Of a DNA stretch of 64,000 nt, positions 1 to 64,000 are shown piece after piece. The position numbers and the translations under genes are program-made. Below the pieces are notes generated by a model. That model was not told where the DNA came from. It searched no databases and was given only the letters and a program-made list of their open reading frames with translations. The stretch is from Vulcanimicrobiota bacterium. GTDB taxonomy: Bacteria; Vulcanimicrobiota; Vulcanimicrobiia; Vulcanimicrobiales; Vulcanimicrobiaceae. Location: positions 1 through 64,000 of the forward strand of contig DAHUZB010000035.1 in the NCBI GenBank assembly GCA_027306785.1, read 5' to 3'. Position 1 is the stretch's first letter. Each line of letters opens with the position of its first letter.

Positions 1-1
1 C

Positions 2-79
2 AGCCGGACGCACTCGTCGCTTGACGGGCGCACGCCGGACGAAGCATACTTCACTTCAGCCGCCTCGTTGGCGGCATAA
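2..79 (+). mobile_element. IS3-family transposase (OrfB), C-terminal end, cut by the window start
   Basis: The first 25 codons read as the extreme C-terminus of an IS3-type DDE transposase, with the typical HSSLDGRTPDEAYF stretch just before a TAA stop at 77-79. The rest of the gene lies upstream of the window, so its integrity is unknown. Downstream, around 110-140, the sequence TTCAAAAAACCGGGTCCACC looks like the non-coding right end of such an element, but the partner inverted repeat is not in view. The identification rests on the C-terminal motif only. Confidence 0.7.
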
Positions 80-728
80 CCTGAGCGAAGAATCACTTAT
101 ACCGGGGTGATTTGCTGTTCAAAAAACCGGGTCCACCTCTGTAATGCCCTGCTGTCCGTTACTCGATGAGCTTTGTGCTGAATGCGCATCCGAGAGGTTA
201 CCGGTGTTCCCCGACTGTTGGAGCCACTCTCCATCTATCGTCAGTCCATTACTTACACTGGAAATCGGCACGTCGCAACTCCCTTTTCGCGGCGCATAAA
301 CAAAAAAGACGAAACCTTACGGTTCGCCTACATCGCGCGAAGACATGAATTGGGGCAGCGCTTCGCAAGCGCCTAAACCATCCTTGCAGTCACACCCGAT
401 CCATGGCATTCCTCGCCATGCAAACGGCCGCAGGCCTTCCTAGCACGCGGCTTGGCGACACTTTAGCAATAGATGCACGTTAAGGTCAAGTAAAAATAGT
501 CTGTGAAGCCGCTGTTATCAACAGTACTAGCCGCGCACGAGTTCACGAGAGCTAAGGCTAGAAACTATCGTCATCATTTCGGAGGAATTCGGAGTTCGGA
601 GACTCGGTAGCTACTATTCATTGCCGCTCAGGACTTTTCGCGTCTGAGGCGAGTCCTGGCACTCCAGCACAAGGATTCATTGAAGGTGCATGGCAGCAGC
701 AATGGTTGATCGACCTGTTTTCAATACA
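80..728. other. Intergenic stretch without a supportable gene
   Basis: About 650 bases separate two transposase fragments. The stretch is visibly poorer in G and C than the rest of the window and holds only short open frames without ribosome-binding sites or family motifs. It probably consists of insertion-sequence ends and decayed mobile DNA. I see no RNA gene in it. Confidence 0.5.
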
Positions 729-1005
729 ACCTGTTAAGCTGAAAGTGTAGTGAGGTTTGGTTCGTCGCTTGAGAGCCTCGAACTCTGCTGGCGAGCAATA
801 CCGAGGCTCGAATGGAGACGCCGGTGGTTGTAGGTGTGATCGGGGTGGCGCGCAAATGATCGGCGCGCGTCGGCGAAGGCACGTAATCGAGAATGTAGAC
901 TTCTTCATCCTTGAGCGCCCGCATGAAGCGTTCGCAAATAGCGTTATCCGATGGCGTTCCGGCTCGACTCATTCTGGTTTCAATTTGAAGCTGGCCCATT
1001 TCCGT
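729..1005 (-). pseudogene. IS3-family transposase OrfB fragment, frameshifted
   Basis: On the minus strand this reads as the last part of an IS3 integrase core. MSRAGTPSDNAICERFMRAL followed by KDEEVYILDY is the conserved region around the third catalytic acid (MSR.G.P.DNA..E.F...LK.EE). The reading then shifts frame and resumes as RYCSPAEFEALKRRT, the usual ending (SPAEFE). The N-terminal half is missing and the frame is broken, so the gene is dead. It lies opposite in orientation to the OrfA fragment that follows. Confidence 0.75.
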
Positions 1006-1057
1006 GAATACTTTCCGCCTAGCGGAGAAATGTCTACTCATGGCCTGAAAACATCCC

Positions 1058-1318
1058 CGCTCGTACCCGCCGGACTTCCGGCGCAAGGTCATCGAGCTTT
1101 CGAGGACCGGGCGACGACTCGATGAGCTCGCTGCCGAGTTCAGTCTCGCGTCCCAGACCGTACGCAATTGGGACAATCAAACAAAACCGATTTCGACAGC
1201 GGCCCGTGAGCGAATGGCGCGACAGCTGGCATGCTTGAGGAGAATGCGCGGCTACGCAGGCGCGTTAAGCAACTTTAAATCGAGCGCGACATCCTCGCAA
1301 AAGCGGCGGCGGGCACAG
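1058..1318 (+). pseudogene. IS3-family OrfA (HTH_Tnp_1) remnant
   Basis: The plus strand encodes the helix-turn-helix part of an IS3 OrfA: YPPDFRRKVIELSRTGRR, then ELAAEFSLASQTVRNW. A frameshift follows near 1200. In the new frame the leucine-zipper part appears as EENARLRRRVKQL, a stop codon, then IERDILAKAAAGT, which matches the usual ERDILKKA ending. Frameshift plus internal stop make it a pseudogene. The 143-bp direct repeat A begins only about 12 bases further on. Confidence 0.75.
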
Positions 1319-1329
1319 TCATGTGAGAG

Positions 1330-1472
1330 TTGCTAGCGTCGGATCTGATAGTGGGACTTGAAGCAACTTACTCGGAACACCTCCCTAGCTCCAAGGGCGC
1401 TCTCAACGGAGAGAACCTCCGATGCGTTCAGCCGGACAATCGGATAATTTCCGCCGTTTGGAGGCTGCTTAA
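1330..1472. repeat. Direct repeat A (left of the Fic gene)
   Basis: This 143-bp segment recurs in the same orientation at 2999-3141 with 7 mismatches and no gaps over the core. A short similar lead-in (CATGYGAGAG) precedes both copies with a 2-bp length difference. Open frames cross it on both strands, but the differences do not follow a clear synonymous pattern, so I treat it as non-coding. The two copies bracket the Fic gene. Confidence 0.9.
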
Positions 1473-1537
1473 CCAACATCACCCGGTCGCGACCTTCGCG
1501 CCCTCGCCGAGCCAGATGGGTCGCTGCGAAGCGTAAA

Positions 1538-1566
1538 TTGACCGGCCGATAATTAACGGTTATACT
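1538..1566 (+). promoter_or_regulatory. Sigma-70-type promoter of the Fic gene
   Basis: TTGACC at 1538-1543 and TATACT at 1561-1566 are separated by exactly 17 bases, close to the vegetative consensus and conspicuous in this GC-rich DNA. A start about 7 bases after the -10 would fall near 1573, leaving a leader of only a few bases before the ATG at 1580. No Shine-Dalgarno sequence is visible, so the message may be nearly leaderless. Confidence 0.7.
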
Positions 1567-1580
1567 GTAAACGTTAATTA
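1550..1580. promoter_or_regulatory. Inverted repeat (operator candidate) over the -10 and start codon of the Fic gene
   Basis: Arms 1550-1562 and 1568-1580 are 13 bases long with a single mismatch (outer nine bases TAATTAACG / CGTTAATTA), separated by 5 bases. The palindrome covers the -10 hexamer and the first base of the ATG. A protein bound here would block transcription. The Fic protein ends in a winged-helix-like region, so autoregulation is a reasonable inference, though not shown. Confidence 0.65.
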
Positions 1581-2857
1581 TGGGACACTATGCGGAGCGG
1601 CCTTGGGCGCCGATCGATACCCAGGGCGTGCCGCGCTCGAAGCGCCGGTACGGTCGCTACCGTGCGTACGTTCCCGACGCGCTCCTTGGTCGCCCGTTCG
1701 CGCTGAGCGGCGAGGTCGCGGCCGACATTGCAGATGCCGAGCAAGCGATACGCCTGCTCGACCAGCAGGCCACACGTCTCACGAATACCGAGGCTCTCGC
1801 GCGGCTGCTCTTGCGGGCGGAATCCGTTGCCTCCTCGCGCATCGAAGGGCTGACCGTCGGCGTCGCCCGGCTGCTCCGCGCAGATTGGGCCGCACGCAAC
1901 GGCGTACAAGAGACTGACGTTACGGCGCGCGACGTGCTGAACAACGTCGAAGCCATGAGCTACGCCGTAGGGTCCGTTGCGGAAGGCGGCGCGATCACGT
2001 TGCCCGTGCTCCTAGAAACGCATCGGCGGCTCCTTGAAAACACGGCACTTCGACGGCATGCCGGCGTTCTGCGCGATCGTCAGAATTGGATCGGCGGCAA
2101 CAACTACAACCCGCTCGGCGCCGACTTCGTCTCTCCGCCCGCCGAGCTGCTCGACGGACTGCTCGAAGATCTCTGCATGTTCTGCAATAGCGACGCGCTG
2201 CCGGCGGTCGCGCAGGCAGCGATGGCGCACGCACAGTTCGAGACGATCCACCCATTCGCCGATGGAAATGGTCGCGTTGGCCGCGCGCTGATTCACCTCG
2301 TTTTTCGCCGGCGAGGACTCACGCACAACGTTACGCCGCCGCTCTCGCTCGTACTCGCAACGAACACGAAAGAGTATGTCAGCGGCCTCGGCGCGACGCG
2401 GTACGAAGGCGCACCGGATTCGCCGGCGGGAATCGAGGGAACGAATCGTTGGCTTGAAACCTTCGCCGTCGCTGCGACGCGTGCCGTCGGCGATGCGGCC
2501 GCGTTCGAAGAGCGAATAAGCGCGCTCCAGACGCGTTGGCGCGAGAGGCTTGCTCCTGTGCGTGCGAACTCCGCGACGGATCTCTTGATTGATGCCCTAC
2601 CCGGCGCACCGGTGACGTCGCTCGCCGCGCTCACGACGCTGCTAGATCGCGCGCTACCGCGCGTGACCGAAGCCGTCGGCCGCTTCGTGGCGGCGGGGAT
2701 TCTGCGCCCGGTGAACGTGGGACGGCAACGCGGCCAGATTTACGAAGCGCACGAGGTCCTCGATGAATTCACGGCGCTCGAGCGCGGGCTCGCCTCGGTG
2801 ATCGGCGACACGAAGCTCGCGCCACCGGCGCGCCCCGTCTTCACCGGCATGATGTAA
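1580..2857 (+). CDS. Fic family protein (AMPylase-type) with C-terminal winged helix
   Basis: The 425-residue protein has the Fic core motif HPFADGNGRVGR at 224-235 with catalytic His224. An upstream SSRIEG (85-90) matches the (S/T)xxxEG inhibitory helix of class II Fic enzymes, so activity is probably self-restrained. Residues 1-40 look like the Fic_N extension (R.YRAYVPDAL), and about 320-400 looks like a winged helix. Fic enzymes usually transfer AMP from ATP to hydroxyl side chains of proteins, and some act as toxins, but no antitoxin-like small gene is adjacent. The gene is intact, lies between two direct repeats beside transposase debris, and is preceded by an AT-rich palindrome. All of this suggests horizontal acquisition. 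Confidence 0.92.
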   Translation: MGHYAERPWAPIDTQGVPRSKRRYGRYRAYVPDALLGRPFALSGEVAADIADAEQAIRLLDQQATRLTNTEALARLLLRAESVASSRIEGLTVGVARLLRADWAARNGVQETDVTARDVLNNVEAMSYAVGSVAEGGAITLPVLLETHRRLLENTALRRHAGVLRDRQNWIGGNNYNPLGADFVSPPAELLDGLLEDLCMFCNSDALPAVAQAAMAHAQFETIHPFADGNGRVGRALIHLVFRRRGLTHNVTPPLSLVLATNTKEYVSGLGATRYEGAPDSPAGIEGTNRWLETFAVAATRAVGDAAAFEERISALQTRWRERLAPVRANSATDLLIDALPGAPVTSLAALTTLLDRALPRVTEAVGRFVAAGILRPVNVGRQRGQIYEAHEVLDEFTALERGLASVIGDTKLAPPARPVFTGMM

Positions 2858-2998
2858 TCGATGTGTCGCCGGCCCGTTTTAGCAAGCCGAGTGCGACTAC
2901 GTCGATCCCGGGCCTTTCCGACGTGCCACCCAGCCGTCGCATTTGAGCCCTCGCTCATATGGTGGAAGAAAGCAGCGAGTACAAACATGCGAGAGTCG

Positions 2999-3141
2999 TT
3001 GCTAGCGTCGAATCTGATAGTCGGACTTGAAGCAACGTACTCGGAACACCTCCCTAGCTCCGAGAGCGCTCTCGACGGAGAGAACCTCCGATGCGTTCAG
3101 CCGGACAATCGGATAATTTCCGCCGTTTGGAGGTTGCTTAA
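2999..3141. repeat. Direct repeat B (right of the Fic gene)
   Basis: Second copy of the 143-bp repeat at 1330-1472, about 95% identical and in the same orientation. The two copies lie 1669 bases apart start to start and enclose the Fic gene with its promoter. On its right side copy B abuts the broken minus-strand gene fragment at 3142-3421. Confidence 0.9.
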
Positions 3142-3421
3142 ACAGCTCTGCGGCCTTCGGAATGCCCTTATAGGGCGCTAGGTCGGCACGGCGGTTGAAC
3201 TGCACGTAATACTTTGAAACGCCGGTCTTATAGAGCCATGCGACGGCGGATTTCGTGTCGCCGTAGGACACGAATGGCCAAATGTCAACCACACTCTTCT
3301 GCTTCGAATTATCCGCGACCGGAATATTCGAGGTCGCCAAATATAAAGGCGAGTCGAGACAGTTGGTGTTCGCCTTCGGCGGAAGCGGAACGACACTGAG
3401 CGCAGCCAGATGGTGCGTGCA
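3142..3421 (-). pseudogene. Fragment of an unrecognised gene, interrupted by direct repeat B
   Basis: An open minus-strand frame after a stop at 3422-3424 reads LAALSVVPLPPKANTNC..., then a convincing protein-like stretch with VVDIWPFVSYGDTKSAVAWL and YYVQFNRRADLAPYKG, and runs into the repeat, where the frame stops at 3002. No start codon with a ribosome-binding site is visible; the only candidate is TTG at 3340. Base composition is clearly lower in GC than neighbouring genes. I read it as the middle of a foreign gene whose two ends have been lost. The family is not recognised. Confidence 0.4.
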
Positions 3422-3507
3422 TCAGCCGCCATGCTTGGGCTCGTTCGATGATAGTCACGCGTGCGGGGTACGGCGCGGAAGCGCTGCGCCCCTCGCCGGT
3501 GCGTGGG

Positions 3508-5379
3508 CTACGGCGCGAGGATGACGAGGGCGTCGCCCGCGATGACCGCGCGGGCGAGCACGGGGTCGCGCAGGTGCGTGAAGGCGGCGACGATCTCTTC
3601 GCGGGTGCAAGCGCGGGTTGCGCCCGCGCGCGTGAGGTGTTGTTGCACGAGGAGCATCGCCGCATCGAGCGTGAGATGCGCGGCGTTGGGCGGATCGGCT
3701 TGGGTTGCGGCCGCGGCTTGCGCGTTCCAGCCCTCATCGGCGATCACGCGCGCCGCGTATGCGACGCGTTTGCGTTCGCCGTGATCGCGATCCCAGAGCA
3801 CGTCGAGCATGGCGTCGCCCGCAAAGCCGGGTGCGAAGCAGGGTTCGAGTTCGAGCGGATTCAGACGCTCGGTGAGTGCGGTGACGAGATCGTCGATCGT
3901 CCAGGCGCTGACCGCGTGAGCGAGCAGTTCGTCGTGCAGTTCTACTTCTTCCGAGAACCCTGGGCCTACGAGCGTGCGATAGCGCGCGCCGTATTGATCG
4001 GACCACTTCGCGGCCTCGGCCGCATCGGGCTGCGTGACGACGCCGGCACCGTGTTTGCATTCAAGCATCGCGCGGTAGCCGAGCGGACCGAGTTGTGCAT
4101 CGAGCGTGCCGTCGGGCGCTTTGTTACCGCCAAGGTGCGTGGCGCGAAAGCCAAGATGCGCGAACGCATCGCAGACGGCAACTTCCCACGCATCGGGATC
4201 GGCGCCGCTGACCGTGCTGTGCAGACGAGCGATCAGCGCGGTGGTGGCTGCATCGGGTGCGAGGGGCTGCGGAAGCTCGACGCTTGGCCAATCGTCGAGC
4301 GGCTCGTTCATGCGAAAGGTGCGATCGGCGTTTTGGAGGATGGCGGCGGAGCGATCGTGCGCTTTGCGGCGCTGGATGTAATCGTTCAACGCGTTGTACA
4401 CGTATTTGTCGCTGGTCGCCGCGGTGAGAAGCCCGCGGGCGATCGCTTCATCGAGAATCGCCTTCGCATCGCGCGAACGGCCGTCGGCAAGGATCGCAAG
4501 CGCGGCGCGAATGACGTGCCCGCGCGGCTGCGTGGCCGGCACCATGACCGGTGGCACGCTGTGGTGCGCGATATCGGCAAAGCGCTGCGGCGGAATCGAC
4601 GCGCACTGCGCAGCGAAGCAGTCGCCGCGCTCGCGCAGCGATGCGAGCACCTGTGCGGCTTCGTAGCGGAGAGCATGGGGAGCGAGTGTTTCGAGTTCGG
4701 CCCAGGTGACGGGGGCGACGGCGTAGCGGCCGTCGGCGCCGCGTAAGCTGTAGGGGAGCGCGCTGTGCAGGCCGGGCGCATTCGATTTGACGTGCACGTG
4801 CACGCGCGAACCGCCTACGCTGTTTGGCTCGGTGGTGAAATTGTTCGGGTGCGCGGCGGCGGCATCGTTGGCAAGCGTGTGTAGCCAGGCGCGCACGGGC
4901 GCGTAGGCGGGCGCATCGCTGAAGGGCAGGTAGAGCGCGATGCCGCCGAGCCCATCGAGCAACGGAATCGCGGTAAGGTGACGGGCGTCGAGCAGATCGC
5001 GCAGCAACAGCGCGGCCGTGCGCATGGCGCCGGGAGCAGCGCCGGTGGGTTCGAGCAAGATGCGTGCGAAGTGCACCGCGGCGGGGTCTTCCGCGGTGGG
5101 CGTCCACGAGTGGAATTCGGCCGCTGCGAGATCCTTCGCGAGCCATTCCAGCGTGAAGCTTTCGAGCGCGAGATACGGGTGCGTGCGGCCGGAGGCGCCG
5201 GTGACCGCGACCGTAGGGAGACGGTGCGCGTGCTCCGCGAGGGGACCGCGCCAGGTGGGCGGTGCCGAGGCGGCCGCAAAGGTATTCCACGCGACGGGGA
5301 TGCCGCGAAACGACGCGGCGATATGCGGAATGACCGCTTCGTAATACGAAAGCGCCTCCGCGACAAGGGGCTGCACCAC
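3508..5379 (-). CDS. LigD-polymerase-like (inactive) + HARE-HTH-like + PD-(D/E)XK nuclease fusion protein
   Basis: A protein of about 623 residues. I chose GTG at 5379 because GGAG lies 7 bases upstream; TTG at 5385 is the alternative. Residues 8-240 follow the LigD primase/polymerase pattern: SYYEAVIPHIAASFRGIPV, then AEFHSW, LLRDLLDARHL, PYSLRG and PVTWAEL. The catalytic D-x-D position reads ILLEP (107-111), the KTSGGKGLH position reads DGLGGIALY, and the third acid position reads RVHVHVKSN, so nucleotide transfer looks lost. Residues 286-358 resemble a HARE-HTH winged helix (AILADGRSRDAKAIL... YVYNALNDYIQRR). Residues 392-505 look like an Mrr-type nuclease: W398-E399, P422-D423, E440-C441-K442. 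The remainder is helical and unrecognised. No partner gene adjoins it. A role in DNA-end or foreign-DNA recognition is inference. Confidence 0.72.
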   Translation of the reverse strand: MVQPLVAEALSYYEAVIPHIAASFRGIPVAWNTFAAASAPPTWRGPLAEHAHRLPTVAVTGASGRTHPYLALESFTLEWLAKDLAAAEFHSWTPTAEDPAAVHFARILLEPTGAAPGAMRTAALLLRDLLDARHLTAIPLLDGLGGIALYLPFSDAPAYAPVRAWLHTLANDAAAAHPNNFTTEPNSVGGSRVHVHVKSNAPGLHSALPYSLRGADGRYAVAPVTWAELETLAPHALRYEAAQVLASLRERGDCFAAQCASIPPQRFADIAHHSVPPVMVPATQPRGHVIRAALAILADGRSRDAKAILDEAIARGLLTAATSDKYVYNALNDYIQRRKAHDRSAAILQNADRTFRMNEPLDDWPSVELPQPLAPDAATTALIARLHSTVSGADPDAWEVAVCDAFAHLGFRATHLGGNKAPDGTLDAQLGPLGYRAMLECKHGAGVVTQPDAAEAAKWSDQYGARYRTLVGPGFSEEVELHDELLAHAVSAWTIDDLVTALTERLNPLELEPCFAPGFAGDAMLDVLWDRDHGERKRVAYAARVIADEGWNAQAAAATQADPPNAAHLTLDAAMLLVQQHLTRAGATRACTREEIVAAFTHLRDPVLARAVIAGDALVILAP

Positions 5380-5790
5380 GCTCAAGCTCCTTCGCTGCCA
5401 TAATCGGCGACTAGGGTCACTTTCTGCGGGTGCCGCACGCGATCATGCCGACCTTGGGCGATGAGGAGCAGACGGGGGACGCGAGGAGCGCGAAGCGCTC
5501 ATCCCATCCGACATTACGTTGCTACACGTCTAATGAGACGATCACGCGGGTCGGGTGCGCGTTTTGACAATGCCGCAATTTGCTTCGTCGTTTGTAATCG
5601 TGCAAAGCGAACATCCTTCGACAAGCTCAGGATGACACGGGGGCTCGGGATGACGCGGGGGCACAGGATGACACACTCGGCGTGCGCGTATCGCCGCCGG
5701 AATCGTCCGGCAACGGCCCGAAAGGGATGGTCAGACGGGGAAATTCCGGTTGACTTTTCGTCTCCGCCCGACACACAGGGGGGTCCGAGC
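5380..5790. other. Intergenic region with dispersed and tandem repeats
   Basis: Divergent region between the nuclease fusion and the secreted protein gene. Besides the repeats at 5612-5679 I see no gene. A TTGACT at 5750-5755 could serve as a -35 for the downstream gene, but no convincing -10 follows. Confidence 0.5.
5612..5679. repeat. Dispersed 'CCTTCGACAAGCTCAGGATGA' type repeat followed by an 18-bp tandem repeat
   Basis: CATCCTTCGACAAGCTCAGG belongs to a short repeat that occurs scattered in many bacterial genomes; translated it gives the well-known nonsense string SFDKLRMT. Three 18-bp units follow at 5626-5643, 5644-5661 and 5662-5679 (CTCAGGATGACACGGGGG, CTCGGGATGACGCGGGGG, and a diverged third). 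It lies wholly in a non-coding region. Confidence 0.75.
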
Positions 5791-6297
5791 ATGTTTAGGC
5801 TCCTGGTTGGACTTGCAATGTTTTTCGGCTTTGCATCCGTTGCGCAGGCGCAGTGCGGCGATAGCGTGTGCAACGCGATCTCCACGATTCTCAACGACCG
5901 TTCCGCCGCGTTCGCCGATTTGCGCGCCGGTGCCCCCGACGGGACGATGGGGGCTTCAGACGGGACGGTCGCGATCACCATCAATGGCTACAGTTGTCAG
6001 GGCCGTGTTGTCGCGAACGACTCGATGGCGGACAATAACGGTTCCGACTATCGCTGCATCTATGGAGTGCCGTCGGACGCGGCGGGGGCGGTATTCAGAG
6101 GCCTTCGCGCAGGCGCTCAAGAGGCAATTCCCTCGTCGTGGGATCAATGGAATGACAACAGCGACGGCGAGGTCTGGTGTGCCGGCCCCGACGATGCGCA
6201 CACGCTGGTCGTCGTCGATCACTTTGGAAATCTCGTAAAGCTGTGGGTCTTTGCGCAGCCACAACTTCGTGCGAATGGGTTCTGCGGCGATTCGTAA
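5791..6297 (+). CDS. Secreted six-cysteine protein, unknown function
   Basis: 168 residues. The start at 5791 was chosen because it gives a clean signal peptide (MFRLLVGLAMFFGFASVAQA, cleavage probably before QCGD) and follows a G-rich stretch; an upstream in-frame ATG would add a repeat-derived, protein-unlike tail. The mature part contains six cysteines (QCGDSVC, YSCQG, YRCIYG, VWCAG, GFCGD), enough for three disulfides, and many acidic residues. I do not recognise a family. It is probably periplasmic or extracellular. The following Mrp-like gene starts 75 bases later on the same strand, with no obvious functional link. Confidence 0.75.
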   Translation: MFRLLVGLAMFFGFASVAQAQCGDSVCNAISTILNDRSAAFADLRAGAPDGTMGASDGTVAITINGYSCQGRVVANDSMADNNGSDYRCIYGVPSDAAGAVFRGLRAGAQEAIPSSWDQWNDNSDGEVWCAGPDDAHTLVVVDHFGNLVKLWVFAQPQLRANGFCGDS

Positions 6298-6372
6298 ATC
6301 GCCGGGCGAACGGTGGAATATGCGGCAAAGACCGTATCCCGCGGCGGGCGCCTGGGGTTTAATGAGAGCGTT

Positions 6373-7467
6373 ATGGGCCATATCGAGATCGAGATTTCCG
6401 GCGCGAGCAATATCCAGGAACTGGTGGCGGCGCTCCCCATCGCCGCGGACGTCCTCACCCAGTTCGGCCTGGGGTGCTCGGGCTGCAGCGTAAGCAAATA
6501 CGAGACGATCGAGCAAGGCGCCAAGGCGCACGGGCTGCGAGTCGAGCCGATCGTCGCGGCGCTCGTCCAAGCGCGCCTCTCGGGCTTCGTTCCGCTGATC
6601 GCAAACGAAGATCGCACCGCGATGCGCCGTGCACCCGGAGCGTTTAGCGGACGCGCGCGCATCACGCACGTCGTGCCGATCATGTCGGGTAAGGGCGGCG
6701 TCGGCAAATCGCTCGTTACCGCGCTCACCGCGATCGGGCTGCGGCGACGCGGACTCTCGGTTGGTATCCTCGACGGCGATATCACCGGGCCGTCGATTCC
6801 CAAACTGTTCGGTCTGCGCACCCCGCTTGCGATCGAGGCCGATCCCAACGCGCCGAAAACGGCGCAGGGGAATCCGCAACCGCTGATGGTGCCGGCCGTT
6901 TCGCGTAGCGCGATCGAGATCGTGAGCGCGAACCTGCTTACCGACAAAGAAGACACCGCGATGATCTGGCGTGGCCCGATCCTCTCGGGCGTGATCCGTC
7001 AGTTCTACGAACAGGTGCTCTGGAGCGATCTCGACGTGCTCCTCATCGATCTTCCGCCCGGCACCTCCGACGCGCCGCTAACCGTGCTGCAATCGCTCGC
7101 GGTGGACGGCGTGGTGCTCGTGACGATGCCGCAAGCGCTCGCGACGATGATCGTGCGCAAAGCGGCGAACCTGGTGCACCAACTCAAAAAACCGATCCTC
7201 GGCGTGGTTGAGAACATGTCGTACTTCGTCGCGCCCGACACGGGCACCACGTACGAGGTGTTCGGGCCGTCGTATGCGCAGCGGGTTGCCGAGCTTGCGC
7301 AAGCACCGGTCTTCGCGCGCATTCCGATCGATCCGCGCAAGGCGGCGCTCGCCGACGAAGGACGCGTGGAGGAGATCGACGATCCCGTCTGCGACCAGCT
7401 CGCCGCCTCGCTACTCGCCGCGCTGGAAGCGCATCCGAAGCCGAAGGAGACAATCTCGCTGATCTGA
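6373..7467 (+). CDS. Mrp/NBP35-type P-loop ATPase with N-terminal DUF1858 domain
   Basis: 364 residues. Residues 1-75 form a DUF1858-like domain with a CxxC (GLGCSGCSVSKYETI, Cys35/Cys38). Residues 95-350 are a Mrp/ApbC ATPase with the deviant Walker A SGKGGVGKS (105-113), LDGDITGPSIP, LIDLPPGTSDAPLTVLQSL and VVENMSYF. Mrp proteins carry and deliver iron-sulfur clusters. The usual C-terminal CxxC of Mrp reads differently here (YFVAPDTGTTYEVFG), so the N-terminal cysteines may supply a cluster or redox site. The start at 6373 begins the DUF1858 domain; an upstream ATG at 6313 is possible. It is coupled to the next gene by a TGATG overlap. Confidence 0.88.
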   Translation: MGHIEIEISGASNIQELVAALPIAADVLTQFGLGCSGCSVSKYETIEQGAKAHGLRVEPIVAALVQARLSGFVPLIANEDRTAMRRAPGAFSGRARITHVVPIMSGKGGVGKSLVTALTAIGLRRRGLSVGILDGDITGPSIPKLFGLRTPLAIEADPNAPKTAQGNPQPLMVPAVSRSAIEIVSANLLTDKEDTAMIWRGPILSGVIRQFYEQVLWSDLDVLLIDLPPGTSDAPLTVLQSLAVDGVVLVTMPQALATMIVRKAANLVHQLKKPILGVVENMSYFVAPDTGTTYEVFGPSYAQRVAELAQAPVFARIPIDPRKAALADEGRVEEIDDPVCDQLAASLLAALEAHPKPKETISLI

Positions 7468-8453
7468 TGGCCGCTCCGCGACGCGTCATCCTGCACGCCG
7501 GAACGCATAAGACCGGCACGAAGACGCTGCAGGCGTTCTTTCAGGAGAACCGCTTGGCGTTTGCGCGCGCGGGCATGTACGTTCCAGCCGCGGGGCGCGC
7601 ACCGCTCGGCGAGGCCGCGATGACGCCCGGACATCACGCGCTCGCATGGGAGCTGCTCGACGGCCGCCGGGATGCGCTCGACGCCGTGCTCGACGACGTC
7701 GCGGGCTCCAACGCGCCGACCGTGATCCTCTCCTCCGAAGACTTCTCGCATCTGCACGCGCATCCCGAGCGTGCGTTGCCGCTGCGCGACGCGTTCAACG
7801 CGCGCGGCTATGCGATCACCGTCGTGCTCTACCTGCGCGCGCAAGGCCCGTATGCCGAATCGCTCTACGCAGAGCTGACGAAAGCCGGGGCGCCGCCGCA
7901 TTTCGGCGCGTTCGTCGAGGATGCGCTCGCGCGCGGCGCCGTCCACCTCTCGCCGACGCACGTGCTGCCGTTCGACTACGATCGCTTACTGCTGGGATTC
8001 GCACGGATCCTCGGCACGCAGTATGTGGTCGCTCGTCCCTACGTCGATGCGGCCGACTCGCGCGGGTTGATCGACGACGCGCTGCGCGTCGTCGCGCGCC
8101 TCCACGGCGGACTCGACGCGCGCGATCTGCACCTCTCGCTGCCGCGCGCCAATCGCCGCGGAACCTTCGGCGCGGTCGCGCAACGCATGATCGACGCGCT
8201 CGGCAGCGCCGCCGCGGCGATCGAGATTCCGCCGGAGCTCGCATCGACGCCATTCGCGCCGCTTGCATACGAGCAAGCGCTCGGCCTCATCGAGCGCTTC
8301 GCCGCGAGCAACGCCGCCGTCGAAGAGATGGCGCGCATCGCGATTCCCGGTACGCGCGCGCACGAGTTGCCAGCACACGATGCGCCGCAGTGGTCGATCG
8401 CACGACGGCAGCGGGAGTTGCTCGCGCGTATCTGCGACATCGGTCTGCGATAA
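7467..8453 (+). CDS. Sulfotransferase-like P-loop protein
   Basis: 328 residues beginning VILHAGTHKTGTKTLQAFF, the 5'-phosphosulfate (PAPS) binding loop seen in sulfotransferases of the HIGTHKTGTTSLQ type. Later VILSSEDFS and VVLYLRAQGPYAESLY fit the strand carrying the conserved Ser and Arg of the 3'-phosphate site. Such enzymes put sulfate on carbohydrate or protein acceptors; the acceptor here is unknown. The ATG overlaps the stop of the Mrp-like gene, indicating translational coupling, although no functional link is evident. It is one of three sulfotransferase-like proteins in the window. Confidence 0.75.
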   Translation: MAAPRRVILHAGTHKTGTKTLQAFFQENRLAFARAGMYVPAAGRAPLGEAAMTPGHHALAWELLDGRRDALDAVLDDVAGSNAPTVILSSEDFSHLHAHPERALPLRDAFNARGYAITVVLYLRAQGPYAESLYAELTKAGAPPHFGAFVEDALARGAVHLSPTHVLPFDYDRLLLGFARILGTQYVVARPYVDAADSRGLIDDALRVVARLHGGLDARDLHLSLPRANRRGTFGAVAQRMIDALGSAAAAIEIPPELASTPFAPLAYEQALGLIERFAASNAAVEEMARIAIPGTRAHELPAHDAPQWSIARRQRELLARICDIGLR

Positions 8454-8485
8454 AGTCACTATCAAAACCCGACGCGAGTCGTCAT

Positions 8486-8514
8486 TTGACGAAAACTTGT
8501 TGTCAGGCTAAGGT
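8486..8514 (+). promoter_or_regulatory. Sigma-70-like promoter for the small exported protein
   Basis: TTGACG at 8486-8491 is followed after 17 bases by TAAGGT at 8509-8514. The -35 is near-consensus and the -10 is weak. The stretch is AT-rich for this genome and lies 45 bases upstream of the start at 8560. Confidence 0.5.
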
Positions 8515-8559
8515 TTTAGTCGCACGATGGAGCGCGCGCGAGCGTGCACGCTTGTGCGT

Positions 8560-9018
8560 ATGCGTACTTTCAATATCATCCGATCCGTGCCGGTCGTTGC
8601 GCTCGTCGGCATGCTCGGCGTCGCGCTCATGGGCGCCGCGTCGCCCGGCGATTCGCATTTCTCCACCACCTCGATGCACGTGATGCTGCAGAGCATCGCC
8701 GACGCCGAAGCCGTGCGTCCCGACGCGAGCGGCGCGGTGAAGTCGCTCGCCGCCGACGTTCAGAAGGATGAACTCGCGATGGGCAACCAGCTCGTGTCGA
8801 TCGCCACGTACTACGGCATCAACCTCTCGACGACGATGCCGAAGGCGACGGCCACGCCCGCGACGTTCGCCGCGAGCCAGAGCAAAGCGCTCTCGACGCT
8901 CGTCGGGCTCTTCAAAGACGAGTCGGAGAACGGCGGCGGCGGCCAGCTGCGCGCCTACGCGACCGAAGCCCTACCGATCCTCCAGAAGGATCTCGCCGCG
9001 GCCAAAGCCGCGCACTAG
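8560..9018 (+). CDS. Small exported protein, DUF4142-like
   Basis: 152 residues with a signal or anchor sequence (IIRSVPVVALVGMLGVALMG) and a helical mature part. SIADAEAVRPDASGAVKSLAADVQKDELAMGNQL resembles the two-helix pattern of DUF4142 (ferritin-like) periplasmic proteins, but similarity is modest and no metal ligands are obvious. The start at 8560 is preferred over 8527 because it directly precedes the signal sequence. Its TAG overlaps the stop codon of the convergent amidohydrolase gene within the sequence CTAG. Confidence 0.6.
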   Translation: MRTFNIIRSVPVVALVGMLGVALMGAASPGDSHFSTTSMHVMLQSIADAEAVRPDASGAVKSLAADVQKDELAMGNQLVSIATYYGINLSTTMPKATATPATFAASQSKALSTLVGLFKDESENGGGGQLRAYATEALPILQKDLAAAKAAH

Positions 9019-10502
9019 CGTCCGGCAAGCCAACTGCGGAGCACGCGCGCCCGCGCGAACGCACCATCCTCGAGCGGATCGCGATCCAGCAGCACGAGGT
9101 CGGCGCGTAAGCCGGGCGCCAGGTTTCCCGTTTCGTTCTCCGCATAGCCGAAGCGCGCCGCGTTGACCGTGTAGAGCGCGAGCGCTTGATGGGGATCGAG
9201 GCACGCTTGCGGCTCTTGCTGCGCGCAGGCGGCCGCCATGCCCGCGAGCGCGTCGAGCGCGCAGACCGGTGCGTCGGAGCCGCCGCAAAGATGTCCGCCG
9301 CGCGCCAGGATAGCGCGCATCGGATTCATGCGACGACGCCGCTCGGCACCGAGCCGATCGTCGTACATACCGCCTTCGGTTCCCCACGTCGCATGAAATT
9401 GCGGCTGCATCGAGAGCGTGATCCCCATCTGCACGCACGCCTCCACATGCGTATCGTCGGGCATCTCGAAGTGCTCGATAAAGTGTCGCGAGCCGCGCGG
9501 CGAAGGCTTGTCGCCGAGCACGCGCTCCCAGGTACGCACGCACTGCTCGATCGCCGCGTCGCCGATCGCATGCACGCCCGCGCCGATGCCCAGTGCTTCG
9601 GCACCGGCAAAATACGCGAGCAGCTCGTCGTCGCTGAAACGCACATTGCCGCTCCCCCGTCCGCCTTCGTAGGGATGCGTGAGCGCCGCCGTGCAGCTGC
9701 CGATCGAGCCGTCGAGAAAAACGTCGCCGCCGATATACGGCAAGCCGAGCGACGCTGCGATGTGCGCGTCGGGTTCGCATACCTTCGGATGCACCGCGAT
9801 CGGTAGCGCGCGCAGCGCTTCGACGTCCTCGGCGTAGCCCGCCGCATCGCGCCCGAGCAACTGGGCGTGCACGTGCGCGATGCCGTTCGCGCGCGCGAGT
9901 TCGGCGCCGCGCCGCTCGTTCGCGCGCCGCGTCTCCTGCGGAATGCGCGCGGCAAAGCGTGCCTGCGCGCGCCAATTCGCTTCGAGAAAGAGGCGCCCGG
10001 TCGGCTCGCCGTCATCGTCGCGTTCGATACCGGGTGTTTGCGCATCGAGCGCAAGCCACGCGAAGGCCTTGCGGTTGACGACGCACGAGTGACCGTCGAC
10101 GCGCACCAGCATCGCGAGCGCATCGGGATGGCAGCGTTCGAGCGGGCATGCATCGGCGTGCGCGCCGTCCTCCCAGAGCGCGTCGTCGTACTGCCCGGCG
10201 TAGAGCATCTCACCGTCGCGCGGCGCGCGAGCGACGGCCGCGGCGAAGGCGTCGTACGAGCGCACCGCCGCGAGGGAGCGCGCCCCGACATACGCACCGG
10301 CTTCGGCGAGATGTACGTGGCAATCCGTGAACGCGGGCAGCAGCACGCCGCCGTCGCCGTCGATGCGCTCGCAGTCGATTCCGGTCGGCTCGGTATCGAG
10401 CGCGACGATCCGCTCGCCGTCGATCAGCACGGATCGATGGCGCACGAAACGCGCCGATGCGGCGTCGTACCGATAGGCGCGAACGTTCTCAAAGAGTCTC
10501 AC
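9015..10502 (-). CDS. Metal-dependent amidohydrolase, YtcJ-like
   Basis: 495 residues. The order of motifs fits the YtcJ/amidohydrolase-3 group: LLPAFTDCHVHLAEAG (HxH metal ligands), a long insert with DGSIGSCTAALTHPY, then HAIGDAAIE, FIEHFEMP, and a terminal GGSDAPVCALD with the metal-binding Asp. The enzymes hydrolyse amide or cyclic amide bonds; natural substrates of the group are mostly unknown. No signal peptide, so cytoplasmic. It is the last gene of the minus-strand run that includes an APC permease and a sugar isomerase, so the permease may import its substrate. Confidence 0.88.
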   Translation of the reverse strand: MRLFENVRAYRYDAASARFVRHRSVLIDGERIVALDTEPTGIDCERIDGDGGVLLPAFTDCHVHLAEAGAYVGARSLAAVRSYDAFAAAVARAPRDGEMLYAGQYDDALWEDGAHADACPLERCHPDALAMLVRVDGHSCVVNRKAFAWLALDAQTPGIERDDDGEPTGRLFLEANWRAQARFAARIPQETRRANERRGAELARANGIAHVHAQLLGRDAAGYAEDVEALRALPIAVHPKVCEPDAHIAASLGLPYIGGDVFLDGSIGSCTAALTHPYEGGRGSGNVRFSDDELLAYFAGAEALGIGAGVHAIGDAAIEQCVRTWERVLGDKPSPRGSRHFIEHFEMPDDTHVEACVQMGITLSMQPQFHATWGTEGGMYDDRLGAERRRRMNPMRAILARGGHLCGGSDAPVCALDALAGMAAACAQQEPQACLDPHQALALYTVNAARFGYAENETGNLAPGLRADLVLLDRDPLEDGAFARARVLRSWLAGR

Positions 10503-10661
10503 GAGAGGTACTTCCGATGCGCACGTCGGTGCAGGTGCTACGGCTCGATCGGGGAGGATTCCTAGCTTGCGAGTTCGCGAAGAGCTTCGAATTTGAGATC
10601 GTCTTGCCTATCCTGCGGTACGCGCTTGCACCGCTCGGGCTTCACTTCGAAGCTTTCACCG

Positions 10662-12026
10662 TCAGGGCGTTCGAATCTGCTGCTTCGTGCCGAAGCGCCC
10701 GCGGAGCGCGTAGACCGCGACGCCGAGGGCGAGGGTGCCCGCGCCGAATGCGATCGCTTGCGGGCCCGCGCTTGCGAAGATGAAGATCCAGCCGCCGAGC
10801 GCGACGAGCGCGGGGATCGGAAAGAGCACCATGCGGTACGGGGCACGTTCGCCGCGTGCACGCAGCGCGAAGAGCGCGGCGATCTGCGCGATCGACTGGA
10901 TCAGCACACCCGCCGCGGTGAGCGCATCGATCACCTGATCCAAGCGAAAGAGGCACGCGACGAGCGCGAGCGCGCCCATCACCACGAGCGCGAGGTCGGG
11001 AAAGCGATCGCGCGCGTGCAGATGCGCGAAGGGCTTGAGAAAGTTGCCGTCGATCGCGGCGGCGTACGGAATACGCGAGGCGCCGAGCAGGTTGCCGTAG
11101 GTCGATGCAAACGCGGTGACGAGGATCAGCACTGTTACGGCGCCCGCCGCCGCGACGCCGAAGCTCCGCTCGACGACGACCGATGCGAGGTGCCGGCCGA
11201 GCGGGGGCAGCGTGCCGTCGGCGAGCGGCACGAACGTGTGCCAGTCGATCGCGCCGAGCACGCCCAGTTGCATCGCGACGTAGAGCCCCGCCACGAGCAG
11301 AATCGAGACGATAATCGCGCGCGGCAGCGTGCGCGCCGGTTCGACGATCTCGTCACCGACGCAGCTCGCCTGCCCGTAGCCAACGTAATCGTACATCGCG
11401 ATGATGAGCGCCTGGCCGAGCCCGGCGCGCAGCCCCGTCCAGAGCGAGTCGTGCGCATCGAACGCGAACGCGCGAGCCGGTGCGAAGTGCGCGTACGACG
11501 CGGCGATCACGCAGAGAATCGCGATCACCGCGCAGGCGCCGAGCAGCGTCGCCACCTTCGAGATCGTGGTGATGCGGCGATAGAGCACGACGATCGTGAC
11601 GAGTCCGACGGCAATCGCGAGCGCCGGCATCGCCCATGGATGCGCACCGATCCACGGGAAGAGATAGCCCGCATAGTTTGCGAAGCCGATGTAGCCCGTC
11701 GCCTGATTGAGCGGCACGACGAAGATCGTCTGCCACACGAAGAGGAACGCGAGCGCGCGCCCGATACCGGTATGCCCGAAGGCGCGCAGCAGATACCCGT
11801 AGGTGCCGCCCGATCCGGGGAAGCGCGAGCCGAGTTCGGCCCACACGAGGCCGTCACAGAGCGCGAGCAACGCGCCGAGCAACCAGCCCACGAGCGAGAG
11901 CGGCCCGTGCAGCGCATCGAGCACGAGCGGAATCGTGATCAACGGACCGATGCCGATCATCGACATCACGTTGATCGCGATCGCCGCGCGCAGGCCCACG
12001 CCGCGGATCAAGCCGGTGGCGCTCAC
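10662..12026 (-). CDS. APC-family amino acid/polyamine permease
   Basis: 454 residues, nearly all hydrophobic, with about 12 transmembrane segments. The N-terminus AIAINVMSMIGIGPLITIPL matches the substrate-binding unwound TM1 of APC transporters (GIGIGP-like), and ELGSRFPGSGGTYGYLLRAF is the signature after TM2. It is probably a secondary transporter for an amino acid or amine. The gene follows the SIS-domain gene by 16 bases and precedes the amidohydrolase by 159 bases. That spacer holds a short open minus-strand frame (stop at 10562) but no supportable gene. Confidence 0.88.
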   Translation of the reverse strand: MSATGLIRGVGLRAAIAINVMSMIGIGPLITIPLVLDALHGPLSLVGWLLGALLALCDGLVWAELGSRFPGSGGTYGYLLRAFGHTGIGRALAFLFVWQTIFVVPLNQATGYIGFANYAGYLFPWIGAHPWAMPALAIAVGLVTIVVLYRRITTISKVATLLGACAVIAILCVIAASYAHFAPARAFAFDAHDSLWTGLRAGLGQALIIAMYDYVGYGQASCVGDEIVEPARTLPRAIIVSILLVAGLYVAMQLGVLGAIDWHTFVPLADGTLPPLGRHLASVVVERSFGVAAAGAVTVLILVTAFASTYGNLLGASRIPYAAAIDGNFLKPFAHLHARDRFPDLALVVMGALALVACLFRLDQVIDALTAAGVLIQSIAQIAALFALRARGERAPYRMVLFPIPALVALGGWIFIFASAGPQAIAFGAGTLALGVAVYALRGRFGTKQQIRTP

Positions 12027-12042
12027 GCGATCGACCCGCCGT

Positions 12043-13053
12043 CTATTCCGAAACGAGTGCTTTGGTCAAGCCGCGCGGCGCATCGCTGTCGATACCGCGC
12101 GCGCGCGCGACGTTGAGCGCGAGCAGATGAATCGTTACCAGCCATCCGAGCGTGTCGTAGGCTTCGCCCAGCACCGGGCCGATACGCGGGACGCGTTCGA
12201 TGCTGCCCTCGCCGATCGCGTAGCGTAACGCGCCGGTCGCTTCCAACTCGCGCAGCGGACGCCCGACCACGTCGAGCGCGTCGGCATCGACGATGCCGAC
12301 GAGCGCGGTCGAGGCATCGACCATCGCCGCGCTGCCGTGGCGGAATTCACCCGCTTCGAAGCCTTCGGCGTGCAGATAGGTCGCTTCTTTGAATTTCAGT
12401 GCCGCTTCGCGCGCGATCGGCGCGCCGTAGGCGGTGCCGAGAAAGACCACGTCGTGCCGCGCGGCGATCGCGTGCGCGGCGCCGAGCAGATCATCGTGGC
12501 GCGGTTCGTCGAGCCATGCGCGTACGCTCGCCGCGGCTTCGAGCAATTCGCGCGCCGTGCGCGCGCGCTCGCCGCCGAGCAACGAGGCCGCGGCGAGCAG
12601 AATCGCGATCGTCGAGGTGACGCTCTTGGTTGCGGGTATCGCCCGCTCGGGCCCCGCAAGAACGTCGATCGTCGTATCCGCGCGCTGTGCGAGCGGCGAA
12701 TCCGTCGTGTTGGTCAGCGCGACCAGGCGGCGCGGCGCGAGTACGTCGAGCGCGCGCAGCAAATCCGTTGACGCGCCGCTCTGCGAGAGCGCGAGCACCG
12801 TACGTTCGCGGTAGGCGTGATGGTCGCGAAAGGCTTCGCTCGCGGCAAGCGCGTGCGCGGTCAGTCCGCGCCGACGCAGTGCGAGCGCGCCGAGCTGCGC
12901 CGCGAAGAGCGAGCTTCCGCTCCCGACGAGCACGATCTCGCCGTCGAGCGTCGCCGCGAGGCGCTCGGGTGCGTCACCCCGAGCGATCGCCTCCCAAACG
13001 GCGGGCTGCTCGCGGATCTCGCGCTCGAAGAGGCTCCCGTACTGCTGCTTCAT
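12043..13053 (-). CDS. SIS-domain sugar isomerase/deglycase (GlmS isomerase-half-like)
   Basis: 336 residues. KQQYGSLFEREIREQPAVWE is typical of the start of the isomerase half of GlmS and of AgaS/FrlB-type proteins without the glutaminase domain. Two SIS domains follow: IVLVGSGSSLFAAQLGA with LALSQSGASTDLL (first) and VVFLGTAYGAPIAREAALKFKEATYLHAEGFEAGEFRHG (second), the latter with the GlmS-like sugar-phosphate and catalytic region. It probably acts on an amino-sugar or fructosamine phosphate. The ATG at 13053 lies inside the end of the M1-like gene, giving an 80-base overlap. Confidence 0.85.
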   Translation of the reverse strand: MKQQYGSLFEREIREQPAVWEAIARGDAPERLAATLDGEIVLVGSGSSLFAAQLGALALRRRGLTAHALAASEAFRDHHAYRERTVLALSQSGASTDLLRALDVLAPRRLVALTNTTDSPLAQRADTTIDVLAGPERAIPATKSVTSTIAILLAAASLLGGERARTARELLEAAASVRAWLDEPRHDDLLGAAHAIAARHDVVFLGTAYGAPIAREAALKFKEATYLHAEGFEAGEFRHGSAAMVDASTALVGIVDADALDVVGRPLRELEATGALRYAIGEGSIERVPRIGPVLGEAYDTLGWLVTIHLLALNVARARGIDSDAPRGLTKALVSE

Positions 13054-15556
13054 GCAGTCGAGCTTCCAGACGCCGCCGCGCCATCCATTTTGCGGCGATC
13101 GCCGCGACCGCGGCGCGCCGCGTCGCCGCGTCGTTGCGCGGCATCGTGCGCGCGAAGAAGCCGTTCCACGCTTGCGGCGAACTCGCGCTCCACGCGCCGT
13201 GAACCACGACGTCACGCAGGAGCCAACTCTGCTTCGTCGGCGGAACTTCCCGCAGCAGCGCGTGCACGTGGGTCATCAGAAAGGCTCGTACAAGTCGGGG
13301 ATGACGCGCGCCGAGACTCGGCAGCACGTATCGAAGCGTGTTCGCGTGCATCGCCGCCGTCAACACGCGCTCCGTCTCACCGCGACCGCGAAGCGCACCG
13401 AGCATCGTCCAGGTAAACGGGTACAACCCGAGCCCATCGGGCGGCGCCGACTGCAGCGCGCGTGCAATGTCCGCCGGTGTCGCCGCTGCGGCGGCGAGCT
13501 CCGCTTCACCCCACGCATTCGGGTCGTAGGAGCCCGGTTCGCGGTGACGGTAGCGCTCGAGCGCCGCGCGCACGCCCGGTGGATGCGGCAACCACGAGAG
13601 CAGTTGATCGGCGGCTCCCACGGCGCCGAGAGAGGGTAACAATCCCGTCGGCGGCGTCGTTGCGTGGAGCGCGAGTTCGCGTACGAGCGGCGCGAGCATA
13701 CGATCGAAGCGTGGCTGCGCGGACGATCCTTGCAGCAGGCGAGCGTCGTCGACGAGCGCCCAGAGCGCGGGTCGCGTGGCCTCGAGATATCCGTGACGAA
13801 CCCATTCGCTCGTCGCGGATATCAACGCACGCAGCGGCGCTACGCCCTTCCGGTAAAGAGCGAACGTGTCTTCGAAGCGGCGCGATCCGTCGATCTCGGT
13901 TGCACCGCTTGCGAAGCCGCTCGCGAGAGCCGGGTAGGGCGGGCGAAGGCCTTCGTTGAGGGAGATCGGCCCGGCGCAGGCACCGACGTCGATCGTTTGC
14001 CGACGCGCCGTGAAGAGATACGTGCGATCGGAGGAGCCCTCCGCGATCGTCACCGGGATCGGCCAGAGCGCCGCCGCACGTCCACGCGCGCGATGGTACG
14101 GCGCTTGCTCGAGCTGCACGCGCGCGATTCCGCCCGCACAGGCCGCGTTGGCGATGAGGACGGGAGCATCGGGCCGCTCGATCCACGCTCGCCCGTACGC
14201 GAGCGCCGCGGGGCTGCCGAACGAGCGCCAGAAGCCGTCGACCGCCGCCGAACCGAAGCGATGCTCGGCAAAGTAGCGCCGCAACGCCGCATGTACCGCA
14301 TCGACACCGACGTAACGAGCCCACATGGCGAGAATCGCCGGCCCACGAGCGAAGAGGTCGTCGTACAGGGGCTGTACCGCAGCATCGCGGTCGTCGGCGA
14401 GCCGCCATGCGAGCGGCCTGCCGGAGTATCCGGTCCAACTCCACCCGAAGCCGAGAACGCCCGCGAGATCGGGACGCAGCGCACGGCGAGCGCGCGCGAG
14501 CTCCCACTGGGCGGGCCCGTAGACGACCCAGCTATCACCCCACGTACGCTGCGAGGTGATCCCCGCGAACCACTCGAGCGCGATCGGCTGCGCGATCGCA
14601 TCGAACGCGTCCTTCGCGCCGAGGAGACCGCTACGCTGCGCACCGCTCACCTCGTCCTCGGTATAGACGGTCTCGACGCCCGCGGCTTCCTCCGTATCGT
14701 TCAGCACGCCGTCGGAGATCACGATGTCGAGCTTCGGAAACGGATACGGCACGCCCAAATCGCGCGCGTAAAAGTGCAGCGCGGTCAGCGCCGTGTCGAG
14801 CGTGCGTCGAGCGAGCGCGGTTTGGCCGGGCCGCGCATAGACGGTTACCGGCACGCCGTCGATGCTGCCGCGAACCGATGCGAAGACGCCCATGTCGAGC
14901 GCGAGCAGATAGGGCGGAATCGGCGGCGTCGCTGCAAACGAGACGTCTTTCCGATCCGCGCCGAGCGGCGTGCTGCCGACGGCGGCCATCGACGAGATGA
15001 CGGTCCACCCGCGCGGTGCGATCACGTGCAACGTAAAGCGCGCGCGAAAGCCCGGCTCGTCGAAGCACGGAAAGAGCGAACGCGCTTCGCTCGGCTCGAA
15101 CGAGCTGACGAGATCCTGGGCGTGCCCTTCCATGCTGTCGCCGAAGAAGCCGGGAACGTCGCCCGCGATACGGCTGCGAAACCCGAGGGTAACCACATGA
15201 CGCCCCGCGGCGAGCGGATGCGCCGCACGCAGGACGATCTGCTGCGCGACGGGATCGACGCTCACCGTCGCGACTCGGCCATCGACCGCGGCGCGCAGAA
15301 CGGCGATATGCGTTGCGTTCAGCGCGATCTCGCTCGCCGAGCGACGCAAGGTGACGACGATACGTTCGCGGCCTTCGACCGTGCCGCGCAAACCGAACGT
15401 CTGCGTAGCCGCCGTGATATCCGGCGCCAGCGTGAGATCGTAGGAGAGGGGAGCGACGTTCGCCCCCAGGATCGGTGCTCGCTCGGGTATGCGAGGCGCA
15501 GCAGCGAACAGCAACAAGGTCGCCGCGACACACCCGGCGATGCGAATGACCTGCAT
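12974..15556 (-). CDS. M1-aminopeptidase-like exported protein lacking the zinc site
   Basis: 860 residues from the ATG at 15556, chosen because it begins the signal peptide (MQVIRIAGCVAATLLLFAAA). The N-terminal beta domain carries SSFEPSEARSLFPCFDEPGF (about 152-171), a hallmark of M1 peptidases. The GAMEN position reads EEAAGVETV (about 289-297), and where HExxH should stand the sequence is QPIAL before EWFAG (323-327). All three catalytic positions are thus changed (His to Gln, Glu to Pro, His to Leu), so it cannot bind zinc in the usual way. An ERAP1-C-like helical tail follows. It may bind rather than cleave peptides. It is preceded by folK-folE2 (50 bases) and overlaps the SIS gene. 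Confidence 0.8.
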   Translation of the reverse strand: MQVIRIAGCVAATLLLFAAAPRIPERAPILGANVAPLSYDLTLAPDITAATQTFGLRGTVEGRERIVVTLRRSASEIALNATHIAVLRAAVDGRVATVSVDPVAQQIVLRAAHPLAAGRHVVTLGFRSRIAGDVPGFFGDSMEGHAQDLVSSFEPSEARSLFPCFDEPGFRARFTLHVIAPRGWTVISSMAAVGSTPLGADRKDVSFAATPPIPPYLLALDMGVFASVRGSIDGVPVTVYARPGQTALARRTLDTALTALHFYARDLGVPYPFPKLDIVISDGVLNDTEEAAGVETVYTEDEVSGAQRSGLLGAKDAFDAIAQPIALEWFAGITSQRTWGDSWVVYGPAQWELARARRALRPDLAGVLGFGWSWTGYSGRPLAWRLADDRDAAVQPLYDDLFARGPAILAMWARYVGVDAVHAALRRYFAEHRFGSAAVDGFWRSFGSPAALAYGRAWIERPDAPVLIANAACAGGIARVQLEQAPYHRARGRAAALWPIPVTIAEGSSDRTYLFTARRQTIDVGACAGPISLNEGLRPPYPALASGFASGATEIDGSRRFEDTFALYRKGVAPLRALISATSEWVRHGYLEATRPALWALVDDARLLQGSSAQPRFDRMLAPLVRELALHATTPPTGLLPSLGAVGAADQLLSWLPHPPGVRAALERYRHREPGSYDPNAWGEAELAAAAATPADIARALQSAPPDGLGLYPFTWTMLGALRGRGETERVLTAAMHANTLRYVLPSLGARHPRLVRAFLMTHVHALLREVPPTKQSWLLRDVVVHGAWSASSPQAWNGFFARTMPRNDAATRRAAVAAIAAKWMARRRLEARLHEAAVREPLRARDPRAARRLGGDRSG

Positions 15557-15605
15557 GACCCGCTCTTCGCGTGCCGGCAGATGATGCCCCGTCGGTTCGA
15601 AAGTC

Positions 15606-17027
15606 CTACGGCACGAGTACGGAGGACGGGCGCGTGCCGAGCCATGCGGCAAGATCGGTCTTGCTCGTGACGTATCGGCCGCCGCGCAGTTCTTCGCGGA
15701 ATTCGCCGAAACTGCCGAACGCTTCGGCGAAGGCGTCGTGCTTGTGGATCGACTCGTAGTTGACTTGGCTCGCGAAGAGGAACGTGTCGTCGGGCAGATC
15801 CGCGTACATGTCGAGCGCTCGCGCGAGGATGCCGCGCACCACGTCTTCCACGAACTTCGGATTGTGGTGCGCCTTGTTCACGATGAAGAACTCGTCGGGG
15901 CGCTTGAGCAGATCGTACGTCTCGCTCGACATCGAGCTTTCGACGATCTCCACCAGATCCTCGGCACGAATCGCGTCGGCGTGTTCGTCGTCGACGCCGA
16001 GGAGTATGCCGCCGCGGCCGCGCTGATTGTGCGTGGCGCCGGGCAGCGCGTCGAGCGCGCGCGCGGCGTCGGCCTCGGAGAATCCGGCCTCCATCAGTTC
16101 GTGCATCGAATGTTCGCGCACCATCTGCTGCGCGCACGGACACGCCGTCATCCCCTCGGCCTCCACGCCGACCACGCGTCGCGTTCCGTGCTCGTCCGCG
16201 TGGGCGATGCCGACGAGCGTGTAGGTCTCCTCGCCGCGCTTGCCGCTCACCGGCGTCCAGCGTTCGAGTCCGAAATCGGCGCGTAGCCGCACGTCGGCGC
16301 GAATTGCGCGCTGACTGCGCACGATCTCCCGCGCGATCGCTTCGACCAGGCGCTCGATGCGCGCGGGTTTCTCGCTCGTCGCGAGCACGTCGAGCGTGGC
16401 TTCTTCGAGGATCTCCGAAAAGCGCGACATGTGCACGCCCGCTTTGTCGGGTGCGAGATCGGCGACCATCGTAAACTCGCCGTTGAAGACGTGGGGGCGC
16501 CCGTCGATCTCCACCTGCACGATACGGCGCACGCGCGAGACGCCGACGCGATTGAGCGAGAGGCGCACGTCGGGCTCTTCTTCCTGTCGATTCGATTGAA
16601 AGTGCAGGCTGCGCGCGAGCTTTTGCATCCCGACCGCACCGTCGGCCGCCGCCGAGAACTCGGGCGCGATCTCCGCGAGCGGAACCGCATTGTACGGACG
16701 CTGCGCGAGCGCGACGCGCGGCGCACCGTCGAGCGCGAGCAGGTCGATGTCGATCACGCGCGCTTCGAGCCGCGTCGTCGAGGTCCGGCCGACCGCCGTC
16801 TCGACGTCGCGCAGAAAGCGTTCGAGCGACTCCCCGTCGAGCTCCGTGCGCAGCGCCGCCGCGACGTTCAGGAACGCGGGGCCCGTCGCGCCATCGGCCG
16901 GAGCGCTCTCGAAGAACGAGGAGACCGCGTCGATCGAGGCGCGCAGACGCAGGCGCTGCAGCGCGGCGAGAATATTCGCTTGACGATCGCCGAGATTCGA
17001 ACCGATACCGATGTGGACTCTATGCAT
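15606..17027 (-). CDS. FolK-FolE2 fusion: HPPK and GTP cyclohydrolase IB
   Basis: 473 residues combining two folate enzymes. Residues 1-145 are 6-hydroxymethyl-7,8-dihydropterin pyrophosphokinase (GIGSNLGDRQANI, and RLEARVIDIDLLAL for the PR.IDID motif). Residues 150-465 are GTP cyclohydrolase IB (FolE2/MptA): DKAGVHMSRFSE, then GMTACPCAQQMV with the metal-binding Cys, GATHNQRGRGG and FIVNKAHHNPKFVEDVVR. FolE2 opens GTP to dihydroneopterin triphosphate; FolK pyrophosphorylates the later hydroxymethyl intermediate. FolE2 is often used under zinc limitation, but I see no Zur-like site. The gene lies 3 bases after the thioredoxin-like gene, so the two are probably cotranscribed. Confidence 0.92.
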   Translation of the reverse strand: MHRVHIGIGSNLGDRQANILAALQRLRLRASIDAVSSFFESAPADGATGPAFLNVAAALRTELDGESLERFLRDVETAVGRTSTTRLEARVIDIDLLALDGAPRVALAQRPYNAVPLAEIAPEFSAAADGAVGMQKLARSLHFQSNRQEEEPDVRLSLNRVGVSRVRRIVQVEIDGRPHVFNGEFTMVADLAPDKAGVHMSRFSEILEEATLDVLATSEKPARIERLVEAIAREIVRSQRAIRADVRLRADFGLERWTPVSGKRGEETYTLVGIAHADEHGTRRVVGVEAEGMTACPCAQQMVREHSMHELMEAGFSEADAARALDALPGATHNQRGRGGILLGVDDEHADAIRAEDLVEIVESSMSSETYDLLKRPDEFFIVNKAHHNPKFVEDVVRGILARALDMYADLPDDTFLFASQVNYESIHKHDAFAEAFGSFGEFREELRGGRYVTSKTDLAAWLGTRPSSVLVP

Positions 17028-17030
17028 TCC

Positions 17031-17537
17031 TTACTTTTCCGAGAGCAGGGCCTCCACCGTCGCACGCACCGCGTCGTCCTGCGAGTCGCCCACGATGATC
17101 TTTCGCAAGCGACCGTGCCGATCGAAGAAGAGTTGCGTGGGCCAAGCGTCGACGCCGTACGCGTTCCAGAGCGTGAACGCGTTGTCGACGGCGACCGGCC
17201 ACGTGATGCCTTGGGCGCGAAGATTCTCCGTCACGTAGCCGCGTTGCTGCTCGACCGGCGTCTCGGGCGAATGAATTCCGACGATCGCGAGGCCCTTCGC
17301 CCGATCCGCCGCGTAGAGCGCACGCAACGTCGGCACCACGTTGCGACAATTGATGCAGTCGACGGTGAAGACGTCGAGCACGACCACCTTCCCGGCCAGG
17401 TCCGCGGAGCGGACGGGACGGCCGATCCACCGGCGGGCGGCGAGCACGGGTGCGAGCGTGGGCGAGACGTTGCCGGGCCGCGCGACCGCTCCGACGAGCG
17501 CGGCGGCGGTAAAGAGCACGAACAGTACACGTTTCAT
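17031..17537 (-). CDS. Exported thioredoxin-like (TlpA/DipZ-type) protein
   Basis: 168 residues. The signal peptide is MKRVLFVLFTAAALVGAVA. The thioredoxin fold shows VVVLDVFTVDCINCRNVVP with the redox pair CINC, then AIVGIHSPETPVEQQ, VDNAFTLWNAYGVDAWPTQLFFD with the cis-proline region, and a C-terminal helix. This pattern fits TlpA/ResA or the periplasmic domain of DipZ, which handle disulfides outside the cytoplasm. It heads the minus-strand run toward the folate fusion and the M1-like protein. Divergent manA starts about 90 bases away. Confidence 0.88.
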   Translation of the reverse strand: MKRVLFVLFTAAALVGAVARPGNVSPTLAPVLAARRWIGRPVRSADLAGKVVVLDVFTVDCINCRNVVPTLRALYAADRAKGLAIVGIHSPETPVEQQRGYVTENLRAQGITWPVAVDNAFTLWNAYGVDAWPTQLFFDRHGRLRKIIVGDSQDDAVRATVEALLSEK

Positions 17538-17628
17538 CGTGCCGAGAGTACGCCGGTCGCGCCGCGACGGATCGCAGCGTACGGATTCCGCCGGGGATTT
17601 CTCACACCGTCGGGTAAGAATGCGAGAG

Positions 17629-18636
17629 ATGAACGAGCTCCTGTATCCCTACGTCATCGAACCGAAAGCGGCGCCCGCCATTTGGGGCGGCGAGTCGTGG
17701 AAATGCTGGGATGAGAATCGCGTGACCAACGGGCCTCTCGCCGGCGCGAGCATCGGCGAACTGCGCGCGAAGCTCGGCGCGTCCTTTCTCGGCACGATCG
17801 AGGCCGATCGCATCTTTCCGGTGCTCACCAAAATCATCGACGCGCGCGACGCGCTCTCGGTTCAGGTGCATCCGAACGATGCCTACGCGCAGCGCGTGGA
17901 GCATCAGCACAACGGCAAAACGGAGTGCTGGTACATTTTCTCCGCCGATGAAGGCGCCGAGCTCGTGCTCGGATGGACGCGCGACACCGACCGCGCCGAA
18001 TACGAGCGTCGCGTGGCCGACGGCACGCTCGGCGAGATACTGCGCCGCGTGCCGGTCAAAGCGGGCGACGCCTTCTATCTCCCCTCCGGAACGCTTCACG
18101 CGATCGGCGCGGGCATCGTGCTCTTCGAGACGCAGCAGGCGAGCGACCTGACCTACCGCATCTTCGACTGGAACCGTGTCGGCGCCGACGGCAAACCGCG
18201 GCAACTGCACGTGCAGAAGGCCGCCGACGTACTGAACTACCATCGCGGCACCGGGGGCGCCGGAGCGCAGATCGCCTACACCTTCGAAGGGCTGCGGCGA
18301 ACCGCGCTGATCGCGGATGCGCGCTTCATCGTCGAGCGCATCGCGGTCGGCTCCGAACCGAGCTCGATGGCGACGCACGATCGTCCGCTGATCTTCATGC
18401 CGGTCGATCGCCCGCTCACGATCGAAGCCTGCGGCACCACGGTGACGCTCGCGCCCGAACAGTGCGCGCTCGTGCCGGCCGCGGCGCAGTGGTGCACGCT
18501 CTCGTCCGCCGCGCACGACGACACGCACGTGATGTTCGTCACGCCGCCCGCGTCGCGCGAAGCCTACGCGGCGCAATTGCTCGCGGCGGGCGTCGACCAA
18601 GACCGTATCGATAGCTACATGGAGCAGTTCGCATGA
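17629..18636 (+). CDS. manA: Mannose-6-phosphate isomerase (type I, bacterial short form)
   Basis: 335 residues. The enzyme interconverts fructose 6-phosphate and mannose 6-phosphate, feeding GDP-mannose for surface glycans. Zinc-site motifs are LSVQVHPNDAYAQ, HNGKTECWYI and LPSGTLHAIGAGIVLFE. IQ.SSDxTYR appears as TQQASDLTYRIFDW. Length and motif order match the short form of Bacillus ManA/Pmi. ATG at 17620 is an alternative start three codons earlier. The stop overlaps the next start as ATGA. Confidence 0.9.
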   Translation: MNELLYPYVIEPKAAPAIWGGESWKCWDENRVTNGPLAGASIGELRAKLGASFLGTIEADRIFPVLTKIIDARDALSVQVHPNDAYAQRVEHQHNGKTECWYIFSADEGAELVLGWTRDTDRAEYERRVADGTLGEILRRVPVKAGDAFYLPSGTLHAIGAGIVLFETQQASDLTYRIFDWNRVGADGKPRQLHVQKAADVLNYHRGTGGAGAQIAYTFEGLRRTALIADARFIVERIAVGSEPSSMATHDRPLIFMPVDRPLTIEACGTTVTLAPEQCALVPAAAQWCTLSSAAHDDTHVMFVTPPASREAYAAQLLAAGVDQDRIDSYMEQFA

Positions 18637-18974
18637 CGATCGACGAGTGGACCAAGCTGCGCGAGCAGCAGAACGAGCTCGTGCTCGACTCCGGCCACCT
18701 CGGCATCCAGCGCTTCTTCAACTTGGATACGCGCGCGTACGAAGACGGCGCGCTGCCCGGCCGCGTGAAGGAACTCTGCGGACTCGTCGCCTCGCTCGTG
18801 CTGCGCTGCGACGACTGCGTCACCTATCACGTCGCGCAATGCGTGAAGGTCGGCTTCACCGACGCCGAATTGCACGACGCGCTCAACGTCGGGCTCATCG
18901 TGGGCGGATCGATCGTCATTCCGCATCTCCGCCGCGCCTTCGAACGCATTGAAGAACTTCGCAAGCTGGCATAA
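18633..18974 (+). CDS. AhpD-like carboxymuconolactone decarboxylase family protein
   Basis: 113 residues. The CDDCVTYH motif (CxxCxxxH) is that of AhpD-type alkylhydroperoxidases, where the two cysteines and the histidine carry out peroxide-linked disulfide chemistry. GRVKELCGLVASLVLRCDDC and GFTDAELHDALNVGLIVGGS match the CMD helices. The protein is likely an oligomeric cytoplasmic thiol oxidoreductase. It is joined to manA by ATGA and overlaps the lysA start by 26 bases. Its presence with msrA/msrB suggests a redox-stress theme in this operon. Confidence 0.85.
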   Translation: MTIDEWTKLREQQNELVLDSGHLGIQRFFNLDTRAYEDGALPGRVKELCGLVASLVLRCDDCVTYHVAQCVKVGFTDAELHDALNVGLIVGGSIVIPHLRRAFERIEELRKLA

Positions 18975-20223
18975 CGGCCTCGCGCCGGGACACGCTCGCG
19001 ACGCCGACGGCACGCTGACGATCGGCGGCGTCGCAGCCGACGCGATCGCCGAACGCTGCGGGACGCCCGTGCTTGCGATCGATCGCGGCGTGCTCGACGA
19101 GGCGCTCGATGCGATACTCGGCGCTGCGAGCGCTTGCGGCGTCGGCGTCTCCTACGCGGGCAAAGCACTGCTGGTCGGGGGACTCGTGCGCGCGCTACGA
19201 CCTCGCGCTATCGGCATCGATGTCTGCTCGCTCGGCGAGCTCGTCACCGCCGAACGCGCCGGATTTCCCGCGGCGCGCATGACCTTTCACGGCGCGGGCA
19301 AGAGCGACGAGGAACTCGACGCCGCGCTCGACGGACGCACGGCGCGCATCGTGGTCGACGGTCTCGACGAGCTGCGCGCGATTCGCGCGCGCCTGCGCGG
19401 ACGATCCGTCGACGTGCTGCTGCGCCTGAACACCGGGATCGAGGCGCACACGCACGAGTTCGTGCGCACCGCGGGCGACGAGAGCAAATTCGGCATCGCG
19501 CCGCACGAACGCGACGAAGCGCTCGGGCTGCTGCGCGATATGCCCACCCTGCGCCTGCGCGGCTTGCACGCGCACATCGGCTCGCAGATTTACGACGCGA
19601 CACCCTTCGTCGCAAGCGCGTCGGCGCTCGCCGAGGATCTCGCGCGCGTGCGCGCGAGCGGTTTTCCCGACGCCGACACGCTCGTAATCGGCGGTGGCTT
19701 CGGCGTGCGCATGCATCCCGATGCCGACGACGAGTCGGTCGATGTCGCTGCCGTGCTCGCCCGCGTGGTCGGCGCCGTGCCGTCGGATATGCGCGTGGAG
19801 ATCGAGCCCGGGCGCGCGCTGATCGCGCTCGCCGGAACCTCGCTCTACCGCGTGCTCGCGATCAAACGCTTCGATCGGCGCCGGTACGCGATCGTAGACG
19901 GCGGCATGGCCGACAATCCGCGCCCGGCGCTCTACGGCGCCTACCATCACGTGACGCCGGTGCGCCGCCCCGAGGGTACGCTGCAGCCGACCACGCTGTG
20001 CGGGCGCTCCTGCGAGAACGATCGCCTGGTCGAAGCGATGCTCCCGGCCGATCTGCGCGCCGGGGATCTGCTCGCGATCTGCGCCACGGGCGCCTACACG
20101 TACAGCATGGCAAGCAACTACAACCGCTTCATGCGCCCGCCGGTCGCGGCGCTCGGCGCGGGCGGCATCGAGCTGTGGGCGCGCCGCGAAACGATCGACG
20201 ACGTGCTGCGCGCCGACCTCTGA
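18949..20223 (+). CDS. lysA: Diaminopimelate decarboxylase
   Basis: 424 residues, PLP-dependent alanine-racemase fold (type III). It converts meso-diaminopimelate to lysine. Motifs: [10 protein letters not shown] with the PLP lysine, [58 protein letters not shown], and [10 protein letters not shown] with the active-site Cys of the second subunit, then [12 protein letters not shown]. The start used is TTG at 18949 inside the AhpD-like gene; no ATG occurs before the domain begins, so a slightly later non-ATG start remains possible. Confidence 0.93.
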
Positions 20224-20266
20224 GGAGCACGCATCCGGCGAGCCGCGAGCGGCGTTCAGAAGGTGT

Positions 20267-20746
20267 ATGAACACCGAAAAAGCCACGTTCGCGGCCGGAT
20301 GCTTCTGGGGAGTCGAAGCCGCGTTTCTGCAGCTTCCGGGCGTCCTCGACGCCGTCTCCGGCTACACCGGCGGAAGCACCGTCGATCCCACCTATCGTGA
20401 GGTCTGCTCCGATCGCACCGGGCACGCCGAAGCGGTGGAGGTGACGTTCGATCCGTCGCGCGTACGCTACGAAGAGCTCGTCGATTTCTTCTGGAACCTT
20501 CACGATCCGACGCAGCTCAATCGTCAAGGCCCCGACGTCGGCTCGCAGTATCGCTCCGCGATCTTTACGCATTCGCCCGAGCAACACACCGCCGCCGTCG
20601 CCTCGCGCGATCGCGCGCAGGCCGCGTTCGCCAAGCCGATCGCGACGCAGATCGTTCCCGCGAGCACGTTCTATCCCGCGGAAGCCTACCATCAGCGCTA
20701 TTTCGAGCGGCACGGCGTCGCCTGCCATATCGCGGTGCCGAAATGA
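20267..20746 (+). CDS. msrA: Peptide methionine-S-sulfoxide reductase MsrA
   Basis: 159 residues with the catalytic [10 protein letters not shown] close to the N-terminus, [29 protein letters not shown], and [10 protein letters not shown]. It reduces the S-epimer of methionine sulfoxide. It has no export signal, so it works in the cytoplasm. The extra Cys in YREVCSD may be a resolving cysteine. It lies 43 bases after lysA and overlaps msrB by ATGA. Confidence 0.95.
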
Positions 20747-21216
20747 GACGCACGCAGTTTCTCGGTGCACTCGGCGCCGCGGCGGCGCTCGCGGCGAGCG
20801 CGGGCCGCGCGAGCGCCTACACGGTGAGGCATACCGACGCGCAGTGGCGGCGCCTGCTCGGCGACCGCTACTATATCCTGCGCGAGAACGGCACCGAGCC
20901 CGCCTTTTCGAGCCCGCTCATCGGCGAGAAGCGGGCGGGCACCTACCATTGCGCGGGCTGCAACACGCTGCTCTTCACCTCGCAGATGAAGTACGACAGC
21001 GGCGACGGCTGGCCGTCGTTCTTTACAGTCGAACCGCGCGTGACGCTCACGCGTATGGATTTCGAGTTGCCCGGCGAGCCGCGCACCGAGGTGCATTGCG
21101 CGACCTGCGGCGGTCATCTCGGCCACATCTTCGACGACGGCCCGCCGCCCACGCACCTGCGCTACTGCATCGACGGACTCGCGCTCGTCTTCGTACCGTC
21201 GAAGGCGGCGAAGTAA
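20743..21216 (+). CDS. msrB: Exported methionine-R-sulfoxide reductase MsrB
   Basis: 157 residues. The N-terminus [20 protein letters not shown] carries a twin-arginine pattern (RRTQFL), so export by Tat is likely. The MsrB domain has two zinc CxxC pairs ([10 protein letters not shown] and [18 protein letters not shown]), SGDGWPSFF, and the catalytic RYCIDGLAL. It reduces the R-epimer of methionine sulfoxide. The partner MsrA, translated from an overlapping ATGA, has no signal. The gene end overlaps the convergent membrane-protein gene by 55 bases. Confidence 0.93.
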
Positions 21217-22418
21217 GCTCCGAGCAGGTTCGCCGACATCACCAACCACGCGGCGGCGCCCACCAGGCCCGCCGCGATCGCGTTTCCGGCATCGCCGCGC
21301 ATCAATCCGATCGCCCCGAGCAGCACCGCGAGTTGCATTGCTCCGAACGCAAACCACGAGCGCGCCGTTCCCAACAGTTCGTTCGGGCGCGTCTCGTCGT
21401 CGTCGCCACGCACCATCGTCGCGATCGTGCGCACGCCGATATGCAGCATATGTGCGTTGACCATCTGCCCTACCCAGCCGATCAGCATCACGAAGACGAA
21501 CGCATCGCCCCACGGCGCGCCGCGTAGCACCCCCACGCCGAGGGCGAGCCCCGCGAGCAGCCAGAGCAGCGCGGCGCCGACGAACGCCTGCGGCGGACGA
21601 TGCGTCACCGTCGCGCGGCGCAACACGCCGAACGCATCCGTCGCGTAGGCGAGCGCGCCCGCGCCGATCAGCGCCGCGCCGCCCCACGTGCACGCGCCGT
21701 TCGCGAGCGCGAGCCCGAGCGCGAGTAGCGGTGCGCCGAGCGTGAGCGCGACGCCGACGAAGGCGTGCACGCGCGCGTCGGTCGAGCGCACGCCGCAGAT
21801 CGGGCGCATCGTACGGGCGGCGACGCCCACGATCAGGATCGTAAACCAGCCGAAGATGCCGAGCGCCGCGTGCGCGGCGGGCAGATGCGCGAGCCATGCA
21901 CCGGGAGCGCCGCCGAAGAGCGCCGCAACCATGCCGAGCCCGAGAACGACGACCGCCGCGAAGAGCGCGAGCACGATCGTCAGCCCGCGTGCGATCGTGC
22001 GCTCCGAACGTTCGATCGGCGCACGCGATCCGAGCGTGGTGAAGGCGGCGCTCAGATAGGCGGTGAGCGAGAGCGCGATCGTCACCGCGCCCGCGAGCAC
22101 GAGCGGCTCCCACGCGAGCCATCCGAGGATGAAGAGCGCGACGCCGATCGCGAAGCCGCCGAGCGCGGCGCGCGCGAGCGATTCTCCGCGCCAGCGCAGG
22201 TCGGTAAAGCCGGGAATCACGTGCAGCAGAATCGCGAGCGCCGCCATCGTCACCCAGCCGAGCGCGACGACGTGGATCCACGCGATCGCGGCGGGCGTGA
22301 CCCCGCGCACGCCGAACCACGCGGCGCCGAAGACGAGCAGTATCCACGACGTGCCGTGCGAGAGCTGCGCGACGAGTAGCGCCCACGGCGGAATCCACTG
22401 ACGACGAAAGAGCATCAC
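21162..22418 (-). CDS. Polytopic membrane protein, NnrS/heme-copper-oxidase-I-like
   Basis: 418 residues with about 12 predicted membrane helices. Histidines sit inside or next to helices: WIHVVALGWVTMAALAILLH, HLPAAHAALGIFGWFTILIV and VGQMVNAHMLHIGVRTI. The pattern recalls NnrS and cbb3-oxidase-subunit-I-like proteins, but the complete heme/copper ligand set is not evident. A relative is encoded at 30072-31226 (shared H..A.G.....AL and HA....GFFGTLIVG). I infer a heme- or metal-linked membrane role, without confidence in a specific one. Confidence 0.6.
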   Translation of the reverse strand: MMLFRRQWIPPWALLVAQLSHGTSWILLVFGAAWFGVRGVTPAAIAWIHVVALGWVTMAALAILLHVIPGFTDLRWRGESLARAALGGFAIGVALFILGWLAWEPLVLAGAVTIALSLTAYLSAAFTTLGSRAPIERSERTIARGLTIVLALFAAVVVLGLGMVAALFGGAPGAWLAHLPAAHAALGIFGWFTILIVGVAARTMRPICGVRSTDARVHAFVGVALTLGAPLLALGLALANGACTWGGAALIGAGALAYATDAFGVLRRATVTHRPPQAFVGAALLWLLAGLALGVGVLRGAPWGDAFVFVMLIGWVGQMVNAHMLHIGVRTIATMVRGDDDETRPNELLGTARSWFAFGAMQLAVLLGAIGLMRGDAGNAIAAGLVGAAAWLVMSANLLGAYFAAFDGTKTSASPSMQ

Positions 22419-22493
22419 GCTCCCAGTCTAGCGCATACGCGGCGGCACGGTGCGGCGATGCCCGTGAAGAAGTCGAGAACGAAGCGACCTACG

Positions 22494-24275
22494 TCATACG
22501 GTTTGCCGCATGCGCGCGACGATGCGTACGAGTCCCGCGCCCGCAGCCGCGAAGAGCACCGTCGCGATGATCCCCTGCAGCTCGTGCCCATACAGATATG
22601 CGCCGGTGCCGAAGAGCGCCGCGTAGACGGTGATCACGCCGAAAAGCCAGCCGAGCAACGCGTTCGGAAGACTGTCGGGCGAGGGCGGAAGGCCGCTGCG
22701 TTCGCGGATGCGCGCCCAGCCGCGACCCGCCGGACGCACCCGTTCGTAGAAGCGCAGCAGCGTCGCCTCATCGACCGCGGGCGTGAGCAGCGTGGTCGCG
22801 ATCCAAACGATCGTGGTGATCGCGACCGTGACGATCAGCGCGATCGACGGATCGAGCGGATGCCCCGCTTTGCCGAGCGCGAAGACGGCGATCGAGACCA
22901 CGAAAGACGCGACCATCGCGCTCACCTCGCTCCACGCGTTGATGCGCGACCAATACCAGCGCAACAGGTAGATCAAACCGGTTCCGGCGCCGACGTCGAG
23001 CAGCAGGTTGAAGGCCTCTTTCGCGGTGTCGAGCACGAACGTGAAGCCGATCGCGACGATCATCAGCAGCGCCGTGACGATGCGTCCCACCAGCACGTAG
23101 TGCTGCTCGGTCGCATCGGGTTTGAAGAAGCGTCGGTAGAAATCGTGCACGAGATACGAGGTGCCCCAATTCAGGTGCGATTCGAGCGTGGAGCGATAGG
23201 CCGCGAAGAGCCCCGCCACCATGAATCCCGCCCAGCCCGCGGGCAAGAAGACGAGCATCGCGGGGTAGGCGATGTCGTCGCCGATCAGATTGGGCTGTAC
23301 CGCCGGAAACGCGTGGCGAATCGCATCGAGCGACGGATAGACCACGAGCGAGGCGATCGCGACGATGATCCAGGGCCACGGCCGCAACGCGAAAAAGGTT
23401 ATCTGGAAGAGCATGGTGCCCCAGACCGAGTCGCTCTCGTGGCGCGCCGCGAGCATGCGCTGCGCGACGTAGCTGCCGCCGCCGGGCTCGGCGCCCGGAT
23501 ACCAGACCGACCACCACTGTACGGTGAGCGGGATGATGAAGAGGCTCGCCGCGGCGGGCCAGTTCGAAAAATCCGGCAGAATATCGAGCAGATGCGGATG
23601 CAGCGCCTGCACGTGCGCGAGCAGCCCGGAGAGCCCGCCCAGGCGCGCGACCTGCGGCGCGTGCAGTGCGTAGTACGCGGCGGCGAACGCGCTCGACATC
23701 GTGATCACGAACTGGATCGTATCGGTCATCATCACGCCCCAGAGCCCCGCCGTCGCCGCGAAGACGATCACGACCGCTCCCGCGATCGGGAGCGTCACGT
23801 ATTCCGGTAAGCCGAAGAGCACGCTTGCGATCTTCGCGGCGGCGAGATTGACCGTGGCGATGATCATCACGTTGAAGAACAACCCGAGGTAGACCGAGCG
23901 AAAACCGCGCACGAACGCCGCGGCCTTGCCCGAGTAACGCAGTTCGTAGAATTCGAGATCGGTCAGCACGCCGCTGCGCCGCCACAGGCGAGCGTAGAAA
24001 AAGACGGTCGCCATGCCGGTCAGCAAGAAGGCCCACCACTGCCAATTGGCCGCCACCCCGCCCGTGCGCACGAAGTTCGTGACGAGATTCGGCGTATCGG
24101 TGGAAAACGTGGTCGCAACGAGCGATATCCCGATGAGCCACCATGGCGCCTGACGGCCCGCAGCGAAGAACTCCGTCGTGTTGCGACCCGCTCGCCGCGC
24201 GAGAAAAATCGCGGGCAGAAACGTCACGCCGAGCGAGACGACGATAATGATCCAGTCGAGTTGCGTTAAATGCAC
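22494..24275 (-). CDS. Sodium:solute symporter (SSS/SLC5 family)
   Basis: About 593 residues and 13-14 membrane segments. LDWIIIVVSLGVTFLPAIFL, then FFAAGRQAPWWLIGISLVAT (the R..PWW..G.S..AT signature after TM1), NLVTNFVRTGG, and AGLFAAYRSTLESHLNWGTS mark the SSS family. It probably imports a sugar, an amino acid or an organic solute with Na+. The GTG at 24275 starts right before the first helix. ATGs at 24368 and 24347 would add a hydrophilic, transporter-unlike tail. Confidence 0.88.
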   Translation of the reverse strand: MHLTQLDWIIIVVSLGVTFLPAIFLARRAGRNTTEFFAAGRQAPWWLIGISLVATTFSTDTPNLVTNFVRTGGVAANWQWWAFLLTGMATVFFYARLWRRSGVLTDLEFYELRYSGKAAAFVRGFRSVYLGLFFNVMIIATVNLAAAKIASVLFGLPEYVTLPIAGAVVIVFAATAGLWGVMMTDTIQFVITMSSAFAAAYYALHAPQVARLGGLSGLLAHVQALHPHLLDILPDFSNWPAAASLFIIPLTVQWWSVWYPGAEPGGGSYVAQRMLAARHESDSVWGTMLFQITFFALRPWPWIIVAIASLVVYPSLDAIRHAFPAVQPNLIGDDIAYPAMLVFLPAGWAGFMVAGLFAAYRSTLESHLNWGTSYLVHDFYRRFFKPDATEQHYVLVGRIVTALLMIVAIGFTFVLDTAKEAFNLLLDVGAGTGLIYLLRWYWSRINAWSEVSAMVASFVVSIAVFALGKAGHPLDPSIALIVTVAITTIVWIATTLLTPAVDEATLLRFYERVRPAGRGWARIRERSGLPPSPDSLPNALLGWLFGVITVYAALFGTGAYLYGHELQGIIATVLFAAAGAGLVRIVARMRQTV

Positions 24276-24433
24276 GGTTCCGCTGCTCTCCGACGTGGCG
24301 CTGCCAGCTTGCTGGCGCGCAGATTCGGCAAGCGGCTCCGCGATCATGCGTCCGCGCATCGGCGACATCGGATTTTGGCCCGCAGCGAAGGCCGGTTCCG
24401 GCAGACGGTTGAAAGGGTAGCGGGGGTGCTCCT

Positions 24434-25390
24434 ATGATTTTGCCCGCTTCAACGAAAGAGTATCCGGATCACCCGGACTTCTCGCCCATCGATCAAACGA
24501 GCAATCGCAGCCTGACGCAGATCGTCGCCCTGGTGCGCGACGGTGCGCGCGTGCTCGATCTCGGCTGCGCGAGCGGATACATCGGTCACGCGCTTCGCGA
24601 GCGCGGCTGCACGCTCACCGGCATCGATATCAACGCCGAGGCACTCGAGCTCGCAAAACCCTGGTACGCCTCGCTCCATCAGGCGGACCTCGAGGCGACG
24701 CCGCTGCACGACATCTTCGCCGACGAGCGCTTCGACATCGCGATCTTCGGCGACATTCTCGAGCACCTTCACGATCCGGCTTCCATGCTCGATCGGATGC
24801 GGGCCCATCTCGACGGCGACGCGTATGTCATCGCCTCGATTCCGAATATCGGCCACGGGGCGATGCGCCTCGCGATGCTGGGCGGACACTTCGAGTATCA
24901 GCGCTACGGCCTGCTCGACGAATCGCACCTGCGCTTCTTCACCCTGCACACGATCGGCGAGCTGTTTTTGCGCGCGGGATATCATCTCGACCGGATCGAG
25001 CGCGTGCGCCTGCCGCTCTTCGCCGAATCGGATCTCGTGCCGCTCGTGCGCCGCGAGGATTTCGACGAAGGCGTCGTCCAGGCGATCGAACGCGATCCCG
25101 AACACGACGTGCTGCAATACGTCGTGCGGGCGCGGCCGCTCTCGGATCGCGAGCATGCGCGCGCGCTCGCCGAGCGCTTTACCGAGACTTCTCAGGAGCG
25201 CGATCGTCTCCGCGCCGAACGGGAACGGCTGATACGTGAGCACGATCGCGTGCGCGCGGCGCTCGACCGCCGCGAGGCGGATTACGCGGAGCTTAGCACG
25301 CGCTTCGAAGCCTTCGCACACGACGTCGCCGCGCAACTCGACGACGAGATCGCGCGCACGCGCGCCGCTCTCGACGCCGATCCCGGCTGA
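24434..25390 (+). CDS. SAM-dependent methyltransferase with C-terminal coiled coil
   Basis: 318 residues. Motif I is RVLDLGCASGYIG, motif II GIDIN, and motif IV IAIFGDILEHLHDP, as in class I methyltransferases of the Methyltransf_23 type common in glycan clusters. IPNIGHGAMRLAMLGGHFEY and HLRFFTLHTIGEL fit that group. Residues 235-315 are charged and heptad-like (ERDRLRAERERLIREHDRVR), a coiled coil. The next gene begins 2 bases after the stop, so the two are one transcript. It probably methylates a sugar of a surface glycan or a tethered partner. Confidence 0.87.
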   Translation: MILPASTKEYPDHPDFSPIDQTSNRSLTQIVALVRDGARVLDLGCASGYIGHALRERGCTLTGIDINAEALELAKPWYASLHQADLEATPLHDIFADERFDIAIFGDILEHLHDPASMLDRMRAHLDGDAYVIASIPNIGHGAMRLAMLGGHFEYQRYGLLDESHLRFFTLHTIGELFLRAGYHLDRIERVRLPLFAESDLVPLVRREDFDEGVVQAIERDPEHDVLQYVVRARPLSDREHARALAERFTETSQERDRLRAERERLIREHDRVRAALDRREADYAELSTRFEAFAHDVAAQLDDEIARTRAALDADPG

Positions 25391-25392
25391 TC

Positions 25393-26064
25393 GTGCCGGT
25401 CTATCCCGACCGCGGCTTCGCCTTCGTCCACATCCCGAAAACCGGCGGCACGAGCCTCGTGCGGGCACTGGCCGCCGAGCGGACCGAGTACACCGCCTAC
25501 GGCGTGTGGGACATGCTCGAGGCGTCGCCCGAGCGTGAAGCGATCGCAACTGCGATTCGCCGCAATTTCGGCCTCGCGAGCTTCGTCAGCTTTCCGCAGC
25601 AGCATCTCCCCGCCGCCGCACTGCGCGCGCTGCTCGGCGATGCGTGGGATTCCCTCTTCTCTTTCGCCTGCGTGCGCAACCCGTGGGATATGCTCGTCTC
25701 CACCTACGCCTTCGCGCGCGCGCACGCTCCCGGCGTGAGCACCGAGGACCCCGATCGCTCCGCGCTCATGGCGCGCTGCGATACGTTCGCCCGCTTCGTG
25801 GAACTCTATCCGCTGTTACGCGCCGATCAGACGGCGATGGTAAGCGACGGCGACCTCGTGCTCGTGACCGAGGTGCTGCGTTTCGAGCGGCTCGCCGATG
25901 ACGTGGCCGCGCTTCGCGATCGACTCGGCCTGACGCTCGCTCTCGGCTTCGAGAACGCGAGCGCGCGCGAGGCGGATTACCGCACCTATTTCACGCCGCG
26001 CACGCAGGCGCTCGCCGCGAAACATTTCGCGCGCGACATCGATCGCTTCGGCTACCTGTTTTAA
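25393..26064 (+). CDS. Sulfotransferase family protein
   Basis: 223 residues from GTG at 25393. FVHIPKTGGTSLVRALA is the PAPS 5'-phosphosulfate loop and FACVRNPWDMLVSTYAF the 3'-phosphate site of Sulfotransfer_2 proteins. VTEVLRFERL and AKHFARDIDRFGYLF complete the familiar ending. It probably sulfates a carbohydrate. The gene follows the methyltransferase directly. Its TAA and that of the convergent sulfotransferase are shared in TTAA at 26061-26064. Confidence 0.9.
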   Translation: MPVYPDRGFAFVHIPKTGGTSLVRALAAERTEYTAYGVWDMLEASPEREAIATAIRRNFGLASFVSFPQQHLPAAALRALLGDAWDSLFSFACVRNPWDMLVSTYAFARAHAPGVSTEDPDRSALMARCDTFARFVELYPLLRADQTAMVSDGDLVLVTEVLRFERLADDVAALRDRLGLTLALGFENASAREADYRTYFTPRTQALAAKHFARDIDRFGYLF

Positions 26065-26690
26065 TCGACGCCCGGAAAGCGATACGCAAAGGCGCGAATA
26101 TCGTCGGCGTAGAGCTCGGCGACCATCTCCCGCGCTTCGTCATCGTAATAGGAGGCGAATTCGGCGCGCTCGCCCCGTTTTTCATGCGGAAGTGCGGCGC
26201 TGATGCCGAGCCGGGCGAAGAGCGTCCGCGCTTCTTCTTCGAATCGCTCGAAGCGAAGGACGTCGTGCACGAGCAGATCGCCCTTTCGATCGTACAGGAA
26301 GGCCGTCTGCGGCATCCACTGCACGTGTTCGCGCTCGGGTACGAGTGCGAGATAGCGTTTGAATTCGTCGCGCTCGCCGAGCCCGAGATAGGCCCGCAGA
26401 TCGGGACGACGCGCCATGAACACGAACTGCGAGACGGCACGATCCCACGGATTGCGTACGAACGCAAAGCGGTAATACGCGTCGAACACCGACTCTCCCA
26501 CGACCGTGCGTACCAGTGGCGCGGTGAGATGCTGCAGACCGCCGGTCTGATACGGGTTGCGGAGCGGCTCGACGAAGCCCATCCACAAGTGCTCCTCCGA
26601 GCGCGGCCCGGGCCAGATCACATCCTCGATACTGGTACCGCCGCACTTCGGAATGTGGATGAAGATGCAGCGTCGCTCGTGCGAGATCAC
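26061..26690 (-). CDS. Sulfotransferase family protein
   Basis: 209 residues from GTG at 26690, which forms a GTGA overlap with the stop of the PhyH-like gene. CIFIHIPKCGGTSIEDVIW is the PAPS loop, FAFVRNPWDRAVSQFVFM the 3'-phosphate motif, and AELYADDIRAFAYRFPGVD the family-typical ending. It is related to, but clearly different from, the convergent sulfotransferase at 25393-26064. As the last gene of the minus-strand run it probably decorates the product of the upstream glycosyltransferase. Confidence 0.9.
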   Translation of the reverse strand: MISHERRCIFIHIPKCGGTSIEDVIWPGPRSEEHLWMGFVEPLRNPYQTGGLQHLTAPLVRTVVGESVFDAYYRFAFVRNPWDRAVSQFVFMARRPDLRAYLGLGERDEFKRYLALVPEREHVQWMPQTAFLYDRKGDLLVHDVLRFERFEEEARTLFARLGISAALPHEKRGERAEFASYYDDEAREMVAELYADDIRAFAYRFPGVD

Positions 26691-27289
26691 GGTGCGAGCG
26701 CGATCTCGCGATAGTCGGGAAAGAGGCGGCTGCGGTCGATGCGGACGTTCGCGAGCGTGAAGCGGACGGCGAGCGCGAGGCGACGCGCCGCGGACGGATT
26801 GGCGCCCGAGCGATGGATCGCGCGTTCGTCGAAGAGCACGCAGTCGCCGGGGGGCATCTCGGCCACGACCACGCGTGCATCGTCGGAACGCGGGCGAAAC
26901 TCCAGGCAGCCATTGCTCGCATGCGCCGGTTCGAGCGCGATCCACGCGGTGAGGTTCCGCATCGGCTCGAGCAGCGTGGTCCAATGTTCGGCATCGGTAT
27001 GCCAGGCGAACTCCCGTGCGCCCGGCGGTTTGGGAAAGAGATTCGAACGCCACAGCACGATGTGGTCGCCCAAGACCGCGCGCACGCGGCGCAGCAGTTC
27101 GGGATGCGTGCACAGCGCGAGCAGCACGGGGTCGTCGAGATGACGCGATTGCGTGCGCGAGCGCGCGTCGGGACCGTCGCGCAGCAGCACGGCGTCGGCG
27201 GCGGCACATGCCGCGGCGGCCGCATCCGCATCGAGCAGCGTAAACGGCTCGGCAAAGCCGTCGCGGTCGATCCGATCGCGCAGGCTCAC
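26687..27289 (-). CDS. Phytanoyl-CoA dioxygenase (PhyH) family protein
   Basis: 200 residues. AWHTDAEHW holds the HxD iron ligands, EFRPRSDD and GDCVLFDERAIHRSGANPS the distal His, and RLALAVRFTL the 2-oxoglutarate arginine region. PhyH-type enzymes hydroxylate small molecules, using Fe(II) and 2-oxoglutarate. GTG at 27289 is chosen because it makes a GTGA overlap with the preceding glycosyltransferase stop, the same junction style as its neighbours. It sits between a glycosyltransferase and a sulfotransferase, so a sugar or lipid-linked substrate is plausible. Confidence 0.85.
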   Translation of the reverse strand: MSLRDRIDRDGFAEPFTLLDADAAAAACAAADAVLLRDGPDARSRTQSRHLDDPVLLALCTHPELLRRVRAVLGDHIVLWRSNLFPKPPGAREFAWHTDAEHWTTLLEPMRNLTAWIALEPAHASNGCLEFRPRSDDARVVVAEMPPGDCVLFDERAIHRSGANPSAARRLALAVRFTLANVRIDRSRLFPDYREIALAP

Positions 27290-28737
27290 CGCGCAACCCG
27301 CGCTCGCACTGCGGCGGGCAGATCGGCCGCGTTGCTCGCATCGACGAGCGTTGCGTCGAGCCCGTGCCGGCGAAGCAAGCGAACATCCTCGCCGCGCGCG
27401 CACGCAACCGCATCGGCGCGCCGCGCGAGATCGAGCACGCGCGCGCGTCCGTAGGTGCGAACGTCGGCGTCGTAGACGATCGTCACGGCACGATTCAAAC
27501 GGATGCGCTCCGCGTACTGATCGAGCACGTCTTCCCCGAAGAGCCATGCCACCGCGAGAATGGGGAGAAGCCCCGCGAGCGCCGCATCGCCACCGCTCGC
27601 GAAATTCGGCCCGCACAAGAGCTCGATACCGAGCGCCGCCAGCTCCTCGGCCGCGGGCTCGCGTAGCACGCCGTCGTCGGGCAGCACGGCGACGTAGTAG
27701 CCGCGCTCGCGCCACGCCCGCAGCATCGCAAACGTACGCGGATCGTTCTCCCACCCGCCGATCGGCAACCGCGCAAGCACGGCGAGAAGGACCTCGCCGG
27801 TCCGCGTGCTGCGCGCGGTCGCCGCCGAGGCGTGCGCCGGATCGCTCGAACGCGGCGCGAGCAGCGCGCGATGCACGCGCGCGAGCTGCACGCGATCGAG
27901 ATCGTGCGTCGCATCGGCATAGGCGTGCGCCGCCGTGTGAACGACCACGCCCAGGCCCGCCGCGCGAGCCGCGAGACACAGGTGAGCCAGGCGATAGCGT
28001 TCGCTGACGAAACGTGGGTCGAACGCGCCGAACTCATCGAAACGATCGCGTCGCACGAGCAGCGCGCCGACCGGTGCGATATCTACATCCCGACGATCGC
28101 GCGCATGCGTGGCACGAACGGCTACCGGAACGAGCACCCCGTCGGCGGTCGCGATGCTGCCGTCGTCGAACGCCCCGTTCGACGTGACGACGCGCGCCGA
28201 CGCAATGCCGATCGAACGATCCGATTCGAGCAGGGTGACCAGCCGATCGAGGCAGCCGTTCGTGACGCGCACGCCCTCCCCGAGCAGAAACAGATAGACG
28301 CCGCGCGTATGCGCGACGGCGACGGCACGCGCATCGGACGCGGCGTCGTTGCGCACGAACGCGCGCACACCGGGCGTACACGTGCGAATGCGCTCGGCTC
28401 GCGCCTCGGACTCGACCGACACCACGATCTCGACCGCGAGGCTTTCGAACCAGGTGGCCGCGATCGAGAGGAGCGTGCCGAGCAACGACGATTCATCGGC
28501 TCCCGCCGCGATCGCGATGGAGATGAGCGGAGCATTTGAGAGCGGCCGCCGTTCGATGCGTTCGATCCAGGCGGCACGCAGCGCTTCCCACGCCGCGTGC
28601 AGCGCGGAGGGCTCGTCGGCCTCGGTACGCGGAATGCGCGTCCGCTCGGAGCGCCCGCGCAGATCGATGAGTTCGCGGCGCTTCTCGCGTACGCGCTCGG
28701 CGAGCGCGTCGAGGTACGCCAAGCGCTCGTCGCTCAC
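27286..28737 (-). CDS. Two-domain glycosyltransferase (GT2-like plus partial GT4-like)
   Basis: About 483 residues. Residues 70-280 follow a GT-A (GT2) layout: PLISIAIAAGADESSLLGTL, DARAVAVAHTRGVYLFLLGE in place of the DXD region, and PVGALLVRRDRFDEFGAFDP. Residues 300-483 look like the N-terminal half of a GT-B (GT4) enzyme (YYVAVLPDDG, VTIVYDADVRTY, ADAVACARGEDVRLLRRHG) without the nucleotide-sugar half. GTG at 28737 was chosen for the GTGA overlap with the upstream gene; another GTG lies at 28743. It probably extends or modifies a surface glycan. Confidence 0.72.
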   Translation of the reverse strand: MSDERLAYLDALAERVREKRRELIDLRGRSERTRIPRTEADEPSALHAAWEALRAAWIERIERRPLSNAPLISIAIAAGADESSLLGTLLSIAATWFESLAVEIVVSVESEARAERIRTCTPGVRAFVRNDAASDARAVAVAHTRGVYLFLLGEGVRVTNGCLDRLVTLLESDRSIGIASARVVTSNGAFDDGSIATADGVLVPVAVRATHARDRRDVDIAPVGALLVRRDRFDEFGAFDPRFVSERYRLAHLCLAARAAGLGVVVHTAAHAYADATHDLDRVQLARVHRALLAPRSSDPAHASAATARSTRTGEVLLAVLARLPIGGWENDPRTFAMLRAWRERGYYVAVLPDDGVLREPAAEELAALGIELLCGPNFASGGDAALAGLLPILAVAWLFGEDVLDQYAERIRLNRAVTIVYDADVRTYGRARVLDLARRADAVACARGEDVRLLRRHGLDATLVDASNAADLPAAVRARVAR

Positions 28738-30038
28738 GCGCACTCACCGTGGCCGTCGAGCAGTTCGAGACGCTCGAGAAAGATACCGAGATCGCGCCGA
28801 TCCGCGCCGAGCCCGAGCGCATGCGGGTTCACCGTGCGGTTTACCGCCGCTCGCAGCTCCGCGCGCTCGCCCGCGCCCAGTTGCAGCGGCACCCGCAGCT
28901 CGATCGGGCCGGCCGCAAGATCGAGCGCGGCGCGTTGCTCGCCGTTGACCGAGACCGTCAGCCGCGCATCGGCGGCAATACCGTCGGGCACGCGCGCGCG
29001 CAGCAGCAGGGCCTGCGCCTCGCGCGCGGTATGCAGCGTGAACCCGATCTCGGCACCGCCCCAGCCGTCGCCGTAGCAGCCGCTCACGCCGCTCGCCCAG
29101 CCGTATCCGAGCATCGGCAACGTGCGTTCGGCTTCCAATTGCGCGCAGCGACGACGCAGCCGCGCCGCCTCCGCGCTCCACGGCTCGCGCCGCCCCTGTT
29201 CGCCCTGATAGAGCTCGATCAGCCGATCGCGCTGGCCGACGAGTTCGCCGAGTTCACGCTCATCGTCGACGCCGAGGGTATAGCCCTCGCGATAGCGCGG
29301 CGGCAGCGCGCGCGGAACGAAGAAGGTCGTATGCTCTTCGACGATCTCGTCGTCGGGACGTTCCTCGCTGTAGAAATAGAGCGAGAGCGATTTGCGCGTA
29401 CGGTGTTTCTGTTCGGGCGGGAAGGTGAGACGATCGAAGCCGTGCCACGAGCGTTCGCTCGTTTCGAAGAGGACGCAGCGGTTGAAATCCGGCGCGAGAA
29501 CGACCGGCTCGTCGAAGCAATCGCGCGGATCGCGGTAGAGCATGAGGTTGCCGCCCCAGCGCGGATCCCAGTCTTCGTTGAGGTAGACGATCAAATTGAC
29601 GCGGCGATGCAGCTTCGTGACCGGATGAATGTTGAAATCGACGTGCGGTCGCAGATCGCGTCCTTCGAAGTTCTCGTGCATGCCGCCGCCGTAGTTTTTC
29701 GGATCGTAGAGCAGGCCCGCAATTCCGGTCACCGTCTCCAGCCACGAGAGGAACGCGCGCGACGAAAACCAACGATCGGCCTGCGCGAACGTCGGCCCGA
29801 GGCTCGGAAGATCGCCGTGAAACGCCTTGCGTCCCGGCGCCCCGAACGGGTTGATCGCACCGGTCGATTGCGGGAAATCGCGCAGCAGCGCGCGTGCGAA
29901 CTCCGCGTCGAGGAACCCATCGAGTGCGAGGTACGGAAACGGCTTCGCAGCGCGAAAGTGCTCGTGCAGCCGCTCGTTCTCCTCGACATACGTGCGTGCG
30001 ATCAGCACCGGTTCACCGGTCTCGGCCGCGAGATCCAT
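28734..30038 (-). CDS. 2-oxoglutarate/Fe(II) oxygenase (prolyl-hydroxylase-like) with extra C-terminal domain
   Basis: 434 residues. The catalytic domain (about 30-235) shows FPYLALDGFLDAEFARALL, LRPHVDFNIHP with the HxD, SWHGFDRL with the distal His, and RKSLSLYFYS with the 2-oxoglutarate basic residue. YGGGMHENFEGRDLRPH is typical of the 2OG-FeII_Oxy_3 proteins found in glycan clusters. A charged linker (250-310) leads to a beta-rich domain (315-434, GWASGVSGCYGDGWGGAE) of unknown role, perhaps carbohydrate-binding. It begins the tight block of four decoration genes. Confidence 0.85.
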   Translation of the reverse strand: MDLAAETGEPVLIARTYVEENERLHEHFRAAKPFPYLALDGFLDAEFARALLRDFPQSTGAINPFGAPGRKAFHGDLPSLGPTFAQADRWFSSRAFLSWLETVTGIAGLLYDPKNYGGGMHENFEGRDLRPHVDFNIHPVTKLHRRVNLIVYLNEDWDPRWGGNLMLYRDPRDCFDEPVVLAPDFNRCVLFETSERSWHGFDRLTFPPEQKHRTRKSLSLYFYSEERPDDEIVEEHTTFFVPRALPPRYREGYTLGVDDERELGELVGQRDRLIELYQGEQGRREPWSAEAARLRRRCAQLEAERTLPMLGYGWASGVSGCYGDGWGGAEIGFTLHTAREAQALLLRARVPDGIAADARLTVSVNGEQRAALDLAAGPIELRVPLQLGAGERAELRAAVNRTVNPHALGLGADRRDLGIFLERLELLDGHGECA

Positions 30039-30071
30039 CGTTCGTAGGTACGCCCCGACGACGCGACGCGC

Positions 30072-31226
30072 CTACTGCGCCTTCGCCGGGAGCGTGAAGG
30101 GCCTGTGGAGTTGCGCGAGGAGCAATCCGAGCGCGACGAGCGCGAGCGCCGCGGCGATGCGCGTCGCATCGGCGAGCAGCGGCGCCCCGGCGACGAGCCA
30201 GGCGACGAGGATCGCGACACCGAGACGCGTGTCGTTCATCTCACCGAGGCTCGGGATGTTGCGCGCGCCCTCGCTGCGAGCGCGTCGAATCCACCAGATG
30301 AACGGCACGATGCGCTGCAGATAGCCGACGACCGCCGTTCCCACGAAGAACCAGAGCGCGATCGCGATCGCCGATTCGAAGCGCCCCATGCCGAACAGCA
30401 CGGCCGCCGCGCCCGCGCCGACGGTCGAGCAGAGCGTATACCAGCCCGTCTCCCGCTGATAGGCCGGATTACGGCCGCGCGCGATGACAAGGAGCGAACG
30501 CACGAACGGCGCGAGCGCGAGCGGAAGCGCCCAGCGCGCGAGGCCGCCGGCGAGGGCAAGCGCGATGCCCGCGTGCGCGGCGATGTCCGTGCGGGCGATC
30601 GCGGACTCGCGATCGACGCGTTCGAACATGCGCAGGAGCCGCAGCGTGATGCCGACGATCAGCGTACCGAAAAAGCCGCCGAGCGCGACGAGCGCATGAA
30701 CGTAGACGAGCGATCCCGGCGCGACGCCGTGCACGAATCGCTCGGCCATGAGCACACCGAGGACGATCGCGCCGAGCAGCCAGCCGAGGCTCGAGAGCGC
30801 GCTTGCCGCCGCCGCGGGCGGGAGACGAAAGCGCACGGTCGCGAGCAGCACGACGAGTTGTAGCAGCAAACCGATTCCGTGCAGCGCGCCGCCGAACGCT
30901 ACCCACGCGTAGGCCGCGTGCTGAAAGCCGTAGACGAGCAACGCCGAGCCGACGAGCGCGCAGAGTGCGTGTACGTAGGCTACGCGCGGAAAGCGCAGCG
31001 TTCCCAGGCCGACGACCGGAATGAATTGGTAGAGCAGTCCGAGCGCGATCGTGAGAAAGACGCCCACCGCGAACGCGTGCAGCAGTGCGAGCGGCACGGG
31101 ATCTCCGAGCAGCATCCACAGCAACGTCATTAGCAGATTCCCGAGACCGATCGCGACGAAGGTGAACGGAATGAACGGCGACGGCGACTTTCCGTGCTGC
31201 GAGGAATCGTACGAACGCGGGCTCAC
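30072..31226 (-). CDS. Polytopic membrane protein, NnrS/heme-copper-oxidase-I-like
   Basis: 384 residues with about 12 membrane helices. GTG at 31226 is chosen because it forms a GTGA overlap with the DUF2249 gene stop and starts just before the first helix. Histidines recur at helix positions (LLHAFAVGVFLTIALGLLYQ, YVHALCALVGSALLVYGFQH, GSLVYVHALVALGGFFGTLI). It is a paralogue of the protein at 21162-22418. DUF2249 proteins are often encoded with nitric-oxide or oxidase-related membrane proteins, which supports a respiratory or NO-linked role as inference. Confidence 0.6.
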   Translation of the reverse strand: MSPRSYDSSQHGKSPSPFIPFTFVAIGLGNLLMTLLWMLLGDPVPLALLHAFAVGVFLTIALGLLYQFIPVVGLGTLRFPRVAYVHALCALVGSALLVYGFQHAAYAWVAFGGALHGIGLLLQLVVLLATVRFRLPPAAAASALSSLGWLLGAIVLGVLMAERFVHGVAPGSLVYVHALVALGGFFGTLIVGITLRLLRMFERVDRESAIARTDIAAHAGIALALAGGLARWALPLALAPFVRSLLVIARGRNPAYQRETGWYTLCSTVGAGAAAVLFGMGRFESAIAIALWFFVGTAVVGYLQRIVPFIWWIRRARSEGARNIPSLGEMNDTRLGVAILVAWLVAGAPLLADATRIAAALALVALGLLLAQLHRPFTLPAKAQ

Positions 31227-31456
31227 GGCACCGCCTCGCCGCCGGGGCGCTCGATCGTCACCTCGAAGCCCTCGCCGCGCGGTTCGCACGTATAGTGCAA
31301 TCCGCGCTCGTCGAGTTCGGGAAAGAGCAGCAGCGGACGACGATCCATGGCGGCGACGATCCGATCGCCCGGCTGCAAGTCGTCGCACGCGGTGAGAATG
31401 CGCACGAGCGGCTCGGGCGGCATGAGCCCGCGGTTATCGAGTGTGACGATCTTCAT
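31223..31456 (-). CDS. DUF2249 (TusA-like) protein, copy 2
   Basis: 77 residues from ATG at 31456, overlapping the upstream stop by ATGA. VTLDNRGLMPPEPLVRILTA followed by CDDLQPGDRIVAAMDRRPLL is the DUF2249/TusA-like fold with its LDxRGLxPPEPL motif. DUF2249 proteins are thought to work in sulfur or NO-related redox handling. It is the second of a pair (about 30% alike by eye) sandwiched between a VOC protein and a membrane protein. Confidence 0.85.
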   Translation of the reverse strand: MKIVTLDNRGLMPPEPLVRILTACDDLQPGDRIVAAMDRRPLLLFPELDERGLHYTCEPRGEGFEVTIERPGGEAVP

Positions 31457-31683
31457 CGCGGGTTGAAACGCACGTGCCATTCACCCGGAGCCGCCTCGGT
31501 ACGCACGGCGTCATAGCCGCGCCGATCCATCACGCGTACGAGCGGCAGCGGATCGAACGAGTTGATCAGCAGCAGCGCTTGACCGGGGGCAAGCGACGCG
31601 ACGGCCGCCATGATCGCGGCGAAGGGCTCCTCGCCGCGATCGTGGTACGGGCGCACGTCAAGGACGACGGGTTCTTCGCTCAC
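31453..31683 (-). CDS. DUF2249 (TusA-like) protein, copy 1
   Basis: 76 residues from GTG at 31683. VVLDVRPYHDRGEEPFAAIM and LAPGQALLLINSFDPLPLVR match the DUF2249 pattern, with LDVRP replacing LDxRG. It ends in GEWHVRFNPR, typical of the fold's last strand. It follows the VOC gene by 13 bases and is coupled to its paralogue by ATGA, so the two small proteins may work as a pair. Confidence 0.8.
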   Translation of the reverse strand: MSEEPVVLDVRPYHDRGEEPFAAIMAAVASLAPGQALLLINSFDPLPLVRVMDRRGYDAVRTEAAPGEWHVRFNPR

Positions 31684-31696
31684 GATCTCCCGCGAA

Positions 31697-32239
31697 TTAC
31701 GCGAGCGTTTCCGCGAACTCTTTCTCGTGCAGCCAGGCCGCTTGCCGCACGACGCTCTTCTTCTCGCTCCACTCATCGAGCATCGAGGGCGCGATATCGT
31801 GCAGCCGCTCGAGCGTCTGCGGCGCCACGGTGTTCGCGGCGAGCTCGATGCGATGGCCGTTGGGATCGTGGAAGTAGATCGACTGGAAGATCTCGTGATT
31901 CACGGGGCCGAGCACGCTCATCCCGCGCGCCTCGAGCCGCTCCTTCACGCGCTCGAGCGTCGCGACGTCGCCCACCTTGAAGGCGATGTGCTGCACCCAC
32001 GCGGGCGTGTTCGGATCGCGACCCATCGGCGGCGAATTGGGAATTTCGAAGAAGGCGAGCACGTTGCCGTTGCCCGCGTCGAGAAAGACGTGCATGTAGG
32101 GGTCGGGCTCTTTGGTCGAGGGGACGTGATCTTCGGAGATCGCGAGCAAAAACTCCATACCGAGCGTCTCGCGATAGAAATCGACGGTCTCGCGCGCGTC
32201 GCGACAGCGGTAGGCGACGTGGTGAATGCCCTGCAGCAT
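31697..32239 (-). CDS. VOC-family (glyoxalase/dioxygenase-type) protein
   Basis: 180 residues. GIHHVAYRCRDARETVDFYR and WVQHIAFKVGDVATLERVKE are the two VOC half-modules, and YFHDPNGHRIELAANT supplies the final metal Glu. Candidate metal ligands are the His of GIHHVA, the His of VQHIAF and the Glu of RIELA. It starts one base after the hppD stop (TGA-T-ATG), so it is almost certainly cotranslated with hppD and could act on an aromatic or keto intermediate nearby. Confidence 0.85.
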   Translation of the reverse strand: MLQGIHHVAYRCRDARETVDFYRETLGMEFLLAISEDHVPSTKEPDPYMHVFLDAGNGNVLAFFEIPNSPPMGRDPNTPAWVQHIAFKVGDVATLERVKERLEARGMSVLGPVNHEIFQSIYFHDPNGHRIELAANTVAPQTLERLHDIAPSMLDEWSEKKSVVRQAAWLHEKEFAETLA

Positions 32240-32240
32240 A

Positions 32241-33275
32241 TCAGAGCACCCCGCGCAGTTCTTGATCCTTTTCGATGCTGCGGAAGAGCGCGCCGAAGTT
32301 GCCTTCGCCGAAGGTGAGATTGTTCTCGCGCTGGATGATCTCGATGAAGATCGGTCCGATCAGGTTCTTGGTGAAGATCTGCAGGAGATAGCCCTGTTGG
32401 TCGCCGTCGACGAGCACGTTGTGCTCGCGAATGCGCGCGTGGTCTTCTTTCACGTTCGGAACGCGGTCGAAGACTTCGGCGTAGTACTCGTCGTCGATCG
32501 CGAGCGTCTGAATGCCGCTGCCTTGCAGGCGATCGAGCGAATGCAGAATGTCGCGCGTGAGAAACGCGATGTGCTGCACGCCCGGGCCGTTGTACTCGCG
32601 CAGATATTCGGCGATCTGATCTTTCTCCGATTTCGGCTCGTTGATCGGAATGCAGAAGCTGCCGTCGGGCGAGCGCAACGCGTACGAGGTAAGCCCCGTC
32701 TTCAGCCCGTTGATATCGAAGTAGCGCACTTCGGTGAAGCCGAAGATGTTCTTATAGAAGTCGGCCCAGCGCTGCATCTCGCCGACCGGCACGTTGTTGG
32801 TAAGGTGATCGACGAGCAAGAAGCCCTTCTCGTTCTCGATGCGCGGCGATTCGCAGAGCCGGAAGTCGCTCTCCCAAATCGTGCCGCGATCGCCGAAACG
32901 ATCGATGAAATAGATCAGGCTCTCGCCGATCCCGTAGATCGCCGGATACGGATGATCGCAGTCGGCCGGCGCCGCCGGGCGCGCGCCGCGGCTCACCGCT
33001 TCATCGAAAGCGAAGGTCGCGTCGTCCACGCGCCAGCCCATCGAGGCGATCGAGGGTCCGTGCGCCTGCGCGAAGCGCGCCGAGTGTCCGCTGCGCTCTG
33101 CGTTGAGCAGAAAGTAGATGTCGTTCTGCTGCAACACGGTGATCGCTTTGCTCGCGTGACGGCGCGTCTTCGAAAAGCCGAACGCGCAGAAGAGGTCCTC
33201 GAGCCGGTCGGTAGTCGGGCCGCAGAATTCCGTGAATTCGATGCCGCGTAGGCGCAGCGGGTTGGTCTCGCTCAC
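32241..33275 (-). CDS. hppD: 4-hydroxyphenylpyruvate dioxygenase
   Basis: 344 residues. It converts 4-hydroxyphenylpyruvate to homogentisate in tyrosine breakdown (and for tocopherol or pyomelanin). Motifs: the metal-binding LVDHLTNNVP, GVQHIAFLTRDI, and the C-terminal GPIFIEIIQRENNLTFGEGN (FFEIIQR..GFG.GNF pattern) that gates the active site. Iron ligands are the His of VDH, the His of VQH and the Glu of FIE. It leads the long minus-strand run and is divergent from a LysR gene with palindromes between them. No homogentisate dioxygenase is in the window. Confidence 0.94.
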   Translation of the reverse strand: MSETNPLRLRGIEFTEFCGPTTDRLEDLFCAFGFSKTRRHASKAITVLQQNDIYFLLNAERSGHSARFAQAHGPSIASMGWRVDDATFAFDEAVSRGARPAAPADCDHPYPAIYGIGESLIYFIDRFGDRGTIWESDFRLCESPRIENEKGFLLVDHLTNNVPVGEMQRWADFYKNIFGFTEVRYFDINGLKTGLTSYALRSPDGSFCIPINEPKSEKDQIAEYLREYNGPGVQHIAFLTRDILHSLDRLQGSGIQTLAIDDEYYAEVFDRVPNVKEDHARIREHNVLVDGDQQGYLLQIFTKNLIGPIFIEIIQRENNLTFGEGNFGALFRSIEKDQELRGVL

Positions 33276-33336
33276 AGGTGTCCTCCATCGCGATGCGTGC
33301 TACGCCCTATGCTAGTGCAGCGGAATACCCAAGAAA

Positions 33337-33361
33337 AGCGCAGAAATGCGCTCATGATCAT
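33337..33361. promoter_or_regulatory. Palindromes in the hppD/LysR intergenic region
   Basis: AGCGCA (33337-33342) and TGCGCT (33347-33352) form a 16-bp inverted repeat around GAAA, directly followed by the perfect palindrome ATGATCAT at 33354-33361. The pair lies in the 108-base gap between divergent hppD and the LysR gene, where LysR regulators usually bind. A role as the LysR target is inference. Confidence 0.5.
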
Positions 33362-33383
33362 CGAATAATCCGAAGGAGTTCGC

Positions 33384-34247
33384 GTGAAGCTGGAGCTCGA
33401 TGCCCTTGAAGCGCTCGATGCCGTGGTCCGCTCCGGGGGGCTTGCCAGAGCGGCCGAGGCGCTTGGGAAGGCGCAGTCGGCGGTGAGCTACCAGCTCAAG
33501 AGCCTGGAGGCGCAGCTCGGGGTCGCGCTGATCGACCGCGGCGGGTATCGCATTCGCCTCACCCCGGCGGGCGAGGCCGTGCTCGCCGAAGGGCGCGGCT
33601 TGCTCGAGCACGCGCAGCGGATCGAGGCGCTGGCCCGGCAGTTCGCGCAGGGCTGGGAGGCGCGGCTCGAGGTGGTGCTCGACGGCATCCTGCCCCTGCA
33701 GCAGACGCTCGCCGCCCTCAAGACGCTCGCCGACGAGGGCATCCCCACGCGCGTGCAGCTCGCGGTGGAGTTCTTGGGCGGGGTGCAGCAGCGCTTCGAT
33801 GCCGACGAGGCCGATCTGATGCTGGTGAAGGATTTCGCCCCGCGGCCGGGCCTCGCGATCGAGGCGCTACCGGAGATCGAATGCGTGCTCTGCGCGGCGG
33901 CGGATCACCCGCTCGCGACGGAGCGAAGCGTTGCGCTCGCGCAGTTGCAGCGACACGTGGAGCTTACCGTGCAAGACTCGTCGGGTACGGGAAAAGACCA
34001 GCAGTTCGGCGGCGAGCGCGTCTACAATCTCTCCGACTTCACCGCGAAGAAAGCATCGCTCCTGATGGGGCTCGGCTTCGGCTGGATGCCGCGCTATCTG
34101 GTCGACGACGAACTCGCGAGCGGCGCGTTGCGCGAGCTCGACTACGTGGGCGGCTCGCGCTATCGTTTCACGCCGTGGCTCGTCTATCGCGAGAACCACC
34201 CGCCGGGCCTCGCGCAGCAGCGCCTGATGGCGCTGCTGCGTCCGTAG
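33384..34247 (+). CDS. LysR-family transcriptional regulator
   Basis: 287 residues from GTG at 33384 with AAGGAG upstream. The winged helix is at the N-terminus (LDALDAVVRSGGLARAAEAL, GKAQSAVSYQLKSLEAQLGV, LTPAGEAVL), followed by a substrate-binding domain ending LVYRENHPPGLAQQRLMALL. Because it is divergent from hppD, it probably controls the aromatic-catabolism run or itself. The effector is unknown. Its stop lies 1 base from the stop of the convergent NmrA-like gene. Confidence 0.92.
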   Translation: MKLELDALEALDAVVRSGGLARAAEALGKAQSAVSYQLKSLEAQLGVALIDRGGYRIRLTPAGEAVLAEGRGLLEHAQRIEALARQFAQGWEARLEVVLDGILPLQQTLAALKTLADEGIPTRVQLAVEFLGGVQQRFDADEADLMLVKDFAPRPGLAIEALPEIECVLCAAADHPLATERSVALAQLQRHVELTVQDSSGTGKDQQFGGERVYNLSDFTAKKASLLMGLGFGWMPRYLVDDELASGALRELDYVGGSRYRFTPWLVYRENHPPGLAQQRLMALLRP

Positions 34248-34248
34248 G

Positions 34249-35055
34249 CTACGCCGATCGAAACGCGTCTGCGTGCTCGCGTGCGAACTGCGCGAGCGTC
34301 CGCGGTTCGCGCTTCAGAAGCGCCTTCAGGTCGGGATAGACCCGGGCGGCGTCGCCGCGACGCACGTAGCGGTAGAGATCGAGCAGCCCCTCGACGTACC
34401 ATGCGTCGAGACCGCTCTGCTCGAGCGTGGCTCGCAACGCATCTTCGGGCAGGTCGACGTAGCGCACCGCGTGGCCCAGCGCCTCGGCGAACGTCGCCGC
34501 GAACGCTTCGCCCGTAAACGTCTGCGAGCCGGTGAGTTCGTACGTGCGGCCGACGTGCGGCGCCGGATCGCCCACGATCGCGAGCACGGCTGCGGCGATG
34601 TCGCGCGCGTCGATCTGACTCATCGCCGCCGCGCCCATCGCCGCGGGATAGGTTCCGCCGGCGATCGCCTGCGCGAGCCCGAGCGCATTCTGCATGAAGA
34701 ACGTCGGGCGCAGAATCGTGAACGGCAAACCGCTCTGCGCCAAACGGCGCTCGCCGTCGGCGTGCCCCATACCGAAGTGGTGATGCCCCGCACCGGTAAC
34801 CGAAAGTTTGATCACGTGTCCGACACCCGCCGCCTTCGCGGCCGCGTAGAGCTCGGCTTCGCGCTCGGCTTGATCGGGGCCGGGAAGCGGATTTGCAAAG
34901 AGGATGCCCACGCCTTCGAGCGACCGGGCGAACGTGGCGGGGTCGCCCCAATCGAATCCCGGGCGCCCGAGCGGACGAGCCTCGATAGCCTGCGCCGTCG
35001 CGGTCAGGTGGGTGCCGATCTTTCCCGTCGGCAGGGTAAAAGCGAACGTACTCAT
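34249..35055 (-). CDS. NmrA-like NAD(P)-binding protein
   Basis: 268 residues. The fold is that of atypical SDRs of the NmrA/HSCARG type: [58 protein letters not shown] and the YELTGSQTFTGEAFAATFAE block. The dinucleotide motif is eroded; the usual GxTGxxG appears as LPTGKIG near the N-terminus. Such proteins serve as quinone/NADPH-linked reductases or redox sensors. It is divergent from an HxlR regulator with palindromic sites between them, the common arrangement for quinone or aldehyde-stress units. Confidence 0.85.
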   Translation of the reverse strand: MSTFAFTLPTGKIGTHLTATAQAIEARPLGRPGFDWGDPATFARSLEGVGILFANPLPGPDQAEREAELYAAAKAAGVGHVIKLSVTGAGHHHFGMGHADGERRLAQSGLPFTILRPTFFMQNALGLAQAIAGGTYPAAMGAAAMSQIDARDIAAAVLAIVGDPAPHVGRTYELTGSQTFTGEAFAATFAEALGHAVRYVDLPEDALRATLEQSGLDAWYVEGLLDLYRYVRRGDAARVYPDLKALLKREPRTLAQFAREHADAFRSA

Positions 35056-35068
35056 GCCACTATCTATA

Positions 35069-35112
35069 GGTTAGTACATATACTTGCGCAAGTACGTACC
35101 CATTGGTTAGTA
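35069..35112. promoter_or_regulatory. HxlR operator candidate: palindrome and paired GGTTAGTA sites
   Basis: TACTTGCGCAAGTA at 35081-35094 is a perfect 14-bp palindrome. It is flanked by two direct GGTTAGTA copies at 35069-35076 and 35105-35112. The cluster fills most of the 66-base gap between the divergent NmrA-like and HxlR genes and is AT-rich for this genome. Binding by the adjacent HxlR protein is inferred. Confidence 0.65.
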
Positions 35113-35121
35113 TCTGAGGAG

Positions 35122-35487
35122 ATGCCAGATCGCGGAAACCTCTTCAACCCGAGTTGCCCGACCCGAACCGTGATGGACGCCATCGGCGACAAGTGGACGG
35201 CGATCGTGCTCATCTTGCTCGACCGGCACGGACCGACCCGCTTCAACGAGCTGGGACGCCTCGCGCCGGGCATCTCGTTCAAGATGCTCACGCAAACGCT
35301 ACGCCGCCTCGAACGCGATGGGCTCGTGTCGCGCTCCGTCGAGCCGACGCGTCCGCCGGCGGTCACCTACGAGCTCACGCCCCTCGCGCTCGATCTCGTG
35401 CCCCTGATCGAGCAGATTCGCTCGTGGGCCGAGACGCACGTCGCACAGATCGTCGCCGCCCGCACGGCGCGCGGGATGAGCGCCTAG
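35122..35487 (+). CDS. HxlR-family transcriptional regulator
   Basis: 121 residues from ATG at 35122, preceded by GAGGAG. CPTRTVMDAIGDKWTAIVLI LL-type start, then RFNELGRLAPGISFKMLTQT and LRRLERDGLVSR with VTYELTPLALDLVPLI are the classic HxlR winged helix. A single Cys near the N-terminus (NPSCP) is the position used for sensing electrophiles or oxidation in many HxlR proteins. It probably represses the divergent NmrA-like gene and itself. Confidence 0.93.
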   Translation: MPDRGNLFNPSCPTRTVMDAIGDKWTAIVLILLDRHGPTRFNELGRLAPGISFKMLTQTLRRLERDGLVSRSVEPTRPPAVTYELTPLALDLVPLIEQIRSWAETHVAQIVAARTARGMSA

Positions 35488-35506
35488 CCTCGGCCGACCG
35501 CGCGCT

Positions 35507-35761
35507 TCACGATGACGACGCCGTCACCTCGGAGACGAGATCGACGATCGCGCCGACATCGTGCGCGCGCGATGCGCGGTCGAGCGGAAGGTCGATACCG
35601 AGATCGTTTTCGATCGCCATCATCAGCATCGAGTGCGAGAGCGAATCCCACCCGTCGATATCTGCATCCGAAGTAGCGCGCGAGATCGCGCGGCCGTCGC
35701 GGAGCGAAAAGACGCGAACCATCGCATCGCGGGTGCGCAGAAAGATTTCATCGGGATCCAT
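35507..35761 (-). CDS. Acyl carrier protein
   Basis: 84 residues, acidic and helical. GWDSLSHSMLMMAIENDLGI holds the Ser (DSL) to which phosphopantetheine is attached. It is unlike a housekeeping AcpP (which has DSLDTVELVM) and lies 6 bases after a WcbI-type gene. It is probably a dedicated carrier that delivers an acyl group for polysaccharide or lipid-linked glycan modification. Confidence 0.9.
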   Translation of the reverse strand: MDPDEIFLRTRDAMVRVFSLRDGRAISRATSDADIDGWDSLSHSMLMMAIENDLGIDLPLDRASRAHDVGAIVDLVSEVTASSS

Positions 35762-35767
35762 GTACGA

Positions 35768-36622
35768 TCACCACGTTCGGTCGAGTGCGAGATAGCGGGT
35801 CATATACTCCTCGAACGTCCATGCATGCCCGAAGTACCGATAGGTCGAGCGGCTATTGACGAATCGCAGGCCGAGTTCGTCGATGACGATCGGATGGATC
35901 GGCATCTGAACGTCCGGCGGATGGCAGGCGGCGACCGCGTCGAGTTCCGCGCGCAGCTCCGTCGGCGCCGCGCCGATCACCTCGCGACCGTGCGCGAAGA
36001 GTCGCTCGAAAAGCTCGGCATACACGGCCGTAGAGACGTTCCCATGCGACCAGAATTGGTAGAGCGTCCGCAGATGATCGAACATAAAATCCGCCATCCC
36101 GACATCGCACGCGCGATCGCGTTCCGCCGTTACGCGCGATTCGAACGCAACGATGCTCGATAGATCGGGCATCTGCTCCGTCGAGCGTTTCATGTAGGCG
36201 GAGAACGCCTCGTTTGCAGGCAGTTCGAGCGCGGCGATTTCTTCGGCGATCCGGTCCCCGAGCGGATAGCGCCCCCAGGGATATCCGGGTTCGGCCACGT
36301 TGCGTTTATCGCGACTGCGAAACGGCCAGAACGCGTTCATCAGCATGCCGGGAAAGCGAACGACGGCGCAACCGTTCGGAACGCGCTCGCGAACCGCGTC
36401 ACGCGCTACGGGATCGGCGAATTCGTTGTATTGCTCCCAAAGCATCGCGGCGTGCTCGATCTCTTCGGGCACCGGCGGCAACGTTTCACCCGGATCGGCA
36501 TGATTGGTCGCGAGAACGAAGACGAAGCGGTCGGCAAGACACGACAACTCGCTCGCATAGAGATGCAGAAGCTGCGCTTGACAGTCTCCGTAGATCGCGA
36601 TGATCTGCCGACTCGACGACAT
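35768..36622 (-). CDS. WcbI-type polysaccharide biosynthesis protein
   Basis: 284 residues. The N-terminal IIAIYGDCQAQLLHLYASEL matches the WcbI signature (GNCQxQ), and PGMLMNAFWPF fits the same family. WcbI proteins are SGNH-hydrolase-like and are linked to capsule acylation. ATG at 36622 is chosen because frame extension upstream runs into the tRNA gene. With the adjoining acyl carrier protein it suggests an acyl-transfer step on a surface polysaccharide. It is not physically linked to the glycan block at 24-30 kb. Confidence 0.8.
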   Translation of the reverse strand: MSSSRQIIAIYGDCQAQLLHLYASELSCLADRFVFVLATNHADPGETLPPVPEEIEHAAMLWEQYNEFADPVARDAVRERVPNGCAVVRFPGMLMNAFWPFRSRDKRNVAEPGYPWGRYPLGDRIAEEIAALELPANEAFSAYMKRSTEQMPDLSSIVAFESRVTAERDRACDVGMADFMFDHLRTLYQFWSHGNVSTAVYAELFERLFAHGREVIGAAPTELRAELDAVAACHPPDVQMPIHPIVIDELGLRFVNSRSTYRYFGHAWTFEEYMTRYLALDRTW

Positions 36623-36678
36623 GCGCCGCGAAGTTCGCGCGAACCTCGACGTTTCCTCATCGAGGGCGCAAGCGCACG

Positions 36679-36754
36679 TGGAGCCGACGGCCGGACTCGA
36701 ACCGGCGACCTGCTGATTACGAATCAGCTGCTCTACCAACTGAGCTACGTCGGC
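36679..36754 (-). tRNA. tRNA-Thr (anticodon CGT)
   Basis: The 76-base cloverleaf folds cleanly: acceptor GCCGACG/CGTCGGC, D-arm with AGCTCAGTTGGTAGAGC, anticodon stem GCTGA/TCAGC around the loop TTCGTAA, T-arm GCCGG TTCGAGT CCGGC, and an encoded CCA. Anticodon CGT reads ACG, threonine. It lies 56 bases upstream of the WcbI gene on the same strand. Confidence 0.95.
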
Positions 36755-36847
36755 ATATTGGGGCGACGACCGTGCTTCGCCGGGGGCGCTCACGCCCCTT
36801 CACGACGATTGTCGGGTCGGAGCCCCGGGAATGCCTTCGGGTTGCGC

Positions 36848-37327
36848 CTATTCCTCGCCGTCGAAGTAGTCGAGCGCGTCGGAGCGGACCAAACGACGCT
36901 CGGGGAGCGGCACCGACCATTTGCCGCTATCCGGGTAGTAGCACGACTCGCCGAAGGGGTTATCGGCGATGACATGGACCACGAGCGGTTCCTCGCCGTC
37001 GTTGCGCAGCTGATGCGCCTCGCCCGGTTCGAAGAGCAGCGCATCGCCGGGCTCGAGCGGCGTCTCGCCCGCCTCGTGGCGCATCACGCCGCGCCCCGAG
37101 ACGACGTAGTACATCTCCCACTGCGCGCTGTGCGCGTGATAGGGAAAGGCGCGCTTGCCCGGCGGCAGCACCGCGATCTCCAAATCGAACGGGTGGCGCA
37201 GCCGAAGGTCGCTCGAGCGCGGATCGCGGCCGAGCGCGATCGAGACCTGCTGTCCGCTCGATTCGTAGCGGCCTTTCGGCGAGCTCCAGGAATCGGTCGG
37301 CACATCTTTGATATTGATTTTGCGCAT
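36848..37327 (-). CDS. Cupin-domain protein
   Basis: 159 residues. A single cupin barrel: PFDLEIAVLPPGKRAFPYHA then HSAQWEMYYVVSGRGVMRHE (motif 1: H...H......E, approximated) and LEPGDALLFEPGEAHQLRND (motif 2, PGE.H). ATG at 37327 was chosen as the start because the in-frame upstream ATG adds an Arg-rich tail. Function unknown; small stand-alone cupins are often metal-dependent isomerases or sugar/aromatic binders. Confidence 0.85.
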   Translation of the reverse strand: MRKINIKDVPTDSWSSPKGRYESSGQQVSIALGRDPRSSDLRLRHPFDLEIAVLPPGKRAFPYHAHSAQWEMYYVVSGRGVMRHEAGETPLEPGDALLFEPGEAHQLRNDGEEPLVVHVIADNPFGESCYYPDSGKWSVPLPERRLVRSDALDYFDGEE

Positions 37328-37395
37328 GATGTCGAAACGGGACCGCCTCGTTCGATGAGAGAGCATACAGCACGCCCCCGAAAGGACTGCCTTCC

Positions 37396-37806
37396 ATGCG
37401 ATTCATGGTCATCGTCAAAGCCACCCCCGAGAGCGAAGCCGGAGTGCTTCCGGACGCCGAATTACTCGGAAAGATGGGCGCATTCAACGAGGAGCTCGTG
37501 AAAGCGGGCGTCCTGCTCGCGATGGACGGGCTGCACTCGTCGGCCAAGGGCGTGCGCATCCGCTTCGACGGCGAGCGGCGCAGCATCATCGACGGCCCCT
37601 TCGCCGAGACCAAGGAGCTGATCGCCGGCTACTGGATGATCGAGGTGAAGTCACGCGAAGAGGCGATCGCTTGGATGTCGCGCGCGCCCTTCGACGGCGG
37701 TGCCGAACTCGAACTGCGCCAGGTCTTCGAGCTCGATGAATTCGGTGCGGCGCTTTGCGATGCGGAGCGCGAACGCGAGCTGCGACTGCGAGCGAGCCTT
37801 CCGTGA
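37396..37806 (+). CDS. YCII-related DGPF-domain protein
   Basis: 136 residues. MRFMVIVKATPESEAG and the diagnostic DGPFAETKELIAGYWMIEV identify the DGPF group of YCII-related proteins. These are regularly encoded next to ECF42-type sigma factors; here the sigma gene follows with a GTGA overlap. The biochemical role of the group is not established. Confidence 0.93.
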   Translation: MRFMVIVKATPESEAGVLPDAELLGKMGAFNEELVKAGVLLAMDGLHSSAKGVRIRFDGERRSIIDGPFAETKELIAGYWMIEVKSREEAIAWMSRAPFDGGAELELRQVFELDEFGAALCDAERERELRLRASLP

Positions 37807-39050
37807 GCGACGCCGCGATCGAGGCCGTGTGGCGCATCGAGTCACCGCGCCTCATCGCGAGCCTTATGCGCGTCGTGCGCGATCTCGATGTAGCCGAAGA
37901 GCTCGCGCAGGATGCCTTCGTCGCGGCGCTCACACAGTGGCCGGGCGAAGGCATCCCGCCCAATCCCGGTGCGTGGCTGACCGCGGTCGCCAAGCGTCGC
38001 GCGATCGATCGCTTCCGTCGCGAGCGGCTCGCCGCCGAAAAATACGCGGTGCTCGAGCGCGATCGCGCGCACGCGCGGATCGACGAACCCGATTTCGCGC
38101 TGCTCGACGACGGGATCGGCGACGAGGTGCTGCGCCTGATCTTCATCGCGGCGCATCCGGTGCTCTCGACCGACGCGCGGGTGGCGCTCACGCTGCGCCT
38201 GCTCGGCGGACTCACGACCGCCGAGATCGCGCGCGCCTTTCTCACGACCGAATCGACGGTCGCGCAGCGCATCGTACGCGCGAAGCGTACGCTCGCCGAG
38301 GCGCGCGTGCCGTTCGAGGTTCCCGATCGAGCCGAGCGCCGCGCGCGCCTCGCGTCCGTGCTCGAAGTGCTCTACCTCATTTTCAATGAAGGGTACGCCG
38401 CGACCGCGGGCGACGATCTCGTGCGTCCGCAGCTCTGCGCGGAAGCGATGCGGCTCGGCCGCGTCCTTGCCGAGCTCGAACCCGACGAAAGCGAGGTGCA
38501 CGGTCTCGTGGCGCTGATGGAGCTGCACGCATCGCGCATGCACGCGCGCACCGATGACGACGGCGCCCCGATCCTCCTGCTCGCGCAGGATCGCACGCGC
38601 TGGGATCGTGTGCTCATTCGCCACGGTCTCGCGGCCCTCGCCCGAGCCGAGCAGATCGGCGGTGCGCTCGGCCCCTACGCGCTGCAAGCCGCGATCGCCG
38701 CGGTACACGCACGCGCCGCCGGCGCCGACGCGACCGATTGGCCGCGCATCGTCGCGCTCTACGACGCCCTCGCCGCGCTCACACCCTCACCCGTGATCGA
38801 CCTCAATCGCGCGGTCGCCGTCGCGATGGCCTTCGGCCCGGCCGAAGGCCTGGCGATCGTGGAGCGATTGGAGGCCGAAGGCGCGCTCGCACGCTACCAT
38901 CTGCTATCGACCGTGCGCGGCGATCTGCTCGAACGGCTCGGACGCACATCGGAAGCGTGCCTCGCGTTCGAACGCGCCGCCGAACTCACCCACAACGAAC
39001 GCGAGCGTCGCCTCCTCACGGAACGCGCCGCCGCATGCCGCTACGCGTAA
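37803..39050 (+). CDS. ECF sigma factor, ECF42-like, with long C-terminal extension
   Basis: 415 residues from GTG at 37803. Sigma region 2 (RLIASLMRVVRDLDVAEELA, PNPGAWLTAVAKRRAIDRFR) and region 4 (LTLRLLGGLTTAEIARAFLT, ESTVAQRIVRAKRTL) are followed by an about 230-residue extension (DUF6596: LYLIFNEGYAATAG) and a TPR-like end (ALARYHLLSTVRGDLLERLG). This architecture and the adjoining DGPF gene are those of ECF42 sigma factors, which are controlled by their own extension instead of an anti-sigma factor. No anti-sigma gene is present. Confidence 0.92.
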   Translation: MSDAAIEAVWRIESPRLIASLMRVVRDLDVAEELAQDAFVAALTQWPGEGIPPNPGAWLTAVAKRRAIDRFRRERLAAEKYAVLERDRAHARIDEPDFALLDDGIGDEVLRLIFIAAHPVLSTDARVALTLRLLGGLTTAEIARAFLTTESTVAQRIVRAKRTLAEARVPFEVPDRAERRARLASVLEVLYLIFNEGYAATAGDDLVRPQLCAEAMRLGRVLAELEPDESEVHGLVALMELHASRMHARTDDDGAPILLLAQDRTRWDRVLIRHGLAALARAEQIGGALGPYALQAAIAAVHARAAGADATDWPRIVALYDALAALTPSPVIDLNRAVAVAMAFGPAEGLAIVERLEAEGALARYHLLSTVRGDLLERLGRTSEACLAFERAAELTHNERERRLLTERAAACRYA

Positions 39051-39059
39051 GGAGTCTCC

Positions 39060-39440
39060 ATGAAGCTCGCCGTTCTCATCTGCCGCATCCTGCTCGGTCT
39101 GCTTTTCGTCTTTGCGGGCGCAAGCGGCTTCATCATCATCAATCACCCGCCGCCGATGCCGGGCGCCGCCGGTCAGTTCCAACAGATCTTCTTCGCGTCG
39201 CGATGGGTGCTGATGGTCGACACGGTGGAGCTCGTCTGCGGGCTGCTGCTGCTCGTCAACCGCTACGTTCCGCTCGCGCTCGTCACACTTGCCGCCGTCT
39301 TCGCGAACATCTTCGCCTTCCACATCACGATGATGCCGAGCGGCCTGCCGCCCGGCATCATCGCGTTCGCGCTCTGGGTGGTTTGCGCGTGGCCGTTCAA
39401 GGACGCATTCGCGGCGCTCTTCCGGCAACGCTACTCCTAA
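39060..39440 (+). CDS. DoxX-like membrane protein
   Basis: 126 residues with four membrane helices: VLICRILLGLLFVFAGASGF, a loop with the charged MVDTVE, LVCGLLLLVN, ALVTLAAVFANIFAFHITMM and GIIAFALWVVCAW. The pattern fits DoxX/DUF4267-like proteins. It begins 10 bases after the sigma factor gene, so it belongs to the same transcript and is a possible member of the ECF42 regulon. Confidence 0.8.
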   Translation: MKLAVLICRILLGLLFVFAGASGFIIINHPPPMPGAAGQFQQIFFASRWVLMVDTVELVCGLLLLVNRYVPLALVTLAAVFANIFAFHITMMPSGLPPGIIAFALWVVCAWPFKDAFAALFRQRYS

Positions 39441-39452
39441 GCGCGATACGCG

Positions 39453-40364
39453 CTAGGGCTTGTAGGTGAAGCCTTGCAGCGTCGCGGCGCCGGTCGCGCG
39501 GTCGGACCAATCGACCCAGATCGTGCCCGTCTTCGAATCGATCGCGACGTTGTGCACGCCCGGCGCGACCGCGATGCGATCGAGCAGCTTCGGCGCCGAG
39601 GTACCGTCGAACGAGAAGAGCGCGATACCGCCGCCCGCGCAGGCGAGCCAACCGCGCGTCGCGTCGAAGTCGCACTGATCCACCTTGCCGGGATAGGCGA
39701 CCTTATACTGCAGCGTGCCCGCGGTGCTGAAGACTTCGAGCACGCCGTTCTCACCCGCCACCAGCAGATCGTGATGCGCGGCGTCGAGCTGCAGCGGATG
39801 GTTGTTCGTGATATCCGGCGTCTTGATCAAACGCTCGACTTTGAACGTGGTCGGGCTGATCACCGCGATCTCGGAATCGCTTGCGATGTTCTGGTAGATG
39901 TCGTGCGTCTGCGGATCGACTTGGATGTACTCGGCCTTGTGCCCGGGCAGATGCACGGTCGCAATCTGCGTGAACGTCTTGGTATCGATCACGTAAATGC
40001 GATTGCCGTCGTCTTCGTCGGCGTAGATGCGCCCGAGCACCGGATCGTAGGCGATCGCATCGACGTTCCCGTCGACCGGCACCGTGCGCAGAATCTTCAT
40101 CGTCTCGGGATCGACCTCGCTGACGCTGCGCGATTCACCGTTACCGGTGAACACGTGCCCGGTCGCGGGATCGACGGCGACGCCCGCCATCGGGCCGACC
40201 GGCACGATGCCGAGTACGTTGCCGGTATCGGCATCGGCGACGAGCAGACCGTTGCCGCCCGCGTGCGCGCCGTAGACGCGGCCGCGCGCGGCGTCCACGG
40301 TCAGATAATCGAAGCCGCCGCCGGGGCTCACCGGCTGCGCGACGGTCACGGGAACGATGGGCAT
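39453..40364 (-). CDS. YncE/YVTN-type beta-propeller protein
   Basis: 303 residues of repeated blades: GGFDYLTVDAARGRVYGAHA, AGVAVDPATGHVFTGNGE, DAIAYDPVLGRIYADEDDGN and EYIQVDPQTHDIYQNIASDS. Blade spacing of about 42 residues predicts a seven-bladed propeller. No signal peptide is visible from the ATG at 40364, although many relatives are exported, so a longer N-terminus cannot be excluded. Probable ligand-binding or scaffold role; substrate unknown. Confidence 0.85.
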   Translation of the reverse strand: MPIVPVTVAQPVSPGGGFDYLTVDAARGRVYGAHAGGNGLLVADADTGNVLGIVPVGPMAGVAVDPATGHVFTGNGESRSVSEVDPETMKILRTVPVDGNVDAIAYDPVLGRIYADEDDGNRIYVIDTKTFTQIATVHLPGHKAEYIQVDPQTHDIYQNIASDSEIAVISPTTFKVERLIKTPDITNNHPLQLDAAHHDLLVAGENGVLEVFSTAGTLQYKVAYPGKVDQCDFDATRGWLACAGGGIALFSFDGTSAPKLLDRIAVAPGVHNVAIDSKTGTIWVDWSDRATGAATLQGFTYKP

Positions 40365-40424
40365 GACTCTACCTCCAAGCGAGGATGCTAGCGACGTGAG
40401 ATGACGCGAAGATGAACGGCGCGC

Positions 40425-40673
40425 TTACGGCTCGTCGTGAAACGTGCCGCGCTTTGCGGTGCGATCGAGTTCGAGATCCTCGAGCAGATAGTAGACGATC
40501 TTGCGATCCTTGAACCCGACCTTCGCGAGTTGCGTGCCGCCGATCTCGACGACCTCGTGGATGCTGCCTTCGACGCCCGCATAGGCGTAGTTGACCTCGG
40601 TATAGTTCGGGTTTCCCGGCTGCGGACGCGGAATCGCCTTGACGCCGCGCAGCGGGGTGGAATGACGATGCAT
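40425..40673 (-). CDS. Small hypothetical protein
   Basis: 82 residues from ATG at 40673 with AAAGAGGG upstream. It reads VNYAYAGVEGSIHEVVEIGG then TQLAKVGFKDRKIVYYLLED, a beta-rich pattern with many charges and no signal or membrane segment. The family is not recognised. Its start codon lies 60 bases from that of the divergent carbonic anhydrase gene, and the propeller gene follows 60 bases downstream on the same strand. Confidence 0.7.
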   Translation of the reverse strand: MHRHSTPLRGVKAIPRPQPGNPNYTEVNYAYAGVEGSIHEVVEIGGTQLAKVGFKDRKIVYYLLEDLELDRTAKRGTFHDEP

Positions 40674-40733
40674 GCGCCCTCTTTCGACGCCGGGGTACAG
40701 GGGTCCCCAAAGCCCTCGGCGCACTCCTTTTTC

Positions 40734-41255
40734 GTGATCATCACCTATCGCGGCAAGACGCCCAAGGTTCATCCCTCCGCCTTCGTGGCACCGACCGCCG
40801 TGCTGATCGGCGATGTCGAGGTCGGCGAGGAGTCGAGCATCTGGTTCGGCACCGTCCTCCGCGGCGACAACGGCCCGATCCGCATCGGGAAACGCACCTC
40901 GGTTCAAGATAACGCCGTGATCCACGTCGAGGAGCTCACGCAGATCGACGACGATGTGACGGTCGGCCATGCCGCCGTGATCGAGGACTGCCACGTAAAA
41001 TCCGGCGCGCTGATCGGCAGCAACGCGGTGCTACTCAACGGCAGCGTCGTCGGCGAGGGCTCGCTCATCGCGGCAGGCAGCGTGGTTGGGCAAGGCGTGC
41101 AGATTCCCGATCACGTGCTCGCCGCGGGCGTCCCGGCGGTCGTCAAGAAGCCGATCGAGGGCAACGCGCAGCAGTGGGTGGCGCGCGCCGCCGACGAATA
41201 CGTGCATCTCTCGCGCAGCTACAAGGCCGAGGGGATCGATGGCCTCCGTCCGTGA
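40734..41255 (+). CDS. Gamma carbonic anhydrase-like hexapeptide protein
   Basis: 173 residues from GTG at 40734, the position where relatives begin (VIITYRGKTPKVHPSAFVAP). An ATG at 40662 would add 24 residues and overlap the divergent gene. Left-handed beta-helix hexapeptides run through VAPTAVLIGDVEVGEESSIW, TSVQDNAVIHV and VTVGHAAVIEDCHVKSGALI, with metal-site histidines in VIHV, VGHAA and EDCH. The family includes carbonic anhydrases and carnitine-operon CaiE-like proteins; enzymatic activity is not certain. Confidence 0.88.
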   Translation: MIITYRGKTPKVHPSAFVAPTAVLIGDVEVGEESSIWFGTVLRGDNGPIRIGKRTSVQDNAVIHVEELTQIDDDVTVGHAAVIEDCHVKSGALIGSNAVLLNGSVVGEGSLIAAGSVVGQGVQIPDHVLAAGVPAVVKKPIEGNAQQWVARAADEYVHLSRSYKAEGIDGLRP

Positions 41256-41706
41256 GCGGATCGTGCAGTTCATCGAAAGCGAAGGTCACCGCGTCGATGC
41301 CTCGCCGCTCGACGAAGCCGAAGGCGTGAGCGAACTGCTCTTCCGCACGCGCGGCCAAGTCTTCTCGGTCACGACGTTCGAGCAGAATCCGGGCGCGTTC
41401 ACGATCTCGACCGCGTACGAGATTCCCGATTGGGCGCGCGAACGCGGGCAGAACGTGGAGACGCTCGCGCGCGTGAACGACGAGTTTCCCGATGTCGCGT
41501 TCGTGATGGCGCACGACGGCGGGCTCTTCGTTACCACGAGCGACGAGGCGCCCGGCTCGCCCGAGGCGTTCACGCGCACCTTCTGGGAGCGCGTCGGGCG
41601 CGTGCGCGAGGCGGGCGCGCGCGCGATCGAGGATATCGTCGACCGCACCGAGAGCAAAGCCGCCGCCGAGAAATTCATCAACTCGTTCATGCGGAGCGAA
41701 CAATGA
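41239..41706 (+). CDS. YbjN-like (T3SS-chaperone-fold) protein, copy 1
   Basis: 155 residues. The start at 41239 has GAGGGGATCG upstream and overlaps the carbonic anhydrase end. ERIVQFIESEGHRVDASPLD followed by SELLFRTRGQVFSVTTFE and NVETLARVNDEFPDVAFVM fits the YbjN alpha/beta layout (helix, beta meander, helix). YbjN proteins are small stress-related factors of unclear action. It is followed by a similar, ATGA-coupled protein. Confidence 0.65.
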   Translation: MASVRERIVQFIESEGHRVDASPLDEAEGVSELLFRTRGQVFSVTTFEQNPGAFTISTAYEIPDWARERGQNVETLARVNDEFPDVAFVMAHDGGLFVTTSDEAPGSPEAFTRTFWERVGRVREAGARAIEDIVDRTESKAAAEKFINSFMRSEQ

Positions 41707-42107
41707 GCGATCCGCTGACCGCGATCGAAACCGCGCTCGAGGACGAGGGACTCTTCTGCACGCGCGACGATGACGACGAGGCCTATCGCATCGCTTTCAA
41801 AAGCGAAGGCGATCGCTACTTCGTCGTCGCCTACCGCGACGATCCGAACTTTCTGATGATCGGTTCGGGCTGGACGCTGCCCGCCGAGATCGACACCTTC
41901 GATGCGCTCGATGTCGCAAACGTGCTCAACGTGCGCAAGAAGTTCGTGAAGACCGCGCTGTGGGAAGAGGAGCGCGACGTGCTCTTCACCGTCGAGCTCT
42001 GCGTGAATTCACCCGAAGAGGTGCGCCCGAACTTCGGCCGCCTGCTCGACGTGCTGCGCGATACCGCCGCGGAGTTCTTCGACGAACTGCGCGAGGATGA
42101 AGCGTAG
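41703..42107 (+). CDS. YbjN-like protein, copy 2
   Basis: 134 residues, very acidic. IETALEDEGLFCTRDDDDEA, YRIAFKSEGDRYFVVAYRDD then VANVLNVRKKFVKTALWEEE and VELCVNSPEEVRPNFGRLLD give the same order of helix, beta strands and helix as the upstream protein. It overlaps it by ATGA, so the two could form a heteromer. No signal peptide; cytoplasmic. Confidence 0.7.
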   Translation: MSDPLTAIETALEDEGLFCTRDDDDEAYRIAFKSEGDRYFVVAYRDDPNFLMIGSGWTLPAEIDTFDALDVANVLNVRKKFVKTALWEEERDVLFTVELCVNSPEEVRPNFGRLLDVLRDTAAEFFDELREDEA

Positions 42108-42476
42108 TCAGCGCTTCTCGGCGTAGATCTCCACTTCGTAGCCGTCGGGATCCAAGAAGTACAGTTGTCGCAGTGCGCCCTCGCTCGAGGGGCCCGAGAT
42201 GATCTCGGCGCCGCCGCCCCGCAGACGTTCCGCCCATGCGTCGACATCGTCGAACGTCTCCACGCGGAAGCCGAAGTGGAACTTCGCGCGATCCGAAGGC
42301 GGACGCAAACAGAGTACCAGCAAGAAATCGGGCCGGCGGATCTCGATGTGTTCCTCGACGCGCTGCGTCGGCAGGCCGAGCAGTTCGCCGTAGAAACGCT
42401 CGGCGGCGTCGAGATCGTTGACGCCCAGGCTCAAGTGGGCGAGGCGAAGGGTCGCGGTACTCTGCATGGTCCTCAC
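42108..42476 (-). CDS. VOC-family protein
   Basis: 122 residues, one VOC module pair: RLAHLSLGVNDLDAAERFYG, ELLGLPTQRV, KFHFGFRVETFDDVDAWAER and QLYFLDPDGYEVEIYAEK. Potential metal ligands are the His of LAHLSL, the His of KFHFGF and the final Glu of VEIYAE. GTG at 42476 makes a GTGA overlap with dnaB; ATG at 42467 is the alternative. Cotranscription with dnaB looks certain, but its activity is unknown. Confidence 0.85.
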   Translation of the reverse strand: MRTMQSTATLRLAHLSLGVNDLDAAERFYGELLGLPTQRVEEHIEIRRPDFLLVLCLRPPSDRAKFHFGFRVETFDDVDAWAERLRGGGAEIISGPSSEGALRQLYFLDPDGYEVEIYAEKR

Positions 42477-43843
42477 GGTTGCGGGTAGTGCGAATCGTCC
42501 CCGTAGGGAACGAAGAGCGTGTACTCTTTCTGGAAGCGTAGACGCACCATCCCCGTCGGACCGTTGCGGTGCTTGGCGATGATGAACTCGGTCACGTCGG
42601 GCTCGGGGCCCTCCGGGTTGTAATACCCGTCACGGAACAGGAACGCGACCATATCGGCTTCCTGTTCGAGCGAGCCCGAGTCGCGCAGGTCGGAGAGCAT
42701 CGGCCGCTTGTCGGTGCGCGATTCCACGCCGCGGTTGAGCTGGGCGAGCGCGACGATCGGCACGCCGAGATCCTTGGCCGTCACTTTGAGCGTGCGGCAG
42801 ATCTCGGAGAGTTCTTCGTTGCGGTTCGCGTTCTTCGAGAGCACACCCGGACGCAACAACTGCAAGTAGTCGATGAAGACCGCGGAGAGCCCGCTCGTCG
42901 ATTTGAGGCGGCGGCAGCGGCTGCGGACTTCGCTGACCGAGAGTCCGCCGCTATCGTCGAGGTAGATCGGCAGCTCGTTCAGGCTGCCCATCGCGCGGGA
43001 GATATCTTCCCACTGGTGCGGCTTGATGTGCCCGCGTCGCATGTCGTGCATCGAGATGCGCGCCTCGGAGCAGATCAGGCGCTGCACCAGCTCGTCGTTC
43101 GACATTTCGAGCGAGAAGAACGCGCACGGCGCGTTCGCTTCGCGCGCCGCGGCCACCGCCATGTTGAGCGCGAACGAGGTCTTGCCCATACCCGGACGCG
43201 CCGCGAGGATGATGAAGTTGCCCGGCTGGAAGCCGGTCGTCATCTGATCGATGTCGTTGAACCCGGCGGTGAGCCCCGTGCGATCGCCGCGCATGTGGAA
43301 GAGGCGATCGATATGCTCGAAGGCATCCTTCATCAGGCGATTGACCGGCACGAACGCACCGGAGATCTGCCGATCGCCGATCGAGTAAACGATCTGCTCC
43401 GATTGATCGAGCGCGCCGCTGACGTCCTCTTCGGCCTCGTAGCCGAGCTGCGTAATCTGCGTGCCCGCATGAATCAGCGAACGCAGCGTCGCCTTCTCGC
43501 GCACGATCTTGGCGTAGTACGCGGCCGACCCCGCCGTCTGCACGGTGTCCATCAACGCGTTGATGTACGGCAGGCCGCCGACGCGATCGAGCGCGTCGCG
43601 CGTGCGCAGCGCCTCGGCGACCGCGATCTTGTCGAGCGGCTGGCCCTTGTCGAAGAGCTCCATCAGCACCGCGAAGATCGTCTCGTGCACGTGCGCGTAG
43701 AAATCGCTCGGGCGCACGATCTCGCCGACGGTGCCCATGATCTCGCGATCGACCAGCACCGATCCGATCACCGCCATCTCGGCTTCGAGGTTGTGCGGCG
43801 GGATGCGGTCGATCGATCCGGTATGCAGCGGCGAGACGTTCAT
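42473..43843 (-). CDS. dnaB: Replicative DNA helicase DnaB
   Basis: 456 residues. The N-terminal primase-interacting domain (PPHNLEAEMAVIGSVLVDRE) is followed by the RecA-like ATPase with Walker A AARPGMGKTSFALN, SLEMSNDELVQRLICSEARI (H1a region), VFIDYLQLLRPG (Walker B), and LSDLRDSGSLEQEADMVAFL. It unwinds DNA at the replication fork. Length and motifs are canonical, with no intein. It is encoded 2 bases after the Lon-type protease and is GTGA-coupled to a VOC gene. Confidence 0.96.
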   Translation of the reverse strand: MNVSPLHTGSIDRIPPHNLEAEMAVIGSVLVDREIMGTVGEIVRPSDFYAHVHETIFAVLMELFDKGQPLDKIAVAEALRTRDALDRVGGLPYINALMDTVQTAGSAAYYAKIVREKATLRSLIHAGTQITQLGYEAEEDVSGALDQSEQIVYSIGDRQISGAFVPVNRLMKDAFEHIDRLFHMRGDRTGLTAGFNDIDQMTTGFQPGNFIILAARPGMGKTSFALNMAVAAAREANAPCAFFSLEMSNDELVQRLICSEARISMHDMRRGHIKPHQWEDISRAMGSLNELPIYLDDSGGLSVSEVRSRCRRLKSTSGLSAVFIDYLQLLRPGVLSKNANRNEELSEICRTLKVTAKDLGVPIVALAQLNRGVESRTDKRPMLSDLRDSGSLEQEADMVAFLFRDGYYNPEGPEPDVTEFIIAKHRNGPTGMVRLRFQKEYTLFVPYGDDSHYPQP

Positions 43844-43845
43844 GG

Positions 43846-45819
43846 CTATCCGCGCCCCTTGCGACGCGCCGCCTGCGAACGACCTTGCGAGCGACGTGTG
43901 GATTTCTTGTGGATTCGCAGTTCGCGCAGGGCCTGCTCGACGGTGGCGATCGCCGTCACGTCGAGGCCCGCGAGCGAAGCGTCGATCTCGCGCATATTTT
44001 CCTTAGGCAGCAGCATCGCGCGCATGCCCGCTTGACGCGCGGCGTAGAGCTTTTCGACCACGCCGCCGACCGCTCGCACCTTGCCCTGGATCGAGAGTTC
44101 GCCCGTGATCGCGACGTCCTGCGGCAGCGGCGTCTTGGTGATCGCGGAGTAGAGCGCGAGGAAGATCGCGAGCCCCGCCGAGGGACCGTCGATGTTGCCG
44201 CCGCCGACGACGTTGATATGCAGGTCGTAATCGGCCACGTCGATCCCCGCCTGCGCGCGCAGCACGCTCGTCGCGTTGAAGACCGAGTCCTTCGCCATCG
44301 TACCCGCGGTATCGTTGAAGCGGATCGCGCCTTTACCCGGCTGCGACGCGGGGAACGCGACCGCCTCGATCTCGATGATGCTTCCGAGATAGTTGTGCAC
44401 GCCCAGACCGAACGACTTGCCGATCTCGCGCGCGGCGCGCGCTTTGACGAGCGTGTGCTGCACGAGACGGCTCGTCTGCAGCACGGCGCGCACGTCGTCC
44501 TCGCCGATCGTCACGGTGCCGCCGCCCTTTTTGGGATCGACGCGGTAGAGCGCCTGACCGTACGCGTCGGCGACGATTTGCACGGCCTTGCGGCCCTCGA
44601 TCGTGTACGACGCGATCAGCTTCGGCACGCCGCGCGCGGCCTTCACGCCCAGGCGCTTGACCGCGGCCTGCACGATCGAGACCACCTGCGCCTGCGTGAG
44701 CGGCGAGAAGTAGATCTCGGCGCAGCGCGAGCGCACCGCCGGATCGATCTCCGACGGATCCCGCGTCGTCGCGCCGATCAGAATGAAATCGGCGGGCGCG
44801 CCTTCGCGAAAGAGTCGCTTTACGTACGCGGGCACGTTGGTCGCGCTCTCGTCGTAATACGACGACTCGAACGTCACCTTGCGATCTTCGAGCACCTTGA
44901 GCAGCCGCGTCTGCAGCATCTGATCGAGTTCGCCGATCTCGTCGATAAAGAGCACGCCGCCGTGCGCGCGCGTGACGAGGCCGATCTTGGGCTCGGGAAT
45001 GCCCGCCTCGGCGAACTCGCGGCGGCTGCCCTGATAGATCGGATCGTGCACGCTGCCGAGCAGCGGATTGGTGGTCTCGCGCGGATCCCAGCGCAACGTG
45101 GTGCCGCTGGTCTCGACGAACGGAGCATCCTTGGCAAAGGGCGTGTACGCGCGCGATTTCGCAAGCTCGAGCACGAGCCGCGCCGCGGTCGTCTTGCCCA
45201 CGCCGGGCGGGCCGTAGAGCAGCACGTGCTGCGGATAGGGCGAACTGATCTTTGCGAGCAGTGCTTTGATCGCCGACTCCTGACCGACGATCTCGCTCAG
45301 GCGCTGCGGACGAAGCTGCTTGAGCGCCGACGCGGCGAGGCCGCGCGCCGAGAGCGCTTCGAGCTCTTCGAGCTTCGCTTGGGTCGCGGGCGTCTCGGGC
45401 CCGGCGTCGTCGCGCAGCGCCTCGAGCTTCAAATCCTTGAGGTACTCTTGGTGGCGCGCGTTCATCTTTTCGGAAACCTTGCGCTCGATCGCGTCTTCGA
45501 CGCTCTTCTGCGCGAGGATATCCGCGAGCGCTTCTTCGATCTCGGCGATCGCTTTGCGTTGCTGCGCGCGCGTCGTCGCGCGCTCGAGCGTCGGATCTTC
45601 GAAGACCAAACGCGCGAGCGCGCAGAGACGGTCGGGGAGGGCTTGCGAACGCATCATCTTCAGTGCGCTCACCTTGCCCGCACGGAGCACGAGTTTATCC
45701 TGACCGATCGCGTTCGCGAGCATCGCGTAGAGCGCGGAGACGTATCGGTTGAGCTCGTCTTCGACACCGTACTTGCGCCGCAGACGCGACGCGTAGTTCG
45801 GTTCCGTGCCGGCAGCCAT
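43846..45819 (-). CDS. ATP-dependent protease, LonB/LonC type
   Basis: 657 residues. After an about 170-residue helical N-terminus comes an AAA+ domain with EIVGQESAIKALLAK, Walker A LLYGPPGVGKTTAARL (about 201-216), GSVHDPIYQGSRREFAEAGI, and GGVLFIDEIGELDQMLQTRL, all as in Bacillus LonB/LonC. The proteolytic domain has NIDGPSAGLAIF with Ser547 and GGVVEKLYAARQAG with Lys590. It lacks the long LonA N-domain and has a basic tail (RRSQGRSQAARRKGRG). It sits between rplI and dnaB, possibly linking replication and protein quality control. Confidence 0.9.
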   Translation of the reverse strand: MAAGTEPNYASRLRRKYGVEDELNRYVSALYAMLANAIGQDKLVLRAGKVSALKMMRSQALPDRLCALARLVFEDPTLERATTRAQQRKAIAEIEEALADILAQKSVEDAIERKVSEKMNARHQEYLKDLKLEALRDDAGPETPATQAKLEELEALSARGLAASALKQLRPQRLSEIVGQESAIKALLAKISSPYPQHVLLYGPPGVGKTTAARLVLELAKSRAYTPFAKDAPFVETSGTTLRWDPRETTNPLLGSVHDPIYQGSRREFAEAGIPEPKIGLVTRAHGGVLFIDEIGELDQMLQTRLLKVLEDRKVTFESSYYDESATNVPAYVKRLFREGAPADFILIGATTRDPSEIDPAVRSRCAEIYFSPLTQAQVVSIVQAAVKRLGVKAARGVPKLIASYTIEGRKAVQIVADAYGQALYRVDPKKGGGTVTIGEDDVRAVLQTSRLVQHTLVKARAAREIGKSFGLGVHNYLGSIIEIEAVAFPASQPGKGAIRFNDTAGTMAKDSVFNATSVLRAQAGIDVADYDLHINVVGGGNIDGPSAGLAIFLALYSAITKTPLPQDVAITGELSIQGKVRAVGGVVEKLYAARQAGMRAMLLPKENMREIDASLAGLDVTAIATVEQALRELRIHKKSTRRSQGRSQAARRKGRG

Positions 45820-45832
45820 ATCGGCGCTCCGT

Positions 45833-46279
45833 TTAGGCGGCGACGACGCTGATCGTCGCCTTGGCGACGACGTTCTTGTGGAGCTTGATCTCCACCGGGA
45901 ACGATCCGAGGGCTTTGATCTGGCTCTTGATTTCGATCTTGTGCTTGTCGACCGCGACGTCGAGCGCGGCGTGAATCGCCTCGGCGACGTCGGCGTTGGT
46001 GATCGCGCCGAAGAGCTTACCGTTACCGCCCGCCTTCACTTTGACGGCGAGCGACGACTGTTCGATCTTGGACGCGAGTTCTCGGGCTTCGGCGAGGTGC
46101 AGGGCGTCTCGCTTCTCTTGCGCGCGCTTTTGATCGGCGATCGCTGCGAGTGCGCCTTTGTTCGCCTCGGCCGCGAGGTTACGGGGCAACAAATAGTTGC
46201 GACCGTAGCCCTCGGCGACCTCGACGACATCGCCCTTCTTGCCGAGCGCTTTGACGTCGCTCAGAAGAATGACTTTCAT
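45833..46279 (-). CDS. rplI: Ribosomal protein bL9
   Basis: 148 residues. MKVILLSDVKALGKKGDVVE followed by VAEGYGRNYLLPRNLAAEA is the L9 N-domain, then the long connecting helix and a C-terminal domain (LFGAITNADVAEAIHAALDV). Binds 23S rRNA domain V. It lies 27 bases after rpsR and 13 bases before the Lon-type gene. Confidence 0.97.
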   Translation of the reverse strand: MKVILLSDVKALGKKGDVVEVAEGYGRNYLLPRNLAAEANKGALAAIADQKRAQEKRDALHLAEARELASKIEQSSLAVKVKAGGNGKLFGAITNADVAEAIHAALDVAVDKHKIEIKSQIKALGSFPVEIKLHKNVVAKATISVVAA

Positions 46280-46306
46280 GTGGAACTCCGCTTGTTGGGG
46301 TTGGTG

Positions 46307-46552
46307 CTAGTCGGCGACGAAGGGCAGCAGCGCGATCACGCGAGCGCGCTTGACCGCGACGGTGAGCAGGCGCTGGTGCTTCGCACAGTTGCCGGAGATG
46401 CGGCGCGGAACGATCTTGCCGCGCTCGGAGACGTACTTTTTGAGACGGTTGACATCGCGATAGCTGATGTCGAGCGCCTTATCGCCGCAGAAATTGCACG
46501 ATTTGCGCTTCGGGCGGCGCTCTTTCACCGCGCGTTTCGTCTTGGTGGCCAT
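46307..46552 (-). CDS. rpsR: Ribosomal protein bS18
   Basis: 81 residues. [20 protein letters not shown] contains a CxxC, and [20 protein letters not shown] adds a Cys-x2-His, so a zinc-ribbon form of S18 is probable. ATG at 46552 is the start. The upstream partners rpsF and ssb, which normally precede rpsR, are absent; the next gene upstream is a divergent kinase. Confidence 0.97.
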
Positions 46553-46804
46553 TGCAGTTGTCCTTTGTAAGCTAGGTGGTTGGCGGCCGATCAGAATGGC
46601 GAACCAGTGTCCGAACGACCCTAGCCAGGTGACGCGGCTAGCCCGCGCCACAAAAAATCCCGGCCGGAGCCGAGACGAGCCACGATGGTATCACGGCTCG
46701 CCTCGGGCGGCTAGTGCCTTCCGTCGGATGGGCGACGGACGGACTCCGATACGAACGTATGTTCGCTCGCGCGGCCGCACTCCCTGCCGAACGCTCCGAG
46801 TACC
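46553..46804. other. rpsR/kinase divergent intergenic region
   Basis: 252 bases that must hold the promoter of the ribosomal-protein operon on the minus strand and that of the kinase on the plus strand. Visible features: an inverted repeat CGAGCC (46674-46679) / GGCTCG (46693-46698), and a run of six A at about 46649-46655 (six T on the minus strand) next to CCGGCCGG. I cannot assign promoter boxes with confidence. Confidence 0.4.
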
Positions 46805-47941
46805 ATGCGATTCGACCTGCTCGCCCACCACGCGGAGGAGACGTTCCGCGGCCTCCTCGAGTCCGCGCCCGACGCCATGGTCATCGTCGACGATGAAGGC
46901 AACATCCTCATGGTCAACGAGCAGACCGAACGGATCTTCGGCTACGCAAGCGGCGAGCTGCTCCACAAGGGCGTCGAGGTGCTGATCCCCGCCCGCCTGC
47001 GCGAGCTGCATGTCGGACATCGCAACGCCTACCATCGCGACCCGCGCGTGCGGCCGATGGGCATGGGCATGGAGTTGCACGGGACCCGCAAGGACGGCAC
47101 CGAGTTTCCGATCGAGATCAGCCTGAGCCCGATCCGCACGCCCGACGGCATGATGATCGTCAGCGCCATCCGCGACGTGACGCCGCGCAAACGCATCGAG
47201 CAGCAATTGCGCGAACAGAACTTCCAACTCGAGAACGCCAATTTGGCGAAAGACCGTTTTCTCGCGGGCATGAGTCACGAGCTGCGCACGCCGCTCAACG
47301 CGATCATCGGCTTCACCGGTACGTTGCTGATGAAGCTTCCCGGGCCGCTCACGACCGAGCAGGAGCAGCAGCTACGCATCATCCAGACGAGCGCTCGGCA
47401 TCTGCTCTCGCTCATCAACGATATTCTCGATCTCGCCAAGATCGAGTCCGGCAAGGTCGAACTCCACTTCGAGACGATTTTCGTGCGCGAGGTCATCGAC
47501 GAGGTCGTCACCGCGCTCGGTCCGGTCGCGCGCGAAAAAGGACTCACCATCGAGACCAACGTTCCGCACGAGCGCATTCCGGTCAACGCCGACCGCCGCG
47601 CGCTGCATCAGATTCTGCTGAACTTGGTCTCGAACGCGGTGAAATATACGGAGACGGGAGGCATCACGATCGCACTGAACAGCGGCATCGTCGGCGGGCA
47701 CGAGATGATCAGCGCCGCCGTTACCGATACGGGGATCGGCATCAAGCCCGAGGATCAAGCGCGCCTCTTCGCGGCCTTCGAGCAGCTCGATCCGTCGAAT
47801 ACGCGGCGCTTCGAAGGCGCCGGATTGGGACTCTACTTAAGCCGAAAACTCGCGACGCTGCTGGGCGGACAGATCGATTTCACCAGCACGCTCGGGGTGG
47901 GCAGCACCTTCACGTTCACGATGCCGCGCGGTCATGGCTAA
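46805..47941 (+). CDS. PAS-domain hybrid-free sensor histidine kinase
   Basis: 378 residues, soluble. The PAS domain (about 12-128: GLLESAPDAMVIVDDEGNIL, TPRKRIEQQL) is followed by HisKA with FLAGMSHELRTPLNAIIGF (His158) and a HATPase domain (NLVSNAVKYTETGGITIAL N-box, DTGIGIKPEDQ G1, GAGLGLYLSRKLATLLGG G2). It has no membrane segment, so it senses an intracellular signal. Its end overlaps the next start by 8 bases, and two receiver proteins follow, likely the phosphoacceptors. Confidence 0.94.
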   Translation: MRFDLLAHHAEETFRGLLESAPDAMVIVDDEGNILMVNEQTERIFGYASGELLHKGVEVLIPARLRELHVGHRNAYHRDPRVRPMGMGMELHGTRKDGTEFPIEISLSPIRTPDGMMIVSAIRDVTPRKRIEQQLREQNFQLENANLAKDRFLAGMSHELRTPLNAIIGFTGTLLMKLPGPLTTEQEQQLRIIQTSARHLLSLINDILDLAKIESGKVELHFETIFVREVIDEVVTALGPVAREKGLTIETNVPHERIPVNADRRALHQILLNLVSNAVKYTETGGITIALNSGIVGGHEMISAAVTDTGIGIKPEDQARLFAAFEQLDPSNTRRFEGAGLGLYLSRKLATLLGGQIDFTSTLGVGSTFTFTMPRGHG

Positions 47942-48710
47942 GCTTCTCGTCATCGAAGACAACCGCACCAATCTCGAGCTGATGACCTATCTGCTGCGCG
48001 CGTTCGGGCACGAGGTCGTCGGCATCTCCGATGCATTCGAGGGGCTCGACGCCGCGCGCGCGGGGGCGTTCGACGTGGTCATCAGCGATGTGCTGATGCC
48101 GGGCCTGGACGGGTTCGAGATCGCGCGCCGCTTCAAAGCCGACGATCGGCTACGCACGACGCCGCTCGTCGCCGTGACCGCGCTCGCGATGGTCGGTGAT
48201 CGCGAGCGCGTCCTCGAAGCCGGCTTCGACGGCTACATCGCAAAGCCGATCGAGCCCGAGAGCTTCGTGCCGCTCGTGCAATCCTTCATCGCGCCGCGCC
48301 CGGTCGAGCCGCGCACGCCGCTCGTCCTCGCCGTCGATGATATTCAGGTAAATCTCGACGTCATCGAAGGCACGCTTCGGCCCTCGGGATTTCGCGTTGC
48401 GCTCGCGCGCGGGAAGAGCGAGGCCCTAGCCGCGATCGGGCGCGAACGCCCCGACGTGATCCTCTCCGACTTGCACATGCCCGGCGGCGACGGGTTCGGT
48501 CTGATCGAAGCGGTCAAAGCGGATCCGCGGCTCGCGGATATTCCGTTTCTCTTTCTCTCGTCGACGGGTTGGCGAACGGCCGATCAGCGTCGCGGCATGG
48601 AGCTCGGCGCGCGAAAATTTCTCATTCGTCCGATCGAACCGAGTCGACTCGTCGAAGAGGTGCGCGCCGCCCTCGATCAGGTGCACGATGGCAAAAGTAC
48701 TGATTCTTGA
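47934..48710 (+). CDS. Double receiver-domain response regulator
   Basis: 258 residues with two CheY-like receivers. Receiver 1 has KLLVIEDNRTN, phosphoacceptor Asp52 (VVISDVLMPGLDG) and AKPIEP. Receiver 2 has VLAVDDIQVN, Asp179 (VILSDLHMPGGDG) and IRPIEP. There is no DNA-binding or enzymatic output domain. The arrangement suggests phosphorelay or protein-protein output. It overlaps both neighbouring genes. Confidence 0.93.
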   Translation: MAKLLVIEDNRTNLELMTYLLRAFGHEVVGISDAFEGLDAARAGAFDVVISDVLMPGLDGFEIARRFKADDRLRTTPLVAVTALAMVGDRERVLEAGFDGYIAKPIEPESFVPLVQSFIAPRPVEPRTPLVLAVDDIQVNLDVIEGTLRPSGFRVALARGKSEALAAIGRERPDVILSDLHMPGGDGFGLIEAVKADPRLADIPFLFLSSTGWRTADQRRGMELGARKFLIRPIEPSRLVEEVRAALDQVHDGKSTDS

Positions 48711-49065
48711 CGACGAGCCCGCCAATCGCTATCTGGTGGCGAGCATCCTCGGCCACGCCGGGCACGCGGTGATCGAAGCCGCCGACGGCGACGAAGCGCT
48801 GCGCCTGATTCCGATCGAACAGCCCGATCTCGTAATCGTGGATCTCTTCATGCCGCGCATGAGCGGCACCGAGTTCGTGCGCGAACTGCGCCGTGACGAA
48901 CGCACCGCGACGACGCGCGTCGCCCTCTACACCGGCAGCACACCGAACGATGCGATGCGCGATTTCATGGCGATGGCGAATATCGCGTACCTGATTCCGA
49001 AGCCGTCGGAGCCCGAGGCGCTGATCGCGATCGTCGCGAGCGCCTGCTCCGACGTCATCGCCTAA
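48688..49065 (+). CDS. Single-domain response regulator
   Basis: 125 residues. KVLILDDEPANRYLVASILG supplies the acidic pocket, LVIVDLFMPRMSG the Asp52, and LIPKPSEPEALIAIVA the conserved Lys and helix 5. A stand-alone receiver, translationally coupled to the double receiver gene by a 23-base overlap. It may be the terminal acceptor of the phosphorelay started by the kinase. Its TAA overlaps the stop codon of the convergent small gene. Confidence 0.92.
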   Translation: MAKVLILDDEPANRYLVASILGHAGHAVIEAADGDEALRLIPIEQPDLVIVDLFMPRMSGTEFVRELRRDERTATTRVALYTGSTPNDAMRDFMAMANIAYLIPKPSEPEALIAIVASACSDVIA

Positions 49066-49220
49066 TCGTCGCGCTTCTTCTCCTCATCCGCGGCACGCGC
49101 GTCGTCGCGGTGCCATTTCCGCAAGAGCTCGAAGCGCTGCCGGTCGTCGACCGAAAAGGCGCCCCCGTCGAGCCCCATCTCCTCGACCATCTCTTCGCCG
49201 GTATCCACGTCGTCGTTCAT
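49062..49220 (-). CDS. Small acidic protein, 52 residues
   Basis: A 52-codon gene starting at ATG 49220 with a near-perfect GGAGG eight bases upstream. It reads MNDDVDTGEEMVEEMGLDGG then AFSVDDRQRFELLRKWHRDD and ends RAADEEKKRDD. It is highly charged and helical in its second half, without a signal or cysteines. The ribosome-binding site, plausible composition and a stop shared with the convergent regulator (CTAA at 49062-49065) support it. The family is not recognised. Confidence 0.72.
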   Translation of the reverse strand: MNDDVDTGEEMVEEMGLDGGAFSVDDRQRFELLRKWHRDDARAADEEKKRDD

Positions 49221-49294
49221 CCGCGCATCCTCCGTTCTCAACCTTACCCTACCACACGCGAGGTCGCCGCAAGGGAGCGCAAGAACGCAGTGCT

Positions 49295-51397
49295 ATGCTC
49301 GGCTTTACCGCTGCCGTCCTCGCGGCACAGCTTTCGATCGATCGGATCGTCGCACATCACCCGATCACCGGGAACCCGCCGTCGGCCTTCACCTGGGCGC
49401 CCGACGGCTCGCGCTACACCTACACGCTGCCCGGCGCGCATGCGGGCGATCCGCCCGTGCTCTACGTGCACGATATGCGCACGAACCGCGACCGCGCGCT
49501 CTTCGCCGCGAAAGATCAGGCACGCGGCTCGCGCTCGCGCGAGATCGCGCAACTGGTGTGGTCGCACGATTCCGAACATCTCGCGCTCGTAAACGCGGGA
49601 AACCTGGAGATCGCCGCCGCCGACGGCAGCGGCGAGCGCGTGCTCGCGAAGGACGTGGATGATCCGCAGTGGTCACCGAACGACCGCGCGATCGGCTACG
49701 TCCACGACAACGACCTCTACACGGTCGACGTGCGCAGCGGAAAGTCGCGGCGTATCACGCGCGACGGCTCGGCGACGATCATCAACGGCGATCCCGATTG
49801 GCTCTACAGCGAAGAGATGGACGTGGCGCACGCCTTCGCCTGGTCCCCCGACGGGCGCAGCATCGCCTTCCTGCGCTTCGACGAGTCGCCGATCGCGCCG
49901 TTCCCGATCCAGCACTATCTCCCGATGCACAACGTCGTGGAGCGGCAGCGCTACCCGCTCGCCGGAACCGCGAATCCGCGCGTCTCGCTGCGCGTCGCCG
50001 ACCTCGCGTCGGGACGCATTCGCACGCTCTACGACGGCGCGCCGCACGACGAGTACCTGATCTCGTTCACGTGGATGCCGAACAGCAGTGCGGTGGTCGA
50101 CGAGATCATCGATCGCGCGCAGAAGCATCTGCGCCTGACGGCCTTTCCGCGCAGCGGCGCGGCCCCGCACACGATCGTGCGCGAATCCGATCCGCGCTTC
50201 GTGGACGATCAGGCGGCGCCGACGATCCTACGCGACGGTGATTCCATGCTGTGGATCTCCGAGCGCGACGGCGTGCAGGCGCTCTACCGCGTCGACCTGC
50301 GCACCGGCGCGTACACGCGGCTCACCGGCAACTATCCGGTCGGCGCGCTTCTGCGCGTCGACCAGCGCGCGCGCGTCGCCTACGTGGACGCCTTCTATCC
50401 GACGCGGCGCGATCGCGCGCTGCTGCGCGTCTCGCTCGACGGGGGGGCGATGACCGATCTCACGCCGGGTGCCGGCTCGCATACGTCGGTGCTGCCCGAG
50501 CACGGCGATGCCTACATCGAAACCTATTCGTCGTTCTCGCATCCGCCGGTGATCGAGCGCCGATCGCTGCGCGGCGGCCCGAGCGCCGTCATCTTCCGCA
50601 CGCCGGACCTCGCGAGCTACGATCTCGGCACGACCAAGCGCCTGGAGATTCCCTCCACGTGGGGGCCGCTCGACGCGCAGCTCACCGTGCCCGCCGACTT
50701 CGATCCGCACAAGCGCTACCCGGTCGTCGTCTCGATCTACGGCGGTCCGCTGCCGGTCGAAGACGGCGTCCCGAGCAACGATCGCTGGCCGGGGCTCTTT
50801 CCCTATCTCCTCGCGCAGCACGGCTTCCTCGTCTTTACGATCGACGGCCCGGCATCGAATAACGATGCATCGCGGAACGCGCGGCTTTTCTATCTGCATA
50901 TGGGCGAGATCGCGATGCAGGGTCCGCTCGCGGGCGCCGCGTGGCTGAAAGAGCAGCCCTACGTCGACGCATCGCGTATCGGACTCACCGGCTGGAGCTA
51001 CGGCGGCTATCTCACCGCGTTCACGATGACGCACGCACCGGGGATCTTCCGCAGCGGCATCGCGGGCGGCCCGCCCGCCGACTGGCGCTTCTACGACACC
51101 GCCTATACCGAACGCTACATGGGCATGCCGCAGCGCGAGCGTGCCGCGTACGCGCGCACCGCGGTGCTGCCCGCGGCGTCGAAACTGCAAGGCGATCTGC
51201 TGCTGCTGCAAGGCACCGCCGACGATAACGTGCATTTGATGAATTCGATCTCGCTGCTGCAAGCGTTCATCGATGCCGGGAAGCACGTGGATTACTTCGT
51301 CTATCCCGACGCGCGCCACGGCGTGCGCGGGATTCCGGGCGAGCGCGATCTCTATACGCGCATGCTCGACTGGTGGGAGCGCACGCTCACGCCGTAA
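49295..51397 (+). CDS. Dipeptidyl-peptidase IV-like serine peptidase (S9B)
   Basis: 700 residues. An N-terminal beta-propeller (WAPDGSRYTYTL; DPDWLYSEEMDVAHAFAWSP with the two Glu that hold the substrate amino group) leads into an alpha/beta-hydrolase domain with GLTGWSYGGYLTA (Ser568), GTADDNVH (Asp near 643) and DARHG (His675). DPP4-type enzymes release Xaa-Pro/Ala dipeptides. The N-terminus LGFTAAVLAAQLS may be a short signal or anchor, so it probably works in the periplasm. It overlaps the oxyR end by 11 bases, tail to tail. Confidence 0.93.
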   Translation: MLGFTAAVLAAQLSIDRIVAHHPITGNPPSAFTWAPDGSRYTYTLPGAHAGDPPVLYVHDMRTNRDRALFAAKDQARGSRSREIAQLVWSHDSEHLALVNAGNLEIAAADGSGERVLAKDVDDPQWSPNDRAIGYVHDNDLYTVDVRSGKSRRITRDGSATIINGDPDWLYSEEMDVAHAFAWSPDGRSIAFLRFDESPIAPFPIQHYLPMHNVVERQRYPLAGTANPRVSLRVADLASGRIRTLYDGAPHDEYLISFTWMPNSSAVVDEIIDRAQKHLRLTAFPRSGAAPHTIVRESDPRFVDDQAAPTILRDGDSMLWISERDGVQALYRVDLRTGAYTRLTGNYPVGALLRVDQRARVAYVDAFYPTRRDRALLRVSLDGGAMTDLTPGAGSHTSVLPEHGDAYIETYSSFSHPPVIERRSLRGGPSAVIFRTPDLASYDLGTTKRLEIPSTWGPLDAQLTVPADFDPHKRYPVVVSIYGGPLPVEDGVPSNDRWPGLFPYLLAQHGFLVFTIDGPASNNDASRNARLFYLHMGEIAMQGPLAGAAWLKEQPYVDASRIGLTGWSYGGYLTAFTMTHAPGIFRSGIAGGPPADWRFYDTAYTERYMGMPQRERAAYARTAVLPAASKLQGDLLLLQGTADDNVHLMNSISLLQAFIDAGKHVDYFVYPDARHGVRGIPGERDLYTRMLDWWERTLTP

Positions 51398-52298
51398 GAC
51401 GCACACGTGAGGTCGGAACGCGCTCGCGCAGCATCTGCGCCAGTACCGCGAGCGCGTTCCGCCGCACGGCGAACGGCCGATGCACGAGCCGTACCGTGCG
51501 GCTCGCACCGCGCTCTTCGAGCGCGATCGTGCGCACGCCGAACGCGCGCGCCCCGTCGAGCGCGAGCGCCGGCACGATCGTCGTTCCGTGCCCCGCGGCG
51601 ACCAGATTGAGCAGCGTCTCGATGCGCGTCCCGCGCACGTCCGATGCGAGCACGCGCGAGCGACCGGCATCCGAGCACATCGAGATCGTTTGATCGCGCA
51701 GGCAGTGGCCGTCGACGAGCAGGATCAGCGAATGTTCGTCGACTTCGCCGAGCGAGACGCATTCGCGCGTCGCAAGCACATCGCTCGGCGCCACCGCGAG
51801 AAAGAACGGCTCCTCGAAGAGCGGGATCTCGCTTAGGCCGTCGCCGCGATGATCGGTCGCGACGATCGCCGCATCGAGCCGTCCGTCGAGCAGCTGATCG
51901 ATCAGGTGCGGCGTCACCTCTTCGCTCACCACCAGCGGTGCGTCGGGGAGCCGCTCGCGCGCGCCGGCGAGCAGCGCGGGCAGCAGATACGGCGCGAGGG
52001 TCGGGATCAACCCGACGCGCAGCGAGCCGACCAGCGGATCGGCGTGCGCGCGGGCGAGCTCCTCGATACGATCGGCCGCATCGAGCGCAAGCGCCGCCTG
52101 CGCCACGATCGCTTCGCCGACCGCCGTGGTGCGCAGCGTCCGTCCGTCGCGCTCGAAGAGCTGTACCCCGAGCTCGTCTTCGAGTTTGCGAATCTGGGCG
52201 CTCAGGGTCGGCTGCGAAACGGCGCACGCTTCAGCGGCGCGGCTGAAGCTTCGGTGACGATCGAGGGCACGCAGATAGCGGAGACTCTGGATATTCAT
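51387..52298 (-). CDS. oxyR: OxyR-type LysR regulator of peroxide stress
   Basis: 303 residues. The winged helix (MNIQSLRYLRALDRHRSFSR, QPTLSAQIRKLEDELGVQLF) is followed by the regulatory domain with GHCLRDQTISMC, where the two Cys fall at 199 and 208, the same numbers as in E. coli OxyR. Peroxide forms a disulfide between them. The gene is divergent from katG, and an ATAG-N7-CTAT half-site overlaps its own start codon, so it probably controls itself and katG. Confidence 0.95.
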   Translation of the reverse strand: MNIQSLRYLRALDRHRSFSRAAEACAVSQPTLSAQIRKLEDELGVQLFERDGRTLRTTAVGEAIVAQAALALDAADRIEELARAHADPLVGSLRVGLIPTLAPYLLPALLAGARERLPDAPLVVSEEVTPHLIDQLLDGRLDAAIVATDHRGDGLSEIPLFEEPFFLAVAPSDVLATRECVSLGEVDEHSLILLVDGHCLRDQTISMCSDAGRSRVLASDVRGTRIETLLNLVAAGHGTTIVPALALDGARAFGVRTIALEERGASRTVRLVHRPFAVRRNALAVLAQMLRERVPTSRVRLTA

Positions 52299-52311
52299 AG
52301 CTTATGCCTAT
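52297..52311. promoter_or_regulatory. OxyR half-site between oxyR and katG
   Basis: ATAGCTTATGCCTAT fits the OxyR half-site ATAGnTnnnAnCTAT except at the inner A. It begins at the first two bases of the oxyR coding sequence and lies about 25 bases upstream of the katG -35. A second half-site, expected one helical turn away, is not clear. Confidence 0.65.
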
Positions 52312-52333
52312 ACTATTTATTACTTCCATTGGC

Positions 52334-54590
<2,257 letters not shown>

Positions 54591-54607
54591 GTCGTCCGGG
54601 AAACACA

Positions 54608-54640
54608 AAGAGGGCGCGAGCTTCATGCTCGCGCCCTCTT
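54608..54640. terminator. Strong bidirectional rho-independent terminator
   Basis: A perfect 14-bp stem (54608-54621 with 54627-54640) around the loop TTCAT is followed by GTCTTTT on the plus strand; the minus-strand side reads CTTTGTGTTT. It lies between the convergent katG and glnA and can end both transcripts. Confidence 0.9.
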
Positions 54641-54659
54641 GTCTTTTGCGTAGCGGTAT

Positions 54660-56078
54660 TTAGAACAGGTTCCAGAGGAACTGGTTGTAGACTTCGTGAT
54701 GGAACTGCACCTCGGGAGCCTTCACGAACGTGCCGAGCGAGCGCGGGCAGCGATCGGCGCTCGCCTGTTTGAGATCGGCGTAGCGCGTCATCACGTCCTC
54801 GCCGAGCATCGCTTTCGCCCACGCCGAGCCGCGGAAATCCGCGAGCGCATCGTAGATGTTGTCGGGCAGGTAGCGATCGGCGGTGCGCAGATCGGCGCGG
54901 TCGCTGATCGCACCGTCGATCCCGGTCTTAAAGACCGCGAGCATCACCAGGTACGGATTCGCGTCGGGTCCGACCGAACGAACTTCGACGCGCGCGCTGC
55001 GCTCGTTGCCGATCGGGATGCGCACCATCGAGCCGCGATCCACCGCCGAGGCCTTGATCTGGTTGGGCGCTTCGAAATGCGGATCGAGACGGCGATAGGC
55101 ATTGACCGAGGCGTTGAGCAACAGACACACGTCGCGGCCCGCGGTGAGAATGCGATCGATGAACTGCCATGCGGGAGCGCTCATCTTCTCGTCGCCGTTC
55201 GCGTCCCAGAAGAGATTCTTGCCGTCTTTGCTGATCGAGACGTTGGTGTGCATGCCGCTGCCGTTCACGCCGACCACCGGCTTAGGCAAAAAGCTCGCGG
55301 TCATTCCCATGCGCGTCGCGACCTGACGGCAGATGAGCTTGTAGAGCTGAATCTGATCGGCCGCGGTCACCACGTCACCGTAGGTGTAATTGATCTCGAA
55401 CTGCGACGGCGCGACCTCGGGATGATCTTTTTCGTTCTCGAAGCCCATCGCGCGCTGTACTTCGGCGACGGTGTCGATGAACGAACGCAGCGGATCGCCC
55501 GGCAGCGAATGGTAGTAGCCGCCCGTGTTCACGTACTCGAAGCGGCCCGTTTCGTGATAGCGCTGCTCCGCGTCGATGCCGTCGAAGAGGAAGCCCTCGA
55601 TCTCGTTGGCGGCGTTGAGCGTGTAGCCGTGCTCGGCGAACTGCTCGTTCGAGAACTGCTTGAGCACGCCGCGGATGTCGGCCGAGAAGGGCGAGCCGTC
55701 GCGGTTGAGCACGTCGGCGAAGACCAGCACCTTGCCCGCGCCGAAGACGTCGGCGGGCGCCCAGTAGAAGGCGCTCCAATCGAGCGAGAGGCGCAGATCG
55801 CTCTCGCGCTGCGCGGTGAAGCCGCGGATCGACGATCCGTCGAAGGTGAGGTTATCGAACGACTTCAGCAAGAACTTCTTGTCGTAGTCGAGCATGTGAA
55901 GGCGCCCTTCGAGATCGCTGAAGAGCACGGTGACCGCCTTGATGCGGTGCTCCGAAGCCAGGTAGTTCAGGCGCTCTTCCCGGATCTGCTCGGCGGGCAC
56001 GCGCTCCTTGCGCTGTAGCTTCGCCCGCAGATTCAGCTCTTCGAGTTCGGCGTACGGCAGCTCGAGAAACTCACGCAT
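54660..56078 (-). CDS. glnA: Glutamine synthetase, type I
   Basis: 472 residues. FDGSSIRGF, DHPEVAPSQFEINYTYGDVV, KPVVGVNGSGMHTNVSISKD (ammonium/glutamate site and ATP loop) and NERSARVEVRSVGPDANPY are the type I signatures. It makes glutamine from glutamate and ammonium with ATP, the main nitrogen-assimilation step. The adenylylation loop (NLYDLPPEE) of the beta subtype is not obvious. The C-terminus shares the terminator with katG. Confidence 0.93.
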   Translation of the reverse strand: MREFLELPYAELEELNLRAKLQRKERVPAEQIREERLNYLASEHRIKAVTVLFSDLEGRLHMLDYDKKFLLKSFDNLTFDGSSIRGFTAQRESDLRLSLDWSAFYWAPADVFGAGKVLVFADVLNRDGSPFSADIRGVLKQFSNEQFAEHGYTLNAANEIEGFLFDGIDAEQRYHETGRFEYVNTGGYYHSLPGDPLRSFIDTVAEVQRAMGFENEKDHPEVAPSQFEINYTYGDVVTAADQIQLYKLICRQVATRMGMTASFLPKPVVGVNGSGMHTNVSISKDGKNLFWDANGDEKMSAPAWQFIDRILTAGRDVCLLLNASVNAYRRLDPHFEAPNQIKASAVDRGSMVRIPIGNERSARVEVRSVGPDANPYLVMLAVFKTGIDGAISDRADLRTADRYLPDNIYDALADFRGSAWAKAMLGEDVMTRYADLKQASADRCPRSLGTFVKAPEVQFHHEVYNQFLWNLF

Positions 56079-56483
56079 CTCCGGATAGTCCTTTCCAAAA
56101 CGACGGTCGGCGAGGGGTTGGCTTACCGCTTACACAACCGCGCGGGGCCGCCTTTGTGCATTTGGTAAATCGCCTTCATCAGTTGTTCGCGAGCGGGTGC
56201 TAGCATCGTCGCAAGACCGGAGACGAATCCCATGGTCACGATGATCGCCCATCCGCTCCGCGGTACCTGGCACTGTCGGCAGCCGCGGGCGCCGCATTAT
56301 CACCGTTTGGCGGGACGCAGGCAGTCGGTGCTCCCGCTCCACGTGTTGCTCCACGCCACCCTGGCCGCGCTCTACGCGCGCCATCGGCTGCTCGAGGCGC
56401 GGCACAGTTCCTGGTCGCGCCGTTAACGCTTCCTTCGCAAAGCCATAATTGACCCCGGTGCGGCCCGCCTCGATGATGCGAGC
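56079..56483. other. glnA/GGDEF-EAL intergenic region, possible small gene at 56232-56426
   Basis: 405 bases between divergent genes. A 64-codon plus-strand frame (ATG 56232, stop 56424-56426) has GGAG about ten bases upstream and reads VTMIAHPLRGTWHCRQP and later LLHATLAALYARHR, rich in His and Arg without family resemblance. I leave it unassigned. Promoters for glnA (minus) and the GGDEF-EAL gene (plus) must lie here but cannot be placed with confidence. Confidence 0.35.
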
Positions 56484-58376
56484 ATGAGCCGCCTTGGATT
56501 CGTACGCACCGCCCTCGCGATCGGCATCGCGATCGTGCTGGTCGTCGAGGCGGCATTGACCGTGACCCTGACCTCGCTCGGCTCGACGTTGAGCGCGCAA
56601 CTGCGCGAGCGAGCGGCGATCGCGACGCGCTACGGCGAGCTCGAGAGCACACTCTATCGCGAGCGCGTTGCGGAGCGCTCGTACGTGATCGCACCGGCAC
56701 CCCATTTCGCCACCGCCATGAACGCCGCCGCACGCGACTTCACGCTACGAAGCGCGGCGTTGCGCGTGCGCGTCTCGCCCGCGCACGCGGCCGAACTGGA
56801 TACGGTCGACGCGGCGCACGCTCGTTACGCGCGGGAGAGCACCGCGCTGCTTGCGGAGATCGAGCGCGGGGAGCGCGGTACCGCACTGCGGGCACGAGAG
56901 GCGCGCGTCGCACGCGCCTACGAACGCGCGTCCGCCGACCTGCTCGCCGCACGCGCATCGTTTGCCGCGCGCACGCGCTCACTCGACGCCGCCCAACTCG
57001 CGCGAGCCGCGCGCATGCGGAGCGCGGCGATCGCCGGTGCAATCGTCGGCGCGCTGCTCGCGACGCTCCTGCTCGCCCTTCTCGAACACTACAAGCGCCG
57101 CGGCGACGAAGCGATCGCGCTGCGCATCGCATCGCTCGAACTCTCGCTGCGCACCGATCCGCTCACCGGCCTCGGAAACGCGCGCGCGTTCGCCGACGCG
57201 CTCGCCCGCCCCGCTCCGACGACGCTGCTGCTCGTCGATATCGATGATTTCAAAGCGGCGAATGATGCGCGCGGCGGTGCGGCCGGGGATGCGCTGCTAC
57301 GCGAACTCGCCGCTACGCTGCAGCACAGGTGCACGGGCGCATCGCTGTTCCGGCTGCACGCCGACCGCTTTGCCGTGCTGCGCACCGGCGACGATGCCCG
57401 CGCGTCGTCGCCGTACGATCCGACGATCGTTACGACGTGCGCGCAGGCGCTCGGCGGTCTCGGGGTGAGCGCCGGGTACGCCGAACGGCGTACGAGCGAC
57501 GAGGAGGACGATCTCGCGGAACGCGCCGAGGCCGCGCTGCTCGCCGCCAAGCACGAGGGCGGCCGCCGCCTCGTGCGCTACGACGAGGTTCGCGAGCGCG
57601 CGAGCGTCTACTCGAAATCGCACGCGCGAGCGGTGCGTCGCCTCCTCGACGAGCGTGCCGTGACCATGCATTTCCAGCCGATCGTCGAGACGGCGACCGG
57701 CCGCATCATCGCCTACGAAGCGCTCGCGCGCCCGCCCGCGCGCTTCGGTCTGCGCAACACCCAGGAATTTTTCGACATCGCCGAGCGGCTCCACCGCTCC
57801 TTCGAAGCCGATCGCCTGTGCATCAGCACCGCGCTGCGCGAGGCCGCCCGCCGGAAACCGAACGCGCCGCTCTTCCTGAACGCCGCTCCCGCCTCGCTCG
57901 AGGCGGAACGCTTCGACGTCGAACGCTGCGTCGGCGACATTCGCGCCGTCGGTCTCGATCCGCGTGAGATCGTGATCGAGCTGACCGAACGTAAGATCGT
58001 GAACTCCTCGCTGCTCGCGAGCCGAATCGCGCAGATCCGCGAGTGGGGCATGCGCGTGGCGCTCGACGACACCGGCGCGGGGCATGCGGGTCTCGACGTG
58101 CTAAGCGCCATGAGCTTCGATTTCGTGAAGATCGATCGCTCGCTGATCGTGCGCGCGATGGGCGACGAGCGCGCACGCAACGTCCTGCTCGGATTGATCT
58201 CGATCGCGCGCAACGCGGGCAGCGTCGTGATCGCGGAAGGCATCGAAACACCGGACATGCACGCGTTCGCGCGATCGCTGCGCGCCTCGCTGCACGACGG
58301 AAGCGTTTCGGCCTGTCAAGGATTCGCGCTCGCCCACCCGCAGCCGGGCTTCGCGACACACGTTACGTTACCATAG
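56484..58376 (+). CDS. Membrane-bound GGDEF/EAL protein with degenerate GGDEF
   Basis: 630 residues. One helix (9-30), a helical periplasmic sensor (35-175), a second helix (180-200), then GGDEF (222-365) and EAL (380-625). RTDPLTGLGNARAFADAL and LLVDIDDFKAANDARG are present, but the catalytic GG(D/E)EF reads LHADRF (291-296), so diguanylate cyclase activity is unlikely. The EAL domain keeps EAL (YEALARP, 412-414), FLNAAPASLE, VIELTER, LDDTGAGHA, DFVKIDRSLI and VIAEGIET, so it is probably an active c-di-GMP phosphodiesterase. Confidence 0.92.
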   Translation: MSRLGFVRTALAIGIAIVLVVEAALTVTLTSLGSTLSAQLRERAAIATRYGELESTLYRERVAERSYVIAPAPHFATAMNAAARDFTLRSAALRVRVSPAHAAELDTVDAAHARYARESTALLAEIERGERGTALRAREARVARAYERASADLLAARASFAARTRSLDAAQLARAARMRSAAIAGAIVGALLATLLLALLEHYKRRGDEAIALRIASLELSLRTDPLTGLGNARAFADALARPAPTTLLLVDIDDFKAANDARGGAAGDALLRELAATLQHRCTGASLFRLHADRFAVLRTGDDARASSPYDPTIVTTCAQALGGLGVSAGYAERRTSDEEDDLAERAEAALLAAKHEGGRRLVRYDEVRERASVYSKSHARAVRRLLDERAVTMHFQPIVETATGRIIAYEALARPPARFGLRNTQEFFDIAERLHRSFEADRLCISTALREAARRKPNAPLFLNAAPASLEAERFDVERCVGDIRAVGLDPREIVIELTERKIVNSSLLASRIAQIREWGMRVALDDTGAGHAGLDVLSAMSFDFVKIDRSLIVRAMGDERARNVLLGLISIARNAGSVVIAEGIETPDMHAFARSLRASLHDGSVSACQGFALAHPQPGFATHVTLP

Positions 58377-58387
58377 AGCGTCGCCGG

Positions 58388-59821
58388 TTACGCGGGGCGT
58401 TCAGCCTCGCGGACGATGCGCGTCGCCATACGCGCGAAGACCCACTCGTGAAAGATCGCGACGGCGTACCAGTAGAGAAATCCGAAAAGTCCCTGCGGCT
58501 CGAAGAAGGCGCCTTGGCGCAGCACGCTGCCCGCGCCCCGCGGTTCGACCTCGAACTGCAGCCACGCGCGGCCGGGCAATTTCATCTCGGCGCGCAGGCG
58601 CAACAAGCGGCCCGGCTCGTAGGCTTCGACGCGCCAAAAATCGACCGCGTCGCCGATGCGCAGATCGGTCGGCGAGCGGCGCCCGCGCCGCAGGCCCACG
58701 CCGCCGACCCAGCGATCCATCCAGCCGCGCACGCGCCACAGCCAGTTGGCGGCAAGCCAGCCGCGCGCCCCGCCGAGCGAACCGAAGACGTTCGCGACAC
58801 GCTCGGGCGTCGCCGAGCAGTCGCGGACGCGCATGTCGATCAGCATGCCCTCCTGTACGCCGGTGAAATCGCGCGGCAGCGTGCGCAGATCGAATGCATC
58901 GAACCACGTGCTCTGCACGTCGACCATGCGATAGCGATCGAGCGCGCGATGCACGGCTTCGTCGAAACCCATCGGCGCGATCTGCGGAAAATCGCGTGTC
59001 GCGGCCCGATCGCGCACGATGACTTCGTTACGCAGTCCGGCGATCAGCGGCTGCGCGAGCCGCGCGGGAACGGGCGTAACCAGATGCACCCAGTACGACG
59101 AGAGGCGAGCCGTGAAGAACGGCACGACCACGATCGCGCGGCGCAGCCCGCGCGCGCGGGCGAAACGCAGCATCATCTCGCGATAGGGCAGAATATCCGC
59201 GCCGCCGATCTCGTAGACGCGGCTGTCGACGCCCGCGAGGTCGAGCGCGGCGATGAGATAGGCGAGTACGTCGCGGATCGCGATCGGCTGGCAGCGCGTC
59301 ATCACCCAGCGCGGCGCGATCATCACCGGCAATCGCTCGGTGAGATAGCGCATCATCTCGAAGCTGATCGAGCCGCTACCGATGATGATCGCGGCGCGAA
59401 ACTCGATCACCGCAACGCCGCCCGCTCGCAGCATCGCGCCCACTTCGTGCCGGCTGCGCAGATGCGTGGAGAGCTCGTCGCGATCGTCGCCCAAGCCGCC
59501 GAGATAGATGATGCGCCGCACACCCGCGCGCGCGGCCGCCTCGCCGAAGGCGCGGGCCGCAACACGATCGGCATCGGCGAAGCCGCGCGTCGAGCCCATC
59601 GTGTGAATCAGATAGTACGCCGCTTCGCATCCGCGCAGGGCGTCTTCGAGCGCGGCCGCATCGGCGATATCGCCTTCGACGATCTCCACGCCCGCATCGA
59701 AACGCCCGCGCAATCGCCCGGCGGCACGCGCGTACGCGCGCACCTCGTGACCGGCTTCGCGCAATCGCGGGACGAGACGTCCGCCGATATAGCCGGTGGC
59801 ACCGGTCACGAGAACGCGCAC
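58388..59821 (-). CDS. SDR-fold NAD(P)-binding protein with DUF2867 domain
   Basis: About 477 residues from GTG at 59821 (VRVLVTGATGYIGGRLVPRL), which lies one base after the DUF427 stop. The Rossmann half has TGATGYIGG, IVEGDIADAAALEDAL, AYYLIHTMG and RRIIYLGGLGDD. The second half (about 300-477) is a DUF2867/polyketide-cyclase-like domain (DFWRVEAYEPGRLLRLRAEM) and ends with a hydrophobic stretch (FGFLYWYAVAIFHEWVF) that may touch membrane. Such proteins occur widely but have no settled reaction. Confidence 0.87.
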   Translation of the reverse strand: MRVLVTGATGYIGGRLVPRLREAGHEVRAYARAAGRLRGRFDAGVEIVEGDIADAAALEDALRGCEAAYYLIHTMGSTRGFADADRVAARAFGEAAARAGVRRIIYLGGLGDDRDELSTHLRSRHEVGAMLRAGGVAVIEFRAAIIIGSGSISFEMMRYLTERLPVMIAPRWVMTRCQPIAIRDVLAYLIAALDLAGVDSRVYEIGGADILPYREMMLRFARARGLRRAIVVVPFFTARLSSYWVHLVTPVPARLAQPLIAGLRNEVIVRDRAATRDFPQIAPMGFDEAVHRALDRYRMVDVQSTWFDAFDLRTLPRDFTGVQEGMLIDMRVRDCSATPERVANVFGSLGGARGWLAANWLWRVRGWMDRWVGGVGLRRGRRSPTDLRIGDAVDFWRVEAYEPGRLLRLRAEMKLPGRAWLQFEVEPRGAGSVLRQGAFFEPQGLFGFLYWYAVAIFHEWVFARMATRIVREAERPA

Positions 59822-59822
59822 G

Positions 59823-60311
59823 CTACCAGCCGCCGGTTCCCGGCGCACCTTTCATCGGCCCGACGATCTCATGCGTGATCCAACCGCCGTAAAAATCACC
59901 CTCTTGCGGCCGCACGCGCTCGTCGTCGACGAAGCATGCGTCCATCCGACCCGGATAGAACGCGAGTGCGCCCGCCAGCGCCTCGTAGGGATGCATGGGT
60001 TCTTCGTACGTCCACGCGGCGCGCTTGGCGACGCGATCGCCGACGACCACGTCGTAATACGCTGCGATGCCCTTCCATTCGCAGAAGGATCCGCCGACCG
60101 CCGATCGCAACGCCTCCGCGCGTACGTCGGCGCGCGGAACGTAATAGACGGGCGGATGACTCGTTTCGAGCACGCGCCACGCACGATTCGTTCGCGCGAT
60201 CTCCGCTCCGGCGAAGACGATGCGAATCACGCGAGCACTGCGTTCGAGGCGCGGCGGACGAGGATAGTCCCACACCCATTCCTCACCGGGTGCGAGCTGC
60301 GGGCGTTCCAT
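59823..60311 (-). CDS. DUF427-domain protein
   Basis: 162 residues. RIVFAGAEIARTNRAWRVLE, TSHPPVYYVPRADV, SFCEWKGIAAYYDV and YEEPMHPYEALAGALAFYPG match DUF427 (NTP_transf_9-like), a small cytoplasmic family of unknown activity in which the Trp-Lys-Gly stretch is the most conserved. It precedes the SDR/DUF2867 gene by one base, so they are cotranslated. Divergent from the SDR gene at 60355. Confidence 0.9.
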   Translation of the reverse strand: MERPQLAPGEEWVWDYPRPPRLERSARVIRIVFAGAEIARTNRAWRVLETSHPPVYYVPRADVRAEALRSAVGGSFCEWKGIAAYYDVVVGDRVAKRAAWTYEEPMHPYEALAGALAFYPGRMDACFVDDERVRPQEGDFYGGWITHEIVGPMKGAPGTGGW

Positions 60312-60354
60312 ACCGGTTGCAACACCCGCGGGGCCCGCCGGGTTCTAGCGAGCG

Positions 60355-61101
60355 ATGAGCGTGTTACTGGTAACCGGAGCGACCGGCGGAATCGGATCGG
60401 AGATCGTGCGGCGTGCGCGCGCGCAAGGCCGGGTGGTCGCCGCGGTGGCGCGGGGCGCGGAGCGCCTGGATGACCTCGCGAGCGAGACGGGAGCGCACGC
60501 GCACGCGTGTGACGTGCTCGACGAAGCGGCCCTCAAAGCGACGGTGGAACGTATCTCGAGCGAGCACGGCCCGATCGACGGCTTGGCGCACGCGGTCGGC
60601 ACGATCGTGTTGCGGCCGCTGCACGCGGTCGCGCTCGACGATTGGCGCAACGCCTTCGAGATCAACGCGACGAGCGCGTTTCTCACGACGAAGGCGGTCG
60701 TGCCGACGATGATGCGCGAAAAACGCGGTAGCATCGTGCTCTTCTCGAGCGTCGCGGTGCAGACGGGACTCCAAAATCACGAAACGGTTGCCGCGTCGAA
60801 GGGCGCGGTAGAGGCGCTCGTTCGCAGCGCCGCGATCTCGTATGCGCGCTACGGCGTGCGCGTGAACGCGATCGCGCCCGCGCTCACGAAAACGGCGCTC
60901 TCGCAGTCGTTCTGGAACAATGAGGCCATGCTGAATGCTTCGATCGCGCTGCATCCGCTCGGGCGGATCGGCGAGCCGGGTGATATCGCCGCGGCCGCGC
61001 TCTTTGCGCTCTCCGACGACGCATCGTGGATGACGGGGCAGATCATCGGCCTCGACGGCGGACTTTCGGCGGGCGTGCAACCGCCGCGCACCAAACTCTA
61101 G
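60355..61101 (+). CDS. SDR-family protein without catalytic tyrosine
   Basis: 248 residues. The classical SDR start LLVTGATGGIGSEIVRRARA, INATSAFLTTKAVVPTMM and SIVLFSSVAV (Ser) are intact. The YxxxK motif, however, reads VAASK (145-149), so Val replaces the catalytic Tyr while Lys149 is kept. C-terminal GRIGEPGDIAAAALFALSDD and WMTGQIIGLDGGL are normal. The protein may be a non-standard reductase, or use another residue. Its TAG is shared with the convergent small gene in CTAG at 61098-61101. Confidence 0.88.
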   Translation: MSVLLVTGATGGIGSEIVRRARAQGRVVAAVARGAERLDDLASETGAHAHACDVLDEAALKATVERISSEHGPIDGLAHAVGTIVLRPLHAVALDDWRNAFEINATSAFLTTKAVVPTMMREKRGSIVLFSSVAVQTGLQNHETVAASKGAVEALVRSAAISYARYGVRVNAIAPALTKTALSQSFWNNEAMLNASIALHPLGRIGEPGDIAAAALFALSDDASWMTGQIIGLDGGLSAGVQPPRTKL

Positions 61102-61280
61102 GCGTAGACGTCGATGTTGCGCCCGATGCCGATCGCGCGGAAATAGCGCGTCGTCTCAGGCGATTCGCGCGGACGCAGCACCTGCGCCGCGCCCTGCACG
61201 CGCGACGCGAGCGTCGCGACCGTCTGCCGATACTGCTCGATCGCCCAGGCGACCGAGACCGAGATGCCCTGCATGCTCAC
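61098..61280 (-). CDS. Small hypothetical protein, 60 residues
   Basis: 60 codons, GTG 61280 (or ATG 61274). MQGISVSVAWAIEQYRQTVA, TLASRVQGAAQVLRPRESPE and a terminal IGIGRNIDVYA suggest one long helix; the size recalls YjfB-like small motility proteins, but the sequence does not match clearly. Support comes from the CTAG shared stop with the SDR gene and the absence of another gene here. The ribosome-binding site is weak. Confidence 0.5.
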   Translation of the reverse strand: MSMQGISVSVAWAIEQYRQTVATLASRVQGAAQVLRPRESPETTRYFRAIGIGRNIDVYA

Positions 61281-61324
61281 GCTCTATACCATCGGCCGCC
61301 GCACGCGAAACGCTGAGCCGCCGA

Positions 61325-61864
61325 TCACCGTGCCGGGCGTCCGCGTACGAAGAACGAGCTCGGCATCTGCGCGATCTGCACCGAGGTTTCGTAGGCGTAG
61401 CCGAATCTCCGCACCACCCGCAGTGACGCGACATTGCGATCGTCGACGAAGCATGCGGTTCGTTCGAATCCGGGGCGCTCGTCGGCCCAGGCGAGTATCG
61501 CCGCGACCGCTTCGCTTGCGACCCCGCGACCGTGCGCCTCGGCGGCGAAGGCGAAGCCGAGTTCGGGCAGCGTATCGAACGCGGGCAGCAGGCCGCGTTC
61601 GAAGTTCGCCAATCCGGCTTCGCCGAGAAAGCGATCGCTCGCCCGGTCGGCAACCGCCCAATATCCGAAGCCGCAGAGCGTCCAGTGACCGGCGTACGCG
61701 AGGATGCGCGCCCACGCCTGAGCGCGCGTGGAAGCCGCACCGGCGCCGATGTAGCGCGTGACGCGCGGATCGGCCCACATCGCCGACTGCGCGGGCAGAT
61801 CGTCGATGCGGTGCGGACGCAGGGTGAGACGTTCGGTGGTGAGGGCCGGCGCCGTTCGCTCCAT
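61325..61864 (-). CDS. GNAT-family N-acetyltransferase (RimJ/RimL-like)
   Basis: 179 residues from ATG at 61864; upstream in-frame sequence is protein-unlike. LTTERLTLRPHRIDDLPAQS is the RimJ/RimL-type start, FGYWAVADRASDRFLGEAGL the first beta pair, LGFAFAAEAHGRGVASEAVA the acetyl-CoA loop (R/QGxGxA), and DDRNVASLRVVRRFGYAYET the usual last helix and strand. It probably acetylates an N-terminal or small-molecule amine; the substrate is unknown. Confidence 0.92.
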   Translation of the reverse strand: MERTAPALTTERLTLRPHRIDDLPAQSAMWADPRVTRYIGAGAASTRAQAWARILAYAGHWTLCGFGYWAVADRASDRFLGEAGLANFERGLLPAFDTLPELGFAFAAEAHGRGVASEAVAAILAWADERPGFERTACFVDDRNVASLRVVRRFGYAYETSVQIAQMPSSFFVRGRPAR

Positions 61865-61967
61865 ACACCGATGTTTTCGCGTTCGAGGTGCTGCTCGCCG
61901 CTCGGCGACGAGGGACTGGGGCGCTTCCGGGTCTAACGATGGCCGAGTTAGGAGGTTACCCCCCGAG

Positions 61968-62408
61968 ATGAAGTATCGTTTTCGGGTCGCGTGCGCCGCG
62001 GCCGCACTCGCGTGCGGGCTCGCGCTGACGAACGCCCCGGCCCGAGCCAACCTAGACACGGTGATCGCCCAGCGCGTCGTCGTGCCCACCGGAACGCCGG
62101 CGGAGTGCAGCGCGCGCGCCAAAGACGCGCTCACCACGGTGATGAACAGCGCCTTCGAGGCGGGCAAAGGCTCCGGCCAGTGGATCGGCGTGACGCGCGT
62201 CGGCGGATCCGCATCGGCAGCCGCCGTGTTGGAGTGCCATCCGCTCGATAGCGGCTACGTCGCGAGCTTCACCTGCTCCGTGCAGGTGCCGCCGAATCCG
62301 GACACCGCCTCGACCCTGTGCGGAAAGTTGACCGCCGCGTTCGGCGCCTCGACCGCGACCGCCGCGCCCGCGGCATCGGCATCGCCCGCGGCGGGAGGTT
62401 CGCGATGA
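61968..62408 (+). CDS. Secreted Cys-containing protein, copy 1 of a pair
   Basis: 146 residues from ATG at 61968 with AGGAGG 12-17 bases upstream. Signal peptide KYRFRVACAAAALACGLALT, probably cut after APARA. The mature domain reads VVVPTGTPAECSARAKDALT, AAAVLECHPLDSGYVASFTC and DTASTLCGKL, with four cysteines. The same layout occurs in the next gene, which overlaps by ATGA. An Ala/Ser-rich tail follows. The domain is not recognised; its export and disulfides point to the cell surface or periplasm. Confidence 0.75.
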   Translation: MKYRFRVACAAAALACGLALTNAPARANLDTVIAQRVVVPTGTPAECSARAKDALTTVMNSAFEAGKGSGQWIGVTRVGGSASAAAVLECHPLDSGYVASFTCSVQVPPNPDTASTLCGKLTAAFGASTATAAPAASASPAAGGSR

Positions 62409-63079
62409 AGCGGAATCCACGCGCGCTGCGGCTCTTCGCCGTGATGCTCTTCATCGGGCTGGTCGCGAGCATCGGGATCGCGCCCGCCGCGATCGACCTC
62501 TCCACCGGCATTCGCTACGCGATGCCGACCGGCACCATCGACGATTGCGGCACCAAAGCGCAGGCCGCGCTCGGCAAATACCTGCAGAACGTCAGCGAAG
62601 CCTCGCCGGGCAGTCATGAGTATATCGGCACCGGACCGCTCGGTGCGACGAGCGCGCAAGCGCTGACCTCGAGCGGCACGATCCACTGCTACCCGCCGGT
62701 GGGCGGCGGCAACGGCTACGAAGTCACCTTCACCTGTACCGCGGAGACGCCGAACAACCCGTACACGGCCAAAGAGCTCTGTCTCGATCTGCTTCACAAC
62801 ATCATCGGCCAGCCGGAGACGGCGCTTCCGACACCGACGCCCGAACCGACCGGCTGCACCACCGCGAACCTGATCGGCACGTGGCAGTCCGACAAGGACA
62901 ATACCGTGCTGAAGATGACGCCGGACGGAAGCCTGACCGACGGCGACGGCGTCTCGGGGAACTGGATTCTCTACAACGGTACCGCGACGATCACGTACTA
63001 CGGCAACCACACGATGAAGCTCTCGCCCGACGGCAAGCATCTCAGCGGCGACGGATACAGCTTCACCCGCAAGTGCTGA
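62405..63079 (+). CDS. Secreted Cys-containing protein, copy 2, with lipocalin-like C-terminus
   Basis: 224 residues. Signal or anchor ALRLFAVMLFIGLVASIGIA. The first half repeats the domain of the upstream protein: AMPTGTIDDCGTKAQAALGK, GTIHCYPPVGGGNGYEVTFT and PYTAKELCLDL. A Pro/Thr linker (PTPTPEPTGC) leads to a beta-rich end with NLIGTWQSDKDNTVLKMTPD and GNWILYNGTATITYYGNHTM, like lipocalin-type DUF5640 modules with GxW. ATGA-coupled to copy 1, so the two probably work together outside the cell. Confidence 0.75.
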   Translation: MKRNPRALRLFAVMLFIGLVASIGIAPAAIDLSTGIRYAMPTGTIDDCGTKAQAALGKYLQNVSEASPGSHEYIGTGPLGATSAQALTSSGTIHCYPPVGGGNGYEVTFTCTAETPNNPYTAKELCLDLLHNIIGQPETALPTPTPEPTGCTTANLIGTWQSDKDNTVLKMTPDGSLTDGDGVSGNWILYNGTATITYYGNHTMKLSPDGKHLSGDGYSFTRKC

Positions 63080-63110
63080 TCGCGCTCACGCGCGACGGCG
63101 ACCGACCCGA

Positions 63111-63142
63111 GACGAGCCCGGCGATCCATCGCCGGGCTCGTC
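63111..63142. terminator. GC-rich hairpin after the secreted pair
   Basis: GACGAGCCCGGCG (63111-63123) and CGCCGGGCTCGTC (63130-63142) form a perfect 13-bp stem around ATCCAT. No T-run follows, so if it ends transcription it does so without the usual U-tail, or it stabilises the upstream message. Confidence 0.6.
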
Positions 63143-63204
63143 TGCCGTTCGCGCCCATGCCCGAGTGCAAGGCCGCGCGACCGAGCCGCCGAATCGCCGC
63201 CGAG

Positions 63205-64000
63205 ATGCACCACCGATGTCCTCTACGATCGGCGGACGCGTACGCACGTATCGCCGTCACAGCGATGCTCGCGTTCGCCCTTTGCGGCGCTCATGCACGC
63301 GCGGGCGAAGCGTACACGCCGACGCCGCTGACGGCTTCCGAGATTTTCGCGAAGGCGAAGGCGGCCACGGGTACGCTCGCGAGCGGCACCTTTCGGCGCG
63401 TTCAGCGCGCGATCGTAGGCGGCGCCGAACATACCTACACCACGATCATGCGCGGCGATGAGTATCGCGAGACGATCGCCGGCGGCGGTTTTACGAGCAG
63501 CGTCGGCTACGTCGACAAGCAGTCGTGGACGCAGAACGAGAACGGCATCGTGACGCTGCGGAACGATTTTCATGCAAAAGTCGATCCGAACGAGCTTGCC
63601 GTCGAGCATCCCGACGATCCTAAATATCACGTGCGGGTGCTCGGCATCACCGCGTCGCTTCCGCACCGGTACGCGGTCGAGCTCAACCCGCCGGGCGGCT
63701 ACGACGAGTACCTCTACTACGATGCGAGCACGTTTCTGCTCGCAAAGATCGTGTCGTATCCGACCGACCGTTATCGTCACGTCGAAACGTACTCCGATTA
63801 TCGCCGCACGTTCGGCAAGATGTTCGCCTACCGTACGCACAGCTATGACGGACGCCCCCAGAACGATGACGTGACGACGACCGTCTCGTTCGAACCCGAC
63901 ACGACGCCGCACGAGCTCGCGATGCCGGCGGGGAGAACGCTCTTCTCCTACACCGGTAAGCCGATCGTGATTCCCGCAACGTTCACGCGCGGCGGCGTGA
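63205..64000 (+). CDS. Secreted protein, unrecognised, cut by the window end
   Basis: At least 265 residues, open to the window end. ATG at 63205 is followed by a signal sequence (YARIAVTAMLAFALCGAHARA); ATG at 63157 lies upstream in frame. The mature part reads ASEIFAKAKAATGTLASGTF, SWTQNENGIVTLRNDFHAKV, HRYAVELNPPGGYDEYLYYD and AMPAGRTLFSYTG, a beta-strand-rich, LolA/outer-membrane-sorting-like pattern. This type of N-terminus sometimes precedes a retropepsin-like aspartic protease domain in exported bacterial proteins, but that part would lie beyond the window. Function unknown. Confidence 0.65.
   Translation, partial: MHHRCPLRSADAYARIAVTAMLAFALCGAHARAGEAYTPTPLTASEIFAKAKAATGTLASGTFRRVQRAIVGGAEHTYTTIMRGDEYRETIAGGGFTSSVGYVDKQSWTQNENGIVTLRNDFHAKVDPNELAVEHPDDPKYHVRVLGITASLPHRYAVELNPPGGYDEYLYYDASTFLLAKIVSYPTDRYRHVETYSDYRRTFGKMFAYRTHSYDGRPQNDDVTTTVSFEPDTTPHELAMPAGRTLFSYTGKPIVIPATFTRGGV

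Follow-up and report, generated by a model that had tools for sequence, protein, structure and literature searches.

What does a protein do that carries a polymerase-like domain stripped of its catalytic acids in front of a nuclease whose own catalytic residues are in place? The question is raised by a gene in a 64,000-nt stretch of DNA (the window, the whole stretch analysed), which is the start of contig C28 in a 3.1-Mb assembly. The gene is an intact 623-aa open reading frame on the minus strand, and a first-pass annotation had read it as a LigD-polymerase-like pseudo-enzyme fused to a HARE-HTH-like module and an Mrr-type nuclease, an order of domains that it could not place in any described family. 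The open literature that we searched likewise holds no description of this architecture. The domain and fold assignments below were computed directly, and they include a second winged helix (residues 517-623) at the C-terminus of the protein that was absent from the earlier annotation.

3508-5379, minus strand: whole gene, pseudo-PrimPol, winged helix, nuclease and winged helix, 623 aa, GTG start (open reading frame; full-length homologues)
5387-5392, minus strand: ribosome-binding site AAGGAG, 7 nt before the GTG (read directly)
4594-5358, minus strand: residues 8-262, LigD-type primase-polymerase fold, predicted to be catalytically dead (Pfam, PDB profile, fold match)
5050-5058, minus strand: L108-L109-E110, at LigD-Pol D137-x-D139 (motif I; alignment)
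4792-4794, minus strand: H196, at LigD-Pol D227 (motif III; alignment)
4306-4521, minus strand: residues 287-358, winged helix aligning with the FokI D3 winged helix (model; FokI 298-579 aligned)
3832-4251, minus strand: residues 377-516, PD-(D/E)XK nuclease of the FokI/HindIII/Mrr group (fold and profile)
4111-4113, minus strand: D423, aligned with FokI D450 (D in 47/47)
4054-4062, minus strand: E440-C441-K442, aligned with FokI D467-T468-K469 (E in 47/47, K in 45/47)
3517-3822, minus strand: residues 520-621, second, C-terminal winged helix (model; cullin-type WHB in fold only)

The N-terminal part descends clearly from LigD polymerases, as had been claimed for residues 8-240. Pfam LigD_Prim-Pol (PF21686) matches residues 8-255 with an E-value of 2.5e-25 and 89.9 bits (cut-off 27.4), the PDB profile match is 2iru (E 5.5e-25), and the AlphaFold model (pLDDT 83.6 for the full protein) adopts the fold of M. 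tuberculosis LigD-Pol (2irx; Z 30, 2.1 Å over 256 residues, model residues 1-260), while the NCBIfam LigD models score the protein far under their equivalog cut-offs. The replacement of the three metal-binding acids also held: D137, D139 and D227 of LigD-Pol have become L108, E110 and H196. We compared 36 family domains with a control set of 22 LigD-Pol homologues from genomes of the same phylum, and found Asp137 and Asp139 in 0/36 each against 22/22 in the true LigD-Pols; the D227 position holds histidine in 17/36 and aspartate in 3/36 of the family domains, against aspartate in 22/22. Other polymerase-site residues were retained, namely N231 (35/36), P240-Y241 (36/36) and, in part, Arg244 (22/36; 22/22 in true LigD-Pols), and an alignment of 15 full-length sequences (the window protein and 14 relatives) contains conserved non-catalytic blocks in this part (N200, P209-Y210). 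In the tree, the family forms one clade that is separated from true LigD-Pol with 100/100 support, and the depth of this split is uncertain because of long branches.

The earlier idea that the nuclease is steered by DNA 5'-ends or nucleotides found no support in this comparison. The 5'-phosphate pocket of LigD is made of Asn13, Lys16 and Lys26 (PMC8656161). In the structure superposition the window protein starts at the equivalent of M. tuberculosis residue 18, so that the segment bearing Asn13 and Lys16 is missing, and the Lys26 position holds lysine in 1/36 family domains (22/22 in true LigD-Pols); the pocket is therefore absent. Of the nucleotide-site positions, Arg53 holds arginine in 0/36 and S172 is altered too. 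Judged by its residues, this polymerase domain is catalytically dead, and the pocket that would bind ends is gone. This loss bears directly on the reading in which the protein is an accessory nuclease of DNA repair or NHEJ, whose pseudo-polymerase would attach to Ku or to broken ends so that the nuclease can trim these. LigD-Pol descent would suit such a role, as would the presence of Ku in most genomes of the class (92/117); however, the family occurs in 36/117, and no Ku, ligase, Dnd or BREX genes were noticed among the best-represented neighbour families. Moreover, Ku is missing from four near-complete genomes (95-98%) that have intact family copies (G012, G022, G029 and G024), and in three of them (G012, G029 and G024) the LigD_Prim-Pol profile finds nothing else, absences that are subject to assembly gaps. 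The family is independent of NHEJ genes, and the same Ku-less and LigD-Pol-less genomes led us to reject both an NHEJ role and a Ku-docked nuclease; we consider the accessory-nuclease reading very improbable. Of the defence or repair role first proposed, the repair part falls with it and the link to defence stands as one possibility.

The nuclease, in turn, is intact at P422-D423 and E440-C441-K442, the motifs singled out by the first-pass annotation. D423 and E440 occur in all of the nuclease domains compared (47/47 each) and K442 in 45/47, E399, Y435 and E455 are also invariant, and the invariant positions of the 15-sequence alignment are H415, G417, D423, G424, D427, E440, C441 and K442. 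The top fold match for the model of residues 276-623 (pLDDT 89.8) was FokI 298-579, which spans the winged helix D3 and the cleavage domain (Foldseek E 1.7e-8, Z 16); the overall rmsd of this superposition is 13 Å, so the domains correspond in order and not in mutual orientation. FokI D450, D467 and K469 align at equal spacing with D423, E440 and K442, a likeness that is weak by sequence alone (E 0.2). HindIII (Z 14.4, 3.0 Å over 152 residues) and BspD6I were also among the nearest folds, AF1548 (1y88) matched with Z 11.2, and the C-terminal winged helix resembles cullin WHB in fold only (Z 8.8, 1.8 Å over 72 residues). Sequence alone prefers Mrr_cat to FokI_cleav_dom: 14/15 relatives match Mrr_cat (PF04471) at E<1 (best 3e-7), and the Pfam FokI_cleav_dom profile matches 3/22 members (best E 0.036). 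With FokI on top by fold and Mrr_cat by sequence, we describe the fold of the domain as FokI-like and assign it to the Mrr/FokI group of PD-(D/E)XK nucleases. The label Mrr-type is only partly right: at 13.1 bits the window protein falls short of the 21 bits that Mrr_cat requires, and its nearest folds are others. The HARE-HTH-like module had to be replaced altogether: neither the window protein nor the family lists of its relatives show a hit to the Pfam HARE-HTH profile, and a winged helix aligning with FokI D3 stands there instead. Two further proteins carry the nuclease domain in other settings. A nuclease-only copy (L070 17320-18408), beside an HNH gene, has ECE for ECK and is probably inactive, and in a Holophagales protein (L059 6246-8801) a GHKL-type ATPase (HATPase_c_3) is joined to this nuclease domain, here with the motif PD...EAK, so that outside the phylum the putative cutter is paired with a different sensor.

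FokI D3 holds the cleavage domain sequestered until the recognition domains meet their target site. The winged helix between the pseudo-polymerase and the nuclease occupies the position of D3, and this shared order of winged helix and nuclease points, by analogy, to the pseudo-polymerase as the recognition part. In the reading that we prefer, and to which we give a slightly better than even chance, the protein is a modular DNA endonuclease of FokI-like type that acts alone, most likely in defence, with the dead LigD-Pol as its recognition or docking module. This module would neither polymerise nor bind metal nor hold 5'-phosphate ends; it may engage a DNA structure, a modification or a (DNA-bound) protein, and target engagement would release the PD-(D/E)XK domain, as in FokI, to cut DNA, probably as a dimer, with the C-terminal winged helix adding a DNA or protein contact. 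We infer the cutting, the target, the release mechanism, the dimerisation and the defence role.

The rates of change along the protein fit such a division. The pseudo-polymerase is the fastest-changing part, with a mean identity of 0.40 against 0.52 for the nuclease and the lower value in 91% of pairs, and the winged helices vary less than it does; fast change of this kind is as for a specificity module. Its dN/dS is about 0.2 in the closest pairs, indicating purifying selection. For L008/L009 (81% identical, from G029 and G012), the closest pair from the Ku-less genomes that differs enough to be measured, dN/dS is 0.21 in the polymerase part, 0.04 in the winged helix, 0.09 in the nuclease and 0.15 in the C-terminus; in a second pair (L008/L010, 98% identical) the changes are too few for a dN/dS reading. 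A chance open frame or pseudogene is ruled out by the 15 full-length sequences together with the values below 0.25 in all four parts of L008/L009. The same fast change could also mark a decoy, that is, a pseudo-polymerase that mimics cellular LigD-Pol or primase and switches on the nuclease when a phage protein binds it. A fold kept while the active site and the DNA-end pocket are removed would agree with a decoy, as would its persistence as a separate gene beside the nuclease (see below), but no phage inhibitor of LigD-Pol is known in these hosts and the retained N231, P240-Y241 and R244 fit nucleic-acid binding equally well. We assign this explanation a low probability.

Returning to the recognition module that we favour, the way in which the two halves are encoded ties them to each other. 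At 22 loci one intact frame encodes all parts. At 11 more, some with a broken member, the pseudo-polymerase is encoded next to, but apart from, the winged helix-nuclease, and the genes are arranged in five ways, a linkage computed directly:

Polymerase gene, then nuclease gene: L049, L069, L114, L123
Polymerase gene, then two nuclease genes: L115 (3665-6686), tandem nuclease genes
Nuclease gene, then polymerase gene: L111, L120, L124
Convergent genes: L113
Divergent genes: L075, L126; L126 (1483-4111) has one nuclease gene and two pseudo-polymerase genes

In G132 a nuclease gene lies no more than about 1.5 kb from each separate pseudo-polymerase gene (4/4), and both full-length pseudo-polymerase genes of G134 are likewise near one. 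As far as gene arrangement tells, the two halves belong together. The split members form a nested subclade on the tree, and the separation is thus probably derived. Nuclease genes with no pseudo-polymerase nearby also exist (L112, L116, L118, L119, L121, L122 and L070), mostly keeping D, E and K, and no recurrent alternative partner was found beside the nuclease-only copies. A pseudo-polymerase alone near rpoB is found in two genomes of one genus (L072 9518-10246 and L073 4963-5643), where the nuclease is lost while the dead domain keeps an open frame. From these two kinds of loci, neither half strictly requires its partner. One of the nuclease-only copies (L112 5561-6586) adjoins genes for a RES-domain toxin and a helix-turn-helix antitoxin-like protein.

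The nuclease genes that stand alone with D, E and K mostly kept raise the question of whether the pseudo-polymerase is merely a structural or dimerisation part, with the two winged helices giving specificity as modification readers, like the winged-helix fusion type IV enzymes. Winged helices do read 6mA in related fusion enzymes (PMC11037411), and solitary genes of the family mostly lack methylases. Against this, the pseudo-polymerase varies more than the winged helices do, which would be unexpected if these helices were the sole source of specificity, and the pseudo-polymerase and nuclease genes are repeatedly linked; we regard it as quite unlikely. A further reading is a new lineage-specific immune system whose dead LigD-Pol targeting subunit, in one chain or as one of two shuffled genes, would sense DNA structures and not base sequence, such as the gaps or primer-template junctions that an invader exposes while it replicates. 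We think this possible but less likely than not.

The gene is not particular to the window. Full-length relatives at 37-50% identity were found in many genomes of the class by whole-genome search, the closest one quoted for the 623-aa protein being from G015 (49% identical), and the named relatives belong to Ca. Eremiobacterota and are soil bacteria. With the nuclease half as query, the family is present in 36/117 class genomes of Ca. Eremiobacterota and in 27/70 of good quality, with up to eight matches per genome (G132, G134) and many broken copies. A pattern-based scan of 84,980 species placed the family only in Ca. Eremiobacterota, the Holophagales protein sharing the nuclease domain alone. 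This patchiness, the multiple diverged copies and the frequent decay fit a conflict gene, although not uniquely. Two family genes (L052 8001-10016 and L056 2336-3496) carry SLSKDPEQ-like in-frame insertions that leave the frame unbroken, and FDKLRMT-like peptides occur in a window open reading frame (5461-6294); both look like translated interspersed palindromic repeats.

The surroundings of the window gene differ from those of its sister genomes. Synteny with G001 and G002 runs from window position 6345 rightward (77-80% at the nucleotide level) and ends before the gene, to the left of which lie a Fic gene and an integrase fragment:

1580-2857, plus strand: Fic gene, flanked by 147-nt direct repeats
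1329-1475 and 2998-3144: 147-nt direct repeats (95%), flanking the Fic gene
721-1176, minus strand: integrase-core (rve) transposase fragment at the contig start

A second Fic gene, on C26 of the same genome, is 80% identical to that of the window. Transposition by flanking repeats was considered and set aside, as none were seen around the nuclease gene itself and the 147-nt repeats bracket Fic. A selfish or mobile-element (homing-like) nuclease, whose gene spreads through DNA cutting and copying, would account for up to eight copies per genome, many decayed and at no fixed site, and for a window gene that adjoins an integrase fragment and direct repeats. On the other hand, the two family copies of the window's own genome are about 46-50% identical, which argues against recent amplification, and no common flanking gene was found. 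Viral contigs and phage records gave no relatives, and plasmids matched only LigD or an unrelated endonuclease; on these results we also rejected a phage or plasmid origin, and the absence of phage and viral relatives counts against the defence reading too. We consider the homing-like nuclease unlikely. The second copy in the same genome (L061 9088-14622, on C30) is frameshifted and lies near an NgoMIV-type restriction enzyme and a C5 methylase. Among 112 neighbours scanned, however, there were 2 C5-methylase, 2 Fic and 1 Cas1 genes; with so few defence genes, a defence island is not the general rule, which weighs against the defence reading. All-against-all clustering of the neighbours recovered no fixed flanking gene besides the pseudo-polymerase, and any other conserved partner was rejected on that ground.

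Set against known systems, the endonuclease that we propose differs from each in a distinct way. First, FokI (type IIS) likewise places a winged helix before a PD-(D/E)XK cleavage domain, with aligned catalytic residues, but has its recognition domains D1/D2 where the family has the pseudo-LigD-Pol; the family also has the extra C-terminal winged helix, and most of its loci lack an adjacent cognate methylase. Second, LigD-Pol/Prim-PolC (the NHEJ and excision repair AEP) share fold and descent, whereas the family lacks the DxD (all members), D227 (most), Lys26 (all but one) and the 5'-phosphate pocket, is joined to a nuclease and winged helix in place of a ligase or phosphoesterase, and is found without Ku. 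An earlier proposal has catalytically dead relatives of the primase-polymerase fold acting purely as DNA binders, in the form of origin-binding domains (PMC4538821). Third, the winged-helix fusion type IV enzymes FcyTI, Psp4BI and HtuIII (PMC11037411) are likewise solitary modular nucleases with winged helices and mostly no nearby methylase, but without a PrimPol-like domain; the family, mostly solitary and with few methylases among its neighbours, shares this type IV-like trait. Fourth, HARE-HTH and REase fusions (PMC10853773, PMC12839542) also combine a helix-turn-helix and PD-(D/E)XK domain in one protein, while the family lacks both the HARE-HTH match and Dnd or BREX genes among its best-represented neighbours. 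At last, the Mrr_cat proteins, whose profile most relatives match and to which the AF1548 fold match belongs, have QxK where the family has ECK, and FokI and HindIII are closer to the family in fold. As a solitary modular restriction-like nuclease, the protein is of a known kind; its targeting domain and its fused-and-shuffled genetics are new.

Dead members of the primase-polymerase superfamily have rarely been seen as sensors, and this family couples one with a putative FokI-type cutter at 33 loci. If the pseudo-polymerase targets the nuclease, the family would be an example of a repair polymerase recruited into immunity, and FokI-like nucleases would gain a naturally occurring alternative to their recognition module. 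With the split forms, partner binding and the division of labour between the two halves can be tested directly.
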